Below, piece by piece: positions 1-64,000 of a stretch of 64,000 nt of DNA (positions are counted from its first letter, which is position 1; the number at the start of each line of letters is the position of its first letter). Below the pieces are notes generated by a model. The model was not told the origin of the DNA, did no database searches, and saw only the letters and a program-made list of their open reading frames with translations. The position numbers were made by a program, and so were the translations under genes. This DNA is from Colwellia maritima (lineage in GTDB: Bacteria > Pseudomonadota > Gammaproteobacteria > Enterobacterales > Alteromonadaceae): NCBI RefSeq assembly GCF_022669015.1, contig NZ_JAKKSL010000004.1, positions 186,001-250,000 on the forward strand, read 5' to 3'.

Positions 1-21
1 TACATTATTAAGTTGTAACCA

Positions 22-741
22 ATGTTAAAGATATCAAACCTTCACAATTGGCTTTCTCCACTCCCTAATGAAATATTAGCCGAGATAGAGAGCTTAATGA
101 GTGTTCGAACCTTAGTTGATGGTGAGGCGCTATACCATTTAGGTGATAAGGCTAACGAACTCTATCAAGTTGTAGAAGGTGTTATAAAATGCAATATGCA
201 CAGTCATGATGGTAAGGAAGTTGTGATTGCCACGTTTTTGTCGGGGGATACTTTTGGTGAGTTAGGTTTGCTAGATGGTTTGCCTAGGGCAGCCAATACT
301 TTAGCCGTAGGTAATACAACCATAAGAACGTTAAATAAAAAAAACTTTAATCGACTAAGTTTAAAATATCCTGAAATTAATGCGCAACTGCTAGTTATGT
401 TTAGCCACAGGATGCGTATGGCATTTACTATTAATACCGATAGTTTAACACTCACGTTAAACAAACGTTTAGCGCGTTATATTCATCGTATTGCTGTTAG
501 TCGCAGTGTAAATGAAAATAATGATAACGATGTGCTTATTGATATTTCGCATGAGGAGCTTGGACGGATACTGGGTGCCTCTCGTCAAAGTATTAGTAAA
601 GAGTTAAAGCAAATGGAAAAGGATGGTTTGCTTGAAATAAAATATGGGAAGGTCATTATTAAAGGTTCTCATATCTTTTCCAGTCAATACGACTACCTTA
701 TAGGTCATAATCAAATTACGCCAGATTACAGCGAAGAATGA
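22..741 (+). CDS. Crp/Fnr-family transcriptional regulator
   Basis: This 239-residue protein has the Crp/Fnr layout: an N-terminal cyclic-nucleotide-type sensor fold (about residues 20-130, with GDTFGELGLLDG in the beta-roll) and a C-terminal winged helix-turn-helix (about 170-215, EELGRILGASRQSISKEL). No cysteine cluster like that of FNR is visible, so it is probably not an iron-sulfur oxygen sensor. The ligand cannot be told from sequence. It is transcribed convergently with the DapA-family gene and may regulate the neighbouring metabolic genes, but nothing here proves that. Only 21 bases lie upstream, so its promoter is not in the window. Confidence 0.85.
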   Translation: MLKISNLHNWLSPLPNEILAEIESLMSVRTLVDGEALYHLGDKANELYQVVEGVIKCNMHSHDGKEVVIATFLSGDTFGELGLLDGLPRAANTLAVGNTTIRTLNKKNFNRLSLKYPEINAQLLVMFSHRMRMAFTINTDSLTLTLNKRLARYIHRIAVSRSVNENNDNDVLIDISHEELGRILGASRQSISKELKQMEKDGLLEIKYGKVIIKGSHIFSSQYDYLIGHNQITPDYSEE

Positions 742-773
742 TTAACTAATTTAACTAATTTAATTTAAACAAG

Positions 774-1745
774 TTAATCTAGGTAAGTTAATTGCTTAAG
801 AATTCGAGCTATTTTTTCAGAAGCGCCATTCGCCAGACCCGGCAAAGGTTTTCTTACCGTAGACTTTATCGGTAATCCTAATATTTGTAATGCTTCTTTA
901 GTATTTGCATGTGAACTTGCTACATTTTTGAGTAGAGGAATAGGGCTGTTACTCAATACATTGAGTGCTAAAATTTGAATAGTAGCGGGAATATGTAGCG
1001 TATTGACTATTGGCAAAATAGATTTTAACGATTGACTGTATTGTTCAATGTTATATGTGTCTGCGCTACTAACCGCGTTAAAATAGGCATTAACTTGCGC
1101 GGGCAATATTGATGCAATAGGGCAAATAGCACCGGCAGCGCCTTTATTGACTAATTTTTCTAATAGTAAACTTAAACCACTAAAATAAAGTGTTTGAGGC
1201 ATGTTTTTTAATATTTTTTTTGCAGTAGGTAAGTGCATAGAGCTGTCTTTTATACCAATAATATTATTGATAGACAGTAGTTTTATTAACTGATCAGATG
1301 AAAAATATCGTCCAGTAACTTGAGGGAAATAATACAGTAATATAGGTACAGAAGCAGAATGTGCGATTGTTGAAATTGCGTGATAATAATCTTCAAATGT
1401 ACTTTGATAATATTCATTCAATAAAAGCAACACGCTATCTATATAAGGTGTGTATGCTTTTATTTTTTGTAGTGCATGATGACTACTATAAGCATTAATT
1501 CCGGCGATAAGTGTTTTTTTGTTCTGTAATTTTTCAGACACCATTCTAACCATAAGGTATTGTTCATTATCTGAAAAGTAAGGTAACTCACCGCCACTTC
1601 CTAGGATGGTTAAACCTGCAATCTGGGTTTCAAGGTAATGTTCAATACATGTGTTTAAGCCGTCAAAGTCAATACTTTCATCGTCTAATAATGGTGTATG
1701 AATCACGGGATATATACCGCGTTTAAGTAGCATAGATATTCTCAC
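774..1745 (-). CDS. Dihydrodipicolinate synthase (DapA)-family aldolase/lyase
   Basis: This is a class I Schiff-base TIM-barrel protein of the DapA/NanA family. The catalytic lysine is visible in GIKDSS (about K166), the family tyrosine in LLYYFP (about 138-139), and a G-x-x-G-E carboxylate-binding element in GSGGELP near residue 50. At 323 residues it is longer than typical DapA (about 290). A biosynthetic dapA usually sits elsewhere, and this gene is followed on the same strand by an LldD-type dehydrogenase. I therefore expect a catabolic 2-keto-acid lyase or aldolase rather than lysine synthesis; the substrate is unknown. A shorter start at the methionine of MLLKRG, four codons downstream, is possible. 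Confidence 0.75.
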   Translation of the reverse strand: MRISMLLKRGIYPVIHTPLLDDESIDFDGLNTCIEHYLETQIAGLTILGSGGELPYFSDNEQYLMVRMVSEKLQNKKTLIAGINAYSSHHALQKIKAYTPYIDSVLLLLNEYYQSTFEDYYHAISTIAHSASVPILLYYFPQVTGRYFSSDQLIKLLSINNIIGIKDSSMHLPTAKKILKNMPQTLYFSGLSLLLEKLVNKGAAGAICPIASILPAQVNAYFNAVSSADTYNIEQYSQSLKSILPIVNTLHIPATIQILALNVLSNSPIPLLKNVASSHANTKEALQILGLPIKSTVRKPLPGLANGASEKIARILKQLTYLD

Positions 1746-1816
1746 AGGTAGTATTTTTATACGTTTAATAGTAAACAGACCAATAAATCAGGCTGATTGG
1801 TGTTATGTACTCATAC

Positions 1817-2971
1817 TTAGTAATCGATTAAATCTGACGTGATCTCGTCTATATGGTTAACGCCCATTAGTCCCATAGCCGCTGCTATTTCATGGTGGAA
1901 TAGTGTTAAGAGTTTATTAACGCCATCTTCGCCTTGAGCTGCCATTGCATAAACCCAGGGACGACCAATTAAAACGCCTTTTGCGCCCAAAGCAACGGCC
2001 TTGACAACATCAATACCATTTCGTATTCCACCATCTAAATATATTTCTGCTTGGCCACCTACCGCTTTGGCTATAGCGGGTAGTTTACTGATTGTTGACG
2101 AGGTACCATCTAATTGTCGTCCTCCATGGTTTGACACAACAATACCATTGGCGCCGGCATTAATGGTTGCACGAGCATCGTCCGGCTCCATTATGCCTTT
2201 AATGAGAATATTCCCGTGCCAATGTTTACGAAGCCAAGCTATATCGTCCCACGTTGCGCTTGGGTCAAACTGGCTTTCAACAAACGCTTTGTACTTATCT
2301 AAATCATTGGCGCTGTTAACTTTGTGCATAAGATTACCTAACGTATGAGGCTTGCCTTTAATGCCAATGTCATACAACCACCAAGGGCGAGTAGCGAGTT
2401 GTGCTGCTTGAGATATTTTACCCTTGAGTCCTCCACCTAACATACCATTTCTATAATCTCTTAATCGTAATCCAGGTAAAGGTAGATCGACCGTAAATAT
2501 AAGTGTTGTACAGCCATTTTTTTGTGCTCTGTCTAGCATTTCAAGTACAAAATCGCGATCACGAAGCATGTATAATTGAAACCAGAAGGGTTTATGCGTG
2601 GCATTATAAACTTCTTCAACAGAGCACACGCCTACTGTAGATAATGTAAATGGCACATCTACCTTGTTTGCTGCCTTAGCAGCTTGAACTTCCCCACGTC
2701 TAGCAAATAACCCTGCCATACCTATGGGGGCTAAAGCTAATGGCATAGAACATTTTTCACCGAGCATTGTGGTTGAGGTGTCAACCTTAGAAACATCGCG
2801 CATAACGAATTGTTTAAGTTTAAAGTTTCTAAACTCTGCGGTGTTAAGGCCCAGAGTTTCTTCAGCATTTGCACCACCTTCAATATAGTCGAAAAGGAAA
2901 TTAGGTAAGCGTTTCTTTGCTTTCAAGCGATAATCATCAACACTCACAGGTATTACATTATATTTACTCAT
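1817..2971 (-). CDS. lldD: FMN-dependent L-lactate dehydrogenase (LldD type)
   Basis: The 384-residue protein matches the FMN-dependent alpha-hydroxy-acid dehydrogenase family along its whole length and looks closest to respiratory L-lactate dehydrogenase LldD, which oxidises L-lactate to pyruvate at the inner membrane. The catalytic histidine is in SNHGGRQLDG (about H283), the FMN-contacting lysine in ILIKGI (about K258), and the phosphate-binding part in DGGIRNGIDV. The family is broad and includes glycolate and mandelate oxidases, so another 2-hydroxy acid is possible. The gene lies between the DapA-family gene and the alpha/beta hydrolase on the same strand with short gaps (71 and 32 bases), which suggests one catabolic operon. 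Confidence 0.82.
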   Translation of the reverse strand: MSKYNVIPVSVDDYRLKAKKRLPNFLFDYIEGGANAEETLGLNTAEFRNFKLKQFVMRDVSKVDTSTTMLGEKCSMPLALAPIGMAGLFARRGEVQAAKAANKVDVPFTLSTVGVCSVEEVYNATHKPFWFQLYMLRDRDFVLEMLDRAQKNGCTTLIFTVDLPLPGLRLRDYRNGMLGGGLKGKISQAAQLATRPWWLYDIGIKGKPHTLGNLMHKVNSANDLDKYKAFVESQFDPSATWDDIAWLRKHWHGNILIKGIMEPDDARATINAGANGIVVSNHGGRQLDGTSSTISKLPAIAKAVGGQAEIYLDGGIRNGIDVVKAVALGAKGVLIGRPWVYAMAAQGEDGVNKLLTLFHHEIAAAMGLMGVNHIDEITSDLIDY

Positions 2972-3003
2972 CGACTATCTCCGAAGTATTCACTGGTTTT
3001 TAT

Positions 3004-4179
3004 CTAATTGCGCTTTTTGGTTTTTGCCAAAAAATCGATCATTATCTTGTTAACTTGCTCTGGTTTTTCTTGCTGTACCCAATGACCTGCACCCTCAACA
3101 AAATGAATATCTAGTATTGGTAATGTTGCTTTCATTGCTTCAAAATTACCATAGCTTTGGTATGGTCCCCAATCTTTAGCACCTGCAATGAACGTTACCG
3201 GTACTTCAATATTTTTTCCTGTATAGGCTTTTATCGCATCAAAAAATTTAGGATTAGTTGCGCATCTGTAAGAGTTCATTGTGCCTTGAAATTGGGTACG
3301 CTCAAACTCATTGCTAAACACTTGAAGTTCGTTGTCAGGTAGCCATTCACACGCGGCAATTTCTTCTTTGCTTGGCATATAATCCATCACTTGTTCTGGC
3401 ATAGTTTTGTTAAAGTCCATAACATAATATGTAGGGATTTTAGCGAATTCCTCTAAAGACTTGGCTTGTAATGGATGAGGGGAATTTTCTAGCCAATCGC
3501 CACTTTTTGCATGGTTATACGCTCGCATAAAGTCATGTATACCTTGCGGAGCATTCATAATCTCATCATTAGCTTCTTTCGAAGAAAAGTACATTTGATA
3601 ATGTTTGCGTGGTGGTGATAATGACGCTAGTTGATCTTCCATGCTTTTAGTTAACGTAGGATCATACTGTTTTTCATCATCGGTTAAGTTTGCGGTGTTA
3701 AATGGAAATTGAGGGCTGCCTGGCCAAGGGGTGCTCATGATGATAAGTGATGTAAATATATCGGGTCGTATTAACGTACACAGAGCAGCTAAAGGTGACC
3801 CAAAATCATGCCCAACAACGGCGGCTACAGATTTGTATCCAAGGGCATACGCTAAGCCTATTATGTCACGGGCATTATTATAAAGTGTGAAGTTTTCTAA
3901 ATCACAATCAAAGCCTTCTTCCCATCCTGTTGTTCTACCACTACCTCGAAGATCTGGTGCTATGACGTGGTAACCTTGTTCTGCTAGGGGAATAAGTTGC
4001 TTGCGCCGCCTATAAGCAAGCTCAGGATGTCCGTGTAATAGTATTACGAGAGGGCGGTCTTTTGTTTCAAAGCCGGCTTCAAGAACATGAACTTTTAGGC
4101 CATTGTTGTTGTTTACAAATCGTGATCTGATGCCAGGGTCAAGGGTATCAGTTTCATATGCGTTGTTTTGAGTTTGCAT
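3004..4179 (-). CDS. Alpha/beta hydrolase, epoxide-hydrolase-like
   Basis: This 391-residue alpha/beta-hydrolase has an HGHP oxyanion motif near residues 49-52. Its nucleophile elbow is GHDFG with aspartate (about D125) rather than serine, which is the signature of epoxide hydrolases and haloalkane dehalogenases. The distal histidine is in the C-terminal GAGHWVQQEKP. A long cap region lies between the elbow and the C-terminal strands. It is the first gene of the minus-strand set hydrolase-lldD-dapA-like, so its product may feed a hydroxy acid to that dehydrogenase, but the substrate is unknown. Upstream (4180-4423) is a promoter-sized gap that also serves the divergent arfA. Confidence 0.72.
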   Translation of the reverse strand: MQTQNNAYETDTLDPGIRSRFVNNNNGLKVHVLEAGFETKDRPLVILLHGHPELAYRRRKQLIPLAEQGYHVIAPDLRGSGRTTGWEEGFDCDLENFTLYNNARDIIGLAYALGYKSVAAVVGHDFGSPLAALCTLIRPDIFTSLIIMSTPWPGSPQFPFNTANLTDDEKQYDPTLTKSMEDQLASLSPPRKHYQMYFSSKEANDEIMNAPQGIHDFMRAYNHAKSGDWLENSPHPLQAKSLEEFAKIPTYYVMDFNKTMPEQVMDYMPSKEEIAACEWLPDNELQVFSNEFERTQFQGTMNSYRCATNPKFFDAIKAYTGKNIEVPVTFIAGAKDWGPYQSYGNFEAMKATLPILDIHFVEGAGHWVQQEKPEQVNKIMIDFLAKTKKRN

Positions 4180-4423
4180 AATGTTATCCTGTTAATTCAA
4201 TTGTTATCTGTTTTAGTCAGTCATTCGATAGTTAAATTTGTTTTAATGTAAAAACAATATTTATTGTTATCTATCCTGACACAGACTATTGGCTAGAATT
4301 GTCAGCAATCTAACATTTGAACAATTTATTATGATAAAACTATAGTGTTTTCTATAGGTTAGATTGTATAATAAGTAGGCATTAAATGAATGTCATTTCA
4401 ACACAACCTTTAAAGGAAATATA

Positions 4424-4627
4424 ATGAAAAAACACAAAAAAGTATCAGCGAAAGTTGATAAAAGTGAAACAGAGTTTGGCCGAGGAAAAATTAAAGATAA
4501 CTTTTTAGCTGCATTAGTTACTTCTAAATTGTATAAAATGCAGGTGGTTAAGGCTAAAAAAGGCAAGGGCTCTTATCAACGTAAAGCAAAAAATGTAAGA
4601 CGAGAGTCTTATTTAATAGCGGCTTAA
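4424..4627 (+). CDS. arfA: Alternative ribosome-rescue factor ArfA
   Basis: The 67-residue basic protein carries the ArfA signature: GKIKDNFLAALV followed by a lysine-rich segment with KKGKGSYQRK. ArfA enters the A site of ribosomes stalled on truncated mRNA and recruits RF2, as a backup to tmRNA. The start is supported by an AAGGAAAT Shine-Dalgarno seven bases upstream. In E. coli the gene is expressed as a nonstop message because a hairpin inside the coding region causes cleavage or termination before the stop codon, and the short product is tolerated only when tmRNA fails. The same layout is visible here (see the hairpin at 4596-4611). A divergent hydrolase gene lies upstream. Confidence 0.88.
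   Translation: MKKHKKVSAKVDKSETEFGRGKIKDNFLAALVTSKLYKMQVVKAKKGKGSYQRKAKNVRRESYLIAA
4596..4611 (+). promoter_or_regulatory. Hairpin inside the 3' coding end of arfA
   Basis: A perfect six-base-pair stem, TAAGAC-GAGA-GTCTTA, begins at about codon 58 of arfA and is followed by TTTAAT. It ends 13 bases before the stop codon. In other gammaproteobacteria a hairpin at this place is an RNase III site or intrinsic terminator that makes arfA a nonstop mRNA. The stem and position are seen; the function is inferred. Confidence 0.65.
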
Positions 4628-4704
4628 GATTTAATTCAAAGCCACTATTAAATAAAACTCTTCTATTGAACTTCTCCTCATAAACCACATTAAGGCTACC
4701 CTAA

Positions 4705-5391
4705 ATGGATACGCTAACGCTTGATATACCATTTGATTGTCGTTTTACTTGTTGGTTTTGTGGTGAAGGCTCTTATCAAACTATTGTAACTAGCATATCA
4801 ACACACCAAGATAATTATTTAGTTAACATACCTATTTGTGATGAATGTAAATCTTACCAATGTCATGACGAGGAGATTTCATTAGTCAAACTTGGTAAAC
4901 AGATTAAAGAAAAGATAGTGTTGCGAAGCGCTAAAGCGTTGTCGATAGGCGCTAATTGGACGGAATCAGAATTACAAGAATCAGCGTTAAACGGTAGTGC
5001 ATTTGATGGCTTTAAAAAAAGTGGGCGGCAAATGTATTTAATTGCCAAAGAACGGGTTAATTATAGCGGTTGGGCGTTAAGTGTTGATGGCATACCTATT
5101 GATGCTGAAGATATTTTAGATGATGAAGAATACGAGTTCGACGGGCTTACTTTCACCAGTTTTATAAGTATCCGGATTACCTCAGTCATTCTTTTTCACT
5201 AAATAAAACGTTTTTGAAAAAAGTGTTAATTATTTACGGTAATAATCGAGCAATAGAGGCTGTAAAATTTTGTAGGTTTGGTGCCAAACGACTCAACAAC
5301 GGAACGTGAAAAAGCACTTAATGACTTGATTGAGTCTTTTAGAGAAAAAGAAGTGCTACAATTTGAACAAAAACTATTAAAAATCGAGTAA
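4705..5391 (+). CDS. Hypothetical zinc-ribbon-like protein (frameshifted)
   Basis: I do not recognise this family. The N-terminus has two CxxC pairs (C16/C19 and C45/C48), spaced like a small zinc ribbon, followed by an acidic helical region. The uninterrupted frame stops at 5202. The next frame continues at once with coding-like sequence (YKYPDYLSHSF onward), and a second change near 5276 leads to a tail ending EQKLLKIE at 5391. I therefore read it as one protein of about 228 residues broken by two single-base indels near 5160 and 5276. It follows arfA on the same strand by 77 bases; no functional link is known. Confidence 0.5.
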
Positions 5392-5404
5392 AGCCGAGCT
5401 AAGG

Positions 5405-6081
5405 TTAACTACTAACAACACTTCTGTCAGCTACACGTATTGTTGCTTTAATTATTTGCACCGTTTCTTTGGTTTTGCCTCGTCTACTACCTAATTTTTC
5501 AATTTTAGTCAGAGCATCTTCTACATCAGCGACAACTTCGCCAAAAATAGTATGTTTTCCATCTAGAAAAGGGGTTGCGGTAAAAGTGATAAAGAATTGA
5601 CTACCATCAGTGCCTGCCCCCGCGTTTGCCATGCTTAAAACGCCTGCTTTGTCATGGCTATGCTTACCTGTAAATTCGCCATCATACTTGTAACCAGGGT
5701 TACCTGAACCTGTGCCGATAGGATCACCGCCTTGTGCCATAAATCCCGGAATAACACGATGAAAGGTTAAGCCATCATAAAAACCTAGTTTCGTTAAATA
5801 AATAGTACTTGATACATGCATAGGTGCAGTATCAGAAAATAATTTGATACTAAGGTTACCTTGGGTCGTTTGTAGATCCCAAAAATAGTCTTTACCTTGT
5901 GTAAAGGTAAGTAAGGGAGGGGCAACTAACGTGGTTTTCCAAGCAGGGGCTTTTTTATCGATGGGTTGCTTACTAATAAAATTATCTATTTTTTTTATTG
6001 CTAGATCGCCACCACAACAAGCGGTTAGTGTCGCGCTGAATAAAACAACGGAAATTGTTTTAATAAATTTTTTAAAATCAT
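5405..6081 (-). CDS. Cyclophilin-type peptidyl-prolyl isomerase, predicted lipoprotein (frameshift near start)
   Basis: The mature part is a cyclophilin PPIase: FHRVIPGFMAQGGDP, GVLSMANAGAGTDGSQFFI and FGEVV are the classic active-site blocks. An ATG-initiated frame begins only at 5821, but the same frame is open upstream and encodes a signal peptide with a lipobox (LTAC followed by CGGD) and a linker, so the true protein is longer. The best start is the ATG at 6081 with AAGG upstream; it is one base out of frame because of an apparent missing base in the T/A run near 6066-6078. The predicted protein is a periplasmic lipoprotein of about 225 residues that catalyses prolyl isomerisation of exported proteins. 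Confidence 0.8.
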
Positions 6082-6116
6082 TGTGTTGCCTTAGGAGTAT
6101 TTATATTGCTTATGAG

Positions 6117-6773
6117 TTACTTTCTACCAAGAATTCTAAGTATACGTAGAAACAAATTAATAATATCCATGTACAATGCTGCAGCACTGTCCACCGCATT
6201 ATCATATGTTTTAGGAATAGCATTGGCTCTAGCCCAATCATAACCGATATAGCCACAGAAAATAATTGCCACTATCCAATCTAAAATTCCATGATGGGTA
6301 TTAAATATGAAAATTTCAACTAGTTCTACTACGATCACACATAGTAAAGCGATGGTAAGAGCTCCTGCAATTTTATTGAAAAATGCCGGATACATTGAGC
6401 CTAAAAGCATCATTACGAACGTGACCATACCCGTAACTCTTATTGCCTCTAAAACAATATCGGGATTATATTGACTGACAACTAAATTAATAATTAACCC
6501 GAAAGGAACAACCACAAAGTTATAACCAATAAAACTAACCATCGGACTATCGGATTTTCTAAAAAGATAAATACCGAGAAAACAGGATGCAAAATAACCA
6601 ATAAAAAAAACGATTGGGTTAATATTACTGAGAGATTCAACCGAAATATTGAGAACCATTAACCAGTTTAATGCGAAGCCCCAAAGGAGTGTTAAACCGA
6701 TAACTAGATTGTAAATTGAGTCATTTATTATTTCATCATTAGTTTCTGTTCTGTTAAATACATCTACTTCCAT
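6117..6773 (-). CDS. Bax-inhibitor-1/YccA-like membrane protein
   Basis: This 218-residue protein has about seven hydrophobic segments. Its C-terminal block (YIGYDWARA ... AALYMDIINLFLRILRILG) is typical of the Bax-inhibitor-1 family, whose bacterial members include YccA (a modulator of FtsH) and YbhL. It is predicted to lie in the inner membrane. The N-terminal half is less like the usual BI-1 proteins, so the assignment rests on the C-terminus. The gene stands alone on the minus strand between the cyclophilin and another membrane protein. Confidence 0.65.
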   Translation of the reverse strand: MEVDVFNRTETNDEIINDSIYNLVIGLTLLWGFALNWLMVLNISVESLSNINPIVFFIGYFASCFLGIYLFRKSDSPMVSFIGYNFVVVPFGLIINLVVSQYNPDIVLEAIRVTGMVTFVMMLLGSMYPAFFNKIAGALTIALLCVIVVELVEIFIFNTHHGILDWIVAIIFCGYIGYDWARANAIPKTYDNAVDSAAALYMDIINLFLRILRILGRK

Positions 6774-6864
6774 TTTATTTCCTTATGCGTTGAACATTCA
6801 CATCATTGAGTTTTGGTATATCATGTCATGAAGAGGTGGAATATGCTTGCTTAGTTCATTCTGG

Positions 6865-7458
6865 TTACCATTCTAATCCGTTAACAATATAGCCAAAGTA
6901 GCCTTTCTCACCAATGACATTGATTTGTTTTTTTTCTAATTTCATTAATGATGATTTATCAATATACCATCTTATAGAATGAGTTTGATTCGTACCTAAG
7001 TCTACAAGTGTAAGGCGAGCACAGCCATTTTCATAATCGCTACCACAGCCCTTTACGCGACTTAAACGGTATTCTTGTGACCAATACTCATTAACAGAAT
7101 AATAAGCCCATAGTTTAATAGGAGCACCAATTGCTGCCCAAATCCATCCATATACTAAAACGGGTAAAAAGATGATACCCAGTGCTGAGCGTATTTTCCC
7201 CTCTTCAGCAAATTTAGATTTCATTGTTTCCTGATAACGGCTACAACTTTTATATTTTCGATAAGATAGGAAAAATAAGCTAATACTGATAAAGCCGACC
7301 AATACAGGAATAAGTTTATAAATCAGAAGATCATATATCGAATTAGAGATAAAAGGAGGATCTACATTTTCATCCCATATTAAAAATACTATGGGCAATA
7401 AAATAATAATTGATGTGAATATAATTGCTATATGAGTTCGGGTCATGGTGATTATCAA
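6865..7458 (-). CDS. Hypothetical membrane protein
   Basis: I do not recognise this 197-residue protein. It has three clear hydrophobic segments (about residues 10-27, 43-62 and 93-115) and a hydrophilic C-terminal domain of about 80 residues. That domain includes a pair of cysteines in GCGSDYENGCARL and ends in GYFGYIVNGLEW. The C-terminal part is probably outside the membrane. It shares no visible operon signals with the BI-1-like gene 91 bases away, and its base composition is like its neighbours. Confidence 0.5.
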   Translation of the reverse strand: MIITMTRTHIAIIFTSIIILLPIVFLIWDENVDPPFISNSIYDLLIYKLIPVLVGFISISLFFLSYRKYKSCSRYQETMKSKFAEEGKIRSALGIIFLPVLVYGWIWAAIGAPIKLWAYYSVNEYWSQEYRLSRVKGCGSDYENGCARLTLVDLGTNQTHSIRWYIDKSSLMKLEKKQINVIGEKGYFGYIVNGLEW

Positions 7459-7746
7459 GTCTGGTAAATTTCAATTATAGAAAGATAGACTCAAATAATT
7501 ATTGGAATTTAAGCCTCAAGCTAGCAAAAATTACGAGTCCGTTTGATTACCTTGATACTAACTGAATATTCTTCGCCAAGTCTAGTACTAAAAAAAATTG
7601 TAAGTTTAATAAAGGATAAATGAGAAAGGGGTATCAAGTTAATGGTTAGATTTTTCTTGATGACTTACGATTAGGAAAATTTAATATGTTGAATATGTTG
7701 TATGATTATACATTTTTGTATTATTGAATTAAAGTCAATAATAAAA

Positions 7747-7831
7747 TGGTACCCGGAGCCGGACTTGAACCGGCACGCTTTTCGGCGAGGGATTTTAAAT
7801 CCCTTGTGTCTACCAATTCCACCACCCGGGC
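7747..7831 (-). tRNA. tRNA-Leu(TAA), copy 1
   Basis: On the minus strand this folds as a class II tRNA: acceptor GCCCGGG/CCCGGGT, a D-arm with GGTAGACAC, anticodon loop TTTAAAA (anticodon TAA), a long variable arm, T-loop TTCAAGT and encoded CCA (plus-strand TGG at 7747-7749). It is identical to the copy at 8485-8569 and corresponds to leuZ in the E. coli glyW-cysT-leuZ operon. Confidence 0.95.
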
Positions 7832-7912
7832 ATTGTTATCTTTATGACTAAACCTAAAAGATAAAGGGAGTTTTTTTTATAGTAGGACATTGGTAACCTA
7901 CTTGTATAAAAT

Positions 7913-7987
7913 TGGAGCGGCTAACGAGACTCGAACTCGTGACATTCACGTTGGCAACGTGATGCTCTACCGCTGAGCTACAGCCGC
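7913..7987 (-). tRNA. tRNA-Gly(GCC), copy 1
   Basis: The minus strand reads GCGGCTGTAGCTCAGC..., anticodon loop TTGCCAA (anticodon GCC), T-loop TTCGAGT and encoded CCA. It is one base shorter in the D-loop than the other two intact Gly copies (75 against 76 bases), which could be a real variant or another of this window's single-base errors. Confidence 0.9.
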
Positions 7988-8033
7988 TTCATAGAGCTTG
8001 TACTTTTTACTACTGTTTACACTATCTATCTTT

Positions 8034-8125
8034 GAGCGGCTAACGAGACTACTCTCATCAACATAAGTCGTGGCATTCACTTCGCTTTTGGCAACGTGAT
8101 GCTCTACCCGGCTGACACGACCGCT
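8034..8125 (-). pseudogene. Decayed tRNA-Gly copy A
   Basis: The acceptor 3' half, the T-stem edge, the anticodon GCC and part of the D-arm of tRNA-Gly are recognisable. The T-loop is replaced by a 17-base segment (ACTCTCATCAACATAAG on the plus strand), the anticodon stem is interrupted by TTCGCTTTT, and the D-arm is scrambled. It cannot form a normal tRNA. Confidence 0.75.
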
Positions 8126-8167
8126 TCATAAAGCTTGTACTTTCTACTACTGTTTACAGGCAAAAAT

Positions 8168-8243
8168 TGGAGCGGCTAACGAGACTCGAACTCGTGACAT
8201 TCACGTTGGCAACGTGATGCTCTACCGACTGAGCTACAGCCGC
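8168..8243 (-). tRNA. tRNA-Gly(GCC), copy 2
   Basis: This is a complete 76-base cloverleaf on the minus strand with a full D-loop (GCTCAGTCGGTAGAGC), anticodon GCC, T-loop TTCGAGT and encoded CCA. It is identical to the copy at 8712-8787. Confidence 0.95.
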
Positions 8244-8275
8244 TTCATAGAGCTTGTACTTTTTACACTATATTT

Positions 8276-8365
8276 AAGCGGCTAATGAGACTACTCTCAT
8301 CAACATAAGTCGTGGCATTCACTTTACTTTGGCAACGTGATGCACTACCAGTTGATAGCAACCGC
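8276..8365 (-). pseudogene. Decayed tRNA-Gly copy B
   Basis: This is a Gly-like remnant with the same T-loop replacement as the other decayed copies, but it is the most diverged: AATGAGACT instead of AACGAGACT, TTTACTTT at the anticodon-stem insertion, and an altered D-arm. The anticodon GCC is still readable. Confidence 0.65.
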
Positions 8366-8484
8366 TTAATAGCGTTTTTCTTTTTGCAATCATTTACTTA
8401 AAAATGAGCGCGCATTCTAGCGTACCTAAACTGCTTTGACAACAATAAAATACACTTTTTTTATCTCAACACTTGTTGATGAAA

Positions 8485-8569
8485 TGGTACCCGGAGCCGG
8501 ACTTGAACCGGCACGCTTTTCGGCGAGGGATTTTAAATCCCTTGTGTCTACCAATTCCACCACCCGGGC
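8485..8569 (-). tRNA. tRNA-Leu(TAA), copy 2
   Basis: This is the same sequence as the Leu gene at 7747-7831, with anticodon TAA, a long variable arm and encoded CCA. It lies four bases downstream of tRNA-Cys in transcription order, as leuZ follows cysT in E. coli. Confidence 0.95.
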
Positions 8570-8573
8570 ATAA

Positions 8574-8647
8574 TGGAGGCGGGTCCCGGAGTCGAACCGA
8601 GGTCCACGGATTTGCAATCCGCTGCATAGCCATTCTGCCAACCCGCC
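8574..8647 (-). tRNA. tRNA-Cys(GCA)
   Basis: The minus strand starts GGCGGGT, has anticodon loop TTGCAAA (anticodon GCA), T-loop TTCGACT and ends ACCCGCCTCCA. It is the only Cys gene in the window and sits between Gly and Leu genes as in E. coli glyW-cysT-leuZ. Apparent ORFs on both strands across 8426-8693 are shadows of these tRNAs. Confidence 0.95.
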
Positions 8648-8711
8648 ATTTTATCAACGCGAATTGAGATGATTTCATCTGTCGAGATTTCATCGACTAA
8701 AAACTAGTAAT

Positions 8712-8787
8712 TGGAGCGGCTAACGAGACTCGAACTCGTGACATTCACGTTGGCAACGTGATGCTCTACCGACTGAGCTACAGCCGC
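8712..8787 (-). tRNA. tRNA-Gly(GCC), copy 3
   Basis: This is a complete 76-base tRNA-Gly on the minus strand, identical to the copy at 8168-8243, with anticodon GCC and encoded CCA. It is the last intact Gly before tRNA-Cys and is preceded in transcription order by three decayed copies. Confidence 0.95.
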
Positions 8788-8812
8788 TTCATTAGAGCTT
8801 TTTTTACTTTAT

Positions 8813-8908
8813 TGGAGCGGCTAACGAGACTACTCTCATCAACATAAGTCGTGGCATTCACTTCGCTTTTGGCAACGTGATGCTCTACCGGCCTGACACC
8901 GACCGCTT
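8813..8908 (-). pseudogene. Decayed tRNA-Gly copy C
   Basis: This copy keeps the CCA end and acceptor 3' strand of tRNA-Gly. It carries the shared T-loop segment (ACTCTCATCAACATAAG) and the TTCGCTTTT insertion in the anticodon stem, and its D-arm is broken (CCGGCCTGACACC). The flanking spacer CTTCATTAGAGCTTTTTTTAC is repeated with copies D and E, so the units multiplied together. Confidence 0.75.
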
Positions 8909-8931
8909 CATTAGAGCTTTTTTTACTTTAT

Positions 8932-9021
8932 TGGAGCGGCTAACGAGACTACTCTCATCAACATAAGTCGTGGCATTCACTTCGCTTTTGGCAACGTGAT
9001 GCTCTACCGACACCACCGCTT
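8932..9021 (-). pseudogene. Decayed tRNA-Gly copy D
   Basis: This unit has the same T-loop and anticodon-stem insertions as copies A and C and a shortened D-arm (CCGACACCACCGC). It repeats 119 bases after copy C and keeps the encoded CCA end. Confidence 0.75.
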
Positions 9022-9044
9022 CATTAGAGCTTTTTTTACTTTAT

Positions 9045-9133
9045 TGGAGCGGCTAACGAGACTACTCTCATTAACATAAGTCGTGGCATTCACTTCGCTT
9101 TTGGCAACGTGATGCTAGCTGAGCTACAGCCGC
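9045..9133 (-). pseudogene. Decayed tRNA-Gly copy E
   Basis: This copy has an intact acceptor 5' strand and part of the D-arm (GAGCTACAGCCGC) but a small D-loop deletion, plus the shared T-loop segment (with one C-to-T change) and anticodon-stem insertion. It is the copy nearest pgsA and so the first to be transcribed. Confidence 0.75.
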
Positions 9134-9262
9134 TTCATTTGTTGACTCCTTGTCAACGGAACCGCATTCTACATCGAATTAAGTAACAGTCAACTATTAA
9201 ATGAATTTTTTATGTCGACTGCTTAAAAAGCAGCTAATTTGATGTTATAGCAAGCAGTTAAA

Positions 9263-9842
9263 TTATCCTTTTAATTCAGGCCAAGCAGCTTTAAAGTAAC
9301 TTATTAAGGTTGAAACGGTTAAAATAGTAGCAACAAAGTAGAAAAAATAGGCTGCATAATTGATCACTTCTGGTGGTAAAGAGAAAAATATTAACGGAAT
9401 GTCATAATCAGGTCGCCATATTAATCCCATTATGCCAAGCATCTGCGCGGCTGTTTTATATTTCCCCATGTCAGATACCGCAATAACATCACGTTTACCC
9501 CGGGATGACATGAATTCTCTTAACGCACTGATAAATATTTCTCTGGCAATCATGATAATTTGCCGGAATAGCGACTAACCATGTTTGATAGTCTTGGGCT
9601 ATCATCACTAAAGCTGCAACAACCATTAATTTATCGGCGACAGGGTCAATAAAAGCCCCAAAGGCAGATGATTGATTTAGTTTTCGTGCCAAATAGCCAT
9701 CTAATGCGTCACTAATTGAAGCAGTCCAGAACACGGCAAAAGCACCAAAGTGGCTCCAAGACAAAGGTAAATAGAAAATAAGCAGAAAAACGGGGATCAA
9801 AATGATCCGGAATAAGGTTATTTGATTAGGTAATGTCCACAT
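9263..9842 (-). CDS. pgsA: CDP-diacylglycerol--glycerol-3-phosphate 3-phosphatidyltransferase (frameshifted)
   Basis: PgsA makes phosphatidylglycerophosphate, the committed step to phosphatidylglycerol and cardiolipin, in the inner membrane. The CDP-alcohol phosphotransferase motif is split over SDALDGYLARKLN and GAFIDPVADKL in the N-terminal half; the C-terminal half (IAREIFISALREFMSSRG onward) is also typical. The two halves are in different frames. One extra A near 9558-9561 (GCAAATTATC where GCAATTATC is expected) explains the break. The gene is essential in most bacteria, so I take it as a sequence error. It lies between uvrC and the tRNA array, as in E. coli. Confidence 0.9.
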
Positions 9843-9917
9843 AATTTTTATTTAATTTTGAAAGGTAACTGCAAAAATTCTTCCCTTATTCTACACAGGA
9901 TCATCAATGAGTTATAG

Positions 9918-11815
9918 TCACTTGTTATGTAAAGTCTCATAAATGTTTTTTGCTAACACTTTACTAATGCCAGGAACTTTTTCTAAATCGGCTATGTCGG
10001 CTTTATTTACTTCTTGTATACCACCTAAGTGTGTTAATAATGCTTGACGTTTTTTAACGCCTACGCCTTCTATTTCTTCTAATACCGATTTTTTGCTCGC
10101 TTTTTGTCTTTTTGCCCTATGACCCGTAATTGCAAAACGGTGTGATTCATCGCGAATATGTTGCACCAAATGTAAAGCAGGGGAGGTGGCGGGTAAAGAT
10201 ATTAGTTGGTGTGAGCCGGCTAATATGAGTGTCTCTAAACCTGGTTTTCTAGATTCACCTTTAGCAACCCCTACAAGTAAAGGAATTTTTTCTAGTGATT
10301 CTTGGGTACTGAGCATGGCAAAAAAGTCTTCAGCTTTTGCTAATTGGCCTTTACCACCATCAATAAAAACAATATCAGGCATTTTTTTCAGTGACTCTTC
10401 GTCGGTTGATTTTATTTTGCCATATCGTTTATTTAAGGCAAATTCCATTGCAGCATAATCATCGCCCGGCGTAATGCCATAGACATTGTATCGTCGGTAA
10501 TCAGTTTTAAGTGGCCCTTCTTGATTAAAAACAACATTAGACGCTATGGTTTGTTGTCCCATCGTATGGCTAATATCAAAACATTCAATTCTGTTAATGC
10601 CATTTGCTAACTCAAACACTTCATTTAGGGCTACAAACCTTGCTTGCATTGATTCTTTATGGCTGTTTCTAGTGACAAGTGCTGTTTGTGCATTGGTGGC
10701 GGCGAGTTTTAAATACTGACGGCGTTCGGCACGAATTTTCGTGGATATTTTAACCTCATGATCAGATTGCTTTGATAACAATGAGGCTAATTCATTAAGC
10801 AGTTCAAAATCAGTTGGCGCAACAATTTCCTTTGGAATTAGTCCTTCATTAGTTCCGCTACCGAGTTCATTACCTAAATAATGTTGGCCAATAAAAGCTT
10901 GAATGACTTCCTCGTCACTTGTATCACTCGGTACGACCGGAAAATAGCTTTTGCTACCAAGTATTTTATGGTCTCGAATACAAAGTAAGTGAAGACAGAC
11001 TTGGGTTTTCAGTCGATACATACCAATAACATCCATTTCTGCAGCAACACCACTAACATATTGTTGTTGTTGAACTTTACGTAAGGTTGTTATTTGATCT
11101 CGGTATTTTGCTGCTTGTTCAAAATGTAATTCGCTACTGGATTGCTCCATTTTTTTTACCACTGCTCAATAACCATTGAGCTTTTGCCTTTTAAAAATAG
11201 TTTAGCTAAATCAACTTGTTGCTGATAATCCTCTTGCGATATTTTATCGACACAAGGCGCTAAACAACGGCCTAATTGATATTGTAAACATGGGCGAGAA
11301 CGTGCTTTATAATAACTGTCTTCACATTGGCGAATAGGAAATATTTTTTGCATTAAGCGTAAACTTTCCCACACAGCACCAACGGTTGGGTAGGGACCAA
11401 AGTATTCCCCTTTTGTGCGTTTCCCGCCACGGTGTAGGCTAAGTCTAGGGTGTTTATGCTGCGTGATTAATAAATATGGGTAGGATTTATCATCACGCAG
11501 GAGAATATTGTATTTTGGTTGGTATTTTTTTATATAGTTATTTTCAAGAATCAGTGCTTCCCCTTCCGTATGGGTTACAGTGACGTCGATAGCGCAAATT
11601 TGCTTAACTAAGGCTTTTGTTTTGACCGAGCCAACATCTTTACGAAAATAACTTGCTAAACGTTTTTTTAGTTGTTTGGCTTTTCCTACATAAATAACGG
11701 TTTGCTCGGCATTATACATACGGTATACACCGACCTGCTCAGTAACCGAATTTAAAAAGGCTTCACTATCAAAATTTATTGCCGGCATGTTTGTGCCGGT
11801 GGTTGTATTTGACAA
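9918..11815 (-). CDS. uvrC: Excinuclease ABC subunit C (frameshifted)
   Basis: UvrC makes the dual incisions of nucleotide-excision repair. The first about 100 residues are the GIY-YIG nuclease ([20 protein letters not shown]), followed by a cysteine cluster, the UVR helix pair ([14 protein letters not shown]), the RNase H-like domain ([20 protein letters not shown]) and C-terminal helix-hairpin-helix repeats ([23 protein letters not shown]). The full length is about 630 residues, normal for the family. The frame changes near 11158-11166, where one T appears to be missing (GAGCAGTGG). The gene lies directly downstream of uvrY, the usual gammaproteobacterial arrangement. Confidence 0.93.
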
Positions 11816-11817
11816 AA

Positions 11818-12461
11818 CTATAATTTTTCTGTGTTAATCATGCCATGACGAATAGCGAGATGTGTTAATTCTACGTCGTTGCCAACGCCAAGTTTTTCGA
11901 ACATTCTATAACGATAACTGTTGATTGTTTTTGTACTTAAGTGCAGGTTTTCTGAAATATCAGGTACTTTTTCGCCGCGTGTTATCATTAACATTATTTG
12001 TAATTCGCGATCTGATAATTCGGTAAAAGGATTTTCCTCTGTTGATTTAAATTGGCTTAACGCCATTTGTTGAGCAATTTCGGTGGCAAATAACGTTGGC
12101 CACTATTCACGGCTCTAATCGCGTTTATCATTTCATTAGGACCCGCGCCTTTGGTTAAAAAACCTGCGGCGCCAATTTGCATTACTTTGGTTGGGAAAGG
12201 ATTTTCCGCGTGGGCTGTTAGTATTATTATTTGTACGTCAGGGATTATGCGTAAAATTTTCTTAGTCGCCTCTAATCCGCCCATGCCAGGCATGTCCATA
12301 TCCATTAAAATTACATCAGGCTCAGTTTTACGACAATATTTGATTGCGTCTTCACCTGTTTCACATTCCTGAATAACTTTAAAACCTTTTACTTCATTTA
12401 ATATTTTATTAACACCTGAGCGTACTAGCTCGTGATCATCAACTAATAATATATTTATCAA
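11818..12461 (-). CDS. uvrY: Response regulator UvrY/GacA (frameshifted)
   Basis: This is a NarL/FixJ-type response regulator. The receiver domain has [10 protein letters not shown], the phosphorylated aspartate in [14 protein letters not shown] (about D54) and the lysine in LTKG. The C-terminal LuxR-type HTH is [21 protein letters not shown] ending in HGMINTEKL. It matches UvrY/GacA, partner of the BarA/GacS kinase, which switches on CsrA-sequestering small RNAs. The two halves are joined by restoring one A in the run near 12077-12080 (CCGAAATTGC), giving [14 protein letters not shown]. uvrC follows immediately, as in E. coli. Confidence 0.92.
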
Positions 12462-12474
12462 TGGATTTTGCCTT

Positions 12475-12774
12475 TTATAATTCGTTGTTCTTTAACCAAC
12501 TATTGAGTAAGCCTATTTGTCCATTTTTATAGGCTGCATAAGTTAAGCGTACAGCATTACTTAAAATAATACTGTCAGACCAGTTTGTTTGTTCTGAAAT
12601 TAATTGATAACAGACTCTTGCTTCGGGTGATAAATAGCCACGCATTTCTTGTTTACCACGTTCTTTTTGTCTTTCACGGTAGCGTTTTTGTTTTTCGGCA
12701 TTTGTCATCGCCTTTTTCTTTTTTTTGACCGGATCGTCCATTTTTATCTCAATGCGTTTTATTACTTGCTGCAA
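12475..12774 (-). CDS. Hypothetical basic small protein
   Basis: I do not recognise this 99-residue protein. A very basic N-terminus (VKKKKKAMTNAEKQKRYRERQ) is followed by a predicted helical region ending in SDSIILSNAVRLTYAAYKNG. The amphipathic strand-like GYLSPEA plus two helices could be a ribbon-helix-helix-like DNA-binding fold, but this is only a resemblance. Translation may start at an internal methionine (MDDPV or MTNAEK). The gene lies 13 bases upstream of uvrY on the same strand and could be cotranscribed with it. Confidence 0.5.
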   Translation of the reverse strand: MQQVIKRIEIKMDDPVKKKKKAMTNAEKQKRYRERQKERGKQEMRGYLSPEARVCYQLISEQTNWSDSIILSNAVRLTYAAYKNGQIGLLNSWLKNNEL

Positions 12775-12892
12775 TTAATTACTATGTTACCTTGACCGGT
12801 CGATTTTGCAATATCAACATGCAGCTTAATAACAACATAAAAGTTGACTATTATCATTAAAACACCTATTTTTTTACTGTTCAGAGTTGTTT

Positions 12893-12910
12893 AGTGTACA
12901 AGTGTTCGCT
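12893..12910. promoter_or_regulatory. Probable FabR-type operator upstream of fabA
   Basis: AGTGTACAAGTGTTCGCT is an 18-base imperfect palindrome (6 of 8 arm positions match) about 60 bases before the fabA start. It resembles, from memory, the FabR/unsaturated-fatty-acid operators found upstream of fabA and fabB in gammaproteobacteria. I could not run a motif scan. Confidence 0.5.
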
Positions 12911-12971
12911 AAAGTAGCGCTCAACAAATATTACAGATTTAAATAAACAACTTTTATAGGTAAAAAAACTG

Positions 12972-13493
12972 ATGGCAATGGCACAACAGAGTTCATATAG
13001 CAAAGAAGACTTAATTAAAGCCGGTACTGGTGAAATGTTTGGTGAAGGAAACTCTCAACTTCCTTCAGATAATATGTTGATGATGGATCGTATTCTCACT
13101 GTTACTGAAGAGGGTGGTGAGTTTGGTAAAGGGTTTATTGAAGCAGAATTAGACATTACGCCAGATCTTTGGTTTTTTGATTGCCACTTTAAAGGCGACC
13201 CTGTTATGCCAGGTTGTTTAGGCTTAGATGCAATGTGGCAGTTAGTTGGATTTTTCCTAGCGTGGACAGGTGGACCGGGTAGAGGTCGTGCGTTGGGTGT
13301 GGGTGAAGTTAAATTTACCGGTCAAATTTTACCAACAGCAAAAAAAGTATCGTTTAGAATTGACTTTAAACGTGTTATTAAACGTAAACTCTATATGGGC
13401 TTAGCTGACGGTAGTGTGAGTGTTGATGGTCGTGAAATTTATTCAGCGAAAGATTTAAAAGTGGGATTATTTACTGATACAAGTAAGTTTTAG
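12972..13493 (+). CDS. fabA: 3-hydroxydecanoyl-ACP dehydratase/isomerase FabA
   Basis: FabA dehydrates 3-hydroxydecanoyl-ACP and isomerises trans-2- to cis-3-decenoyl-ACP, the branch point to unsaturated fatty acids in the type II pathway. The active-site histidine is in [14 protein letters not shown] and the aspartate in [10 protein letters not shown]; the 173-residue length is normal. A methionine two codons downstream is an alternative start. The gene stands alone between the divergent uvrY group and the convergent bamE, with a probable FabR operator upstream and a terminator hairpin just after the stop. Unsaturated lipids would matter for a cold-adapted marine cell, but that is inference. 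Confidence 0.95.
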
Positions 13494-13503
13494 TATTGGT
13501 TTT

Positions 13504-13550
13504 TGGGTTAACATCTTTTAAGCGTGTTGTAAAAAGAGTTAACCCATTTT
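13504..13550 (+). terminator. Probable terminator after fabA
   Basis: The perfect nine-base inverted repeat TGGGTTAAC (13504-13512) / GTTAACCCA (13538-13546) is followed by TTTT. The loop is long (25 bases), so it is a moderate candidate. Confidence 0.5.
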
Positions 13551-13592
13551 AATCGGCTATACTGCTAGCTAATTAGCTTCGCTTTCTGGGAT

Positions 13593-13967
13593 TTACTTGT
13601 CAGTTTCATCAGTAGTAATCGGTTGATTAAATGGCGTATTGAAATTTTCTGATAATTCAAAATCACCTTCTGCTGACACAAGTTTGTCATCTTCAAACTT
13701 TATTATAAAACTTTTCTGCATATCTAATTTCGCACTACGGCCTGATTTAAAACGATAAATATAATTCCATGTATCAGCATCAAATGAATCTATCATGACA
13801 GGGCTACCAAGAACAAATTTCACTTGCTCCTTGGTCATACCTATTTGTATTTTGTCTATGCTTTTTTGTTCAAGGTAGTTACCTTGTGGAATATCGATTC
13901 GATAAACCCGGCTTGAACAGGCAGAAAGTGATAGCGCTACGGCAATAATTGAGGTACGAAACAACAT
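13593..13967 (-). CDS. bamE: Outer membrane protein assembly factor BamE (SmpA/OmlA)
   Basis: This 124-residue lipoprotein has a signal peptide with lipobox LSAC (lipidated C17). The BamE core is visible in IDKIQIGMTKEQVKFVLGSP and DTWNYIYRF. BamE is a small accessory subunit of the BAM complex, anchored in the inner leaflet of the outer membrane and involved in folding beta-barrel proteins. In gammaproteobacteria it usually lies next to recN, as here. A short acidic C-terminal tail follows the core. Confidence 0.92.
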   Translation of the reverse strand: MLFRTSIIAVALSLSACSSRVYRIDIPQGNYLEQKSIDKIQIGMTKEQVKFVLGSPVMIDSFDADTWNYIYRFKSGRSAKLDMQKSFIIKFEDDKLVSAEGDFELSENFNTPFNQPITTDETDK

Positions 13968-14098
13968 GAAATTTTACTTTCCTTCAATATAAATGAATAC
14001 AAATACAAATTAACACATAAAGTGTGAGCAGGGATAATAACGAAGCATGGCTTGAGATACAAAGCTATTTTTCATAAATTTCATATCTGCACACTTAT

Positions 14099-15786
14099 TT
14101 AACTTGCTAATAACTCTCGCGCATTCGCTAAACTATGCTCTGATATTTTATCACCGGCAAGTAAACGTGCTATTTCTTGGATGCGACTTTGCTCACTTAG
14201 TTCCGTAACTTTTGTTTCTGTGTGTTCACCGTCAGTTAATTTACTCACAAAAAATTGTTGATGACCTTTGCAAGCAACTTGTGGTAAATGGGTTACGCAT
14301 ATTACCTGTGTATTTTTTGCGAGTTGTTGTAGTTTTCTACCAACCATTGCCGCTGTTGGTCCACTGATTCCTACATCAACTTCGTCAAATATTAAAGTTG
14401 GAGTTACAATTTTATCAGCAAGAATTACTTGCATGGCTAAGCTTATCCGCGATAATTCACCCCCTGAAGCAACTTTATTCATGGCTTCTAATGATTGACC
14501 TGGATTAATGCTTACTTGGAAATCAATTTTATCTATGCCATTAGCTGAAAGACTGCCAGTGTTACTATTAATTGATTCTATACCAATATGAAATTTTCCA
14601 TGAGGCATATTAAGTTCTTGCATGCTTTTACTTATTAATTGACTTAAGGTTTTTGCGGCTTTTTTCTTGAAGCTGTTAATACTAATGCGCTCTCATGATA
14701 GTGTTGTTCAGTTTTAGCCATTTCACTGATCACAGTATTAATTCTTGATTCATCATTAGAGATTGCGGCTAGCTCTTGAATTAATTCTTGATGAAAACCA
14801 ACTAAATTTTCCGGGGGAAGACTGTGTTTTTTTGCTAGTTGTAAGGCAGTAGAATAGCGTTCTTCAATCATAGCGTAAGCTTGAGGATCTAATTCAAGAT
14901 CTTGATAATAATGCTTAAGATCAGCAGAAGCTTCTTCAATTTGAACAAAAGAGTCATTAAGTAGCGTTGCAACATTCGCTAACCTGTTATCTAAACGGGC
15001 AATGCTACCAATATTTTCGCTACAGTGTCTTAATGAGTCGAGCACGTTAAAGTTTTCATCTTCAGTTAGTGTTTGCAAGGATTGTAGAGTGGTATCAAGT
15101 AAGTCTTGTGCGTTTGCGTGGCGCTTATAGTCGCTTTCTAAGGTTTCAAATTCACCTGTTTGTAAGGCAAATTCATTTAGCTCTTGTACTTGGTATTGCA
15201 AGAGTTGTTGCTGCGCTTCTCTTTGGATTTTATTTTGTTGTAATAAGTCTAATTCTTTATTTAGCTTATGCCATTGTTGATAGTAATGTTTTACTTCATC
15301 AAGTGCCGGTTTATTATTGGCATATTCGTCAAGTAATTTACATTGTTGGCTCGACTTCATAATTAATTGGTGATCATGTTGTCCATGAATATTAATGAGC
15401 AATTGACCTACTTCTTTCAGCTGTACTAAGGGCACTTGGCTGCCATTAATATAGGCTTTTGAACGACCTTCGGCAGATATGACCCGTCGTAGTATGCATT
15501 CAGTATTTGATTCTAATAATAAGTCATGTTGCGTTAACCATTGTTGCGCACTTTTATTATGTTGAGTTTCAAAGGTGGCAGCAAGCTCTGCTTTTTTGCT
15601 GTTTGGACGAACTACATTAGTGGTGGCACGATCGCCCAAACATAAACCTAAAGCATCAATTGCAATTGATTTACCTGCTCCTGTTTCACCTGTAATAGTG
15701 GTCATGCCTGATTGCCAATCGATATCGAGAGATTTAACGATGGCAAAATTTTGAATGTTTAGTTGTAAAAGCATAATGTCGAGCAC
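14099..15786 (-). CDS. recN: DNA repair protein RecN (frameshifted)
   Basis: RecN is an SMC-like ATPase that acts in double-strand-break repair and sister-chromatid cohesion. The N-terminal part has Walker A (GETGAGKS, about residues 34-41), then a long coiled coil. The C-terminal part has the ABC signature (KVASGGELSRISLAMQ) and Walker B (LIFDEVDVGISG). The frame breaks near 14660 in a T/A run; adding one base restores SRKKAAKTLSQLISKSMQEL and gives a protein of about 560 residues, the family's usual size. It lies between bamE and nadK on the minus strand. Translation starts either at MLDIM or at the methionine of MLLQLNIQNF. Confidence 0.93.
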
Positions 15787-15913
15787 CTAATAATACTGTA
15801 TAAATACTTAGGTGTTAATTTATACAGTAAATAGATATAATGCAAATGTTTTTACTGTTATATTTCACTTAATCTTTGTACTTATTTACTAAGCACAATA
15901 CTAGTAAAGTTTG

Positions 15914-16784
15914 TTACCCCTGACTTAATTTGCTGCGTAATACATTAAAGTAATCATGATCAAGGGGGTGAACTAAACGTATGGTGCTAACACTTTTTTT
16001 AATAATCACTTCATCGCCCGGCATAACGGCTAAAATAACATGACCATCACAGCTTACTTGTAAGCTTTCTTGATTTTCATTGGCCAAGATAAGCTTAATT
16101 TCACTGTCACCATCAACAACGATAGGTCTACTTGTTAGTGTATGTGGGAACATAGGCACTAAAGATAAGGCATTTAAGTTAGGGGTCAATATTGGTCCAC
16201 CAAACTGACATGGAATAAGCTGTTGAGCCGGTAGGTGTAGAAATAATAAGGCCGTCAGATCGTTGGCTAAACATAAAGCAGTTATCAATATGCACTTCAA
16301 ATTCAATCATACTGGCAACTTTACCGGCATGAAGTACGGCTTCATTGACTGCGCTATTAGAGCTTTTGAGTTTACCATGACGATAAACTTCGGCTTCAAT
16401 AATAAAACGTTGTTCAGAACGTGATTCACCTTTTAATATTTTGGCTAAAGGTTTGATGATTTCATCAGGTGACAGATCAGTTAAAAAACCTAAGTTTCCT
16501 CGGTTTACACCAATAACACCAATGTCGAAACAGGCTAAAACACGGGCAGCGCCCAACATGTAGCCGTCACCACCAACCACTATCGCAAGATCAGCTTGTT
16601 CACCAATTTCGGTCAGTGAGCAAACTTTCATCCCTTTAATGTTTATTGAAGTAGCAACCGTTGTTTCGATCAATACTTGATATTTATTTTCAAGCAAATA
16701 GTCATGCAATGCTAAAATTGTTGCACTTGCACCTTGGTGGTTAGGTTTGCCAATCAGGCCAATTGTTCTATAGTGTTGAGCCAT
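15914..16784 (-). CDS. nadK: NAD kinase (frameshifted)
   Basis: NadK phosphorylates NAD to NADP in the cytosol and is essential in nearly all bacteria. The GGDG motif is in [17 protein letters not shown], the NAD-binding block in [12 protein letters not shown], and the C-terminal block in [14 protein letters not shown]. The frame changes inside the block [19 protein letters not shown] near 16200-16206, where one extra T in a TTT run explains it. Full length is about 290 residues, normal for the family. It is divergent from grpE across a 268-base gap that holds the grpE heat-shock promoter. Confidence 0.93.
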
Positions 16785-16968
16785 AACAATTATTTCATAG
16801 TTAATCTCTTTAAAAGAAGTTTCCCCTTATTTCCGTGGCTTGTAAAGTTTGTATTTGATAAAATGATTTTTTTTGGCGTTAATACCAAGAGAAGTGATTA
16901 TGTTTAGGACTGAGTACGTTAGAAATTGCGTAAACGTTAGTTAATAATTTATTTCTGTTGTTAAAGGG

Positions 16969-16994
16969 CTTGAATAGCATAATCTTGGCCCCAT
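16969..16994 (+). promoter_or_regulatory. Sigma-32 heat-shock promoter of grpE
   Basis: CTTGAAT (16969-16975), 13 bases, then CCCCAT (16989-16994), very close to the sigma-32 consensus CTTGAAA-N13-15-CCCCAT. It lies 58 bases before the grpE start codon. Confidence 0.82.
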
Positions 16995-17052
16995 AATTAG
17001 CATCAATATGTTTTTTTATTGTAACGTTATTAAGATTTAATTGGAGTTTTTT

Positions 17053-17684
17053 ATGACGACAGAGTCTACAAAATCAGAAAGTCAGCCAACAGTTGAAGAG
17101 CAGTTAGCAGCAGAGATAGTGAAAGAAGCAGAAGAGCAAGTTGAAGAGCAGCATGAACACGCACATGAGGTACTTAGTGCCGATCAAGAGCGTATTAATG
17201 AATTAGAACTTGCTTTAGCGACAGCGCAAGCGACCGTTATTGATCAAAAAGATTCCGTTATTCGCGCTAAGGCTGAGGTGGATAATGTTCGTCGTCGTTC
17301 TGCACAAGATGTTGAAAAAGCGAGAAAGTTTGCCTTAGAAAAATTTGCGGTGAAATGCTTGTCACCGTTGACAACTTAGAACGCGCTTTACAAAATATTG
17401 ATAAAGACGACGAAAGTAAGTTGGCTGTTATTGAAGGCGTTGAATTAACTTTGCAAGGTTTAACTTCGTCATTAGAAAAATTTGGTGTTAAAGCGGTTGA
17501 TCCTCAAGATCAACCTTTTAACCCTGAATTGCATCAAGCTATGTCAATGCAAGAAGTTCCTGGTGTTGTACCTAATACCGTGATTGCCGTAATGCAAAAA
17601 GGTTATGAACTTAATGGTCGTTTAATTCGTCCTGCCATGGTTATGGTGTCAAAAGCAGCCCCTAGTGTTGATGAGTCTGTTTAA
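17053..17684 (+). CDS. grpE: Nucleotide exchange factor GrpE (frameshifted)
   Basis: GrpE releases ADP from DnaK. The acidic N-terminus leads into the long helix ([20 protein letters not shown]..., [21 protein letters not shown]), and the C-terminal beta-domain has [21 protein letters not shown]. The start at 17053 (MTTEST) is chosen because GGAG lies seven bases upstream; an earlier ATG at 17041 overlaps that site. The frame breaks near 17349-17354: GCGGTGAAATG should be GCGGGTGAAATG, giving [17 protein letters not shown] sigma-32 promoter precedes the gene and a terminator follows it, so it is expressed separately from dnaK. Confidence 0.92.
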
Positions 17685-17735
17685 TTACTAAAATAATAGT
17701 ATTTGAGCCGATATCAGGTTCTATGTACACAGATA

Positions 17736-17763
17736 AAAACCAGACATTTTGTCTGGTTTTTTT
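17736..17763 (+). terminator. Intrinsic terminator after grpE
   Basis: AAACCAGAC-ATTTT-GTCTGGTTT followed by a run of T is a strong rho-independent terminator between grpE and dnaK. Confidence 0.88.
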
Positions 17764-17847
17764 GTATTTGCCTTTTTAGAGGATAAAAAACACAACGAAA
17801 AAGTAGGGCTGTATTTCAAATAAAATTAAATTTTTACAAATTTTCTA

Positions 17848-17874
17848 TTGAAAAGTATTTTCCTACCCCCATTT
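17848..17874 (+). promoter_or_regulatory. Sigma-32 heat-shock promoter of dnaK
   Basis: TTGAAA (17848-17853), 13 bases, then CCCCATTT (17867-17874). This is a near-consensus heat-shock promoter about 90 bases before dnaK. Confidence 0.82.
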
Positions 17875-17963
17875 ACTATTTCAACAACAGATAAACATTT
17901 TACTTTCGATGAGAGTAAAACGTAATTGAACGTAATAACGTAATAAATAGGAGCTTCCCCCTC

Positions 17964-19886
17964 ATGGGTAAAATCATTGGTATTGACTTAGGTACAACTA
18001 ACTCTTGTGTTGCTGTATTAGACGGCGACAAAGTTCGTGTTATTGAAAATGCAGAAGGTGACCGTACCACTCCTTCAATTATTGCTTACACTGAAGATGG
18101 CGAAACATTAGTAGGTCAACCTGCTAAACGTCAATCAGTCACTAACCCAAAAAACACATTATTTGCCATTAAGCGTTTAATTGGTCGTCGCTTTGAAGAT
18201 GAAGAAGTACAACGTGATCTTAAAATTATGCCTTTTGGCATTGTTAAAGCTGACAACGGTGATGCTTGGGTTACTGCACGTGACAAAAATGTTGCGCCAC
18301 CACAAGTGTCTGCTGAAGTGTTAAAGAAAATGAAAAAAACAGCAGAAGATTACTTAGGTGAAACAGTTTCTGAAGCGGTAATTACTGTTCCTGCTTACTT
18401 TAACGATTCACAACGCCAAGCAACGAAAGATCTTGGCCGTATTCTTGGTTTAGATGTTAAACGTATTATTAACGAACCAACGGCTGCTGCCCTTGCTTAC
18501 GGTATGGACAAAAAGCAAGGTGATAAAGTTGTTGCTGTTTACGATTTAGGTGGTGGTACTTTTGATATCTCAATTATTGAAATTGATGAAGTTGATGGCG
18601 AGCATACTTTCGAAGTATTAGCGACTAATGGTGATACTCACCTAGGTGGTGAAGATTTTGATAACCGTTTAATTAACTACCTTGTTGCTGAATTCAAAAA
18701 AGATCAAGGTATGGATTTAACAACTGATCCATTAGCGATGCAACGTTTAAAAGAAGCTGCAGAGAAAGCAAAATGTGAATTGTCTTCAGCTCAACAAACA
18801 GATGTTAACTTACCTTATATCACTGCTGATGGTTCAGGCCCTAAGCATATGAACATTAAAGTAACACGCGCTAAGTTAGAATCTCTTGTTGAAGATATGG
18901 TTAAAGCAACTTTAGAGCCACTTAAACAAGCGCTTAAGGATGCAGATTTATCAGTAAGTGACGTTAATGACGTTATCTTAGTTGGTGGTCAATCACGTAT
19001 GCCAATGGTTCAAAAAGCGGTAACAGATTTCTTTGGTAAAGAGCCACGTAAAGATGTTAACCCTGATGAAGCTGTAGCGGCAGGTGCTGCGATTCAAGCG
19101 GGTGTTTTATCTGGTGATGTTACTGACGTACTTCTATTAGATGTTACGCCATTATCATTAGGTATTGAAACAATGGGTGGTGTCATGACGAAAGTTATTG
19201 ATAAAAATACCACTATTCCAACGAAACAATCACAAACATTCTCTACTGCTGACGATAACCAAGCCGCGGTGACTGTTCATGTTGTTCAAGGTGAGCGTAA
19301 GCAAGCCAGTGCTAATAAATCATTAGGTCAATTTAACCTTGAGGGGATTGATCAAAGACCACGTGGTACGCCACAAATCGAAGTAACTTTCGATATTGAT
19401 GCTGATGGTATTTTGCATGTAACAGCAAAAGATAAGAATACAGGTAAAGAGCAAAAAATCACCATTAAAGCGTCTTCTGGTTTATCAGATGATGAAGTAG
19501 AGCAAATGGTACGTGATGCAGAAGCGAATGCTGATGCTGATGCTAAGTTTGAGGAATTAGTACAAACTCGTAACCAAGCTGACGGTATGGTTCATGCTAC
19601 TCGCAAGCAAGTTGAAGAAGGCGGCGATGATTTACCAAGCGAAGATAAAGAGAAAATTGAAGCTGCTATTTCTGAACTTGAAACTGTGCTTAAAGGTGAA
19701 GATAAAGAAGCGATTGACGCTAAGTCTCAAGCATTAATGGAAGCCTCTGCTAAATTAATGGAAATTGCTCAAGCGAAACAACAAGCTCAAGGTGCACCTG
19801 AAGGGGCGGCTCAAGAAGCTGACAGCGCTGATTCAGCAGATGATGTTGTAGATGCTGAGTTTGAAGAAGTGAAAGACGATAAATAG
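17964..19886 (+). CDS. dnaK: Molecular chaperone DnaK (Hsp70), main copy
   Basis: This complete 640-residue Hsp70 has the phosphate-binding loop [13 protein letters not shown] at the N-terminus, the [11 protein letters not shown] block, the hydrophobic linker [15 protein letters not shown], a substrate-binding domain, a lid, and the C-terminal EFEEVKDDK tail typical of proteobacterial DnaK. It folds and protects proteins together with DnaJ and GrpE. It is the canonical copy, because grpE lies just upstream, dnaJ just downstream, and a sigma-32 promoter precedes it. The start follows GGAG in AGGAGCTTCCCCCTCATG. A second, closely similar DnaK is encoded at 45277-47175. Confidence 0.97.
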
Positions 19887-20110
19887 TTTTTAATGTATGC
19901 AGGTGTCGTTTTATTACTTAATTTCATCGTTGAAGGTACTCACGTATAGCCTACGTATTGTGCCTTCGCTTTGAAGTAAAGCGATATAGCCTAACCTGAG
20001 TAATTAAAATGCTGCTATTTTAGTTAAGTAAATTTAAAGCGCTGATTTATATCGGCGCTTCTTACGTTAAAGCCAATGTTAATTAAAGTACAAACCAAAA
20101 GAAGTCATTT

Positions 20111-21254
20111 ATGTCAAAACGCGATTATTATGAAGTCGGAAGTATCAAAAGATGCCAATGAGCGCGATATCAAAAAATCCTATAAAAAGTTAGCGATGAA
20201 ATATCACCCGGATAGAACCAAGGGCGATAAAGAAAAAGAAGAAACCTTTAAAGAAATTCAAGAAGCGTATGAAGTCTTAAAAGATGATCAAAAGCGTGCT
20301 GCTTATGATCAATACGGCCATGCTGCTTTTGAACAAGGCGGCCACGGTGGTGGTGGCGGTTTTGGCGGTGGTCAAGGTGACTTTGGTGATGCTTTTGGTG
20401 ACATTTTTGGTGATATTTTTGGTGGCGGCCGAGGCCGAGGTGGCAGACAATCGCGCGCACAACGTGGATCTGATTTACGTTATAACGTTGAATTAAATCT
20501 TGAAGATGCGGTAAAAGGTAAAAGCCTAGAGATTAAAGTACCTACTTATGTTAGTTGTGAACCTTGTGATGGTTCAGGCGCTAAAAAAGGAACATCGGCT
20601 AAAACCTGTACTACCTGTCACGGACACGGGCAAGTACAAATGCGTCAAGGTTTGTTTGCTGTGCAGCAAACATGCCCAACGTGTGGTGGTAAAGGAAAAA
20701 TAATTACTGATCCTTGTCCTGCATGTCGTGGTCAAGGACGTGTAGAGAAAACGAAAACCTTATCTGTAAAAATTCCACCAGGTGTTGATACGGGTGATAG
20801 AATTCGTCTGTCAGGTGAAGGTGAAGCAGGTGAACATGGTGCACCCGCGGGTGATTTATACGTGCAAGTGAATGTACGTGACCACGATATTTTTGTTCGT
20901 GATGAAAACCACCTATACTGCGAAGTGCCCATTAGTTTTGTTACCGCAGCTTTAGGTGGTGAAATTGAAGTGCCAACCTTAGGCGGTAAAGTTAAACTTA
21001 AAGTACCGAAAGAGACACAAACAGGCAAAATGTTCCGCTTACGTGGTAAAGGCGTTAAGTCAGTGCGCAGTGCAACAACAGGCGATTTAATGTGTAAAGT
21101 GGTCATAGAAACACCTGTTAATTTATCTGGTGACCAAGCCGACTTGTTACGCCAATTAGAAGAGAAAATGGGTAAAAGCAGTAAAAAGCATAGCCCAAAA
21201 GAAACAGGTTTCTTCGATGGCGTTAAAAAGTTTTTCGATGACTTAAAAGGCTAA
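20111..21254 (+). CDS. dnaJ: Co-chaperone DnaJ (Hsp40), frameshift near start
   Basis: DnaJ delivers substrates to DnaK and stimulates its ATPase. The J domain ([20 protein letters not shown]) has the HPD motif. A G/F-rich region follows, then four zinc-binding CxxCxGxG repeats ([32 protein letters not shown]) and the C-terminal peptide-binding domains. The true start is the ATG at 20111 (MSKRDYYEV). The frame shifts at 20140-20147, where GTCGGAAGTATC replaces the expected coding for VLGVS. The long in-frame start at 20076 gives an untypical N-terminus and is rejected. The gap to dnaK is 224 bases with no clear heat-shock promoter. Confidence 0.93.
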
Positions 21255-21285
21255 ATTAGCATATAAATAAGTTATATCAATTAAG

Positions 21286-21319
21286 AAACCACATCAAGTT
21301 CGCTTTATGTGGTTTTTTT
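21286..21319 (+). terminator. Intrinsic terminator after dnaJ
   Basis: AAACCACAT and ATGTGGTTT form a nine-base stem around a 12-base loop and are followed by T residues, 32 bases after the dnaJ stop codon. Confidence 0.85.
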
Positions 21320-21398
21320 CCTAGCGAAGCAAGCAAAAGCCGAACACTATCCGATTATTTTTGTACACTACCATTTACCATTTACCATAGATATAGAT

Positions 21399-22151
21399 TT
21401 ACCATGGATGAAGCCATTTTTGTTTCATTGCTAACCATTGTGCCTTACCTTGTACTGAAGCAAGCCAAATATTAATATCATCCTTGATTCCTATATTCGC
21501 TTTAGAAATTAAAATACTTCGGGTAAACTCCATCTCATAATTTTCTAAAATAAATAGCTTCTCTGTTATTTTTGGAAATTCTTTTTGAATATATGAATAA
21601 GTTTGCATGCCAATAACACCAATGTCAGCTCTATTCTTTATTAGCATTTGTGGCACTAATAACTCTTTCGTCACATCGACACGGTTGATCTTATGTTTTT
21701 TCACTAAGTTTTCTAGATTTATGTATGTGTAACCGCGAACGCCTACCAATGTTTTACCAAATAGAGATGTCGGATTTTTATATCTTAAGCTTGGATCATT
21801 GGTTATATACAACTCTTTATCTTTAATTAAGTCTTCTATCCAAGCATACTTTATCTTTTCTTTGTCTTTAACCCAGAGAGGGTTAACCCAAAGTAATACG
21901 CCAGGATCTATCAAAAAATTTATTGATCTTTGTTTTGGTATATAAACAAGTTGGTAAGTGTAATTTGTGGAAAATTGATTTAAACTTCTGACCAAATCAT
22001 AACTTAAACCAGATTCATTTTCTTTATCAACTATGAAGGGGGGCTTGTTTAAATAGGTATAAAGAGAGATAAGTTCTTTAGAATATATTTGAGCAGAAAA
22101 AGTTAAAAATAAGAAACAAACGATACAAAATAATTTATTAAGCATCTTCAT
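21399..22151 (-). CDS. Periplasmic substrate-binding protein-like (SBP_bac_3 type)
   Basis: This 250-residue protein has a clear signal peptide (LFCIVCFLFLTFSAQIYS) and the two-lobe pattern of extracellular solute-binding family 3. A TYLNKPPFIV strand lies near the mature N-terminus, and the hinge region reads TLVGVRGYTYINLE. Many stand-alone members in Alteromonadales are encoded without transporter genes and may be sensors; no ABC permease or ATPase is adjacent here, so the ligand and role are unknown. The AT content is somewhat higher than in the neighbouring chaperone genes. Confidence 0.65.
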   Translation of the reverse strand: MKMLNKLFCIVCFLFLTFSAQIYSKELISLYTYLNKPPFIVDKENESGLSYDLVRSLNQFSTNYTYQLVYIPKQRSINFLIDPGVLLWVNPLWVKDKEKIKYAWIEDLIKDKELYITNDPSLRYKNPTSLFGKTLVGVRGYTYINLENLVKKHKINRVDVTKELLVPQMLIKNRADIGVIGMQTYSYIQKEFPKITEKLFILENYEMEFTRSILISKANIGIKDDINIWLASVQGKAQWLAMKQKWLHPW

Positions 22152-22315
22152 TATTTTTCCTCTTAATTGTCAATTACATAATTTGATCTTCTACAGTGTA
22201 AGTACAAAATCAATATAAATCTATCTGTTTTAAAATACAATTTTCAACGTGTTGAATACACAATTATATAATATAAACGTAAAAACAATTAAATGGTTTA
22301 ACTTTTCTGGTCTTG

Positions 22316-23159
22316 TTATTTTCTGTGTACGAGAGATTTACACGCTACGATGATTAACACTATGAGTAAACTCATTATCGAAAAACTACCGCCACCATGT
22401 ACCTGAACTACTTCTATATAAGGTTCATCATGGTCGGCACTTTCTAATGATAAAGCGTACAGTGCATTGTCATCATCAGAGCTGTAACTAGCAACAATAT
22501 CGTTATAACCAACCTGATATAAATCAATTAACACATCATAATAATCAGCATTATAACCCGATAAAAAAGTGGTCATTACTTCATATTCGTCGGTATCAGA
22601 TTCACCTTCAATAATAAAATAATCTGTGGTGAAATAGTGAACCCAAGGGCCACCATTTTTACTGAGATATAACAAAGCATATACTTCACCCCAAGGGCTT
22701 GCGGTATAGCTATAAATATCAGCGTCAAAAATCACACTAAAAGTTTGGTAAAAACCGTCACCATCTAAGTCATCTGCTAAAAAGTTTGGTGGCACCATAA
22801 ATGCTAAAATCAGCGTAATAATCATAGGAACTATTTTGTACTAATAGGTTTTTGGCTGATTTATTAACAAAACCTTTAGCGGTATTTGTCATCTGTTCTC
22901 GGGTCTTCGAAGTTGCTTTGTTACTCAATTGATCAGGGATTGCAGTAAGTTTATCGAACGATGTCATATTTTTGCGTTTATCAATATCAAACTCACTTTT
23001 GAATGCCCCTTGGGAAATTGTGTATATTGGTGTAGAAATCTCACTGACTTCATTGGCAAATGCATTGGTAGCCCAAAGCATATTGGCAACGGTGAACAAT
23101 AGACCTTTAGTTAGTAACTTTGATTTGTTTATTCTCATTTTATACGGTGTTTTAAACAT
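22316..23159 (-). CDS. Choice-of-anchor H-like exported protein (frameshifted)
   Basis: The N-terminal part carries a signal peptide (LLFTVANMLWATNAFA). The C-terminal part has a repeat-free beta-rich domain (DDLDGDGFYQTFSVIFDADIY, YLSKNGGPWVHYFTTD, YYDVLIDLY) and ends with a GGGSF motif, a hydrophobic segment and a basic tail, as in C-terminal protein-sorting signals. I assign it to the choice-of-anchor H type from memory of that pattern. The halves are in different frames; a one-base change near 22779-22785 joins GATKLF to ADDLDGDG. The gene is divergent from the PepSY/two-component operon and shares that system's direct-repeat operator. Confidence 0.6.
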
Positions 23160-23209
23160 AATATATCCTTAGCTGTTTTTACTTATGCAGTTATTAAAGC
23201 GCAGTTAAG

Positions 23210-23225
23210 ATGAATACAAGCTGAA
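23210..23225 (-). promoter_or_regulatory. Direct-repeat operator, upstream of the anchor-protein gene
   Basis: On the minus strand this reads TTCAGCTTGTATTCAT, an 11-base-period direct repeat. It matches two other sites near the two-component system (23244-23259 and 25671-25686). The period of one helical turn is what OmpR/PhoB-type regulators bind. Confidence 0.55.
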
Positions 23226-23243
23226 TGATCTATTATGAAAATG

Positions 23244-23259
23244 TTCAGCTTATATTCAG
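23244..23259 (+). promoter_or_regulatory. Direct-repeat operator, upstream of the PepSY/two-component operon
   Basis: TTCAGCTTATATTCAG: two TTCAG half-sites start 11 bases apart, followed by TATGAT as a possible -10 at 23271-23276. This suggests that the response regulator controls its own operon. Confidence 0.6.
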
Positions 23260-23332
23260 TTGCTAAGCGTTATGATTTTAAATAAGCTATAGCTATTAAC
23301 TAACACCATGCTTGCTAGTACTTGGAACATAA

Positions 23333-23653
23333 ATGAAACTTGTTTTACCTTATTTTTTACGTTGTTATTTAATTTTTATGGTCGCGCACTCTACCTGTTC
23401 TTTAGCAAGTGGTGGTGTACTTAGTGCTGCTACTATGCAAGTTAATCATCAGGGTAGGTCAACTACGAAGCAACAGGCAAATGTCATTAGCAGCCGGCAG
23501 GCTGCTCACATGGCTAAATCTCGTTTTGGTGGTAAGGTACTTAAAGTACAAAAGCAGAATACAGGCTATCGCGTTAAGCTAATTAAAAATGACGGTAATA
23601 TTGTGTCGGTTTATGTAGATGCAAAATCCGGCCGTATCAGTGGTGGCAATTAA
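23333..23653 (+). CDS. PepSY-domain periplasmic protein
   Basis: This is a 106-residue exported protein with a signal peptide (about residues 1-25). A single PepSY fold follows: VISSRQAAHMAKSRFGGKVL, then GYRVKLIKNDGNIVSVYVDAKSGRI. PepSY proteins often sit next to two-component systems and act as periplasmic modulators or sensors. Here the stop codon is two bases from the start of the response regulator gene, so the three genes form one operon. Confidence 0.82.
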   Translation: MKLVLPYFLRCYLIFMVAHSTCSLASGGVLSAATMQVNHQGRSTTKQQANVISSRQAAHMAKSRFGGKVLKVQKQNTGYRVKLIKNDGNIVSVYVDAKSGRISGGN

Positions 23654-23655
23654 GT

Positions 23656-24335
23656 ATGCGTTTATTATTAATTGAAGATGATTTAGCCCTACAACGTAAT
23701 TTATATGAGCACTTAACCGCTGCGAATTACTTAGTGGATTTAGCCAGTGATGGTGAAACAGGCTTATTTCAAGGACAAGAATATCCCTACGATGCGGCAA
23801 TTATTGATATCGGTTTACCCATCATTGACGGGATTAGCGTTATTCGAATGCTACGTGAGAAAAATATTGATTTTCCAATCATCGTACTGACAGCAAGAGA
23901 CAGTTGGCAAGATAAAGTGGTTGGTTTAGATGCAGGGGCAGATGATTATTTAACTAAACCTTTTCAACCACAAGAGTTACTGGCACGTTTAAATGCACTT
24001 ATTCGCCGCTCGGTGGACAAGCAAGTCCCTTAATCAAAAATGGGCCGTTAACGATTAACACCAAAAATTTTCAAGTTGAAGTAAATAACCAAACAATAAA
24101 ACTTAGTAGCTCTGAATATAAATTACTTGAATACATGATGCTACATCTAGACGAAGTTACCTCTAAAGCAATTTTGACCGAACATATTTATGATCAAGAT
24201 TTCGATCTTGATTCAAATGTTATTGAGGTATTTGTTCGGAGATTAAGAAAAAAATTAGATCCGACTAGTGAGTATGGCTTTATAGAAACGCTGCGAGGAC
24301 ATGGGTATAAGTTAAAGCGATTTAACAACGAATGA
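23656..24335 (+). CDS. OmpR-family response regulator (frameshifted)
   Basis: The receiver domain has the acidic pair (LLIEDDLALQ), the phosphorylated aspartate in DAAIIDIGLP (about D51) and the KPF lysine. The C-terminal winged helix is of OmpR/PhoB type (SSSEYKLLEYMM, NVIEVFVRRLRKKL, ETLRGHGYKL). It looks like the QseB/PmrA/PhoP group. The frame changes near 24011-24015, where one G appears to be missing (CTCGGTGG), joining RRS to GGQASPLIKNG. Full length is about 226 residues, normal for the family. It overlaps the start of the kinase gene by four bases. Confidence 0.88.
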
Positions 24336-25667
24336 ACTCTTTAAAAGTTAGGTTGTTTTTAAGTACATTAATTATGACTGTGGTTATGCTACCTATTATT
24401 GGCTTAACATTAACAAAAGCGTTTGAAAAACAATTAATTTTAGCGATTCAAAATGAATTGAAAGCCTACAGTTACTCCATTTTTACGGTTGCTGAGGTTG
24501 AAAATAACCAACTGTTAATGCCTGAACTCTTATTAGAAACCCAATTTAACGTGAGTCAATCAGGTTTATATGCCTTAATCACTGCTTTACCTAAAGATAA
24601 GCAGGATGCGAATCAAGATGACGATCCGCTATGGCAATCGCAGTCATTACTCACATTATCAGTCCCCTCTATTTTACCTTTTCCAAAGGTGGGTCAAACC
24701 CAATTTTCAACAATAAATTTAGCGGGTAATAGTCATTTACTTTATAGTTTTAGTGTTAGTTTTTCTGAGAACGGACAGTCGTTTCCTGTCACGCTACATT
24801 TGATGAAAGATCAACAGAATTCTGCCATTGTACTTCAAGAATTCAAACAGCAACTCTGGACATGGTTGTTGGTGTTAATGATTGTATTTATTTTTGTGCA
24901 AATTATCTGGTTACTTTGGACATTAAAACCGCTTAACGTCTTAACACGCGAACTTGAGCAGATTGAAAAAGGTGAAAAAAGCACTAGATGCTATGTATCC
25001 ACGGGAATTACAACAAGTTACACAACAATTAAATAGTTTGCTTATCACGGAGGAAAATCAGCGTACGCGTTATCGAAATGCCTTAGCTGATCTCGCGCAT
25101 AGTCTTAAAAACCCACTTGCAGTATTGCAAAGTCAGGGAGATGTTTCTGTTAGTGCGAAAGAGCAACTTCAGGTGATTAATCAAATTATTGATCATCAAC
25201 TTAAAAGAGCACAAAGTGCAGGGCAGTCTTCTTGGCATATAGGTGTTCAGGTTAGCCAAGTTACCGACAAGCTTATCAAAACATTATCTAAAATATATCG
25301 TGATAAAAACCTATCTTTTATTGTTAAGGTCGATACAAAAGCTATATTTAAAGGTGATAAAGCGGATTTAATGGAAATTTTAGGCAATCTTTTGGATAAC
25401 GCTTGCAAAGCGGCACAAAAGGAAGTTGCTATCGATGTGTACACCACCAATAAAAATTTATGTATTGAAATTGCCGATGATGGTGTAGGTATAGATGATT
25501 CACAACAAGCAGTTATTCTCTCTCGAGGTGGTCGTGCAGATACTTATCAGGCGGGGCATGGTATTGGTTTAGCCATCGTTAATGATTTAGTTAGTAGTTA
25601 TCAGGGGCAATTAGCTATTGGTAACTCAACCACGCTTACTGGCGCTGTTTTTACTATTACCTTTTGA
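24332..25667 (+). CDS. Sensor histidine kinase (frameshifted)
   Basis: This is a membrane-bound kinase with two transmembrane segments (about residues 8-28 and 170-192) bounding a periplasmic sensor of about 140 residues. The H-box is ALADLAHSLKNPLAVL, with phosphorylated histidine, and the ATPase part has an N-box (NLLDNACKAA), G1 (ADDGVGID) and G2 (GHGIGLAIV). It resembles the PhoQ/QseC group. The frame shifts near 24975-24980, where an A run has lost one base; correction gives QIEKGEKKALDAMYPREL. The ATGA overlap with the response regulator shows translational coupling. Confidence 0.87.
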
Positions 25668-25670
25668 TGA

Positions 25671-25686
25671 TTCAGCTAACGTTCAG
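25671..25686 (+). promoter_or_regulatory. Direct-repeat operator, upstream of the DUF3300 gene
   Basis: TTCAGCTAACGTTCAG has the same TTCAGC-N5-TTCAG design as the site before the PepSY/two-component operon. It lies 48 bases before the DUF3300 start, just after the kinase stop codon, so the next gene is likely under the same regulator with its own promoter. Confidence 0.6.
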
Positions 25687-25733
25687 TTTAGCTTTGTTAT
25701 CTTTATGACTTAACATTAATCATAAGGATTATA

Positions 25734-26944
25734 ATGATGAAAAACATCCTACGCGTTTTTAGCTTTGTTTGTGCTATTACAACTTATGCGTTTGCCAGTT
25801 TTACGGCTTTTGCACAAGACGATCAAGCGCAGCAAGTGCAAGTAGAAGAGCGAACATTTACTGAGGCAGAGCTAGCGCAAATGTTAGCCCCTATTGCATT
25901 GTATCCCGATAGTCTGTTAACACATATTTTAATTGCTGCAACTTATCCTATTGAAATTGTTGAAGCTCAGCGTTGGTTACTTAAAAATGACAAACTTAAT
26001 TCAACGCAATTAGTAAAAGCAATTGAAACGTTCGAGTGGGATGCCAGTGTTAAAGCATTAGTGCCTTTTGAACGTATTCTTAACCGATTAAGTGAAGACT
26101 TGCGTTGGACACAGCAGCTTGGTGATGCTTTTTTAGAGAATGAAGAGAGATTGTTGATTAGTATTCAGTCACTTAGGGAGCAAGCTAAGCTTCCGGAAAT
26201 CTTGATAAAATGGAGAACCTAGACGTAAGCTATGAAAATAACAATATAATTATTGAACCACGCGAACAAGAAATTGTTTATGTGCCTTATTATGACACGC
26301 GTATGGTTTATGGTGCTTGGCACTGGTCTTCTTATCCCCCAGTTTATTGGACTCCTCATCGTAACGTTTTTGTAAATCGTTACAGACCTTTTGCTTGGCA
26401 TTCAGGTATTCATATTTCATTTAATTATTTTTTTAGTGCTTTTCATTGGAATAATCATCATGTTGTGGTGGTTAACCCGAGAAAAACCCATCATTACCGA
26501 CCTCGTCGACAAATTACTCGTGGTGGTTATGCTAAACGTTGGTTGCATAAACCCATTCATAGAAGAGGTGTTTCATATAAAAACAGGGTTGTTCGTGAAA
26601 AGTACCATGGTTATTCAGATAAAAAAATTGGGGTGTAAACAGTAATCGTTCTGTTAAGCCACATAAAACAAATCGAGTAATAAAATCGAAATCACATTCT
26701 CATGTTAATTTAACAACACATCATGTGAAAAACAATATACTGGTAAGTAAGCACTCTAATAGTAAAGAGAAAACCTGACCGGGTGATTACTAACTCACCT
26801 AAAAGTATCACGAATAAACCGAGAACTTTAACGGGAACAAAGCGTAATCACCAATCAAAAACAAAACAACAGACTAGAAAAACGTCATCAAAACCCGAAA
26901 ATTTTAATCGTACTAAAACGAAACATACTAAGGAACGGTATTAA
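25734..26944 (+). CDS. DUF3300 family exported protein (multiple frameshifts)
   Basis: After a signal peptide (FVCAITTYAFASFTAFA) comes the conserved DUF3300 block: LAPIALYPDSLLTHILIAATYP, RWLLKN, WDASVKALVPF and VPYYDTRMVYGAWHW. The C-terminal third is a very basic, low-complexity, His/Arg/Lys/Ser/Thr-rich tail. Three indels are needed for one frame: near 26186 (A run), near 26630 (GGGG) and near 26776. They give a protein of about 400 residues ending at 26944. The function of DUF3300 is unknown. The shared direct-repeat operator ties it to the preceding two-component system, which suggests an envelope-stress or surface role. Confidence 0.72.
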
Positions 26945-26986
26945 CAGCACAGGGTAAGTTGAGTTAAAACAAATGGCCTCAGAAGT

Positions 26987-27457
26987 CTACTCATCTTGGA
27001 AGTTAGGGAGAACACCGCTACGGCTATGTTCAAATACAAGGGATGTTTCTACTGTTGTTACTTCATCACGAGAGGTGATTTTTTTAAAAACAAATTGGCG
27101 TAAGTGTTCGCTGTCTTGCACTGACATATGTATGTAGTAATCATAGCTCCCTCCCATATGATACAAGTTTAAAATTTCAGGGTATTGTAATAAGTCATCG
27201 CGGAATTTATTTACAATTTGTTCTGAATAAGGTTGCAAACGAATCGCAGCAATCGCTTCAATATTACCGCCGATAGTGTTTAAATTTACGTCAATAAAAG
27301 CACCTCTGATTACCCTGTTTTGTTTTAACCGTTTTACACGTTCTAAACAGGTTGAGGGAGCAATACCTATTTTTTCGGCTAACTCTTTATTATTAATATC
27401 AGCATCATTGTATAAAATAGTTAAAATATGGAGGTCTATATTGTCGAGTTTTTTCAT
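26987..27457 (-). CDS. Lrp/AsnC-family transcriptional regulator
   Basis: The 156-residue protein has an N-terminal helix-turn-helix (NNKELAEKIGIAPSTCLERVKRL) and a C-terminal RAM effector-binding domain (IEAIAAIRLQPYSEQ, GGSYDYYIHMSVQD). It is typical of Lrp/AsnC regulators that sense amino acids, although the effector cannot be read from sequence. It is divergent from nhaA across about 250 bases. No adjacent amino-acid gene points to a target; control of itself or of nhaA is possible. Confidence 0.88.
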   Translation of the reverse strand: MKKLDNIDLHILTILYNDADINNKELAEKIGIAPSTCLERVKRLKQNRVIRGAFIDVNLNTIGGNIEAIAAIRLQPYSEQIVNKFRDDLLQYPEILNLYHMGGSYDYYIHMSVQDSEHLRQFVFKKITSRDEVTTVETSLVFEHSRSGVLPNFQDE

Positions 27458-27711
27458 TATTAACCTATAATAGAATCACTTAGTTATTATTTGTATTATA
27501 CTTAAACAACAAACCCAAGCTAGTTTTAATCAATAAAACATGCATTTATTTCGTTTTATTCTGTTTTTCCGAATTTTTAGCGTTTTATACGCGTTAGTAA
27601 AGATGAATAAAGATGAATAAAGTTGAATGTAATAAATTTGTTGCCTAGAGCCTTGTGCTTGACATATTATGTCACTTGTATTGGCGAAATTTTAAATTAA
27701 AAAGGAAAAAA

Positions 27712-28884
27712 ATGGCTATAACAACGATAGAAACGTTTTTAAAAAAAGAATCGGCTAGTGGTATTATTTTAATGTTTGCCGCTGTATTCGCCATGATACT
27801 CGCAAATTCCCCTTGGGCAAGTTGGTACAATTTATTACTTGATGTGCCTGTTGTTGTTGCTGTAGGTAAACTAGAAATAGCTAAACCCTTACTTTTATGG
27901 ATTAACGATGGCCTCATGGCTTTATTCTTCTTTTTAGTGGGTCTTGAATTAAAACGCGAATTTTTAGAGGGCGATCTATCAGAGCCAGGGCAAGTAACAC
28001 TGCCGGCTATTGGCGCCTTAGGTGGTATGTTAATGCCGGCATTGATTTATACTGCGTTTAATTATGATAATACAGAAGCACTTAATGGTTGGGCTATCCC
28101 AACGGCTACGGATATTGCTTTTGCACTTGGAATACTTGCGATAATTGGCTCAAAAGTTCCTTTACAATTGAAGGTTTTTCTCACTTCTTTAGCTATTTTC
28201 GATGATTTAGGCGCCATTATTATTATTGCGTTATTTTATACTGATCAATTGTCTACGTTAGCGCTCATTGTTTCAGCATGCATGTTAACAATTTTATTCA
28301 TACTTAATAAAAAGAACGTAACGAGTACTTCGCCTTATATTTTTGTGGGGGTTGTTCTGTGGATTGCAGTATTAAAGTCGGGCGTACATGCAACATTAGC
28401 GGGTGTTATTCTTGCGTTTTTTATTCCAATGAAAGGGAAAGATGGTGAACTATCACCACTCAAGGAGTTAGAGCATAATTTACATTCAACCGTCGCTTTT
28501 ATTGTGTTACCTATTTTTGCTTTTGCCAATGCGGGTATTAATTTTACTGGCGTAGGGCTTGATCAAGTTATGTCTCCTGTACCTATAGGTATTATTTTAG
28601 GGTTATTAGTCGGTAAGCAGTTAGGTGTTTTTGGCTTTTGTTTTATTGCGATTAAACTAGGTTTTGCCAAATTACCAACAAATGTTAATTGGACTTTATT
28701 ATATGGTGTCGCACTTTTATGTGGGGTTGGTTTTACCATGAGTTTATTTATCGGTTCTCTTGCGTTTGAACAAAGTACAGGTAGCCCGCTTTATCAAGAT
28801 AGGTTAGGTATTGTCATTGGTTCACTCATCTCTGGAATATTAGGTTATTTTGTGATTAAAGGCGCATTGAAAAAAGTGCCTTAA
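27712..28884 (+). CDS. nhaA: Na+/H+ antiporter NhaA
   Basis: NhaA exchanges two protons for one sodium ion across the inner membrane and supports salt and alkali tolerance, as expected in a marine bacterium. The 391-residue protein has about 12 hydrophobic segments. The ion-binding aspartates are seen in TATDIAFALGI and IFDDLGAII, and the C-terminal GFTMSLFIGSLAF block is conserved. The start at 27712 (MAITTIE) is preferred because AAAGGA lies eight bases upstream and NhaA begins there; an upstream in-frame start at 27655 would add an untypical leader. Confidence 0.95.
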   Translation: MAITTIETFLKKESASGIILMFAAVFAMILANSPWASWYNLLLDVPVVVAVGKLEIAKPLLLWINDGLMALFFFLVGLELKREFLEGDLSEPGQVTLPAIGALGGMLMPALIYTAFNYDNTEALNGWAIPTATDIAFALGILAIIGSKVPLQLKVFLTSLAIFDDLGAIIIIALFYTDQLSTLALIVSACMLTILFILNKKNVTSTSPYIFVGVVLWIAVLKSGVHATLAGVILAFFIPMKGKDGELSPLKELEHNLHSTVAFIVLPIFAFANAGINFTGVGLDQVMSPVPIGIILGLLVGKQLGVFGFCFIAIKLGFAKLPTNVNWTLLYGVALLCGVGFTMSLFIGSLAFEQSTGSPLYQDRLGIVIGSLISGILGYFVIKGALKKVP

Positions 28885-28899
28885 CGCATAACCATGAAT

Positions 28900-28950
28900 A
28901 AAAAGGTGTTCTATTTCTGAATTTTGTTTGATGAAGTAGGCACCTTTTTT
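28900..28950 (+). terminator. Probable terminator after nhaA
   Basis: AAAAGGTG (28901-28908) pairs with CACCTTTT (28941-28948), with further partial pairing inside and T residues after the stem. Confidence 0.65.
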
Positions 28951-28982
28951 CGTTACAATGGCGAAAATTATATTTATCAATA

Positions 28983-29540
28983 GTGACTATGCGTCATCAG
29001 TATCAAGATCTTATTCAGCTTTTTCATCATACATTTTTCGATGAATACAATACTCGATTAGTGAAAGGTGGAGACGAACCTATATATTTGCCGGCGGGTG
29101 AGCAGTGTCCTTATCACCAAATTATTTTTGCTCATGGTTTTTATGCTAGTGCTTTTCATGAGATTGCCCACTGGTGTCATGCGGGCGAAGCAAGACGCTT
29201 GTTGGAAGATTTTGGGTACTGGTATATTCCCGATGGGAGAGATAAAGATCAGCAGAAGAAATTCGAACAGGTTGAGATTATTCCACAAGCCATCGAGTGG
29301 GCATTTAATGTTGCGGCACAAAAAGAATTTCAGGTATCTTCTGATAACTTAGACGGTTATCAAGCAGATACGGAAGGTTTTAAACTAAAAGTATTAGCAC
29401 AAGTACAACATTTCTTAATGTATGGCTTTCCTAAACGAGCAAATCAGTTTATAGAAACACTCGCTCATTTTTATAATACACCCTTACCATTAACTATTGA
29501 GCACTTTACCCGAAAAGAAGACGAAGCATGTTTAAATTAG
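28983..29540 (+). CDS. epmC: Elongation factor P hydroxylase EpmC
   Basis: EpmC (YfcM) hydroxylates the beta-lysylated lysine of elongation factor P, the last step of that modification. The metal-binding core FHEIAHWCHAGEARR (HExxH type) and the flanking block RLLEDFGYWYIPDGRD are characteristic, and the 185-residue length is normal. The frame opens with GTG at 28983; the ATG two codons later (28989) is an equally good start. It overlaps the next gene by 13 bases, so the two are translationally coupled. epmA and epmB are not in the window. Confidence 0.9.
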   Translation: MTMRHQYQDLIQLFHHTFFDEYNTRLVKGGDEPIYLPAGEQCPYHQIIFAHGFYASAFHEIAHWCHAGEARRLLEDFGYWYIPDGRDKDQQKKFEQVEIIPQAIEWAFNVAAQKEFQVSSDNLDGYQADTEGFKLKVLAQVQHFLMYGFPKRANQFIETLAHFYNTPLPLTIEHFTRKEDEACLN

Positions 29541-30703
29541 GCTTAATCATTAACCCTATCGGCGGGGTTGGTGGTAGCGTAGCACTTAAAGGCAGCGATA
29601 ATATGGTAGAGCAAGCTTTAGCTTTAGGAGCAGAGCTAAAGGCTAATGCACGAACACAAGCAGCGTTAACTGTTTTGCTACCTTATAAAAATGACATTGA
29701 GATTTATACTGCTAATAATCAAATGGGGGAGCAAGCAGCAAAAGCATTAGGTTTTGAAGTTAAGTTGATTTATCAAACTGACAGCGAGACTACTCAAGCT
29801 GAAGATACTGAAAAAGCACTTTTGGCATTATTATCCGCACACGTTGATATTATTTTATTTGCCGGCGGGGATGGCACCGCCCGTAACATCGCTAGTGTCA
29901 TTTCAAAAAATGTTGAAAATAATGAATATCCCCAAGTACCTGTTTTGGGAATACCCGCAGGCTGTAAAATTCACTCGGGGGTTTATGCTATCACGCCTAC
30001 CGCCGCAGGTCGTGTGGTTGAGTTAATGCTTACTAAACAATTAGTTACATTAACTGAAGGTGATGTTATGGATATTGACGAGTCGTTATTTCGTCAAGGT
30101 ATTGTTAAAGCAAAGCGTTTTGGCGAAATGCAAATACCGAGTGAACTACGCTATGTTCAAGCGGTAAAATCTGGTGGTAAAGAGTCTGATGAATTAGTCC
30201 TTCAAGATATTAGTGAAGAAGTCATTGCTAAGATGGTAGATAATGAAGATAACTTGTTTATTATTGGCTCTGGCTCAACTACGGATTTCTTAATGCATGA
30301 ACTTGGCTTGGAAAGTACGCTACTTGGCGTCGATTTAGTACAAAACCAATGTTTAATGGCTAATGATGTGACAGAAAGCATACTGTGGCAACAACTGATG
30401 ATAGCGAAGGGCGCTAATAAGAATGTTAATTTAGTCATCACGTTAATTGGTGGGCAAGGGCATATTTTTGGACGCGGTAATCAGCAATTAAGCCCGCGCA
30501 TCATTCGCTATATTATTAATCAACCGTGTGGTAAAGAAAATGTCATCATTATCGCCACTAAAACGAAGTTAACTCAGTTGAATAACAAACCACTAATCTG
30601 TGACACTGGTGATAATGAACTAGATCAGTTATTGTCTGGCTTTATGCCAATTACCACAGGTTATAAAGATCAGGTACTTTACCCGGTATCGAGCCCTTTA
30701 TAA
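29528..30703 (+). CDS. ATP-NAD kinase family protein (AcoX-like)
   Basis: The 391-residue protein has the NAD-kinase-like fold: a GGDGT motif in LFAGGDGTARNIASV and an N-terminal GLIINPIGGVGG loop. It belongs to the AcoX branch and not to housekeeping NadK, which is encoded at 15914-16784. The cellular role of these AcoX-like proteins is not well defined; some may phosphorylate NAD or a related nucleotide. It overlaps the end of epmC by 13 bases, and recR follows 43 bases downstream. Confidence 0.82.
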   Translation: MFKLGLIINPIGGVGGSVALKGSDNMVEQALALGAELKANARTQAALTVLLPYKNDIEIYTANNQMGEQAAKALGFEVKLIYQTDSETTQAEDTEKALLALLSAHVDIILFAGGDGTARNIASVISKNVENNEYPQVPVLGIPAGCKIHSGVYAITPTAAGRVVELMLTKQLVTLTEGDVMDIDESLFRQGIVKAKRFGEMQIPSELRYVQAVKSGGKESDELVLQDISEEVIAKMVDNEDNLFIIGSGSTTDFLMHELGLESTLLGVDLVQNQCLMANDVTESILWQQLMIAKGANKNVNLVITLIGGQGHIFGRGNQQLSPRIIRYIINQPCGKENVIIIATKTKLTQLNNKPLICDTGDNELDQLLSGFMPITTGYKDQVLYPVSSPL

Positions 30704-30746
30704 GTTTGCTAGTTAACCGTTATTAAGAATTTTAAAGACTGCTTTT

Positions 30747-31350
30747 ATGAAATTTAGCCCATTAGTACAAGAACTTATTGATGCTTTGAAATGTTTACCT
30801 GGTGTTGGGGCTAAGTCTGCCCGAGCGCATGGCCTTTCAGTTGTTAGAACGAAATCGTCGTGGTGGTAGTAAGCTTGCAGCAACCTTAGCTGTAGCAATG
30901 ACTGATATTGGTCATTGTCAATCCTGTCGGAATTTTACCGAACAAGATTTATGTGAAATATGTCAAAGCCCTAAACGAAAAATTGCCACAACGTTATGTG
31001 TTGTTGAAAGCCCTGGCGATGTGATTGCTATAGAACAAACGGGGGAATTCGGTGGGAAATATTTTGTATTGATGGGGCATCTATCTCCCATTGATGGCAT
31101 AGGACCTGATGATTTAGGTTTAGATATTTTAGAAAATCAATTTGCGTCAGGGCAATTTGAAGAAGTGATTTTAGCTACTAACCCGACGGTTGAAGGTGAA
31201 GCCACGGCACATTTTATTGCTGAACTGGCACAAAAATATCAAGTAACTATTTCTCGTATTGCTCATGGTGTTCCTGTTGGTGGTGAACTTGAATATGTTG
31301 ATGGTAATACTTTATCTCATGCATTTTCAGGCAGAAAAAATTATTTTTAG
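30747..31350 (+). CDS. recR: Recombination mediator RecR (frameshifted)
   Basis: RecR works with RecO (and RecF) to load RecA on single-stranded gaps. The helix-hairpin-helix (LPGVGAKSA), the zinc finger ([17 protein letters not shown]), the Toprim domain ([15 protein letters not shown]) and the C-terminal [19 protein letters not shown] are all clear. An extra G near 30820-30824 (GCCCGAGCGC instead of GCCCAGCGC) splits the frame just after KSA. Corrected, the protein is about 200 residues, normal for RecR. Its last nine codons (AFSGRKNYF) are found again 2.2 kb downstream, beyond a two-gene insert and before htpG. Confidence 0.92.
31319..31350 (+). repeat. Direct repeat, recR 3' end (left junction of insert)
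   Basis: The last 32 bases of recR. They match 33527-33558 at 28 of 32 positions, with an identical 15-base core ATGCATTTTCAGGCA. Three mismatches are silent or in the stop codon, and one changes R to K. Confidence 0.8.
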
Positions 31351-31549
31351 ACCGCGATTATAATCATAAGAACGAATTGTAGGCGAATTTAGTCGCGCTG
31401 AGTAAACTTTTATTTTCTTTTTTTAATATAGGTGATATCTTAGCGAGTAGAATTAATGGTAATTTAATTTTCAAGTTATTAAAAGAAGGAGCCTTTTTGT
31501 AATTTTAAAACCAATGTAATAATACTAACAATATGATAAGGAAATCAGT

Positions 31550-32476
31550 ATGTCTACATATGCAAGATCCACCATTGCCGAAAAACAGCGTCAACATCAG
31601 ATCCACAAGGCAATCAAAAATAACCAAGACACCCTTGTTCAAATGAACAGCCAAGAATTTATCGATTATGTGGTTCACACACTGCGCTTACAAGGTAAAG
31701 TACAACAACAAATCATCGAGTGGTTCGAGAATGCGTTTCAAAAAGCAGGTGTGAACCCACAAAACTGGGAACAATACAAAGCAAGCATTAAAACAGGTAC
31801 AGGCTTTATTCCATGGGGAGTCGATGTGGTGGGACTTGGCGCTATTGCGTTAGAAATGAAACGCGACGGAAACACCTTCTCCAAATATTACGTTAAAACT
31901 TATAATGGTAAGCCTAATGTGGTGTTTAAAGGTTATTCAGGATTTCGTAAACATTTAACTGGTACCAAATACCTAGCAAGTAACCCAAAAGTGGTGTCAT
32001 TCGGAATAGGTAAACTTGGTGTTGCTAAATCCATTAAAACCGGTTTTGTTGTAACAGTGATTATTTCTGCGACCTTTCATGCTTTTGAACAAATGCTAAA
32101 CGACCAAGCCACTTGGCATGATTTTGTTGGTGGTATGGCGGTTGATGTTGGTATCGCCGCGGCAGCTTCAGGCATTGCTTGGGGGGCTGTAGCCACTTAT
32201 ATTGGTGGTACTGTGGCAATGGCTGCGGTGGGGCCGATGTTGGCGGTAGTTGTAGTGGGCGCTGCATTGATGATGCTCACGACCGCATTTGTTGATTCGG
32301 ACGCATTGTCTAAAAATCTTGCGGATAGTTTACGTGAAGCTGAGCAACAGTTTAAACAAGGCTTGTTAAACGTACAGTATGAAATTAATCGGGTAGAGCG
32401 TATGTTTGATGCCGATCCCATCGGTTTTATACATCGTTTATTCGGTATTCCGTATTTTGGAACTCAGTTTCGATGA
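31550..32476 (+). CDS. Putative membrane-active toxin/effector
   Basis: I do not recognise a named family. The 308-residue protein has a charged helical N-terminal half (about residues 1-75). A conserved-looking middle follows: VFKGYSGFRKHLTGTKYLASNPKV, about 126-150. Then come long hydrophobic segments (about 163-180 and 192-248, rich in Gly and Ala) and a charged C-terminal helix. It has no signal peptide. Hydrophobic hairpins in an otherwise soluble protein are typical of colicin-like and type VI pore-forming effectors. The next gene overlaps it by four bases and encodes a small membrane protein, as toxin-immunity pairs do. AAGGAAATCAG precedes the start codon. Confidence 0.5.
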   Translation: MSTYARSTIAEKQRQHQIHKAIKNNQDTLVQMNSQEFIDYVVHTLRLQGKVQQQIIEWFENAFQKAGVNPQNWEQYKASIKTGTGFIPWGVDVVGLGAIALEMKRDGNTFSKYYVKTYNGKPNVVFKGYSGFRKHLTGTKYLASNPKVVSFGIGKLGVAKSIKTGFVVTVIISATFHAFEQMLNDQATWHDFVGGMAVDVGIAAAASGIAWGAVATYIGGTVAMAAVGPMLAVVVVGAALMMLTTAFVDSDALSKNLADSLREAEQQFKQGLLNVQYEINRVERMFDADPIGFIHRLFGIPYFGTQFR

Positions 32477-33056
32477 AAGACGCAATAGAGGTTTGTTCTA
32501 AGCCTATATCCCCCTTGCAAGGAGGGGTATTTATTACGTTATTATTAGGGTGTGTGTTTGCATTAGTGATGACGGCTTTGAATGAGTTTGCCATGCTAGA
32601 ACATATTAAAGAGGGGGTGGCGTTAGTGAAAGTACGCAATGTTGTGTTTCCTTTATTAAGTATGGTTCCGGCATTTTTGGTATTAGCGTGGGGGATTGTG
32701 CATCAAGTGAAACAAACTATGACCGTTGAAAAGCAAAAAAAAGGCTTGGTTTTCATTGGGGGCAGTTTTCCTGTCTTTCTTTTGGTATGGCTCATTTATA
32801 ATTCCCAAGTGATGGGTGGCTAGAATCACAAGGCTATTCTCAATGCACTTGGTATTCAGGTGCATCAATGGGGGCTGCGAAAGTGATGGTGAGTAAGCGT
32901 GAATTTTGTATTAAAGAAGGCTATCAAGTTCGTATTGATTTACTCGACTGGTTTGAAGCACAGCACCAATCAGGGCAGAAAACCACAGTGGAACAGGCTC
33001 GAAATAAACAGTCTGAACTATTAGCTAAATATAAAGAGCGGTTTGATTTGCTGTAA
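32473..33056 (+). CDS. Putative membrane immunity protein (frameshifted)
   Basis: This protein has three transmembrane segments (about residues 18-39, 57-79 and 91-110) and a C-terminal extracytoplasmic part with two spaced cysteines (GYSQC ... KREFC), followed by a charged tail ending KYKERFDLL. A one-base indel near 32800-32815 splits it; reading through gives NSQV/DGWLESQGYSQC and a length of about 194 residues. The cysteine-bearing loop after three membrane segments recalls DUF1240-type and other pore-toxin immunity proteins; this is a resemblance from memory. Its ATGA overlap with the upstream gene shows coupled translation. Confidence 0.5.
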
Positions 33057-33526
33057 AGTATAAATATTAACTAACTTTCATTCATTTTTCGTTCTTCCTT
33101 TGAGTGTGAGCTAGTTTTATGTCATTTTAAATAAGACTTTAAATTATTATGATAGAAGAATTAAACTCGTGCTTAAACATGAGGTTAATTCTTCGACTAA
33201 AGCGTTGGTATGACGCCTCCCGTCAAGTTAAATGCACTGATCTATGCTCAATAAATCAGAGCCATATTGTTCACTTCTCAATTAAGTGAGTTAACGCATT
33301 AGATGGAGTAAGTAAATTTGTCGGTTATCATGCTGATATACCTGGATTATTAAGCTGTTGGCTAACTGCGTATACCTTATTTATTCCATCGTGACACCTA
33401 TTCGGGTGTTGGACAAGTCCGGAGTCTGCTTTATATAGTAAATAAGGGTGAAGGAGTTACGATCAATTGCTTGATCGCAAGGCGCACTAAGCTAAGCTGT
33501 GAAATAGTTTGGTTTTTCGCCTTTTA
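33057..33526. other. Noncoding, hairpin-rich part of the insert
   Basis: No gene is visible. Several inverted repeats occur: GAAGAATTAA/TTAATTCTTC (33158-33200), CCTTATTTA (33373-33381)/TAAATAAGG (33440-33448) enclosing smaller hairpins, and a perfect CGATCAA-TTGC-TTGATCG (33460-33477). They could be recombination sites, a small RNA or a terminator region. Confidence 0.4.
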
Positions 33527-33558
33527 ATGCATTTTCAGGCAAAAAAAACTACTTTTAA
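33527..33558 (+). repeat. Direct repeat, second copy of recR 3' end (right junction)
   Basis: It encodes AFSGKKNYF and a stop codon in a frame matching the RecR C-terminus AFSGRKNYF. The similarity stops abruptly upstream of the ATGCATTTT core, which marks a recombination junction. Confidence 0.75.
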
Positions 33559-33681
33559 TGCGCCTTCCTGTGTTGTTAGTAAGTATTAAGTGATTAATTG
33601 AAATGTTTAAATATATATGATTTATTGATTATAAAAAAACTGAGATTATTTGAGTTTTTTTATCTAAAGTTCATCCTTCCC

Positions 33682-33709
33682 CTTGAAAAAAGTTAAACCA
33701 TCCTCAGAT
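33682..33709 (+). promoter_or_regulatory. Sigma-32 heat-shock promoter of htpG
   Basis: CTTGAAA (33682-33688) is a perfect -35 for sigma-32, followed after 13 bases by CCTCAGAT (33702-33709). It is 106 bases before the htpG start and lies outside the insert. Confidence 0.72.
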
Positions 33710-33815
33710 ATGTAGCAACAAGTGTTCTTCGTTTGAATCACTTAGATTCAAGTCAATCTAGGAGAACAGTTATCAAATTAGTTATCACATTGTAAAAATA
33801 AGTAGGAATTATCAC

Positions 33816-35775
33816 ATGACAATTGAAAAAGAACCAGTAAATCATAAGTTTGCGTCAGATAACGCTAAGATACTTCAACTAATGATCCACAGTCTTTATT
33901 CTAATAAAGAAATTTTCTTACGTGAGTTAGTATCAAATGCAGCAGATGCTTCAGATAAACTACGTTTTAAAGGTTTATCTAATGCTGATTTGTTTGAAGG
34001 TGATGGTGAGCTAAGAGTTCGTGTTAGTTGTGATAAAGAAAACAACACAGTGACTATTTCAGATAACGGCATAGGTATGAACCTTGATGAAGTTGTTGAA
34101 CATTTAGGTACTATTGCAAAATCAGGTACGGCTGAATTTTTCTCACAATTATCGGGTGACCAAGCGTCTGATTCACAATTAATTGGCCAATTTGGTGTTG
34201 GATTTTACTCTGCGTTTATCGTTGCGGATAAAGTGACTGTTCGTACGCGTCGTGCAGGTGATGATGCCTCTGAAGGTGTTGAATGGGTGAGTGCAGGTGA
34301 AGGTGAATTCACTACTGCTAAAATCAATAAAACCAACCGTGGTACTGATATTATTCTTCATCTAAAAGAAGAAGAAAGTGAATTTGCTGATGAATGGCGA
34401 TTAAAGTCAATTGTGACTAAATACTCTGATCACATTTCTGTTTCTGTGGAAATGTTAACGCCTGAAGTTCCTGCTGTTGAAGCCGTTGCTGAAGAGAAAG
34501 ATGATGAAGGCAACGTGACTACGCCTGCAGTAGAGGCACGAGATGCAATCGACCAAATGGGAAGCTATTAACAAAGCAACTGCATTATGGACTCGTGAAA
34601 AAGCAGATATTTCTGATGAAGAATACAATGAATTTTACAAACATGTATCCCATGACTTTGGCGACCCATTATTATGGGAACACAATAAAGTAGAAGGTAA
34701 AACTGAATATACTTCGTTGCTTTATGTGCCGGCAAAAGCACCATTTGACATGTACAACCGTGAAAAACAGCATGGTTTAAAACTCTATGTTCAACGCGTA
34801 TTTATTATGGATGACGCTGAACAATTTATGCCGACGTATTTACGTTTTGTAAAAGGTTTGCTTGATTCAAATGATCTACCGTTAAACGTTTCGCGTGAAA
34901 TTTTACAGGATAACAAAGTTACCCAAGCCATTCGAAAAGGTTGTACTAAACGTGTATTGAAAATGCTTGAAAAATTAGGCAAAAATGATGCTGAAAAATA
35001 TCAAGGTTTTTGGGATGAGTTTGGACAAGTATTAAAAGAAGGCCCGGCTGAAGATATCTCTAATAAAGAGCAAATTGCAGGGTTATTACGTTTTGCTTCA
35101 ACCAATGAAGACAGTGCTGTGCAAAACGTGTCGTTAGCTTCGTATGTTGAGCGCATGAAAGAAGGTCAAGATAAAATTTATTATGTGGTTGCTGACAGTT
35201 TTGCTGCTGCTAAAAATAGCCCGCATTTAGAAGTTTTCCGTAAAAAAGGTATTGAAGTATTATTGATGTCTGACCGTATTGATGAATGGTTAGTCAGCCA
35301 CCTGAATGAATTTGATGGTAAACAACTACAGTCAGTAACGCGTGGTGGTTTAGATCTAGGTGATATGGATGATGCTGAAACGAAAGAAGCACAAGAAAAA
35401 CTTGAGAAAGAGTTTGATGGTGTGGTTAGTCGTATTAAAGAAGCGTTAAAAGGTAAAGTGAAAGAGGTTAAATTATCTCAACGTCTTACTGATTCACCTG
35501 CATGTATTGTAGCCGATGAGAATGATATGAGTAGTCAAATGGCTAAACTGATGGCTTCTGTTGGTCAAGAAGTGCCAGAAACACTGCCTATATTCGAAAT
35601 AAACGGTGAGCATGAGTTAGTTAAGCATGTAGCTGATGAACAAGATGATGATAAGTTTAACCAATGGGTTGAAGTATTATTTGAACAAGCTATGTTAGCA
35701 GAACGTGGTAGTTTAAAAGACCCGGCGAGCTTTGTATCTCGTTTAAATAAATTGATGTTAAGTTTAACTAAGTAA
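33816..35775 (+). CDS. htpG: Molecular chaperone HtpG (Hsp90), frameshifted
   Basis: HtpG is the bacterial Hsp90, which remodels client proteins with DnaK. The N-terminal ATPase domain has [22 protein letters not shown] and [15 protein letters not shown]. The middle domain has [21 protein letters not shown] and [11 protein letters not shown], and a C-terminal dimerisation domain follows. The frame breaks at 34555-34557, where one extra A (CAAATGG for CAATGG) turns DQWEAINKA into DQMGSY. Corrected length is about 650 residues, slightly longer than E. coli HtpG because of an acidic/Val/Ala insertion ([16 protein letters not shown]) in the middle domain. The synteny recR-htpG-adk is kept apart from the insert. 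Confidence 0.94.
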
Positions 35776-35810
35776 GTTTGTACTGATAAAACAGTATACT
35801 TTAGTCTGAA

Positions 35811-35847
35811 AAAGGAGCAATTCACTGTAAATGAATGCTCCTTTTTT
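35811..35847 (+). terminator. Intrinsic terminator after htpG
   Basis: GGAGCA/TGCTCC with an inner ATTCA/TGAAT stem, flanked by A and T runs, 36 bases after the htpG stop codon. Confidence 0.85.
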
Positions 35848-36019
35848 GTATGCTATGCTTGTTTGATTCTGGGCTAACTTGTATAGTGTTTGCCCCAACA
35901 AATAGAATAGCTAAGAATTATTACATTAGTGTGATCAAGTTGCCTTATATTGATAAGGCTGCAGTGCTGAGTGCTATTGTATTAATGTAATTATTTTTTA
36001 TTTAAACATTATCATTTAA

Positions 36020-36676
<657 letters not shown>

Positions 36677-36710
36677 CTTAGTTTTTGATTTTAAAAATAA
36701 ATAATGAATA

Positions 36711-36734
36711 AAACTCGCTGCGGCGAGTTTTTTG
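36711..36734 (+). terminator. Intrinsic terminator after adk
   Basis: AAACTCGC-TGCG-GCGAGTTT followed by TTT is a compact strong hairpin 35 bases after the adk stop codon. Confidence 0.88.
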
Positions 36735-36953
36735 TTATATAACAAAATTAATTTAATGGATTTGGTTTTAAACCAATTTCACTAAATTATTGCCCACTTG
36801 TACTGGTTAAAATAATCCATGGCGGCGTTGCTCTCAATCCCAATAGCCTGCTATTGCTCAATCAAGCGTCTTGCCCTGATTTATTTTTCCTACACACAAC
36901 AAGATCACAAACTTAATGAAACTGGTATTACATTCCAGAATTAAAGGAGAATT

Positions 36954-37348
36954 ATGGCTATTAACATTACAATAACGGCATTTTATGCAAGTTTACTTAC
37001 GCTGCTTTATATTGGCTTATCTTTCAATGTAATCCGGTTACGATTTAAACTTAAAGTCGGCGTGGGTGATGGAGGTCAAGAGCAGTTAACCAAGGCAATT
37101 AGAATACATGGCAATTTTTCTGAATACATGCCATTAGCATTAATTTTGTTAGTGGGTTTGAACTTAGCGGAGGAAATAGCGCTTGGGTACATGTGTTTGG
37201 TAGTGTTTTGTTTATTGGTAGAGTTTTACATGCTATAGGTTTAACTCAGTCTGTAGGCACTTCCAAACCAAGAGTTTTTGGTATCCTAAGTATGTTTATT
37301 GTTTTACTTGTGCTAGCCATTGCCAATATTTATACTTTTATCTGGTAA
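36954..37348 (+). CDS. MAPEG-family membrane protein (frameshifted)
   Basis: The N-terminal part (ITAFYASLLTLLYIGLSFNVIRLR, AIRIHGNFSEYMPLALILL) and, in another frame, the C-terminal part (VFGSVLFIGRVLHAIGLTQS) together make the four-helix MAPEG fold. This is the family of glutathione-dependent membrane enzymes, and bacterial members (YecN-like) have no clear substrate. One indel near 37184-37188 in a GGG run joins the halves into a protein of about 131 residues. GGAG lies seven bases before the start codon. Confidence 0.75.
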
Positions 37349-37385
37349 GGTGTTTTTCGATCAATCCTCCTAAAGAAAATGCACC

Positions 37386-37922
37386 TTAAATAGTCGCGTT
37401 TTTAACCATAGCAACATGGGGGATATCATCTTCAAGATACATGTCAGAAACTTGTTCAAAAGCATGTTGCTGATAATAGGCTGTTAAATGTTGTTGGGCT
37501 GATATTTTTATATTTTTTTTAGGAAAATATTGCTGACATAACTTCAATGCTTCATTCATTAATTCGTGACCTAATCCAGACCCTCTTGCCTGTTCTACAA
37601 TCGCTACACGACCGATACTTATATAGTCTTCGTAGCTTTGACCTTGTGCTAAAATACGTAAATAAGCGACAAGCTTATTATTTTGATAACCCAAAAGGTG
37701 TCGTGTTTCTTTGTGTCTGTCTAATTGATTTGGTTCACTATCTAAATCAGGGTAATAGCACGTTTGTTCAACAACAAACACATCAATACGTAATTTTAAT
37801 AAATCATACAATTGATCAAGTGATAACTCATCAAAGTGTTTAACTTGCCAAGTTGTTTTTATGTTTTCTAAATTATCTAGGTTATCTAGGTTATCTAGGT
37901 TATTTAAGTCATGTAAGTTCAT
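37386..37922 (-). CDS. GNAT acetyltransferase, ElaA type
   Basis: The 178-residue protein matches the ElaA group of GNAT N-acetyltransferases: LYDLLKLRIDVFVVEQTCYYPDLD near the N-terminus and the acetyl-CoA loop in IGRVAIVEQARGSGLGHELM. The substrate is unknown. An unusual N-terminal extension reads NNLDNLDNLDNLEN and is encoded by three perfect nine-base tandem repeats plus one imperfect one (37873-37908). The real start may lie after this repeat. Confidence 0.82.
   Translation of the reverse strand: MNLHDLNNLDNLDNLDNLENIKTTWQVKHFDELSLDQLYDLLKLRIDVFVVEQTCYYPDLDSEPNQLDRHKETRHLLGYQNNKLVAYLRILAQGQSYEDYISIGRVAIVEQARGSGLGHELMNEALKLCQQYFPKKNIKISAQQHLTAYYQQHAFEQVSDMYLEDDIPHVAMVKNATI
37873..37908 (-). 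repeat. Nine-base tandem repeat in the ElaA-like 5' end
   Basis: TTATCTAGG is repeated three times in tandem, followed by one diverged unit TTATTTAAG. Each unit adds three codons, so gain or loss of units keeps the frame. Confidence 0.85.
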
Positions 37923-38068
37923 TTATCTAGTTCAAGAGTAAGCGTTAGTTTTATATAAGCATTAATGATAAAAATGCATCGATGTTAGTGATAACAAGGA
38001 TGCATTTTATTATCAAAAGTTTGACGAAATATTAGCGAGGGTAGAGATATTATTACGTCGAGCCTTTG

Positions 38069-38689
38069 TTATTTATTATGGCGATCTTGTAAAACTGTCA
38101 TGACTTCACTTAAGTCAATTTTTTGATCTGCAAGTAAAACAAGGGTGTGATAGAACAAATCTGCACACTCACCTAACAAGTCTTCTTTCGTTTCTGCAAC
38201 GGCAGCCAAGGCTACTTCAACACCTTCTTCTCCTACTTTTTGTGCCATTTTAGTTGTGCCACGCGAAAATAAATGAGCTGTGTAGCTTTCTTTAGGATCA
38301 TCTCCTTTTCTACTAGCAATGACTTGCTCCAGTTGGCTTAAAAAGTTTTGAGTGGTTAGCTTTTGTTCAGGAAAACAAGACTCAGTGCCTAAATGGCACG
38401 TTGGTCCTATTGGCGTACAAGCAATTAGTAAGCTGTCTTTATCGCAATCTGTAAGCACCTGTTTAACATGTAAAAAATTACCTGAAGTTTCGCCTTTTAC
38501 CCATAATGCTTGTTTGGAACGACTAAAGAAAGTTGCTTTGCCAGAGACTAACGTTGCTTTTAATGAAGCTTGATCCATAAAACCTTGCATTAAAACTGCG
38601 CCCGTAGCGGCATGTTGAATAATAGCAGGAATAAGGTTATCCATTTTTTCCCATGCTAATTCATTGATATTATCTTTGTTTACTAACAT
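38069..38689 (-). CDS. hisI: Bifunctional phosphoribosyl-AMP cyclohydrolase/phosphoribosyl-ATP pyrophosphatase HisIE
   Basis: This enzyme carries out steps 2 and 3 of histidine synthesis. The N-terminal HisI domain ([53 protein letters not shown]) precedes the HisE domain ([39 protein letters not shown]). The 206-residue length is normal for the fusion. It overlaps the end of hisF by seven bases, so the pair is coupled. The rest of the his operon (hisG to hisA) is not upstream. Confidence 0.95.
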
Positions 38690-39461
38690 GGTCTTACCTC
38701 TATGTTTTGTGATCTTAAATAGGTTTTTAGTTCGTCTATTGGAATGATGCCTTTATGAAATACCGAAGCTGCAAGTGCGCCATCAACATCGGCTTGTTGG
38801 TAAACTTCGGCAAAATGTTCAATCGTGCCTGCACCACCTGAAGCAATTAATGGTACAGTACATGCGGCTCTTGCTGCTTGTAATTGAGCAATATCATAGC
38901 CTTGTCTAACGCCATCTTGGTTCATGCAATTAAGCACTATTTCACCGTAAAGACCTAAACTAACCACTTTTTTTATCCATTCGAATGTGGTCCAGTTTGT
39001 TTTTTGAGTACGGTTTTCATCGCCTGTAAATTGATATACTTGATATTGTTGTGATTCTTTGTCATAAAAACTATCAATACCAACCACGACACATTGTTGT
39101 CCAAAATGATCAGCAAGACGAGAAATAAGTGTGGGATCACGTAGAGCAGGGGAGTTAATACTAATTTTGTCTGCCCCCATCATGAGTATTTCTTTGGCGT
39201 CAGCTTCGCTTTTTATGCCACCCGACACAAAAAGGAATATCAATTACTTGCGCAATACGGCTAACCCGGACTTTTATCAACAACACGACCATCAGAGCCG
39301 GCAGTAATATCATAAAAAACCAGTTCGTCTGCGCCGGCTTCAGCATATTTTTGAGCTAACGGAACAATATCACCAATAATTTCATGATTTCTAAATTGTA
39401 CACCTTTGACAACTTTACCATCACGTACATCTAAACAAGGAATTATGCGTTTTGCTAACAT
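38683..39461 (-). CDS. hisF: Imidazole glycerol phosphate synthase cyclase subunit HisF (two frameshifts)
   Basis: HisF with HisH makes imidazole-glycerol phosphate and AICAR. The start [20 protein letters not shown], the [15 protein letters not shown] block and the phosphate sites FVSGGIKS and ASGGAGT are diagnostic. Two indels are needed: near 39265-39270 (extra base, KSPG for KSWV) and near 39227-39236 (a GT pair apparently lost in TTTTGTGTCGG). Corrected length is about 256 residues. hisA is not directly upstream, so in this genome hisF-hisIE is either separate from the other his genes or cut off from them. A 29-codon ORF (39455-39544) overlaps its start. Confidence 0.92.
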
Positions 39462-39544
39462 GGTGCCACCATCGGGTTAATTGTTTGATTTTCAATATTT
39501 AAAATTTCATTTTCTTTGTGTTTTGTATTTCGTAGGAGACGCAT

Positions 39545-39904
39545 AAGATACACTTGGTATATTGTTGTTCTAATAAAAGAATAGTTCTTTAATGAGTGAA
39601 TACTAATGCATTGTTATGCACTTAATTCTTGGGTGTAAATATACATTAATTTTAAAGCGTTGTTAATCTCAGTATTAGATTATTAGCTGATTAAGTAGAA
39701 TTCTATTGATACTTTATTTATTTATTCAGTAATGTGGGGTGGATTTGTTTAATTGGGTGAGAAAAAATTGTATTTAACCAATTTAAATCGCCCACGTTGC
39801 GCCAAATTAACTATGCCACTACAAACAAACGTTAAGATTGAGTTCACAGCTAAAAATACGATGCAACAAACTGTTTTTCAGCAGTGTTAAAAAGTCTCTT
39901 GTGT
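39545..39904. other. Noncoding gap upstream of hisF
   Basis: About 360 bases of AT-rich DNA between hisF and the endonuclease-family gene. I see no tRNA, no long frame and no leader peptide with a histidine run, so a his attenuator is not evident. It probably holds the hisF promoter and the 3' flank of the next gene. Confidence 0.4.
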
Positions 39905-40932
39905 TTATGATCTCAGGGTTAATGTGACTAAGGCTATACCGTGATCTGTGCTTTCGCCATCACGCTCAAACAGCGGGTTGATTAGATGTCGGTTGTACGT
40001 GTGATAATCGCTAACTTCATAAAGACTGTCGTGATAGGCGGCGTTAAATTCACAGGATAATAATATGTAATCGAGCACTGAACTATTTGCGCCAAAATAG
40101 TGTGTAGGGGGGCGGGGCTCTGCGGTTTTATCTGCTTTATTTAGCTCATTTTTTTGTACTTCTTGAAATAAATCCCAAGCATCTGTTAAGCAATATTTGG
40201 CTAGATAGGTATCGCGGTCAGTAACCGATATAAATCTCAGGGTATTTGTTAATAAGTGATTTAGCACACCATCAGTTAGGGTGTTATTAAAATCACCCAT
40301 TAAGATCATAGGATTCCCCGTGTTTTCTCGACGTTGTATCATATCAATCATAAGTAACGTTGCTTCGCTACCTCGTTGTACGGTTGATCCCCATGAACCG
40401 CCCACTTGGGCTTTTAGTGTTTCAATAATCGTTTTTTCTACCGGTTGGTGTTTACTTTGTTCGTCCAATTCAATCATTGATCGTTTCGATTTAAAGTGCA
40501 CCACATAGCAATCACAATTGCCTATATGGGGGGCGTTAATTGTCGCTCTTATTATTTTACGGCTAAATGAAAAATTACCAGTTAAACCTAATGTTTGAGC
40601 AAGCTCTGAGTTGGATTCTACTGCGGCAACATTAATAATAGGGTAACGAGAAGCAATAGCGACAACGGGCCGTTTGTAAATAAAATCATCTATGATCTGG
40701 GGTTGGTCGACAACGGCAAAAAAAGCATAACCTTGGCTATTCACTAATGCTTGCAAAGACTCGATACTAAAAACTTCTTGAAACCCAATAATGTCAGGTC
40801 GGGTGCTCGCGTAAATATTCAGTAATCCATGTTTGCTTTTTTTGCCATTGCTGTGCACTATAAATACGCTCAAATTCGTAAAAAGCATTCGGTGGTTCAA
40901 GGTAGTTGAATAAATTGAACGTTGCTACTTTA
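39905..40932 (-). CDS. Endonuclease/exonuclease/phosphatase family protein (frameshifted)
   Basis: This protein has the EEP (DNase I-like) fold: KVATFNLFNYLEPPNAF at the N-terminus, RPDIIGFQEVF with the metal-binding glutamate, ILMGDFNNT, and the C-terminal STDHGI motif with the catalytic histidine. It could act on nucleic acid or on a phospholipid or sugar phosphate; the substrate is open. An extra C near 40799-40804 separates the first 43 or so recognisable residues from the rest. The 5' end is uncertain: the frame is open to about 41060 without an ATG, so I mark only the recognisable part, and another indel near the start is likely. Confidence 0.72.
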
Positions 40933-41141
40933 AGCTGCGTATTTAGTTCCGCAGCATAAGGGGGATTCTGATTTATATCGTGACTATTTTCGTTTGTTTT
41001 ACTGTTTGCTTGGATAATAATGCTAACTCTATAATAAGTGGAAGCATTATTATACCTTAAACTTTATTCTTTAGATGTGCTGTTTTTAAGTAACGTATAT
41101 TTAACCTTGTATTTTAGATTTTATATTACTAGTATTTAAAT

Positions 41142-42403
41142 TTACGTTCTATATTCAGCATTAATTTTGACGTAATCATAACTAAAATCACAGGTCCAAA
41201 TGGTTGCTTTTTCATTACCTCTGTTCAATTGCACTGTGATGTCTATTTCAGCTTCGTTCATGATCGCTTGAGCTTCTTTTTCAATATAACTTACCGCAAG
41301 TCCGCCTTTTTCAGCAACCAATAAATTACCAAAATAAAGTGATAATTGTGTTGTGTCTAAATCATTTAACGAGTGACATTCTCTAGAAGCATAGCCAATA
41401 GCAGCAAGTACTCGACCTAAATTAGGGTCAGAAGCAAACATGGCTGTTTTAACGAGAGGGCTTTTCGCGATAGAATAACCAACGGTTTTAGCTTCATGAT
41501 TTGTGAGCGCGCCCTCAACTGTAATGGTGATAAACTTGGTTGCCCCTTCGCCATCACGTACGATTGCTTTAGCTAAGTATTGTGACGTTTCAAGTAGCGC
41601 ATTAAATATGGCTTCATAGCCTTCATCATCACGGCTTGTGATCGCAGGCGCATTACTTTTGCCTGTGGCTATGACAATAAACGAGTCATTCGTTGAGGTG
41701 TCACCATCAACTGAAATACAGTTAAACGAGAGGTCCGCAATTTCTTTGGTGATGCTGTCTAATAATGGTTGCGATATAGCGGCATCGGTTGCCACATATC
41801 CTAACATGGTCGCCATGTTAGGATGTATCATGCCTGAACCTTTTGATATACCTGTGATATTGATGTTTTCTTGGCCTACATTTACTTGAGTGGCGTAAGC
41901 TTTAGGCACTATGTCTGTCGTCATAATCGTTGTAGCTGCGTCAGCCCAGTTATCGCTAGCTAAGTTAGCAACGGCATTTGGCAGTCCAAACCTAAAATTT
42001 TACTCATTGGTAAGTGTTCTAAAATGACCCCCGTTGAAAAGGGTAATATAGACTCTACAGGGATGGTCATAATTTCAGCTAAGTGTTCACAGGTGGTTAG
42101 TGCATCTAACATGCCTTGCTCGCCAGTACCTGCATTGGCGTTACCCGTATTGATTACTAATGCTTTTATACCATTTACACCGTTGTTTTTTACGGCATCT
42201 AAGTGCTGTTTACACAAAGTAACAGGGGCAGCGCAAAAACGGTTTTGAGTAAATACACCTGACACAGCACTGCCATCAGCAATTTCAATAATAAGTAAAT
42301 CTTTCCGGTTTGTTTTTTTAATATTTGATTCTGCCCAACCTAGGCGAATGCCTTGAATTGGTGAAAGAGACGCAGGAATTAGTTCAGGTAAATTAACAGG
42401 CAT
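41142..42403 (-). CDS. argJ: Bifunctional glutamate N-acetyltransferase/amino-acid acetyltransferase ArgJ (frameshifted)
   Basis: ArgJ transfers the acetyl group from N-acetylornithine to glutamate, recycling it in arginine synthesis. The self-cleavage site is in IHPNMATMLGY, where the threonine becomes the nucleophile of the beta chain. Other conserved blocks are ALVINTGNANAGTGEQG, STGVILEHLPMSKI, SVDGDTSTNDS and VRDGEGATKF. The frame breaks near 41981-41992; correction gives GLPNAVANLASDNWADAATTIMTTD. Full length is about 419 residues. It is divergent from upp across 362 bases with an FNR-like box in between. No other arg genes are adjacent. Confidence 0.93.
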
Positions 42404-42765
42404 ATAAGTAAATTAGGATATATAAGAGTAGGTAAATATTACGCTTTTATGGTTTTTTATGCAAAGCAATATTGAGGGAGTAGTATGATTTAGTACCATT
42501 AGTTACAGAAAACAAACGAGAGGGTTTAGGTGGATGACAAATTGAAAAAACCTTTTGTTTTAGTGATGGGTTTATTTACTGAACTAGAGTATGGATTTTA
42601 TTTTTATAATACCCTTATTTGATAACGATCAAATAAGATTGACGCTTGATAATTTAACCAAGATTTTTTGTTTTTATATAGTTGCAGGCATTATTATTTT
42701 TAACGTTCAATGCTATTATTATCAGCAATTATAAGTTGTATTAAATCAAATAAATGAGAGTCTTT
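42404..42765. other. Divergent intergenic region argJ/upp
   Basis: 362 bases without a visible gene. It contains the FNR-like palindrome, an adjacent TTGACG that could be a -35, and AT-rich sequence that must hold both promoters. I see no riboswitch. Confidence 0.5.
42619..42632. promoter_or_regulatory. Perfect FNR/Anr-type box in the argJ-upp gap
   Basis: TTGATAACGATCAA fits the FNR consensus TTGAT-N4-ATCAA exactly and sits inside a longer perfect ten-base inverted repeat (42614-42623 / 42628-42637). It is 134 bases before the upp start. A transcription terminator is unlikely because both neighbours point away from it. Confidence 0.62.
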
Positions 42766-43395
42766 ATGAAAGTTCATGAAATAAAACACCCTTTAGTTCA
42801 ACACAAACTTGGATTAATGCGTGCTAATGGTATTAGTACCAAAAATTTTAGGGAGCTTTGCGGTGAAGTTGGCGCATTACTTACCTATGAAGCTACCCGA
42901 AACCTAGCTACTGAACAAATTACGATTGAAGGTTGGGAAGGTAATCAAATAGAAGTTGAAAACATCAAAGGTAAAAAAATTACTATTGTGCCTATTTTAC
43001 GTGCAGGGTTAGGTATGTTAGATGGAGTAATCCCTTTGATTCCTAGTGCAAAAATTAGTGTGGTTGGGTTATATCGTGATGAAGAAACGCTAGAAGCTGT
43101 TCCTTATTTTGATAAAGTCGTCAGTGATATTGAGCAAAGAACCGCATTAATTGTTGATCCTATGTTGGCAACAGGCGGAACCTTGATTGCAACGATTGAC
43201 TTACTAAAATCAAAGGGATGTAAGGATATTATGGGTTTGTTTTTGGTCGCTTCACCAGAGGGAATAGAAAAACTGCAAGCAGCGCATGATGACGTTGATA
43301 TATTTGTAGCATCCATTGATGATCACCTTAATGAGAATGGCTATATCGTGCCTGGTTTAGGTGATGCGGGTGATAAAATCTTTGGAACCAAATAG
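42766..43395 (+). CDS. upp: Uracil phosphoribosyltransferase
   Basis: Upp converts uracil and PRPP to UMP in the salvage pathway. The PRPP loop is [19 protein letters not shown], and the uracil-binding C-terminus is [16 protein letters not shown]. The start at 42766 ([11 protein letters not shown]) is preferred over 42754 because it matches the family's N-terminus and places GAGAG upstream. Length is 209 residues, normal for the family. The uracil permease gene follows three bases after the stop codon, so both are in one operon. Confidence 0.96.
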
Positions 43396-43398
43396 AAG

Positions 43399-44613
43399 AT
43401 GATAGATTTAAAAACACCTTTGCTCGGTGCTCAAATGCTATTTGTTGCTTTTGGGGCGTTAGTTTTAGTACCTATTTTAACTGGACTAGATCCAAACGTA
43501 GCGTTGTTTACCGCAGGCATAGGTACACTTTTATTTCAACTCGTTACAAAACGACAAGTGCCTATATTTCTTGCTTCATCTTTTGCCTTTATTGCGCCTA
43601 TTTCATATGGTGTAGCAAGTTGGGGAATAGCTGCTACCATGTCAGGCTTGGTTGCTGCGGGTTTGTTTTATGTATTATTAAGTTTTGTTGTTGCATGGCG
43701 TGGTGACGGTGTTATTAATAGGTTACTGCCACCTGTTGTAGTCGCACCAGTTATTATGGTTATTGGGTTAAATTTAGCACCCGTTGGCGTTAATATGGCT
43801 TTAGGAAAGTCAGGTGACGGAGCTTTGCAACTTGTTGACCCGACAATTGCTTTAATTATTTCGATGGCTGCTTTAACAACAACCATTTTAGTGTCTTTAT
43901 TGGGGAAAGGCATTTTTAAGTTAATACCTATATTAGCAGGGTTAGTGGTGGGTTATGGGTTAGCGTTAGCTTTTGGTATTGTCGATTTTTCGATTGTAGA
44001 CCAAAGCCCTTGGTTTGCTATTCCCCATTTTGTTACACCTGTATTTCATTGGGAAGCCGTGTTATTTATTTTACCTATCGCCATTGCGCCACTCGTTGAG
44101 CACATTGGTGATATAACGGCTATTTCACATATCACGGGAAAAGATTTTTTATCAAAACCTGGCTTAAAGAGAACTTTATTAGGTGATGGTATAGCAACAT
44201 CAGCTGCTGCCATGCTTGGCGGCCCACCCAATACTACCTATTCAGAAGTGACCGGCGCTGTTGCGCTAACCAAGTCTTTTAATCCCGTTATCATGACTTG
44301 GGCCGCTTTTTTTGCTATTGCCTTGTCTTTTATGGGAAAAACCGGTGCTGTGTTATCAACCATACCTGTACCTGTAATGGGCGGTATCATGGTGCTATTG
44401 TTTGGTACCATTGCGGTGATTGGTTTGAGAACATTGGTAACAGCTCAGGTTGACTTATCAAAAAGTAAAAATCTGGCTATTGTTGCTGTGGTGTTAGTGT
44501 TTGGTTTGGGGGGAATGCACTTTAGCTTTGGTAGTTTTCAGTTAAAAGGAATTGCTTTGGCCGCTATATCAGCTATTTTACTTAACATGCTGTTACCAAA
44601 CGAGAAACACTGA
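43399..44613 (+). CDS. uraA: Uracil:proton symporter UraA
   Basis: This 404-residue inner-membrane carrier of the nucleobase-cation symporter-2 family has about 14 hydrophobic segments. Diagnostic blocks are the early Gln/Met-rich GAQMLFVAFGALVLVPIL, the substrate-site glutamate in IAPLVEHIGDITAIS, and GGPPNTTYSEVTGAVALTK. It imports uracil for the Upp enzyme encoded immediately upstream. The intergenic distance of three bases indicates cotranscription and probably coupled translation. Confidence 0.95.
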   Translation: MIDLKTPLLGAQMLFVAFGALVLVPILTGLDPNVALFTAGIGTLLFQLVTKRQVPIFLASSFAFIAPISYGVASWGIAATMSGLVAAGLFYVLLSFVVAWRGDGVINRLLPPVVVAPVIMVIGLNLAPVGVNMALGKSGDGALQLVDPTIALIISMAALTTTILVSLLGKGIFKLIPILAGLVVGYGLALAFGIVDFSIVDQSPWFAIPHFVTPVFHWEAVLFILPIAIAPLVEHIGDITAISHITGKDFLSKPGLKRTLLGDGIATSAAAMLGGPPNTTYSEVTGAVALTKSFNPVIMTWAAFFAIALSFMGKTGAVLSTIPVPVMGGIMVLLFGTIAVIGLRTLVTAQVDLSKSKNLAIVAVVLVFGLGGMHFSFGSFQLKGIALAAISAILLNMLLPNEKH

Positions 44614-44719
44614 TTTCACAATAAATAATTGATATTATTTATCATTTAACTCCCCATAAAAGCGGTTTGTTTTTTATCTGGGGAGGAATCTATTTCAATT
44701 ACGTTACTGCGTTATGAAC

Positions 44720-45100
44720 CTAATTCTTACGATGCAGTGCACAAATTTTATTACCCGATGGATCACGTAAGTAGGCAAGATAAAGTTGTCTTCCTCCCGA
44801 TTCACGTACACCCGGAGCATCTTCACAACTTATACCACCATTGGCAATGCCGGCGGCATGCCATGCATCAGCCTGTTCGCCAGAAATAGCAGAAAAGCCT
44901 ATTGTTATACCGTTACCATGGCTTGCAGGTTCACCATTGATCGGTGGTGTGAGGGCAAAAATACCTGTGTCAGTAAAGTAAAAGCAGCGGCCTTTATCGT
45001 CCATAATACCTGGTTTATGGCCTAATTCACCTAAAATAGCATCGTAAAAAACTTTAGATGCATTAACATCGTTGGCCCCGATCATGATATGACTAAACAT
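44720..45100 (-). CDS. VOC-family (glyoxalase/dioxygenase-like) protein
   Basis: The 126-residue single-domain VOC protein begins MFSHIMIGANDVNASKVFYD and ends YLRDPSGNKICALHRKN. Both ends carry the conserved metal-ligand and turn pattern of the glyoxalase/bleomycin-resistance fold. The family includes glyoxalase I-like and resistance proteins; the substrate here is unknown. It stands alone on the minus strand between uraA and the second dnaK, and the dnaK terminator lies between the two. Confidence 0.8.
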   Translation of the reverse strand: MFSHIMIGANDVNASKVFYDAILGELGHKPGIMDDKGRCFYFTDTGIFALTPPINGEPASHGNGITIGFSAISGEQADAWHAAGIANGGISCEDAPGVRESGGRQLYLAYLRDPSGNKICALHRKN

Positions 45101-45208
45101 TTATCTTTCCTTTATTATTTATGGGTAGGTGTAAATTCCTGCTTATCATATGATGCATACTGGTGGGTCACAAGCAGTAATTTAACCTAAATTTTGGTTA
45201 AAAAAAGG

Positions 45209-45240
45209 AAAACCCCCAACACAAAATGTAGGGGGTTTTA
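45209..45240 (-). terminator. Intrinsic terminator of the second dnaK
   Basis: On the minus strand AAAACCCCCTACA and the matching GGGGGTTTT form a strong hairpin ending in T residues, 37 bases after the dnaK-like stop codon. Confidence 0.82.
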
Positions 45241-45276
45241 GCATTTAACGCTTTATCGTTAATCAATCAGAACGGG

Positions 45277-47175
45277 TTAACCGTTACTCACTTCTTCAAA
45301 ATCAGCATCAATAATGTCATCATCACTGTTGGCATCGTTTGCTGCTTGAACATCCTCTGTATTACCTTGATTTGGTGATTGTTGAGCTTGCATTAGTTGA
45401 CTATAAGCATCCTGCAATGCTTTTTGTCGCATTTCAATCGCCGCTTTATCATTGCCATTAACTGCCATTTTTAGTTGCTCAATTAATGTTTTAAGCGCTT
45501 CTTGTTGTTCTTGTGCCATACTCGTCATTGAGGTTTGTACGGTATGAATTAATTGGTCTGCTTGGTTACGCTGCTCAACTAACTCACGCTTTTGTTTATC
45601 TTCATTTGCGTGTTTTTCAGCATCTTGCACCATGCTATTAATTTCATCTTCCGTTAAACCACTTGATGCGGTAATTTTAATGCTTTGCTCCTTGCCCGTC
45701 GCTTTATCTTTTGCCGACACATTTAAAATACCATTAGCATCTATATCAAACGTAACCTCAACTTGTACTGAACCGCGTGGACCAGGGTTAATATCCGTTA
45801 AGTTAAATTGCCCTAACGATTTATTGTCTGTTGCCATTTCTCGCTGTCCTTGCAATACATGTATAGTCACTGCCGCTTGATTATCTTCAGCGGTTGAAAA
45901 CGATTCTGAAGCCCGTGTTGGTATAGAGGTATTTTTATCTATCAATTTAGTCATAATACCCCCTAAGGTTTCAATACCCAGTGACAATGGTGTTACATCA
46001 AGTAATAAAACGTCATTCACTGTTCCCGATAGCACACCTGATTGAATTGCTGCACCCATGGCAACAGCTTCATCTGGATTAACATCTTTACGTGGTTCTT
46101 TACCAAAGAAGGTTTTTACTGCTTCTTGTACTTTTGGCATGCGTGTTTGACCACCCACTAAAATAACCTCGTCAATATCTGCTTTACTCAAACCAAGATC
46201 TTTTAATGCGAGTTTACACGGAGCGATAGTACTTTTAACTAAATCTTCTACCAATGACTCCAGTTTGGCTCGAGTAACTTGCACATTTAAATGTTTAGGT
46301 CCATTGGCGTCAGCAGTAATATACGGTAAATTAACATCAGTTTGCAGTGCAGATGATAACTCAATTTTCGCTTTTTCAGCTGACTCTTTAATACGTTGTA
46401 AAGCTAAAGGGTCGTTATGAATGTCAATACCACTGTCTTTCTTGAATTCGTCAGCAAGGTAATTAATTAAGCGTAAATCAAAATCTTCACCACCTAAAAA
46501 TGTATCACCGTTGGTTGCTAATACTTCAAATTGTTTTTCACCATCAACATTGGATATTTCAATAATAGAAATATCAAAGGTTCCGCCGCCTAAATCGTAC
46601 ACCACAACTTTTTGGTCAGACTTACTATTCTTATCAACACCATATGCTAATGCTGCTGCAGTAGGTTCGTTAATAATACGTTTAACATCAAGACCTGCAA
46701 TTTTTCCTGCGTCTTTTGTTGCTTGTCGTTGAGAGTCATTAAAGTATCTTGGCACAGTAATAACGGCCTCTGTTACTGCTTCGCCTAAATAAGCTTCAGC
46801 ATCTTTTTTCAATTTACGTAATACTTGAGCCGATACTTCTTGTGGTGACATGGCTTTGCCATTAACCTCAACCCACGCATCACCATTTTTTGCTTTAACA
46901 ATTTTATAAGGCGCCAATTTAATATCTTTTTGCACTTCTTTATCGTCGAATTTACGGCCAATTAACCGTTTAATTGCAAAAAGTGTATTTTCAGAGTTTG
47001 TCACCGCTTGTCTTTTGGCCGGTTGACCGGCTAATGTTTCGTTGTTAGCGTAAGCAACAACAGAGGGGGTAGTTCGACTGCCTTCGGCATTGTCGATTAT
47101 TTTGGCTTTACCACCTTCCATAACTGCTACACATGAATTTGTTGTTCCTAAATCAATACCAATAATCTTAGTCAT
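45277..47175 (-). CDS. Second DnaK (Hsp70) paralogue
   Basis: This complete Hsp70 of 632 residues has the same blocks as the main Dna[47 protein letters not shown] and the tail [10 protein letters not shown]. It is therefore a true DnaK-type protein and not HscA or HscC. The start at 47175 is chosen because GGTGA lies five bases upstream; a start at 47184 would overlap that site. There is no dnaJ or grpE here and no sigma-32 promoter upstream. Instead a Crp/Fnr-type palindrome (47331-47348) lies in the gap to a divergent Crp/Fnr gene, so this copy is probably controlled by a different signal. Confidence 0.93.
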
Positions 47176-47330
47176 AATAATCACCTGTTACTTGAATAAA
47201 TTGCTTACTAAAAAGCATTTAATAAAAAGGCCTGCTGCTTTATGGTTATTACCAATGAAGTAGTTTGACCAGATAAACAACCTAGGCTGTTTGTTAGTGG
47301 AGCTATGATAAGGGAGAATAGATAAGCGCT

Positions 47331-47348
47331 CTGTCATAAATATGACAG
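47331..47348. promoter_or_regulatory. Crp/Fnr-type operator between second dnaK and its divergent regulator
   Basis: CTGTCATAAATATGACAG is a perfect 18-base palindrome of the form TGTCA-N6-TGACA, the usual Crp/Fnr half-site spacing. A minus-strand TATCAT (47310-47305) is a good -10 for dnaK2. The implied start near 47298 puts the operator centre at -41.5, the class II activator position. Confidence 0.65.
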
Positions 47349-47478
47349 TTCTAGCAATTTAGTTTTATTCATATTATTTACATTAGTTGTAACAGTATTC
47401 GTTGTATTAGTTTTGCTATATACAAACAACTAGGTAAAATAAAACTACTCGTAGATACGACCCATTAACTTGATATTT

Positions 47479-48243
47479 ATGCCGCAAAAGTCAGTAAATT
47501 TACCTCAAAAAGCAAACCCTGTGTTAGTAAAGCAAGCGAACTTATTTGCTGATTTACCGACAAAGCTCATTGAAGATTTCCAACAAGAGTTTCAGCTTAA
47601 TGAGTGGCACAAGGGAGATTATATAAATTCAGATGTGCTAACCAAGCGTTTTTTTGTGGTAATTGATGGCCAACTAGAAATTAAACAAAGTAACCCTGAA
47701 ACGGGCCGAGAGGCTACTTTAGACATGCTCTATGCCGGTGATTGTTTTGATTTAATGGTGTTATTTGATGATCAACCCCATGACGTTATTATTTCACCCT
47801 TAACAACAGTTAAGTTACTTTCGGTTAAATTGTCTACCATGCGTCATTGGTTATGGACGTACCCTGAATTCAACCAACAATTCATGCCTTATTTAGCAAA
47901 AAAGATGCGCGAAAAAGAGCAACAAGCAAGTAGCCTTATTCTACATGATGTACCGACACGGTTAAGTCGTATTATTTTAGATCATATTAATAAAATTAAG
48001 TTTTATAGCGGAGCGAAGGAAGCAGAGCATCACTATCATTTGGTTAATGGATTAAATGATGAAGTATTAGCGCGCATGGCGGGGTCAGTGAGACAAGTGA
48101 TCAATAAGCAATTGCAGCTTTGGAAAAAAGAAGACACCCTTGATAAAAAGCGCAATCAATTGATCATTAAAGATCTAGAAGCGTTAGAAAAAGAAGCCAA
48201 ATTCACGCAAGCCCTACCCAATGAACCTTTGGCAAAGTCCTAA
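47479..48243 (+). CDS. Crp/Fnr-family transcriptional regulator (divergent from second dnaK)
   Basis: The 254-residue protein has a sensor beta-roll (about residues 25-130; KGDYINSDVLTKRFFVVIDGQLEI, LYAGDCFDLMVLFDD), a dimer helix and a winged helix-turn-helix (LNDEVLARMAGSVRQVINKQL). It lacks the cysteine set of FNR and the usual cAMP contacts are not obvious, so the signal is unknown. An in-frame TTG at 47470 is a less likely start. A basic, charged C-terminal extension of about 40 residues is unusual. The perfect TGTCA-N6-TGACA palindrome upstream suggests control of itself and of the divergent dnaK. Confidence 0.82.
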   Translation: MPQKSVNLPQKANPVLVKQANLFADLPTKLIEDFQQEFQLNEWHKGDYINSDVLTKRFFVVIDGQLEIKQSNPETGREATLDMLYAGDCFDLMVLFDDQPHDVIISPLTTVKLLSVKLSTMRHWLWTYPEFNQQFMPYLAKKMREKEQQASSLILHDVPTRLSRIILDHINKIKFYSGAKEAEHHYHLVNGLNDEVLARMAGSVRQVINKQLQLWKKEDTLDKKRNQLIIKDLEALEKEAKFTQALPNEPLAKS

Positions 48244-48620
48244 ATTACATACTTGTTTTGTTCACGTTAATGCAAATATCACTTTTATTCCATAGGTCCT
48301 TCTAAACTAAGACCTTTCGAGCAATCCTACCATTAAACATTGCACTTAGTGCAATGTTCATCACTAGCTTACAATTTATTTTGATAATAAATATAAAAAA
48401 TACTGATAGTTAAGCTAATGATATTTATTTGTTTTACCCTGTGTTATTACCAATTATATTGCTCCTGTAAAGGTTTGTTAATGGTATTGGTAATAATATG
48501 TTGTTGACAAGTTGCTTTCCATTGGTTAGCTTATGGTGTCATTGATTCATGTACAAAACACATATCAAAAACGTTACATAACTATTAAAACTTAAAAACT
48601 ACATACTAATGGTGGGGAAT
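48244..48620. other. Regulatory gap before the TonB receptor
   Basis: 377 bases without a visible gene. It includes an exact 11-base inverted repeat, a TTGACA -35-like hexamer (48504-48509) and an ATTGCACTTAGTGCAAT palindrome near 48339-48355 that may be a second operator or a terminator of the Crp/Fnr gene. Confidence 0.45.
48444..48496. promoter_or_regulatory. Inverted-repeat operator upstream of the TonB receptor
   Basis: TTATTACCAAT (48444-48454) and its exact reverse complement ATTGGTAATAA (48486-48496) are 31 bases apart, just upstream of TTGACA. The same ATTGGTAA/TTACCAAT element precedes the KDPG aldolase gene, so both are probably controlled by the FadR-like regulator encoded between them. 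Confidence 0.55.
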
Positions 48621-51507
48621 ATGAAAACAACAATTACTACTAAGAAAACAAGACTGGCAACTACTGTTCAGCAAATGTTTACGGCAAAAGGTATTCGTAA
48701 TAATTTATCAGTTGCCTGTTTAGGTTTAGCTCTACCTTTTGCTGCTTTGGCTGCCGATGAGCAAGCGACTACAGCTAAAGAGCAAGAGATTGAAGTGATT
48801 CAAGTAACAGGTATCGGGTAGTATGAAAGCAGCAGCACTAGTGAAACGTACTGATGGACGTATTGTTGATGCCATTGTTGCTGAAGATATTGGTAAATTA
48901 CCAGACAACAACATCGCTGAAGCTCTACAACGTATTACGGGCGTATCAATCAACAGCGATTTTGGTATTGGTGATAGTGTTTCTATCCGTGGTTTACCCC
49001 AAAACCGTGTGGAGTTAAATGGTCGATCTACTATCGGTGATTCTCGTGATGGTATCAGTCTTCAAGATTTCCCCTCAAGCTTCTTAAAAACAGTTGAAGT
49101 TGTTAAATCTCCTACAGCCGATATGATTGAAGGTGCCTTAGGTGGTACCGTTAGTATGAAAACAGTTAGACCATTAGAGTTAGATGAATTAACTGGTGCT
49201 ATGTCTATAGACGCCGAGTATGCTGATAAAACTGAAAATTGGGCACCTATCTTTAGTGGCTCAATTGGTAATAACTGGGATTTAGGTGATGCAGGTACTT
49301 TTGGTGCTATTGCGATGCTTTCATACCAAGACCGTGAAATTCGCCAAGATCAATATATAGAACGAACTTTGCTTAATGATATTGATATTGAAGGTTTAAC
49401 AGGTAATGCGCCGAACGGTGATTTTGTTGTTAGAGATCAGCACACAATTGAACAATATGTAGAAAATCGTGAGCGTACAGCGGTTAACTTATCACTTCAA
49501 TGGGCTCCTGAGTCTGGTCGTGGCATGGTATACCTTGACTTAAATGGTACACAGCGTAGCGGTAAACAAGCGGGTACTTCAATTATTGGTGTTGGTGGTG
49601 TGTTAGTAACTGACGCTAACACGACACAAGACAGCGGTGGTCAAATTAATAATTATAGTTTAGAAGGCGAATACGCAATTCCTAAAACTTATAGTGATTT
49701 CCGTGACACTGACTCTTATTCTCACGCACTTGGTGCTGAATGGGAACTTTCTGATACAGTAAGAGTTTCAGGTGAAATTGCCGTTGCCTCTTCAGAAAGT
49801 ACTCGACCTGATTCTGAATTTACTTTACGACCTATTGAACAATCAGATGGTGTAAGCACTCATTTATATAACGGTACATTCTCTCAGTCAGGCGATAAAC
49901 TGCCAAGTATTATTCATTCAGATCCTGGCGCATTTACCAGTGCTGAAAACTTAGCATTACGTACTTTTAAAAGCGAATTAAAAGAGACTACCAATGATGA
50001 AACTGCAGCACGTTTTGATATTGTGATGGATGAACCGCTTGGCGTAGAATGGCTTACTCAAGTAAAAGCGGGTGTTCGTGCAACCAAACGTGAATATGGT
50101 TATGAGCAATATAAAGTAGAAGTAAAAGATATTTACAAAAATGCAAAAAATGAAGATGGTTCTTTAGCGACTTTATGGATTGATGACTACAATGAAGCAT
50201 TCCCTGGTAGTTTTGCCGCGAATAGATATGATAACTCTTTTGATCAAATAGGCTTGTCAGGTCAAAATGATCTATTAACATCTGTGATTTATAACGGTTT
50301 ATCAAACCCTGCAAATACGTATAGCCAACTTCAGCAATTACTTGCCGGCACTAGCTTAGCATCAACAGGTACTTTAGCGGATAATTATGAATTTCAAAAT
50401 GGTGCTTTCCGTGAAATAACAGAAGATACCGCAGCAATATATCTTTCAGCTTACTTAGACTTTGATGATATTACCGCTATTGTTGGTGGTCGTTATGTGA
50501 CAACGGATCTTGAATCAGCTGTATATCTTAATGATGCCAAAGTAACGGGTAAAAACGATTACAGTGACTTTTTACCTAGCGTTAACGTAACTTATACTTT
50601 AAATGATGAGACCCTTGTTCGTTTTGCTGCTGCTAAAGTAATGCGTCGTGCAGATTTTGGTGAATTAAGTCCTGCATTTGATGTGAATAATGATACAACT
50701 AAAGCGACACAAGGTGCTATTGGATTAGAACCTTACCGTGCAACACAATTTGACTTGTCGGTAGAGCATTATTTTGGTGAAGGTAACATGGTTTCGTTTG
50801 CTATCTTCTATAAAGATGTTGAATCATTCTTAAGTTCTGTAAATACTTGTGTTGCTGATTCATCTACTGCAGGGCAAAATGTTACAGAATGGTATGCGGT
50901 ATGTCAGCTTAACACTGCAGGTGTTGATAACACTGATATGGTATTCTCCAACAGTTCAGAATTTAATGATGCAGAAGGACAAGCTCATCTTGAAACATTA
51001 AGAGATCTTGGCCTTACAGGTATTGATACACAAAAAGATACCAATGGTGAAAACGGTAAAGTTCAAGGTTTTGAAATTGGCTATCAACAACATTTTGATT
51101 TCTTACCGGGTGCATTTTCTGGTTTAGGTATCAGTGCAAACTATACGTATGCTGATAGTGAACAACCTAACGGTAACCCATTGTTAGAAATTTCTAAAAA
51201 CACGTATAACTTACAGGGTTTTTGGGAGTATGAAGATTACGCGGTTCGTTTAGCATATAACTACCGCGATGGTTTCTTAGCAACAGAAAGTGAAAAACGT
51301 GTTTTAAACTTTTCTGACAACTATCGTGCAGATAGAGGACAGTTAGATTTCTCTGCAAGTTGGGATGTTAGTGAAAACATGACGGTTGTTGCTAATGCAA
51401 CGAACTTAACTGGTGAGGCGTCTATATTTGAATCTGAGTTAGGTAGCGCTTGGCAGTATACCGAAGCAGATCGCAGATTCACAATAGGTGTTCGCGCTAA
51501 GTTCTAA
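48621..51507 (+). CDS. TonB-dependent outer-membrane receptor (frameshifted)
   Basis: A long signal peptide (residues 1 to about 45, cleaved near AALAADE) is followed by a TonB-box-like IEVIQVTG, the plug domain (KLPDNNIAEALQRITGVSI, SVSIRGLPQNRVELNGR) and a beta-barrel of about 800 residues ending in phenylalanine (FTIGVRAKF). It imports a large substrate, probably an oligosaccharide, using TonB energy. One base is missing near 48814-48818, which cuts the signal peptide from the rest; correction gives VTGIRGSMKAAALVKR. Start 48621 (MKTTITT) has GGTGGGG just upstream. The neighbouring SDR, KDPG aldolase and FadR-like regulator suggest uronic-acid oligomers such as alginate. Confidence 0.87.
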
Positions 51508-51513
51508 AATATT

Positions 51514-51541
51514 AAGAGCCTATTTATAGGCTCTTTTTTTT
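51514..51541 (+). terminator. Intrinsic terminator after the TonB receptor
   Basis: AAGAGCCTA-TTTA-TAGGCTCTT followed by a T run, seven bases after the stop codon. Confidence 0.9.
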
Positions 51542-51630
51542 GTCTATACATAGAGTTCAGGTTAAATAAACTTTTTTCATCATTCGGTATTTATTATTGA
51601 ATGATGAAACTTATCGTAGGAGAGAAAATA

Positions 51631-52376
51631 ATGACTATGAATGGAAAAGTGGTAATTATTCTTGGTGGTGGTAGAGATATAGGCAGAGCGTGTGCAATAG
51701 ATTTAGCTAAACAGGGGGCAAACATTGTTTTAACGTATCATGCAAGTAGTGAAACAGCTATATCTGCGGTTAAAGAGATTGAAGCGCTTGGTTGTAAAGC
51801 TTTAGCTTTACAAGCAGATTTAACCCAATCAGAAAGTGTGGAAAGCGTTATTAACACGACAGTAGATGCTTTTGGTCAAATTGATACGCTTGTGCATGTT
51901 TCAGGTGGCTTAATTAATCGAGTGAAGATTGCTGACATGACTAATGAACATTGGGACAATGTTATGGACGTTAATTTAAAGTCACTCTTTATGATGTGTC
52001 GCGCTTGTATTCCGCATATGAAAACAGGTAGTACTATTATTACTTTTGCTTCTCAAGCGGGGCGTGATGGCGGAGGAGGAGGTGCTGTTGCTTATGCGGC
52101 ATCTAAAGGTGCAGTAATGACATTTACGCGTGGTTTAGCAAAAGAATTAGGACCAGAAATTCGAGTGAATAGTGTTTGCCCAGGTATGATTTCAACAGGC
52201 TTTCATGATACGTTTACACAAGATAGTGTGCGTGAAATTGTTCCGGGGCAACGGCATTGAAACGTGAAGGTGAATCTGAAGAAGTTGCTAAGCTTGTTAC
52301 CTTTCTTGCAAGTCCATCTTCATCATACATGACAGGTAATTGCATTGATATTAACGGTGGTTTACTTTTTTCGTAG
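51631..52376 (+). CDS. SDR-family NAD(P)-dependent oxidoreductase (frameshifted)
   Basis: This is a classic short-chain dehydrogenase: an N-terminal cofactor motif GGGRDIGRA, an NVS/T-like segment VSGGLIN, the catalytic YxxxK in YAASKGA, and a C-terminal block [16 protein letters not shown]. One G is missing in the run at 52245-52248; correction gives [20 protein letters not shown] and about 249 residues. SDRs with this look in alginate clusters reduce the unsaturated-uronate product DEH to KDG (DehR-type), which fits the KDPG aldolase nearby; the assignment is from context. GGAG lies upstream of the start; a longer start at 51601 is less likely. Confidence 0.82.
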
Positions 52377-52528
52377 CTGATTTTATTGCTAGGTAGGCAC
52401 TGTACTTTGTATTCTCTATAGTTAAATTACTTTTTAGTCATAAACCTTAGTTATAAACTACCGAGAATACTGAAGTGTTGCATGTTGCATAGCAATTGAA
52501 CTGTGATAGTTAAATCAAAAAGATCAAG

Positions 52529-53263
52529 CTAACTGGCAATGTTAGGAATAGAGTATAATCCACGTTTTTCATTGTTTTTTCGTGTTATTTCTTCTAAAGC
52601 ACGTGACTCTACAGCGTCAAATAAGACATTGATTAGTCGATTGAAATGGCTGTGCATAGCACTTCTTGCCTGGGAAGCATCACCAGATTTTAATGCTTGA
52701 TAAATTGCTTTGTGTTCGCTGAGTGTTTTAGAATTATCCTTACTACAAACACTGTCATAATCTTTGATTATTTCAGGCGTTGAAGAACGAAGATTCCAAA
52801 GGTTTGTTACTGATAATATCATGGCATTGTTGCGTGTTGCATTGGCAATGATTTGGTGAAATTCTTTGTCAGCAGCAGCAATAAAATTACTATTTTCCAT
52901 ATCAACCAGGGTTTGATGTAAGCGAGCTAATTCATCCTCAGTAATCGTTGTAGCTGCAATAGCGGCAACTTCACCTTCAATTAATGCGCGTGCTTGCGTT
53001 ACTTCAAAGGCATTTACCTTTTCTTGCAAGTCTAACTGATTAACTGGTTTTAGAACGTAAACACCTGAGCCTGTTTTTACTTCAACCTTACCCCTAACTT
53101 CTAATGCAATGATTGCTTCACGTATAGTGGGTCTACTGACATTAAATGTTTCAGCCAGTTCTCTCTCGGGCGGTAATCGGCTTCCGGGTGAGTACATACT
53201 AGAATCAATTAAGGCTTCTATTTTATCTACGATGCCCCAAAACAACCTACGGTTGCTGCTCAT
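52529..53263 (-). CDS. GntR/FadR-family transcriptional regulator
   Basis: The 244-residue protein has an N-terminal winged helix-turn-helix of GntR type (LPPERELAETFNVSRPTIREAI) and a C-terminal FCD domain with the metal-binding His pattern (DKEFHQIIANA, SEHKAIYQAL, MHSHFNRL). FCD regulators bind organic acids, often sugar acids. It lies between the TonB receptor/SDR and the KDPG aldolase. The shared ATTGGTAA repeats before the receptor and before eda are its likely targets, and the likely inducer would be KDG, KDPG or a related acid (inference). Confidence 0.87.
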   Translation of the reverse strand: MSSNRRLFWGIVDKIEALIDSSMYSPGSRLPPERELAETFNVSRPTIREAIIALEVRGKVEVKTGSGVYVLKPVNQLDLQEKVNAFEVTQARALIEGEVAAIAATTITEDELARLHQTLVDMENSNFIAAADKEFHQIIANATRNNAMILSVTNLWNLRSSTPEIIKDYDSVCSKDNSKTLSEHKAIYQALKSGDASQARSAMHSHFNRLINVLFDAVESRALEEITRKNNEKRGLYSIPNIAS

Positions 53264-53655
53264 ATTACTTCCTTAACGAATATCTTTTAATTATCTACGG
53301 TGTTTATTAGTCACCATCATAGCGTTTTCTTATGCTTATAGCAAAATTATTAAGTGAACTTTCGTTGTTTTTTTTATATTTTGGTCTAGGCGTGAGGAGC
53401 TGCTTAAGGTCGCTTTATTACTGCTCTCTGTTACCAATTTAGTTGGTGCTATGCTTTATTGGTAATGGTTGTTGGTTGACAATGCTTGTGGTAATTGGTT
53501 AAATGCAATTGTGTGGTGATTTTTATAGAGTCCGAAGAGCGCTAAAAGTGTTTTGTGTATCGATAAAAGCCTCATTGCAACCTAGCAAAAGAAAATAGAA
53601 TAACGATATTTTATTTTCTTAACGTCAAACACGCTCTTAATTTAAAGGTATCTTA
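53264..53655. other. Divergent gap between the FadR-like gene and eda
   Basis: 392 bases without a visible gene. It contains the TTACCAAT/ATTGGTAA operator pair, a TTGACA -35 (53476-53481) and a TAAATG -10-like hexamer (53500-53505). The regulator's own promoter region shows no clear copy of the operator. Confidence 0.45.
53431..53465. promoter_or_regulatory. Inverted-repeat operator upstream of the KDPG aldolase
   Basis: TTACCAAT (53431-53438) and ATTGGTAA (53458-53465) are exact reverse complements 19 bases apart. They are followed by GGTTGACAA as in the receptor promoter, and a further GGTAATTGG overlaps the -35/-10 spacer. Confidence 0.55.
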
Positions 53656-54278
53656 ATGAATTTATTTTCTAACTTAATGGGAACGCAAACTTTGCTACCT
53701 ATTATCCAAGCAAACACAGTCACCGATGGTGTTGAAATAGCGAAAGCTATGTCGGCAGCGGGTATAAATTTGGTTGAAGTGGTGTTAAGAACTAACGCCT
53801 CACTTGATATTGTCACTGCGATTAAGCGTGAGTTACCTACGATAAAAGTAGGTGCAGGTACGGTAACGGATGCTGATATATTAAAGCAGGCATTAGATGC
53901 AGGAAGTGATTTTATTATTACCCCAACTATATCAACCGCATTGTTAACGCATTTATCTCATTGCACAGTACCCGTTCTTCCCGGTGTGTCAAATGCATCT
54001 GATATTTTGTTAGCAAAAGAATTTGGCTACAAAGAGGTTAAATTGTTTCGCCTTCATTATCTGGAGGTGCGCCATTTTTAAAAGCGATGGGGGCTGTATT
54101 TAAGGATATTATTTTTTGCCCAACAGGTGGTATTAATGAAAATAATCAGCAAGACTTTCTTTCATTAAATAATGTGTTTGCTGTCGGCGGTACTTGGATC
54201 GCTAACCCATCTTGGGTTGAGAATAAAGAGTGGACTAAAATAACACAAGCCTGTGAAGCAGCACAAAAAAATAGTTAA
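53656..54278 (+). CDS. eda: KDPG/KHG aldolase (frameshifted)
   Basis: Eda splits 2-keto-3-deoxy-6-phosphogluconate into pyruvate and glyceraldehyde-3-phosphate, the last step of uronate and Entner-Doudoroff catabolism. The active-site glutamate is in LVEVVLRT, the block VGAGTVTD follows, and the Schiff-base lysine is in EVKLF; the C-terminal FCPTGGINENN is conserved. A one-base change near 54047-54056 breaks the SLSGGAPFLKA phosphate-binding stretch. Corrected length is about 207 residues. It is monocistronic here, with its own ATTGGTAA operator; no KDG kinase gene is in the window. Confidence 0.9.
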
Positions 54279-54454
54279 CCTTGTTATTTTTTACCTCAGT
54301 TTATATTTGCTAGGTTAGACAACAAGTTAAAATACGTTATATGATGTTTTTACTTGTTGTTTAACCTAGCTGTTTACCTTTAATATCAAAAACAGCTTGT
54401 TATTTAACAAGTTTGTACCTACTTCATAATAAACCCTAACTAACAAAGTTTATT

Positions 54455-55279
54455 ATGTTGTCTTATCTATTACCTATACTAATCGGCGTTATCCTCATTG
54501 GTTATTCTGTCGGTAAACCGTATTGGCGTAACTATCAACGGGGTAAAATCACACGTCAGCCATTTAAAAAAGAGTGGCGCAAAATTATTCAACAACGAAT
54601 GCCTTACTTCCGGCAGATGCCAACAGACTTACAGTTACAGCTTAAGCAGCATATTCAGGTGTTTTTGGCAGAGAAAAATTTTGTTGGTTGTAACGGCGTT
54701 CAAATTACTGATGAAATAAAAGTAACGGTTGCGGCACAAGCATGTTTATTATTACTCAATCGTAAAACAGATTTTTACCCCAAATTACAAACCATATTGG
54801 TTTATCCTAGCGCTTTTGTTAAATCACAACTTAGTAAAGATGCAGGGGGCGTGCAGTTTACGACAAAAATAGCATTGGCAGGAGAGTCATGGGATTTTGG
54901 TAAAGTTGTTTTATCTTGGCAAGACACAATAGCGGGAGCTAAAATTACGGACGATGGCCACAATGTAGTAATACACGAATTTGCACATCAATTAGATCAA
55001 GAAAGTGGTCGGGCAAATGGCGCACCTTTATTAGAAAAAGGACAAAGTTATCAATGTTGGTCTGAGGTGTTTGCTAAACAGTTTGCATTACTGAAAAAGC
55101 AAGCTAAAACAGGAAAACCTTCAATATTTGATTATTATGGTGCAACCAACCCCGCTGAATTCTTTGCTGTTGCTAGTGAAGTTTTTTTTGAAAAGTCACG
55201 CGAATTCTACCATGAGCATCCCAAACTCTACTTGCAACTAAAACAGTATTATCAAGTTGATCCTGTTAATTGGTTGTAA
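54455..55279 (+). CDS. mtfA: MtfA-type zinc-dependent peptidase (M90)
   Basis: The 274-residue protein has the zinc-binding HEFAH motif in VVIHEFAHQLDQESGRANG and a distal glutamate in NPAEFFAVASEVFF, as in MtfA. In E. coli, MtfA binds Mlc and so affects glucose PTS expression; whether Mlc is the partner here is not known. Unlike E. coli MtfA, this protein begins with a hydrophobic stretch (LLPILIGVILIGYSV) that may anchor it in the membrane. No neighbouring gene is clearly linked. Confidence 0.85.
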   Translation: MLSYLLPILIGVILIGYSVGKPYWRNYQRGKITRQPFKKEWRKIIQQRMPYFRQMPTDLQLQLKQHIQVFLAEKNFVGCNGVQITDEIKVTVAAQACLLLLNRKTDFYPKLQTILVYPSAFVKSQLSKDAGGVQFTTKIALAGESWDFGKVVLSWQDTIAGAKITDDGHNVVIHEFAHQLDQESGRANGAPLLEKGQSYQCWSEVFAKQFALLKKQAKTGKPSIFDYYGATNPAEFFAVASEVFFEKSREFYHEHPKLYLQLKQYYQVDPVNWL

Positions 55280-55476
55280 ATTGACATATAAATTTACAAA
55301 TTAAGAAAAGACGTGTCATGGTAGTGTGCAAGGGATGTCTTTAAGTGGGGCGTTAACACATCTTTTTTTAGTAATATTAACTGACTTGAACCTACTTGTT
55401 TACTATAGTATTACTCATAAGCCGTTATCGTAAACTGCGGTCATCTTCTGAACTATAAGTGAAATAAAATACAATT

Positions 55477-57452
55477 ATGCGAATATTCCTCAAAGTCTTC
55501 ATAATCATAATCGCCTTAATGGCTATCGTTATTGTGGCTGCAACACAATTAATCTCCACAGATGATATTGTTAATCAAGTTAGCACTAAAGTCGAGCAAG
55601 CTACTGGGCGTACCTTATCGGTTGATGGTGATAAGCAACTGAGCTTTTTCCCTTCTTTATCTATCGTACTTAATAAAGTACGTTTTGCTAATGCGCAATT
55701 CGGCTCAAGACCTAATATGGCAACTGTGGATGAGTTGAATATTCATATTCCTTGGCTGTCTATTTTTTCTGGGGAATTAACAATTGATAAATTTGTCATT
55801 GTTAACCCTGATATTTTATTAGAAACAACAGCAGAAGGTAATGTTAATTGGCAATTTTCTGTTGCAAATAATAATGAAACTGCCCGACCGACTAAACCTA
55901 GTGACAACACAGGTAAGGACTCAGACGTTGTGCTACCTGAAGGGTTTGATATTGCGCTTGGCCAAGTAGAAATACAAGGCGGTAAGCTGACTATTATTGA
56001 TCATAAAAACAAAACAACAAAAGCTATCGATCAGTTAAGTTTGGCTGTTTTATTACCATCACTTAGACAAACGCTTACGGTTTCAGGCAGCGTTCGTTAT
56101 ATGGATAAAGTCTTTGAACTCGAATCAAACATAACCACACCCGAACGCTATTAATAACTTGACCATTTAAAGTGGAATTATCGTTACTATCAGCGTTAGT
56201 AAATGTGAATTATGAAGGTGAAATACAAAAACAAGGTCAGGATATTAAAGGAGCATTATCTATTTCAGGTGATTCTGTTAAACAAATATTAGCCTGGCAA
56301 AATATACCTTTAGTTGCTAAAGATATATTAGCCTGGCAAAATATACCTTTAGTTGCTAAAGATGAAGCATTTAACCAGTTCTCACTCGCTTCGAACATGC
56401 ATTTTGCTAATAGCAAATTATCATTGAACGGCATCGCTATGGCGTTAGATAAACTAGCCTTTACTGGTTCATCAACAATAACTTTGTCTGAGCCTTTAAT
56501 GGTTAAAGCGGATATTGATTTAGGTGCTTTAAACCTTAATCCATATTTACCAGAAACTGAGCAGGCTAAAGTTGAAAAGGAAGCTAAGAATGAACCTTTG
56601 GTATGGGATGATAGTGAAATAGATCTCTCTTCATTAGCATTAATCAACGCCGACTTGGCGATTAAATCAAGCGAACTACGCGTACGAGAAATAAAGCTAG
56701 GAGAGAATAACTTAGCGATTAAGCTCCAAAAAGGAAAAGCTACGATTGATTTACTTAATTTTAAAGCATACGAAGGCGAGGGAGCAGGTACTATACAAGT
56801 GTTAGCTGATAAAAAACCATATCAGGTTAACAGTAAATTTTTGCTAGAAAATATCAATGCCGAACCCCTACTTACTGATGCTGCAGGTTTTGACAAATTG
56901 ATGGGTAAAGGTCAATTGGCGTGGGATTTATCAACCATTGGTCTTAGCCAAAAAAGTTTTATTGAACAACTTAATGGTGAGCTGAGTTTTAGTTTTGTTG
57001 ATGGTGCCATTAAAGGCGTTAACTTAGCGGCTGTTGCTAAAAGTGCTAATAATATCATGACGGGTAATTTAGCCGCGGTCAGTTTAGACAGTGATTTTAG
57101 TAATGCAGAAAAAACCGATTTTGCGGCTTTAACAGGAACGTTTAAAATAACTAAAGGCTTGGCTAACACTAACAATATCTCTTTGCTGAACCCTTTTATT
57201 CGTGTATCAGGGGCAGGGGATATTGACTTACCACAAACCAAAATGAAAATGCAAATTGTTACTGAAATGGTGGCTTCAGTTGAAGGACAAGCCGCGCAAG
57301 AAGCTAGCTCTGGTATTAAAATTCCAATTAAAATTTCTGGGCCATTTCATCAAATCAAAATACGACCTGATGTCAGTGCAGAAGCGAAAGATAAATTAAA
57401 AGAAAAAGTGAAAGATAAAGTCAAAGATAAGCTTAAAAAGCTATTTGGCTAA
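55477..57452 (+). CDS. AsmA-family protein (frameshifted, with internal 39-base duplication)
   Basis: The protein begins with a transmembrane helix (IIIALMAIVIVAATQLIS) and then AsmA/TamB-like periplasmic repeats. It ends with a strongly charged Lys/Asp repeat (KEKVKDKVKDKLKKLFG). AsmA proteins span the periplasm and are thought to move phospholipids to the outer membrane. Two indels near 56136-56142 and 56164-56167 separate the halves; reading through gives TTPNAINNLTIKVELSLLSAL and about 658 residues. A perfect 39-base tandem duplication at 56287-56364 doubles 13 residues (ILAWQNIPLVAKD). Both frame changes lie within 40 bases of each other. Confidence 0.82.
56287..56364 (+). repeat. 39-base perfect tandem duplication in asmA-like gene
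   Basis: Units 56287-56325 and 56326-56364 are identical and in frame. The duplication adds 13 residues. It could be a recent slippage event or an assembly artefact. Confidence 0.9.
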
Positions 57453-57466
57453 GGTGGCTTATATTT

Positions 57467-58081
57467 ATGAACACTTTTTTATATTACATACACGATCCTA
57501 TGTGCAGTTGGTCTTGGGGCTATAGACCAGTTTGGGATGATTTGAAGTTAAACTTACCTAATACTATTCAAATAGAATATGTTGCGGGAGGCTTAGCACC
57601 AGACTCAAATAGTCCAATGCCAGTTGAGCAGCAAGCCATGGTAAAAGCACACTGGCATACTATTGAAAAAAAGCTTGGTACGCAGTTTAATTATGACTTT
57701 TGGGAGAAAAATACACCACGACGCTCAACTTATAATGCATGCCGAGCAGCTATTGCTGCTGATAATCAAGGTTATCAAGTCGCTATGGTTGGGGCGATCC
57801 AACAAGCTTATTATTTGCGTGCTTTAAATCCATCGGATAATGAAGTACTTACCGGTTTGGCAAAAGAATTGTCGTTAGATCTACCTCATTTTATTACTGA
57901 TCTCTCGTCAACGGAAACTGAGCAAGCATTAATGCAGCAAATTCGTTTTGCTAGAGAGCTAACGCAGCAAGGTTTTCCATCTCTGGTACTCGAACATAAT
58001 GGTGTTAGACATTCTATTGCCATTAATTATCAAAATTACTCTGCAACATTAGCGGATATTAGCCACATTCTTAATGCATAG
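57467..58081 (+). CDS. DsbA/FrnE-like thioredoxin-fold protein
   Basis: The 204-residue cytoplasmic DsbA-family protein has the active-site-like motif DPMCSWSWG (CxxW, one cysteine only) at the N-terminus. The DsbA helical insertion and a C-terminal cis-proline region (GFPSLVLE) follow. It has no signal peptide. Single-cysteine members of this group act as glutathione-dependent isomerases or as FrnE-like proteins; the substrate is unknown. It follows the AsmA-like gene by 14 bases and is probably cotranscribed. Confidence 0.8.
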   Translation: MNTFLYYIHDPMCSWSWGYRPVWDDLKLNLPNTIQIEYVAGGLAPDSNSPMPVEQQAMVKAHWHTIEKKLGTQFNYDFWEKNTPRRSTYNACRAAIAADNQGYQVAMVGAIQQAYYLRALNPSDNEVLTGLAKELSLDLPHFITDLSSTETEQALMQQIRFARELTQQGFPSLVLEHNGVRHSIAINYQNYSATLADISHILNA

Positions 58082-58325
58082 TATGCTCAATGAATACTAT
58101 TGCCGCATTATGTCATCCATAAACGTAGCAATATTGCCATTTTGCTACGTGCAGGCGAAAAAATAACCACTAAAGTTCAATATTAAGTGTAGGCTTGCGA
58201 TTAATTCCTGTATAATATGCGACCTTATTATTTTGAGTGTTTTTGTTGTTTTCCTACGTTTTTGTAAATGGGGTTTTCTAACAAGTTATTATTCAATATT
58301 CGTTTGAAAAACCCAGGAAGATCAA

Positions 58326-59930
58326 TTGATTACTACATCGAACATCACCATGCAATTTGGCGCTGAGCCTTTATTTGAAAACATATCTGCTAAATTTGGC
58401 AACGGCAACCGTTATGGTTTGATCGGTGCAAATGGCTGTGGCAAATCTACCTTTATGAAAATACTCAGTGGTGACTTAGCACCAACTTCAGGTAATGTGT
58501 CTGTTAGTAGTGGTTATAAAGTTAGCACTTTGGGGCAAGATCAGTTTGCTTTTGAACAACATAATGTTGTTGATACTGTCATCATGGGCGATATGGCATT
58601 ATGGAAAGTAAAGCAGGAGCGTGATGCTATTTACGCGCAAGCTGAAATGAGTGAAGCCGATGGCATGCGAGTGGGTGACTTAGAGAGTCAATTTGCTGAA
58701 ATGGACGGTTATACCGCAGAAAGTCGTGCCGGTGAAATACTATTAGAAGCGGGAATAGAAGAGTCTTTTCATTACGGCTCAATGCAACAAGTGGCACCGG
58801 GTTGGAAATTACGTGTACTACTTGCTCAAGCGTTATTTGCAAACCCTGATATTTTATTGTTGGATGAACCGACTAACAACTTGGATATTCATACCATTAC
58901 TTGGTTAGAAGGTGAATTGAATAAACGTAAATGTACTATGATTATTATTTCACATGATAGACATTTCCTTAATTCAGTTTGTACTCATATGGCTGATATT
59001 GATTATGGAGAATTACGTATTTATCCTGGTAATTATGAATTTTACTTATCGCAGTCTGCTTTAATACGTGAACAGTTATTATCAGGCAATGCTAAAAAGG
59101 CAGCCGAAATTGAAGAATTGCAAGATTTTGTCAACCGTTTTGGTGCCAATGCTTCAAAAGCTAAACAAGCCAGTTCTCGCGCCAAGAAAATGGATAAAAT
59201 TAAATTAGATGAAGTAAAATCATCAAGTCGTATTACGCCTAAAATCACCTTTGCACCAGGTAAAAAAATGCACAGACAAGCATTAGAGCTTGAAGATTTA
59301 AGTCACGGCTTTGATGGTGAAATGCTATTTGAAAAAGGTAACTTGTTATTAGAAGCAGGTGCTAAGTTAGCTATTATTGGTGAAAATGGTGTCGGAAAAA
59401 GCACTTTGCTACGTTGTTTAATGAACGAATTGGTGCAAACTGAGGGCGTGGTTAAGTGGTCTGAAAATGCCTCATTAGGTTACTGCCCACAAGACAGCGG
59501 TAGCTTTTTTGATAATGAGTTAACGTTGATGGATTGGATGTCACAATGGCGCAGACCTTGTCACAACGACTTAAGTGTTCGTGGTATGTTGGGTCGCTTA
59601 CTATTTACCGATGACGACGCGAATAAAAAAGCAAGAAACTGCTCCGGTGGTGAGAAAAATCGTCTATTATTTGGTATGCTGATGATGGCAGATGTAAATG
59701 TATTGATTATGGATGAACCAACAAACCATATGGATATTGAAGCGATAGATGCTTTAAATAACGCACTTAAAGTATTTGAAGGTACCTTGATTTTTGTTAG
59801 CCATGACCGTGAGTTTGTCTCTAGCTTAGCAACACGTATTATTGATATTAAAGAGAAAAAACTAGTTGATTTCCAAGGGTCATTAGACGAATATCTTGCC
59901 AGTCAAGTTAATACAAAGAAAGTTGCCTAA
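58326..59930 (+). CDS. ybiT: ABC-F family ATPase YbiT
   Basis: This soluble ABC-F protein has two ATPase domains: Walker [12 protein letters not shown] and [11 protein letters not shown], signatures [13 protein letters not shown] and [12 protein letters not shown], and Walker [10 protein letters not shown] and LIMDEPTNH. They are separated by the basic linker typical of ABC-F translation factors. The full-length match is to YbiT (SSNVTMQFG-type start). The 534-residue frame begins with TTG at 58326, preceded by AGGAAG eight bases upstream; no ATG fits as well. Such proteins bind the ribosomal E site, but the specific role of YbiT is not settled. Confidence 0.92.
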
Positions 59931-60025
59931 GTTGTTAGGTTATTTACGAAGTCACCTTTTTAATAAATTGAAAAACAGAGAGCTTAAATGTTTCACCCTT
60001 TGATAAATTACAGTTTGATCTTGCG

Positions 60026-60883
60026 ATGAAAATCCCAAAACGCATACAACCATTAGTTGATGATGGATTAGTTGATGAAGTGATCAGTCAACTAATGAGT
60101 GGTAAAGAAGCGACTGTGTTTATGGTTCGTTGTGGTGATGAAATTCGTTGCGCTAAAGTATACAAAGAAGCCAATAAACGTAGTTTCAAAAAAGCAGCGC
60201 AATATCAAGAAGGCAGAAAAAGTAAAAATAGCCGACGTGCAAGAGCCATGGAAAAAGGCTCTAAATATGGTCGTAATCAACAAGAGCAAGCATGGCAAAA
60301 TGCAGAAGTTGATGCACTTTATACACTTGCCGAGGTCGGTGTTAGAGTACCACATCCATTCGGATGTTTTGATGGTGTTTTGTTAATGGAATTAATCACT
60401 GACGAATCGGGTGATGTTGCGCCTAGGCTAAACGATGTGGTGATGTCTAAAGAGCAAGCCATTGAAGATCATCAATTGGTGATGTTGTATGTGTTACGTA
60501 TGCTATGTGCGGGCATTGTTCACGGCGATTTATCAGAATTTAATGTGCTTGTTGATGAATATGGTCCCGTTATTATTGATTTACCACAAGCGATAGACGC
60601 TTCAGCTAACAATAATGCGAAAGCCATGTTAATTCGTGATGTTGATAATATGACTCAATATTATGGCCAATTTGCGCCTGAGCTGCTTTTAAGTAAATAT
60701 GCGCAAGAAATGTGGGCATTATATGAACGTGGTGAATTAACGTTTGAAACAAAACTCACTGGCTTGTTTAAAGAAAGCGATGTTTCAGCAGATGTTGATA
60801 ACGTTATTGAAGAAATAAAAGCCGCTTTTATTGAAGAACAAGATCGCTTGCAACGAATCGCTGAAGCGAATGAGGTAGAGTAG
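60026..60883 (+). CDS. RIO1-family atypical serine kinase
   Basis: The 285-residue protein has the RIO kinase pattern: a glycine-poor N-lobe loop (SGKEATVFMVRC), a lysine in RCAKVYKE, the catalytic HGDLSEFNVLVD, and the metal-binding IIDLPQA in place of DFG. A basic stretch (KAAQYQEGRKSKNSRRARAM) follows the lysine, as in PA4780-like bacterial kinases. In eukaryotes RIO proteins act in ribosome maturation; the bacterial role is poorly known. It lies about 95 bases downstream of ybiT, another ribosome-associated gene. Confidence 0.86.
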   Translation: MKIPKRIQPLVDDGLVDEVISQLMSGKEATVFMVRCGDEIRCAKVYKEANKRSFKKAAQYQEGRKSKNSRRARAMEKGSKYGRNQQEQAWQNAEVDALYTLAEVGVRVPHPFGCFDGVLLMELITDESGDVAPRLNDVVMSKEQAIEDHQLVMLYVLRMLCAGIVHGDLSEFNVLVDEYGPVIIDLPQAIDASANNNAKAMLIRDVDNMTQYYGQFAPELLLSKYAQEMWALYERGELTFETKLTGLFKESDVSADVDNVIEEIKAAFIEEQDRLQRIAEANEVE

Positions 60884-61018
60884 TAAGCGAAATCATGTAG
60901 GGCGTACTATCAATCTCAGCAACTAATGACCAACAAACGCTGTCCGAAGGATTCGGCTAAAAGCGTTTTACTCTTTGTTGAGCAGTATTTGCTTATAATG
61001 ACTAGGCTACACACTACT

Positions 61019-61080
61019 CGCCGCGATTAAAACGCTGTTATCTCGAACAAAATTTAACCGCGAAAGGTCAACAGACCCTA
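61019..61080 (+). repeat. Dispersed 62-base repeat, copy A
   Basis: It matches 63191-63252 at 53 of 62 positions in the same orientation, with identical ends (CGCCGCGAT and GAAAGGTCAACAGACCCTA). It lies between the RIO kinase and the TPR-sulfotransferase stop codon. Confidence 0.75.
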
Positions 61081-61084
61081 GCAT

Positions 61085-63099
61085 TTAATACTTTTTTAAG
61101 GGCGTTAAATATTGCTCAAAGTGTCGCCATTGTTCTGTGGCACTTTTATAAATAGGTTGGCGAACTTGTTCTGAACTTGGTGTTTTTATCGTCCGTTTGG
61201 TTTTATGAAAATCAAGACAAGATTGTTCAAAATCAATACCACAAAAATCAAGCATTCTTCGCACTTGTGTTTCTAAGTTTTCCACAACATCTTCATGGTT
61301 TACTGTTAAAACAAAGCCTGGTAATACCTTCTCCCAATGTGCCATCAACTTTAAGTAGGCGTTATAATAACGACCAATATCTTCAAGGTTGTAACTAAAG
61401 TCTTGTCCTTGTGCAAATAGCTGTTTAAAGCCACTAAAGCAACATGCCATGGGAGAACGTCTTGCATCAATAATTTTAGCATTAGGGAGTATTAATTTGA
61501 TTAATCCTATATGCAGAAAATTATTAGGCATTTTATCAATAAATAATGGAGCTTGTTCTCTGTATGTTTGGGTCTCATTGATAAATTGTTGGCCAAAACG
61601 TTGAAAATATTCGGGATTAATCTCGTTTAAATTTTTGGGATACTGGCTTTCTTTTGTTGATGGTTGCCGCCCTTTTAATCGAGAGGCTAAACCTAAAATA
61701 TTATGCAATTCCATGGTGCCATCAACTTGGCTGTGTGAGGCAAGTATCTGTTCAAGTAAGGTCGAGCCTGCTCGGGGTAAACCAACAATAAAAATAGGAT
61801 CGTTTGCTTTATGTCCTAAATTTCCTCGTGCTGCAAATAACTCGGCAGTACAATATTTTATTTGTTCTTCTACTTGTTGCTCTATTTTAGTAATGTCAAA
61901 GCCACTAATATCATGTTGTAGCTTGTTTCCTTCCGGTAAGACTGGAAAGCTTGCTTGTAATCTTGTCTGTCTTCAAAAGCTTTCCCTGTTGCGAAGAATA
62001 ACTGTATTTTATCTGTTGCGGGTAAGTCTATATTGGTTTGTTGACTTTGCATTTGGCTAATTTCTTCATCACTAAACCGATAAGTTTTGGTATTCGCTAA
62101 ACTCCAAAAAGCATCACCATAACTTGGGTTTAATTGATATGCTTTTTGGTAAGAAGTAATTGCTTTAGTGATGTCACCTTTAGCTTTTAACGCATGGCCA
62201 AGTTGCAGTTGAACGTGTGCGAGTTGGATATTTTTTTCCATGCTTAATGGTGCCATGTCATTTTCCGCTTGCGCTATCGTTTGTTCATATAACGCAATGG
62301 CTTGCTCTGTTTTACCTAAGCCAGTTAATGTGTTCGCTTTAGCTATGTTAAAGCTGAGGTTATTAGGTTGCTTTAGTAATAACATGTCAACTTGTTGCTC
62401 TGCCGCTTTATATTTACCTAATTGAATAAGTAAATTAAGGTATTGAGAGCGGGCATAAATATGTGTTGGCGCTAATTCTAACGCACTGGCAAGTAGAAAC
62501 TCGGCGTCATCGTATATTTTTAGTTCCATGCCTATTTCAGCAAGTAAACACATTCCCTCAACGTGGTGCTTGTTATTTTGTAAAAAATGTCGACAAATTT
62601 GTTCTGCTTTTAAGAGTTTCCCCTCATGCATGTATTCTGTTACTGCAAGTAGAGCAGGTGGGAATTTTTTTAGTTTTTCTAATTGGTTGGCTGTTTTTTG
62701 CACTTTTTCTTGCTGCCCTGAGCTTCTATAAAGCTCGATTAGCTCTTGCCAACTGGCTACTAAGCTCGGGTTTAGCTGTACTGCTTTTTCAAAGGCACTT
62801 TTGGCTTGTTCAGGTAGATTTAAAGCGAGAAAATTGTAGCCTTGTTCTTGACGAGCTCTACTGTGTTTTTTGTCAAGTTTATGTAAATTGTTAATACTAT
62901 CTAGCGCGTTATCATATTTTTTAGTGTAGCGTTGGGCGACAGCAATTAAATACCACAATTGAATTTTGTGTTGTGTATCCATTGTGTTTTGTCGCAATAT
63001 CTGACCTTGTGCTATAGCGTCGTCAAATTTAGCTCTTTGGATTAATTGTTGAATAGCTTTTAATTGAGTTTCAATTGTAGAAGTAGTGGTTTGGTTCAA
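61085..63099 (-). CDS. TPR-repeat sulfotransferase (frameshifted)
   Basis: The N-terminal 400 residues are about ten tetratricopeptide repeats (for example LPEQAKSAFEKAVQLNPSL and GKTEQAIALYEQTIAQ). The C-terminal domain is a PAPS-dependent sulfotransferase: the 5'-phosphosulfate loop PIFIVGLPRAGSTLLEQIL, and DARRSPMACCFSGFK with the 3'-phosphate motif. One G is missing near 61928-61934 (CGGAAGGAAAC), which separates the two domains; correction gives SYRKGNKLQHDISGFDITKIE. Full length is about 670 residues. This architecture is common in Alteromonadales, but the acceptor molecule is unknown. The gene is flanked by two copies of a 62-base repeat. Confidence 0.84.
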
Positions 63100-63190
63100 C
63101 GATTTTTCTCCAGAAAAATTTGTATTTAATTAGGGTTTATTGATCTTTGCTGCAAGGAATTTACATAGAAAAACTATGCTGCATTCCTAG

Positions 63191-63252
63191 CGCCGCGATC
63201 AAAAAGCATTTAATTCGAACAAAATTTAAACATGAAAGGTCAACAGACCCTA
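63191..63252 (+). repeat. Dispersed 62-base repeat, copy B
   Basis: Second copy of the repeat at 61019-61080, located between the two minus-strand genes, 92 bases upstream of the TPR-sulfotransferase start. Confidence 0.75.
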
Positions 63253-63277
63253 TTATTATTGCTGATACTCTATCAAT

Positions 63278-63306
63278 AAAAAGCCGTTTGATACATATCA
63301 AACGGC
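63278..63306 (-). terminator. Intrinsic terminator of the partial TonB receptor
   Basis: On the minus strand GCCGTTTGATA and TATCAAACGGC form an 11-base perfect stem (63283-63306) followed by TTTTT, downstream of the receptor stop codon. Confidence 0.88.
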
Positions 63307-63371
63307 TTCAATATAAATACGAATATAGTCATGATATTTATATTTATCGGCGATTAATCAAAAACAACTAT

Positions 63372-64000
63372 TTAATAAAAGTCGTATGAAAATCTAAAGC
63401 CGATAGTACGTGGTCTATTGGTTACAACCTTTGGTGTAAATTGTTGTGAATCAATATATAATACAGCGCTCTTATCAGTTAAATTATCTATGAAAACTTC
63501 AGCTTTCCATGAGTCATTAGTTACCCCAAAGCTGAGATTAGCTAAGATGTAGCTGTCTTGCACATAACGACCACCGACAAAGGTTTCACCGTTACTGTCT
63601 TTGTAATTAACACCTGAATAAACGTCCGCTTCTTTTTCAATACTTAAGCCTGTTCCCGTTCCATAAACTAAGTTAGTAGTATCTTCAAGTACGTATGCAT
63701 CCATTGTCATACTGGCTAATCTATCACCAGTGTAGCTGACCGAGCCATTAATATACCCTGTTAAATCTTTTCCAAGTGAATAGAAATACTGGGCTTGTAA
63801 GTTACCAGAGAATTCAGCTGAATAAGGTAATTGACTACCAACAGAAGGGGCTATACCTTTAAGTTCATTGTTAATTGACGTTAATTCAGAATCGATAAAA
63901 CTAAAAGCACCGCTAATAATTAAGTTATCAGTGGCTGCCCAAGTAAAGTCACCATCAATACCTTTTATTTCAGCATCACCCACATTATCAGTAAACACTA
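63372..64000 (-). CDS. TonB-dependent receptor, C-terminal part (cut by window end)
   Basis: About 209 residues of a beta-barrel are visible, with typical alternating strands (NLIISGAFSFIDSELTSI, GYINGSVSYTGDRLAS) and the final strand RPRTIGFRFSYDFY ending in tyrosine. This is the classic C-terminus of a TonB-dependent receptor, recognised by BAM. The blocks NLSFGV and EVFIDNLTDKSAVLY occur in the last strands of Alteromonadales receptors of the sphingomonad/Caulobacter-like type. Plug and substrate are outside the window. The gene ends at a strong terminator. Confidence 0.8.
   Translation of the reverse strand, partial: VFTDNVGDAEIKGIDGDFTWAATDNLIISGAFSFIDSELTSINNELKGIAPSVGSQLPYSAEFSGNLQAQYFYSLGKDLTGYINGSVSYTGDRLASMTMDAYVLEDTTNLVYGTGTGLSIEKEADVYSGVNYKDSNGETFVGGRYVQDSYILANLSFGVTNDSWKAEVFIDNLTDKSAVLYIDSQQFTPKVVTNRPRTIGFRFSYDFY

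What the first reader, a model, noticed from the sequence alone, without database searches (positions are those of the whole stretch)
31319..33558. Two-gene insert between recR and htpG bounded by duplicated recR 3' ends
The 32 bases that end recR (31319-31350) recur at 33527-33558, with 28 of 32 matching and an identical 15-base core ATGCATTTTCAGGCA. The second copy still reads AFSGKKNYF-stop, so it looks like the original recR end displaced by 2.2 kb, while recR was given an equivalent new end. This is the footprint of integration at a gene's 3' end. recR-htpG adjacency is the known ancestral order. The insert carries no integrase, so it may be a cargo-only element moved in trans, and recR would be a new attachment gene for it.
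Basis: partly seen in the sequence, partly recalled or inferred. Interest (0 to 1): 0.85.

Follow-up and report, generated by a model that had tools for sequence, protein, structure and literature searches.

The report
Toxin-immunity insert beside duplicated recR end
A bacterium carries what looks like a toxin-and-immunity gene pair plus scraps of integron and insertion-sequence DNA between two housekeeping genes, and the short copy of the recR gene's end beside it looks more like a scar of imprecise recombination than the docking site of a new mobile element.

Summary
The repeat is real: the last 32 bases of recR (31319-31350) recur at 33527-33558, 28 of 32 identical, well above shuffled controls. 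The interval is an insert: 10 of 32 examined congeners, including the two nearest, have recR and htpG 165-566 bp apart, and none of the 32 has anything near a second recR end (best 21 of 33 matches against 28 here). The insert holds an intact 308-aa gene and a frameshifted partner that resemble the type VI effector-immunity pair Tme/Tmi. Behind them lie truncated pieces: an attI-like site, one end of an IS1111-type insertion sequence, half an attC-like hairpin and an IS91-like tail that stops within about 10 bp of the second recR end. In congener G010 the homologous pair follows an attC-like site in a cassette array. No recombinase was seen in the insert, and six query recombinases/transposases hit none of 40 relatives' recR loci. 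Best reading: DNA carrying the pair recombined at recR by homology on one side and imprecise joining on the other, leaving a remnant recR end. recR as a site-specific attachment gene is not excluded but unsupported. Known kind of event.

The parts
30747..31350 (+). recR, apparent frameshift near 30820; functional-looking 3' end
   Evidence: the 182-aa open part matches in 60 of 61 genomes
31319..31350 (+). recR 3' end, copy 1 of the repeat
31351..31549 (.). leader of unknown origin; no own-genome DNA match, only chance-level matches to congener recR downstream regions
31550..32476 (+). 308-aa Tme-like membrane toxin (type VI effector-like); lacks the K of the DxxK motif
32473..33056 (+). small membrane protein, presumed immunity partner; apparent frameshift near 32825; pieces compared apart
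33138..33206 (+). attI-like site, truncated on the left near 33130, no integrase beside it
   Evidence: the copy in L140 lies between an integron integrase gene and the first ORF
33202..33399 (.). one non-coding end of an IS1111-type insertion sequence; the rest is absent
33392..33411 (+). right half of an attC-like hairpin with GTTGGAC box
   Evidence: fuller copies elsewhere
33412..33520 (+). tail shared with the 3' side of an IS91-like transposase gene
33527..33558 (+). recR 3' end, copy 2 of the repeat (remnant)
33631..33720 (+). weak hairpin with T run and promoter region of htpG, native flank
   Evidence: 33680-33710 aligns to the htpG upstream region of congeners; heat-shock promoter type recalled
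33816..35775 (+). htpG, apparent frameshift near 34550

Best explanation
Foreign DNA carrying a Tme/Tmi-like toxin-immunity pair and integron/IS debris was taken into the recR-htpG gap by recombination anchored in recR on the left (either homology-facilitated illegitimate recombination, HFIR, of a linear piece, or a single crossover of a circular piece that carried a short recR end) and joined imprecisely on the right. Copy 1 is then the end that came with, or was kept by, the intact gene; copy 2 is the leftover of the other recR end. Shown: insert, repeat, mosaic debris, empty sites, cargo family. Inferred: the recombination route and which copy is native.
For: Insert absent in the 10 of 32 examined congeners where htpG follows recR, including G010 and G014, which share two upstream genes with the window. 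The right side is a chain of truncated pieces, each found more complete or in other contexts elsewhere. IS91-like similarity stops at about 33516-33526 and recR similarity starts at 33527; one own-genome copy (L137) reads TTTTTTAATGAATTTTTC where the window has TTTTAATGCATTTTC, suggesting microhomology. Divergence of the two copies (28 of 32 identical) is within that of recR blocks between the window and ten congeners (74-89% identity). Of seven other own-genome debris places tested, none has a repeat at an ORF end across the debris, so the recR repeat looks like a one-off. The gene pair follows an attC-like site in G010. Literature: HFIR joins mostly show 3-10 bp microhomology, and gene-end duplications of 109-950 bp arose by single crossover in the same assay (PMC3240628, passages); HFIR was suggested, with a 'perhaps', for T6SS effector-immunity modules that displace a 3' end in Vibrio (PMC5361080, passages).
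Against: No donor with recR followed by this pair was found. No clear switch of ancestry inside recR. The microhomology rests on one AT-rich copy; the other aligned copies differ there. HFIR products usually carry a deletion, which could not be tested because the native gap is unknown. The repeat ends at the stop codon, which this model does not require. Three of four differences are synonymous (10 of 30 possible transitions would be), which would also fit two recR ends joined by an integrase. Direct repeats across the debris, though not at gene ends, occur in 4 of 6 own-genome debris loci, so a repeat around such debris is not rare and a common process behind it is not excluded.
Confidence: 0.6

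Rival explanations
1. A recombinase-less (CIME-like) integrative element uses the recR 3' end as attachment site and is moved in trans by an integrase encoded elsewhere; the element supplies a new recR end.
For: Direct repeat with identical 15-base core and diverged, mostly synonymous outer part; repeat ends at the stop codon; the genome encodes tyrosine recombinases, e.g. an integron integrase.
Against: In 32 congeners and 7 genomes of other families the best second match to the recR end in about 4-5 kb downstream is 21 of 33, against 28 here; no hit of six query recombinases/transposases in relatives' recR loci; next to copy 2 only an IS91-like tail; the one other exact core in the genome is inside an ORF without a recombinase hit nearby.
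Confidence: 0.12
2. Insertion in place with a roughly 31-bp target duplication, or a tandem duplication of the recR end followed by insertion between the copies.
For: A 31-32 bp direct repeat flanks foreign DNA; copy 2 drifts away from congeners while copy 1 is kept.
Against: None of the element pieces seen is known to me to make a 31-bp duplication (recalled); IS1111 insertions add no bases (PMC11187229, passage).
Confidence: 0.18
3. Assembly or sequencing artefact.
For: Apparent frameshifts in recR, gene 2, htpG and an integrase copy point to base-level errors; contamination estimate 5.71%.
Against: Copy 2 has four differences and lies in a 428-kb contig between a debris tail matched elsewhere in the genome and a native-looking htpG upstream region.
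Confidence: 0.05

Closest known systems
Homology-facilitated illegitimate recombination and gene-end duplication by single crossover (PMC3240628, passages)
   Same: Foreign DNA anchored by homology on one side, imprecise junction on the other, or a duplicated gene end beside the insert
   Different: Here inferred from a fixed, old insert; donor and any deletion unknown; duplication only 32 bp
Displacement of T6SS effector ends by incoming effector-immunity modules in Vibrio (PMC5361080, passages)
   Same: Toxin-immunity pair added, an older 3' end left displaced downstream, HFIR suggested
   Different: The displaced end belongs to recR, a housekeeping gene, not to an effector
Tme/Tmi membrane-disrupting T6SS effectors (PMC7046647, passages)
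   Same: Aspartate motif followed by hydrophobic segments, PAAR-fused relatives, downstream membrane partner, DUF1240 in relatives' partners
   Different: Window protein lacks the K of DxxK; not compared with Tme1 itself
Integron sites and IS1111-type insertion sequences that target attC ends (PMC11187229, passages; Tetu and Holmes 2008 seen only in its reference list)
   Same: attI-like and attC-like sites with an IS1111-type end next to them; homologous pair follows an attC-like site in G010
   Different: In the window the sites are truncated and no integrase lies beside them
CIME, cis-mobilizable element flanked by att sites (recalled)
   Same: Cargo between direct repeats without a recombinase gene
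   Different: No att function, helper or family of such elements seen here

Membership tests
Site-specific integrative element at recR | Same repeat bounding other cargo in relatives | tested here: not met
   Best second match 21 of 33 in 32 congeners and 7 others, against 28 here; three congeners (G021, G022, G035) not examined and one (G030) has only 268 bp downstream
Site-specific integrative element at recR | Empty sites with one recR end | tested here: met
   10 of 32 congeners; also expected under the favoured reading
Site-specific integrative element at recR | Recombinase in the element or at another site with the same core | tested here: not met
   None seen among the ORFs of the insert; six query proteins give no real hit in the window, near the third 15-mer or in relatives' recR loci; unrelated recombinases could be missed
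Integron gene cassette (window copy) | attC directly after the gene(s) | tested here: not met
   By eye only an attI-like site 80 bp after gene 2 and half an attC-like hairpin further on; no attC-finding program was available
Integron gene cassette (G010 homolog, L141) | attC on both sides | tested here: inconclusive
   attC-like site before the pair by eye; the one after it is interrupted at its start
Tme effector | DxxK motif followed by membrane helix in C-terminal domain | tested here: inconclusive
   D in 20 of 20, K in 14 of 20 chosen members; K absent in the window protein
Tme effector | Downstream membrane partner, often DUF1240 | tested here: met
   Partner follows in the window and in 25 of 33 homolog loci by script; DUF1240 in 8 of 19 relatives' partners, not in the window's own pieces, whose match to the family profile is marginal (E 0.004 and 0.013, best shuffle 0.017)
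Tme effector | T6SS association | tested here: met
   PAAR in 2 of 20 family members; VipB matches in the window's genome; secretion itself not testable
HFIR event | 3-10 bp microhomology at the illegitimate junction | tested here: inconclusive
   Suggestive in one of seven aligned copies

The most novel reading that the evidence does not exclude
The recR 3' end is a genuine attachment site of a so far undescribed, integrase-less mobile unit that carries type VI toxin-immunity pairs together with integron sites and is moved in trans.
Probability: 0.1. Interest if true: 0.7.

Novelty: new member of a known kind. Interest (0 to 1): 0.35.

Why it matters
It shows how a gene-end repeat that looks like an integrase footprint can come from imprecise recombination with mobile-element debris, a caution for surveys that call elements from direct repeats. 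It also links a Tme/Tmi-like toxin-immunity family to integron surroundings: in G010 the pair follows an attC-like site. If borne out, integrons would be a route for moving interbacterial weapons.

Tried and rejected
Pfam, PHROGs, PADLOC, NCBIfam and PDB sequence searches of gene 1 gave nothing beyond chance-level matches. Viral contigs: no relative of gene 1. Plasmids: 7 records, each covering at most 33% of the query at 30-43% identity. Rfam gave one match below its gathering score, taken as chance. Deciding which recR end is native from congener downstream sequence failed: neither flank aligns beyond chance; only the htpG upstream region aligns to the right flank. Looking for a change of ancestry along recR-htpG-adk gave no clear breakpoint; the htpG upstream block is nearer to G026, G027 and G012 (71-72%) than to G010 and G014 (56-57%), which I could not interpret. 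Doubled ends elsewhere: in 4 of 6 own-genome debris loci (L135, L136, L138, L139) direct repeats of 24-80 bases do span the debris, none at an ORF end by my test; L137 (two places) and L140 show none. Insertion of cassettes at secondary sites by the integron integrase was considered (search listing only); it does not predict a 32-base repeat (recalled). Paper searches for recR with integrative element, attachment site and integrase, and for recR, htpG, genomic island and insertion, found 0 papers each in the held library. A search listing on IS91 with integrons and one on integrons with T6SS effectors were seen; from the latter one paper was read in passages.

Full report
Observation. recR ends at 31350; its last 32 bases recur at 33527-33558 with 28 matches and an identical 15-base core. 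The next best place in 4.7 kb matches 18 of 33 and the best of 20 shuffles 21 of 33, against 28 of 33 here. The core occurs exactly three times in the genome; the third copy is inside a 414-aa ORF at C2:331259.

Empty sites. The open part of recR was found in 60 of 61 genomes. I took stretches at 40 recR loci: 33 of the 36 congeners listed there, of which G030 has only 268 bp downstream, and 7 genomes of other families. G021, G022 and G035 were not examined. Of the 32 congeners with usable loci, 10 have the start of htpG in the stretch, 165-566 bp after recR; of the 7 others 3 do, at 97-293 bp. In the remaining 22 congeners htpG was not detected within about 4-5 kb, so the adjacency is not general in the genus. 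In the 39 usable loci the best second match to their own recR end is 21 of 33 (L050, L059, L072); that is two above the best of five shuffles of each of these three loci but equals the best of the window's 20 shuffles, and none nears 28. The two nearest by recR and adk, G010 and G014, share two genes upstream of recR with the window.

What the insert holds. 31550-32476 encodes an intact 308-aa protein. The partner at about 32473-33056 is frameshifted; its two pieces match one Photobacterium protein at 34% over 97 columns and 45% over 73. Homologs of gene 1: 3 of 60 relatives and 34 of 393 order-level genomes, own genome not counted; Photobacterium at 56-60%, between genes that look like trkH and yqfA (by eye; the gene is broken by a stop in L081). 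Of 33 homolog loci, 25 show by script a downstream ORF of 131-196 aa with two or more hydrophobic segments. In an alignment of 20 chosen members D199 is invariant and DxxK is present in 14; the window protein has D but not K. Two of 20 carry a PAAR motif and 8 of 19 partners match DUF1240. The window's own partner pieces match a profile of the other partners only marginally (E 0.004 and 0.013; best shuffle 0.017), while the Photobacterium partner matches at 3e-14. This fits the Tme/Tmi description (PMC7046647, passages): DxxK followed by a membrane helix, PAAR fusions, DUF1240-like immunity. I did not compare with Tme1 itself. Another pore-forming family, Ssp4 (PMC12669606, passages), has a marine group and a downstream immunity gene too and was not tested. 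The genome has VipB matches, so a delivery machine is likely present.

The tail. 33138-33206 matches three own-genome places at 75-80%. In L140 the copy lies between an integron integrase gene and the first ORF and ends in a GTTAGCC box, so I call it attI-like; in L139 no integrase ORF is seen beside it. 33202-33399 matches near-full-length copies at 77-83% in congeners and one other genus of the family. In G010 it lies 170 bp from the 3' end of the same IS110/IS1111-type transposase gene in three copies (named by eye), matching the downstream non-coding region of the IS1111 family, some members of which target attC ends (PMC11187229, passages). From 33392 the window matches the right half of a hairpin with a GTTRRRY box; the copies I compared with ORF lists (four in L146, two in L137, one each in L135 and L139) start close to a stop codon. 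It is followed by a shared stretch that in L136 lies next to the 3' end of an IS91-like transposase gene (by eye). Whether the hairpin is an attC or the end of the IS91-like element I cannot settle; one copy in L146 lacks the shared stretch. The window has half the hairpin and about 110 bp of the stretch, and within about 10 bp copy 2 begins.

Cassette surroundings. In G010 the homologous pair (290 and 152 aa) stands after an attC-like site and is followed by the start of another one that is interrupted (by eye). The window pair itself has no attC that I could see.

Mechanism. The competing routes predict different things. An integrase element predicts a recombinase, other occupants and defined ends; none was found, within the limits of six query proteins. 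A target duplication predicts an element known to make about 31 bp; none of the pieces is, to my knowledge. Recombination anchored in recR with imprecise joining predicts a mosaic insert with a bare junction next to a remnant recR end, and divergence between the two ends like that between congeners; both are seen. It has published parallels (PMC3240628 and PMC5361080, passages). Copy 2 being the remnant is supported by its distance from congeners (27 closer to copy 1, 0 to copy 2, 6 ties of 33). The route and the donor remain inferred.

Against my reading: no donor, no ancestry switch in recR, the end of the repeat at the stop codon, microhomology visible in only one AT-rich copy, and direct repeats across the debris in 4 of 6 other own-genome debris loci, though none at an ORF end. 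The last point, found on checking, did not move my odds: of the places tested, the recR repeat remains the only one at a gene end.

Verdict. A real insert and a real repeat; the kind of event and its parts are known. Interest 0.35. The bold reading, recR as an attachment gene for integrase-less toxin-immunity units, keeps about 0.1.

Noticed in passing
L141:6482-7806: Homologs of the toxin-immunity pair follow an attC-like site in a cassette array with IS elements in congener G010.
   Followed up: partly
G000:C2:759948-760895 and C4:376929-377875: Two integron integrase genes in the window's genome, the second split by an apparent frameshift.
   Followed up: partly
L136:2310-4540: IS91-like transposase preceded by a split tyrosine recombinase (by eye), with the attC-like hairpin at its end; similar tails stand beside unrelated ORFs in several places.
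   Followed up: partly
window 33155-33194: The stem of the attI-like site differs from its L139 and L140 copies by changes that by eye keep it paired.
   Followed up: no
G000:C2:331259-331273: Third exact copy of the 15-base core, 18 bases shared with recR copy 1 by eye, inside a 414-aa ORF; probably chance.
   Followed up: partly
window near 30820, 32825, 34550: Apparent frameshifts in recR, gene 2 and htpG suggest residual sequencing errors.
   Followed up: no
L135:4032-4069, 5395-5432, 8667-8704; L139:2588-2667, 5088-5167: Direct repeats of 38 and 80 bases around modules that contain the same integron/IS91-like debris; nature unknown.
   Followed up: partly
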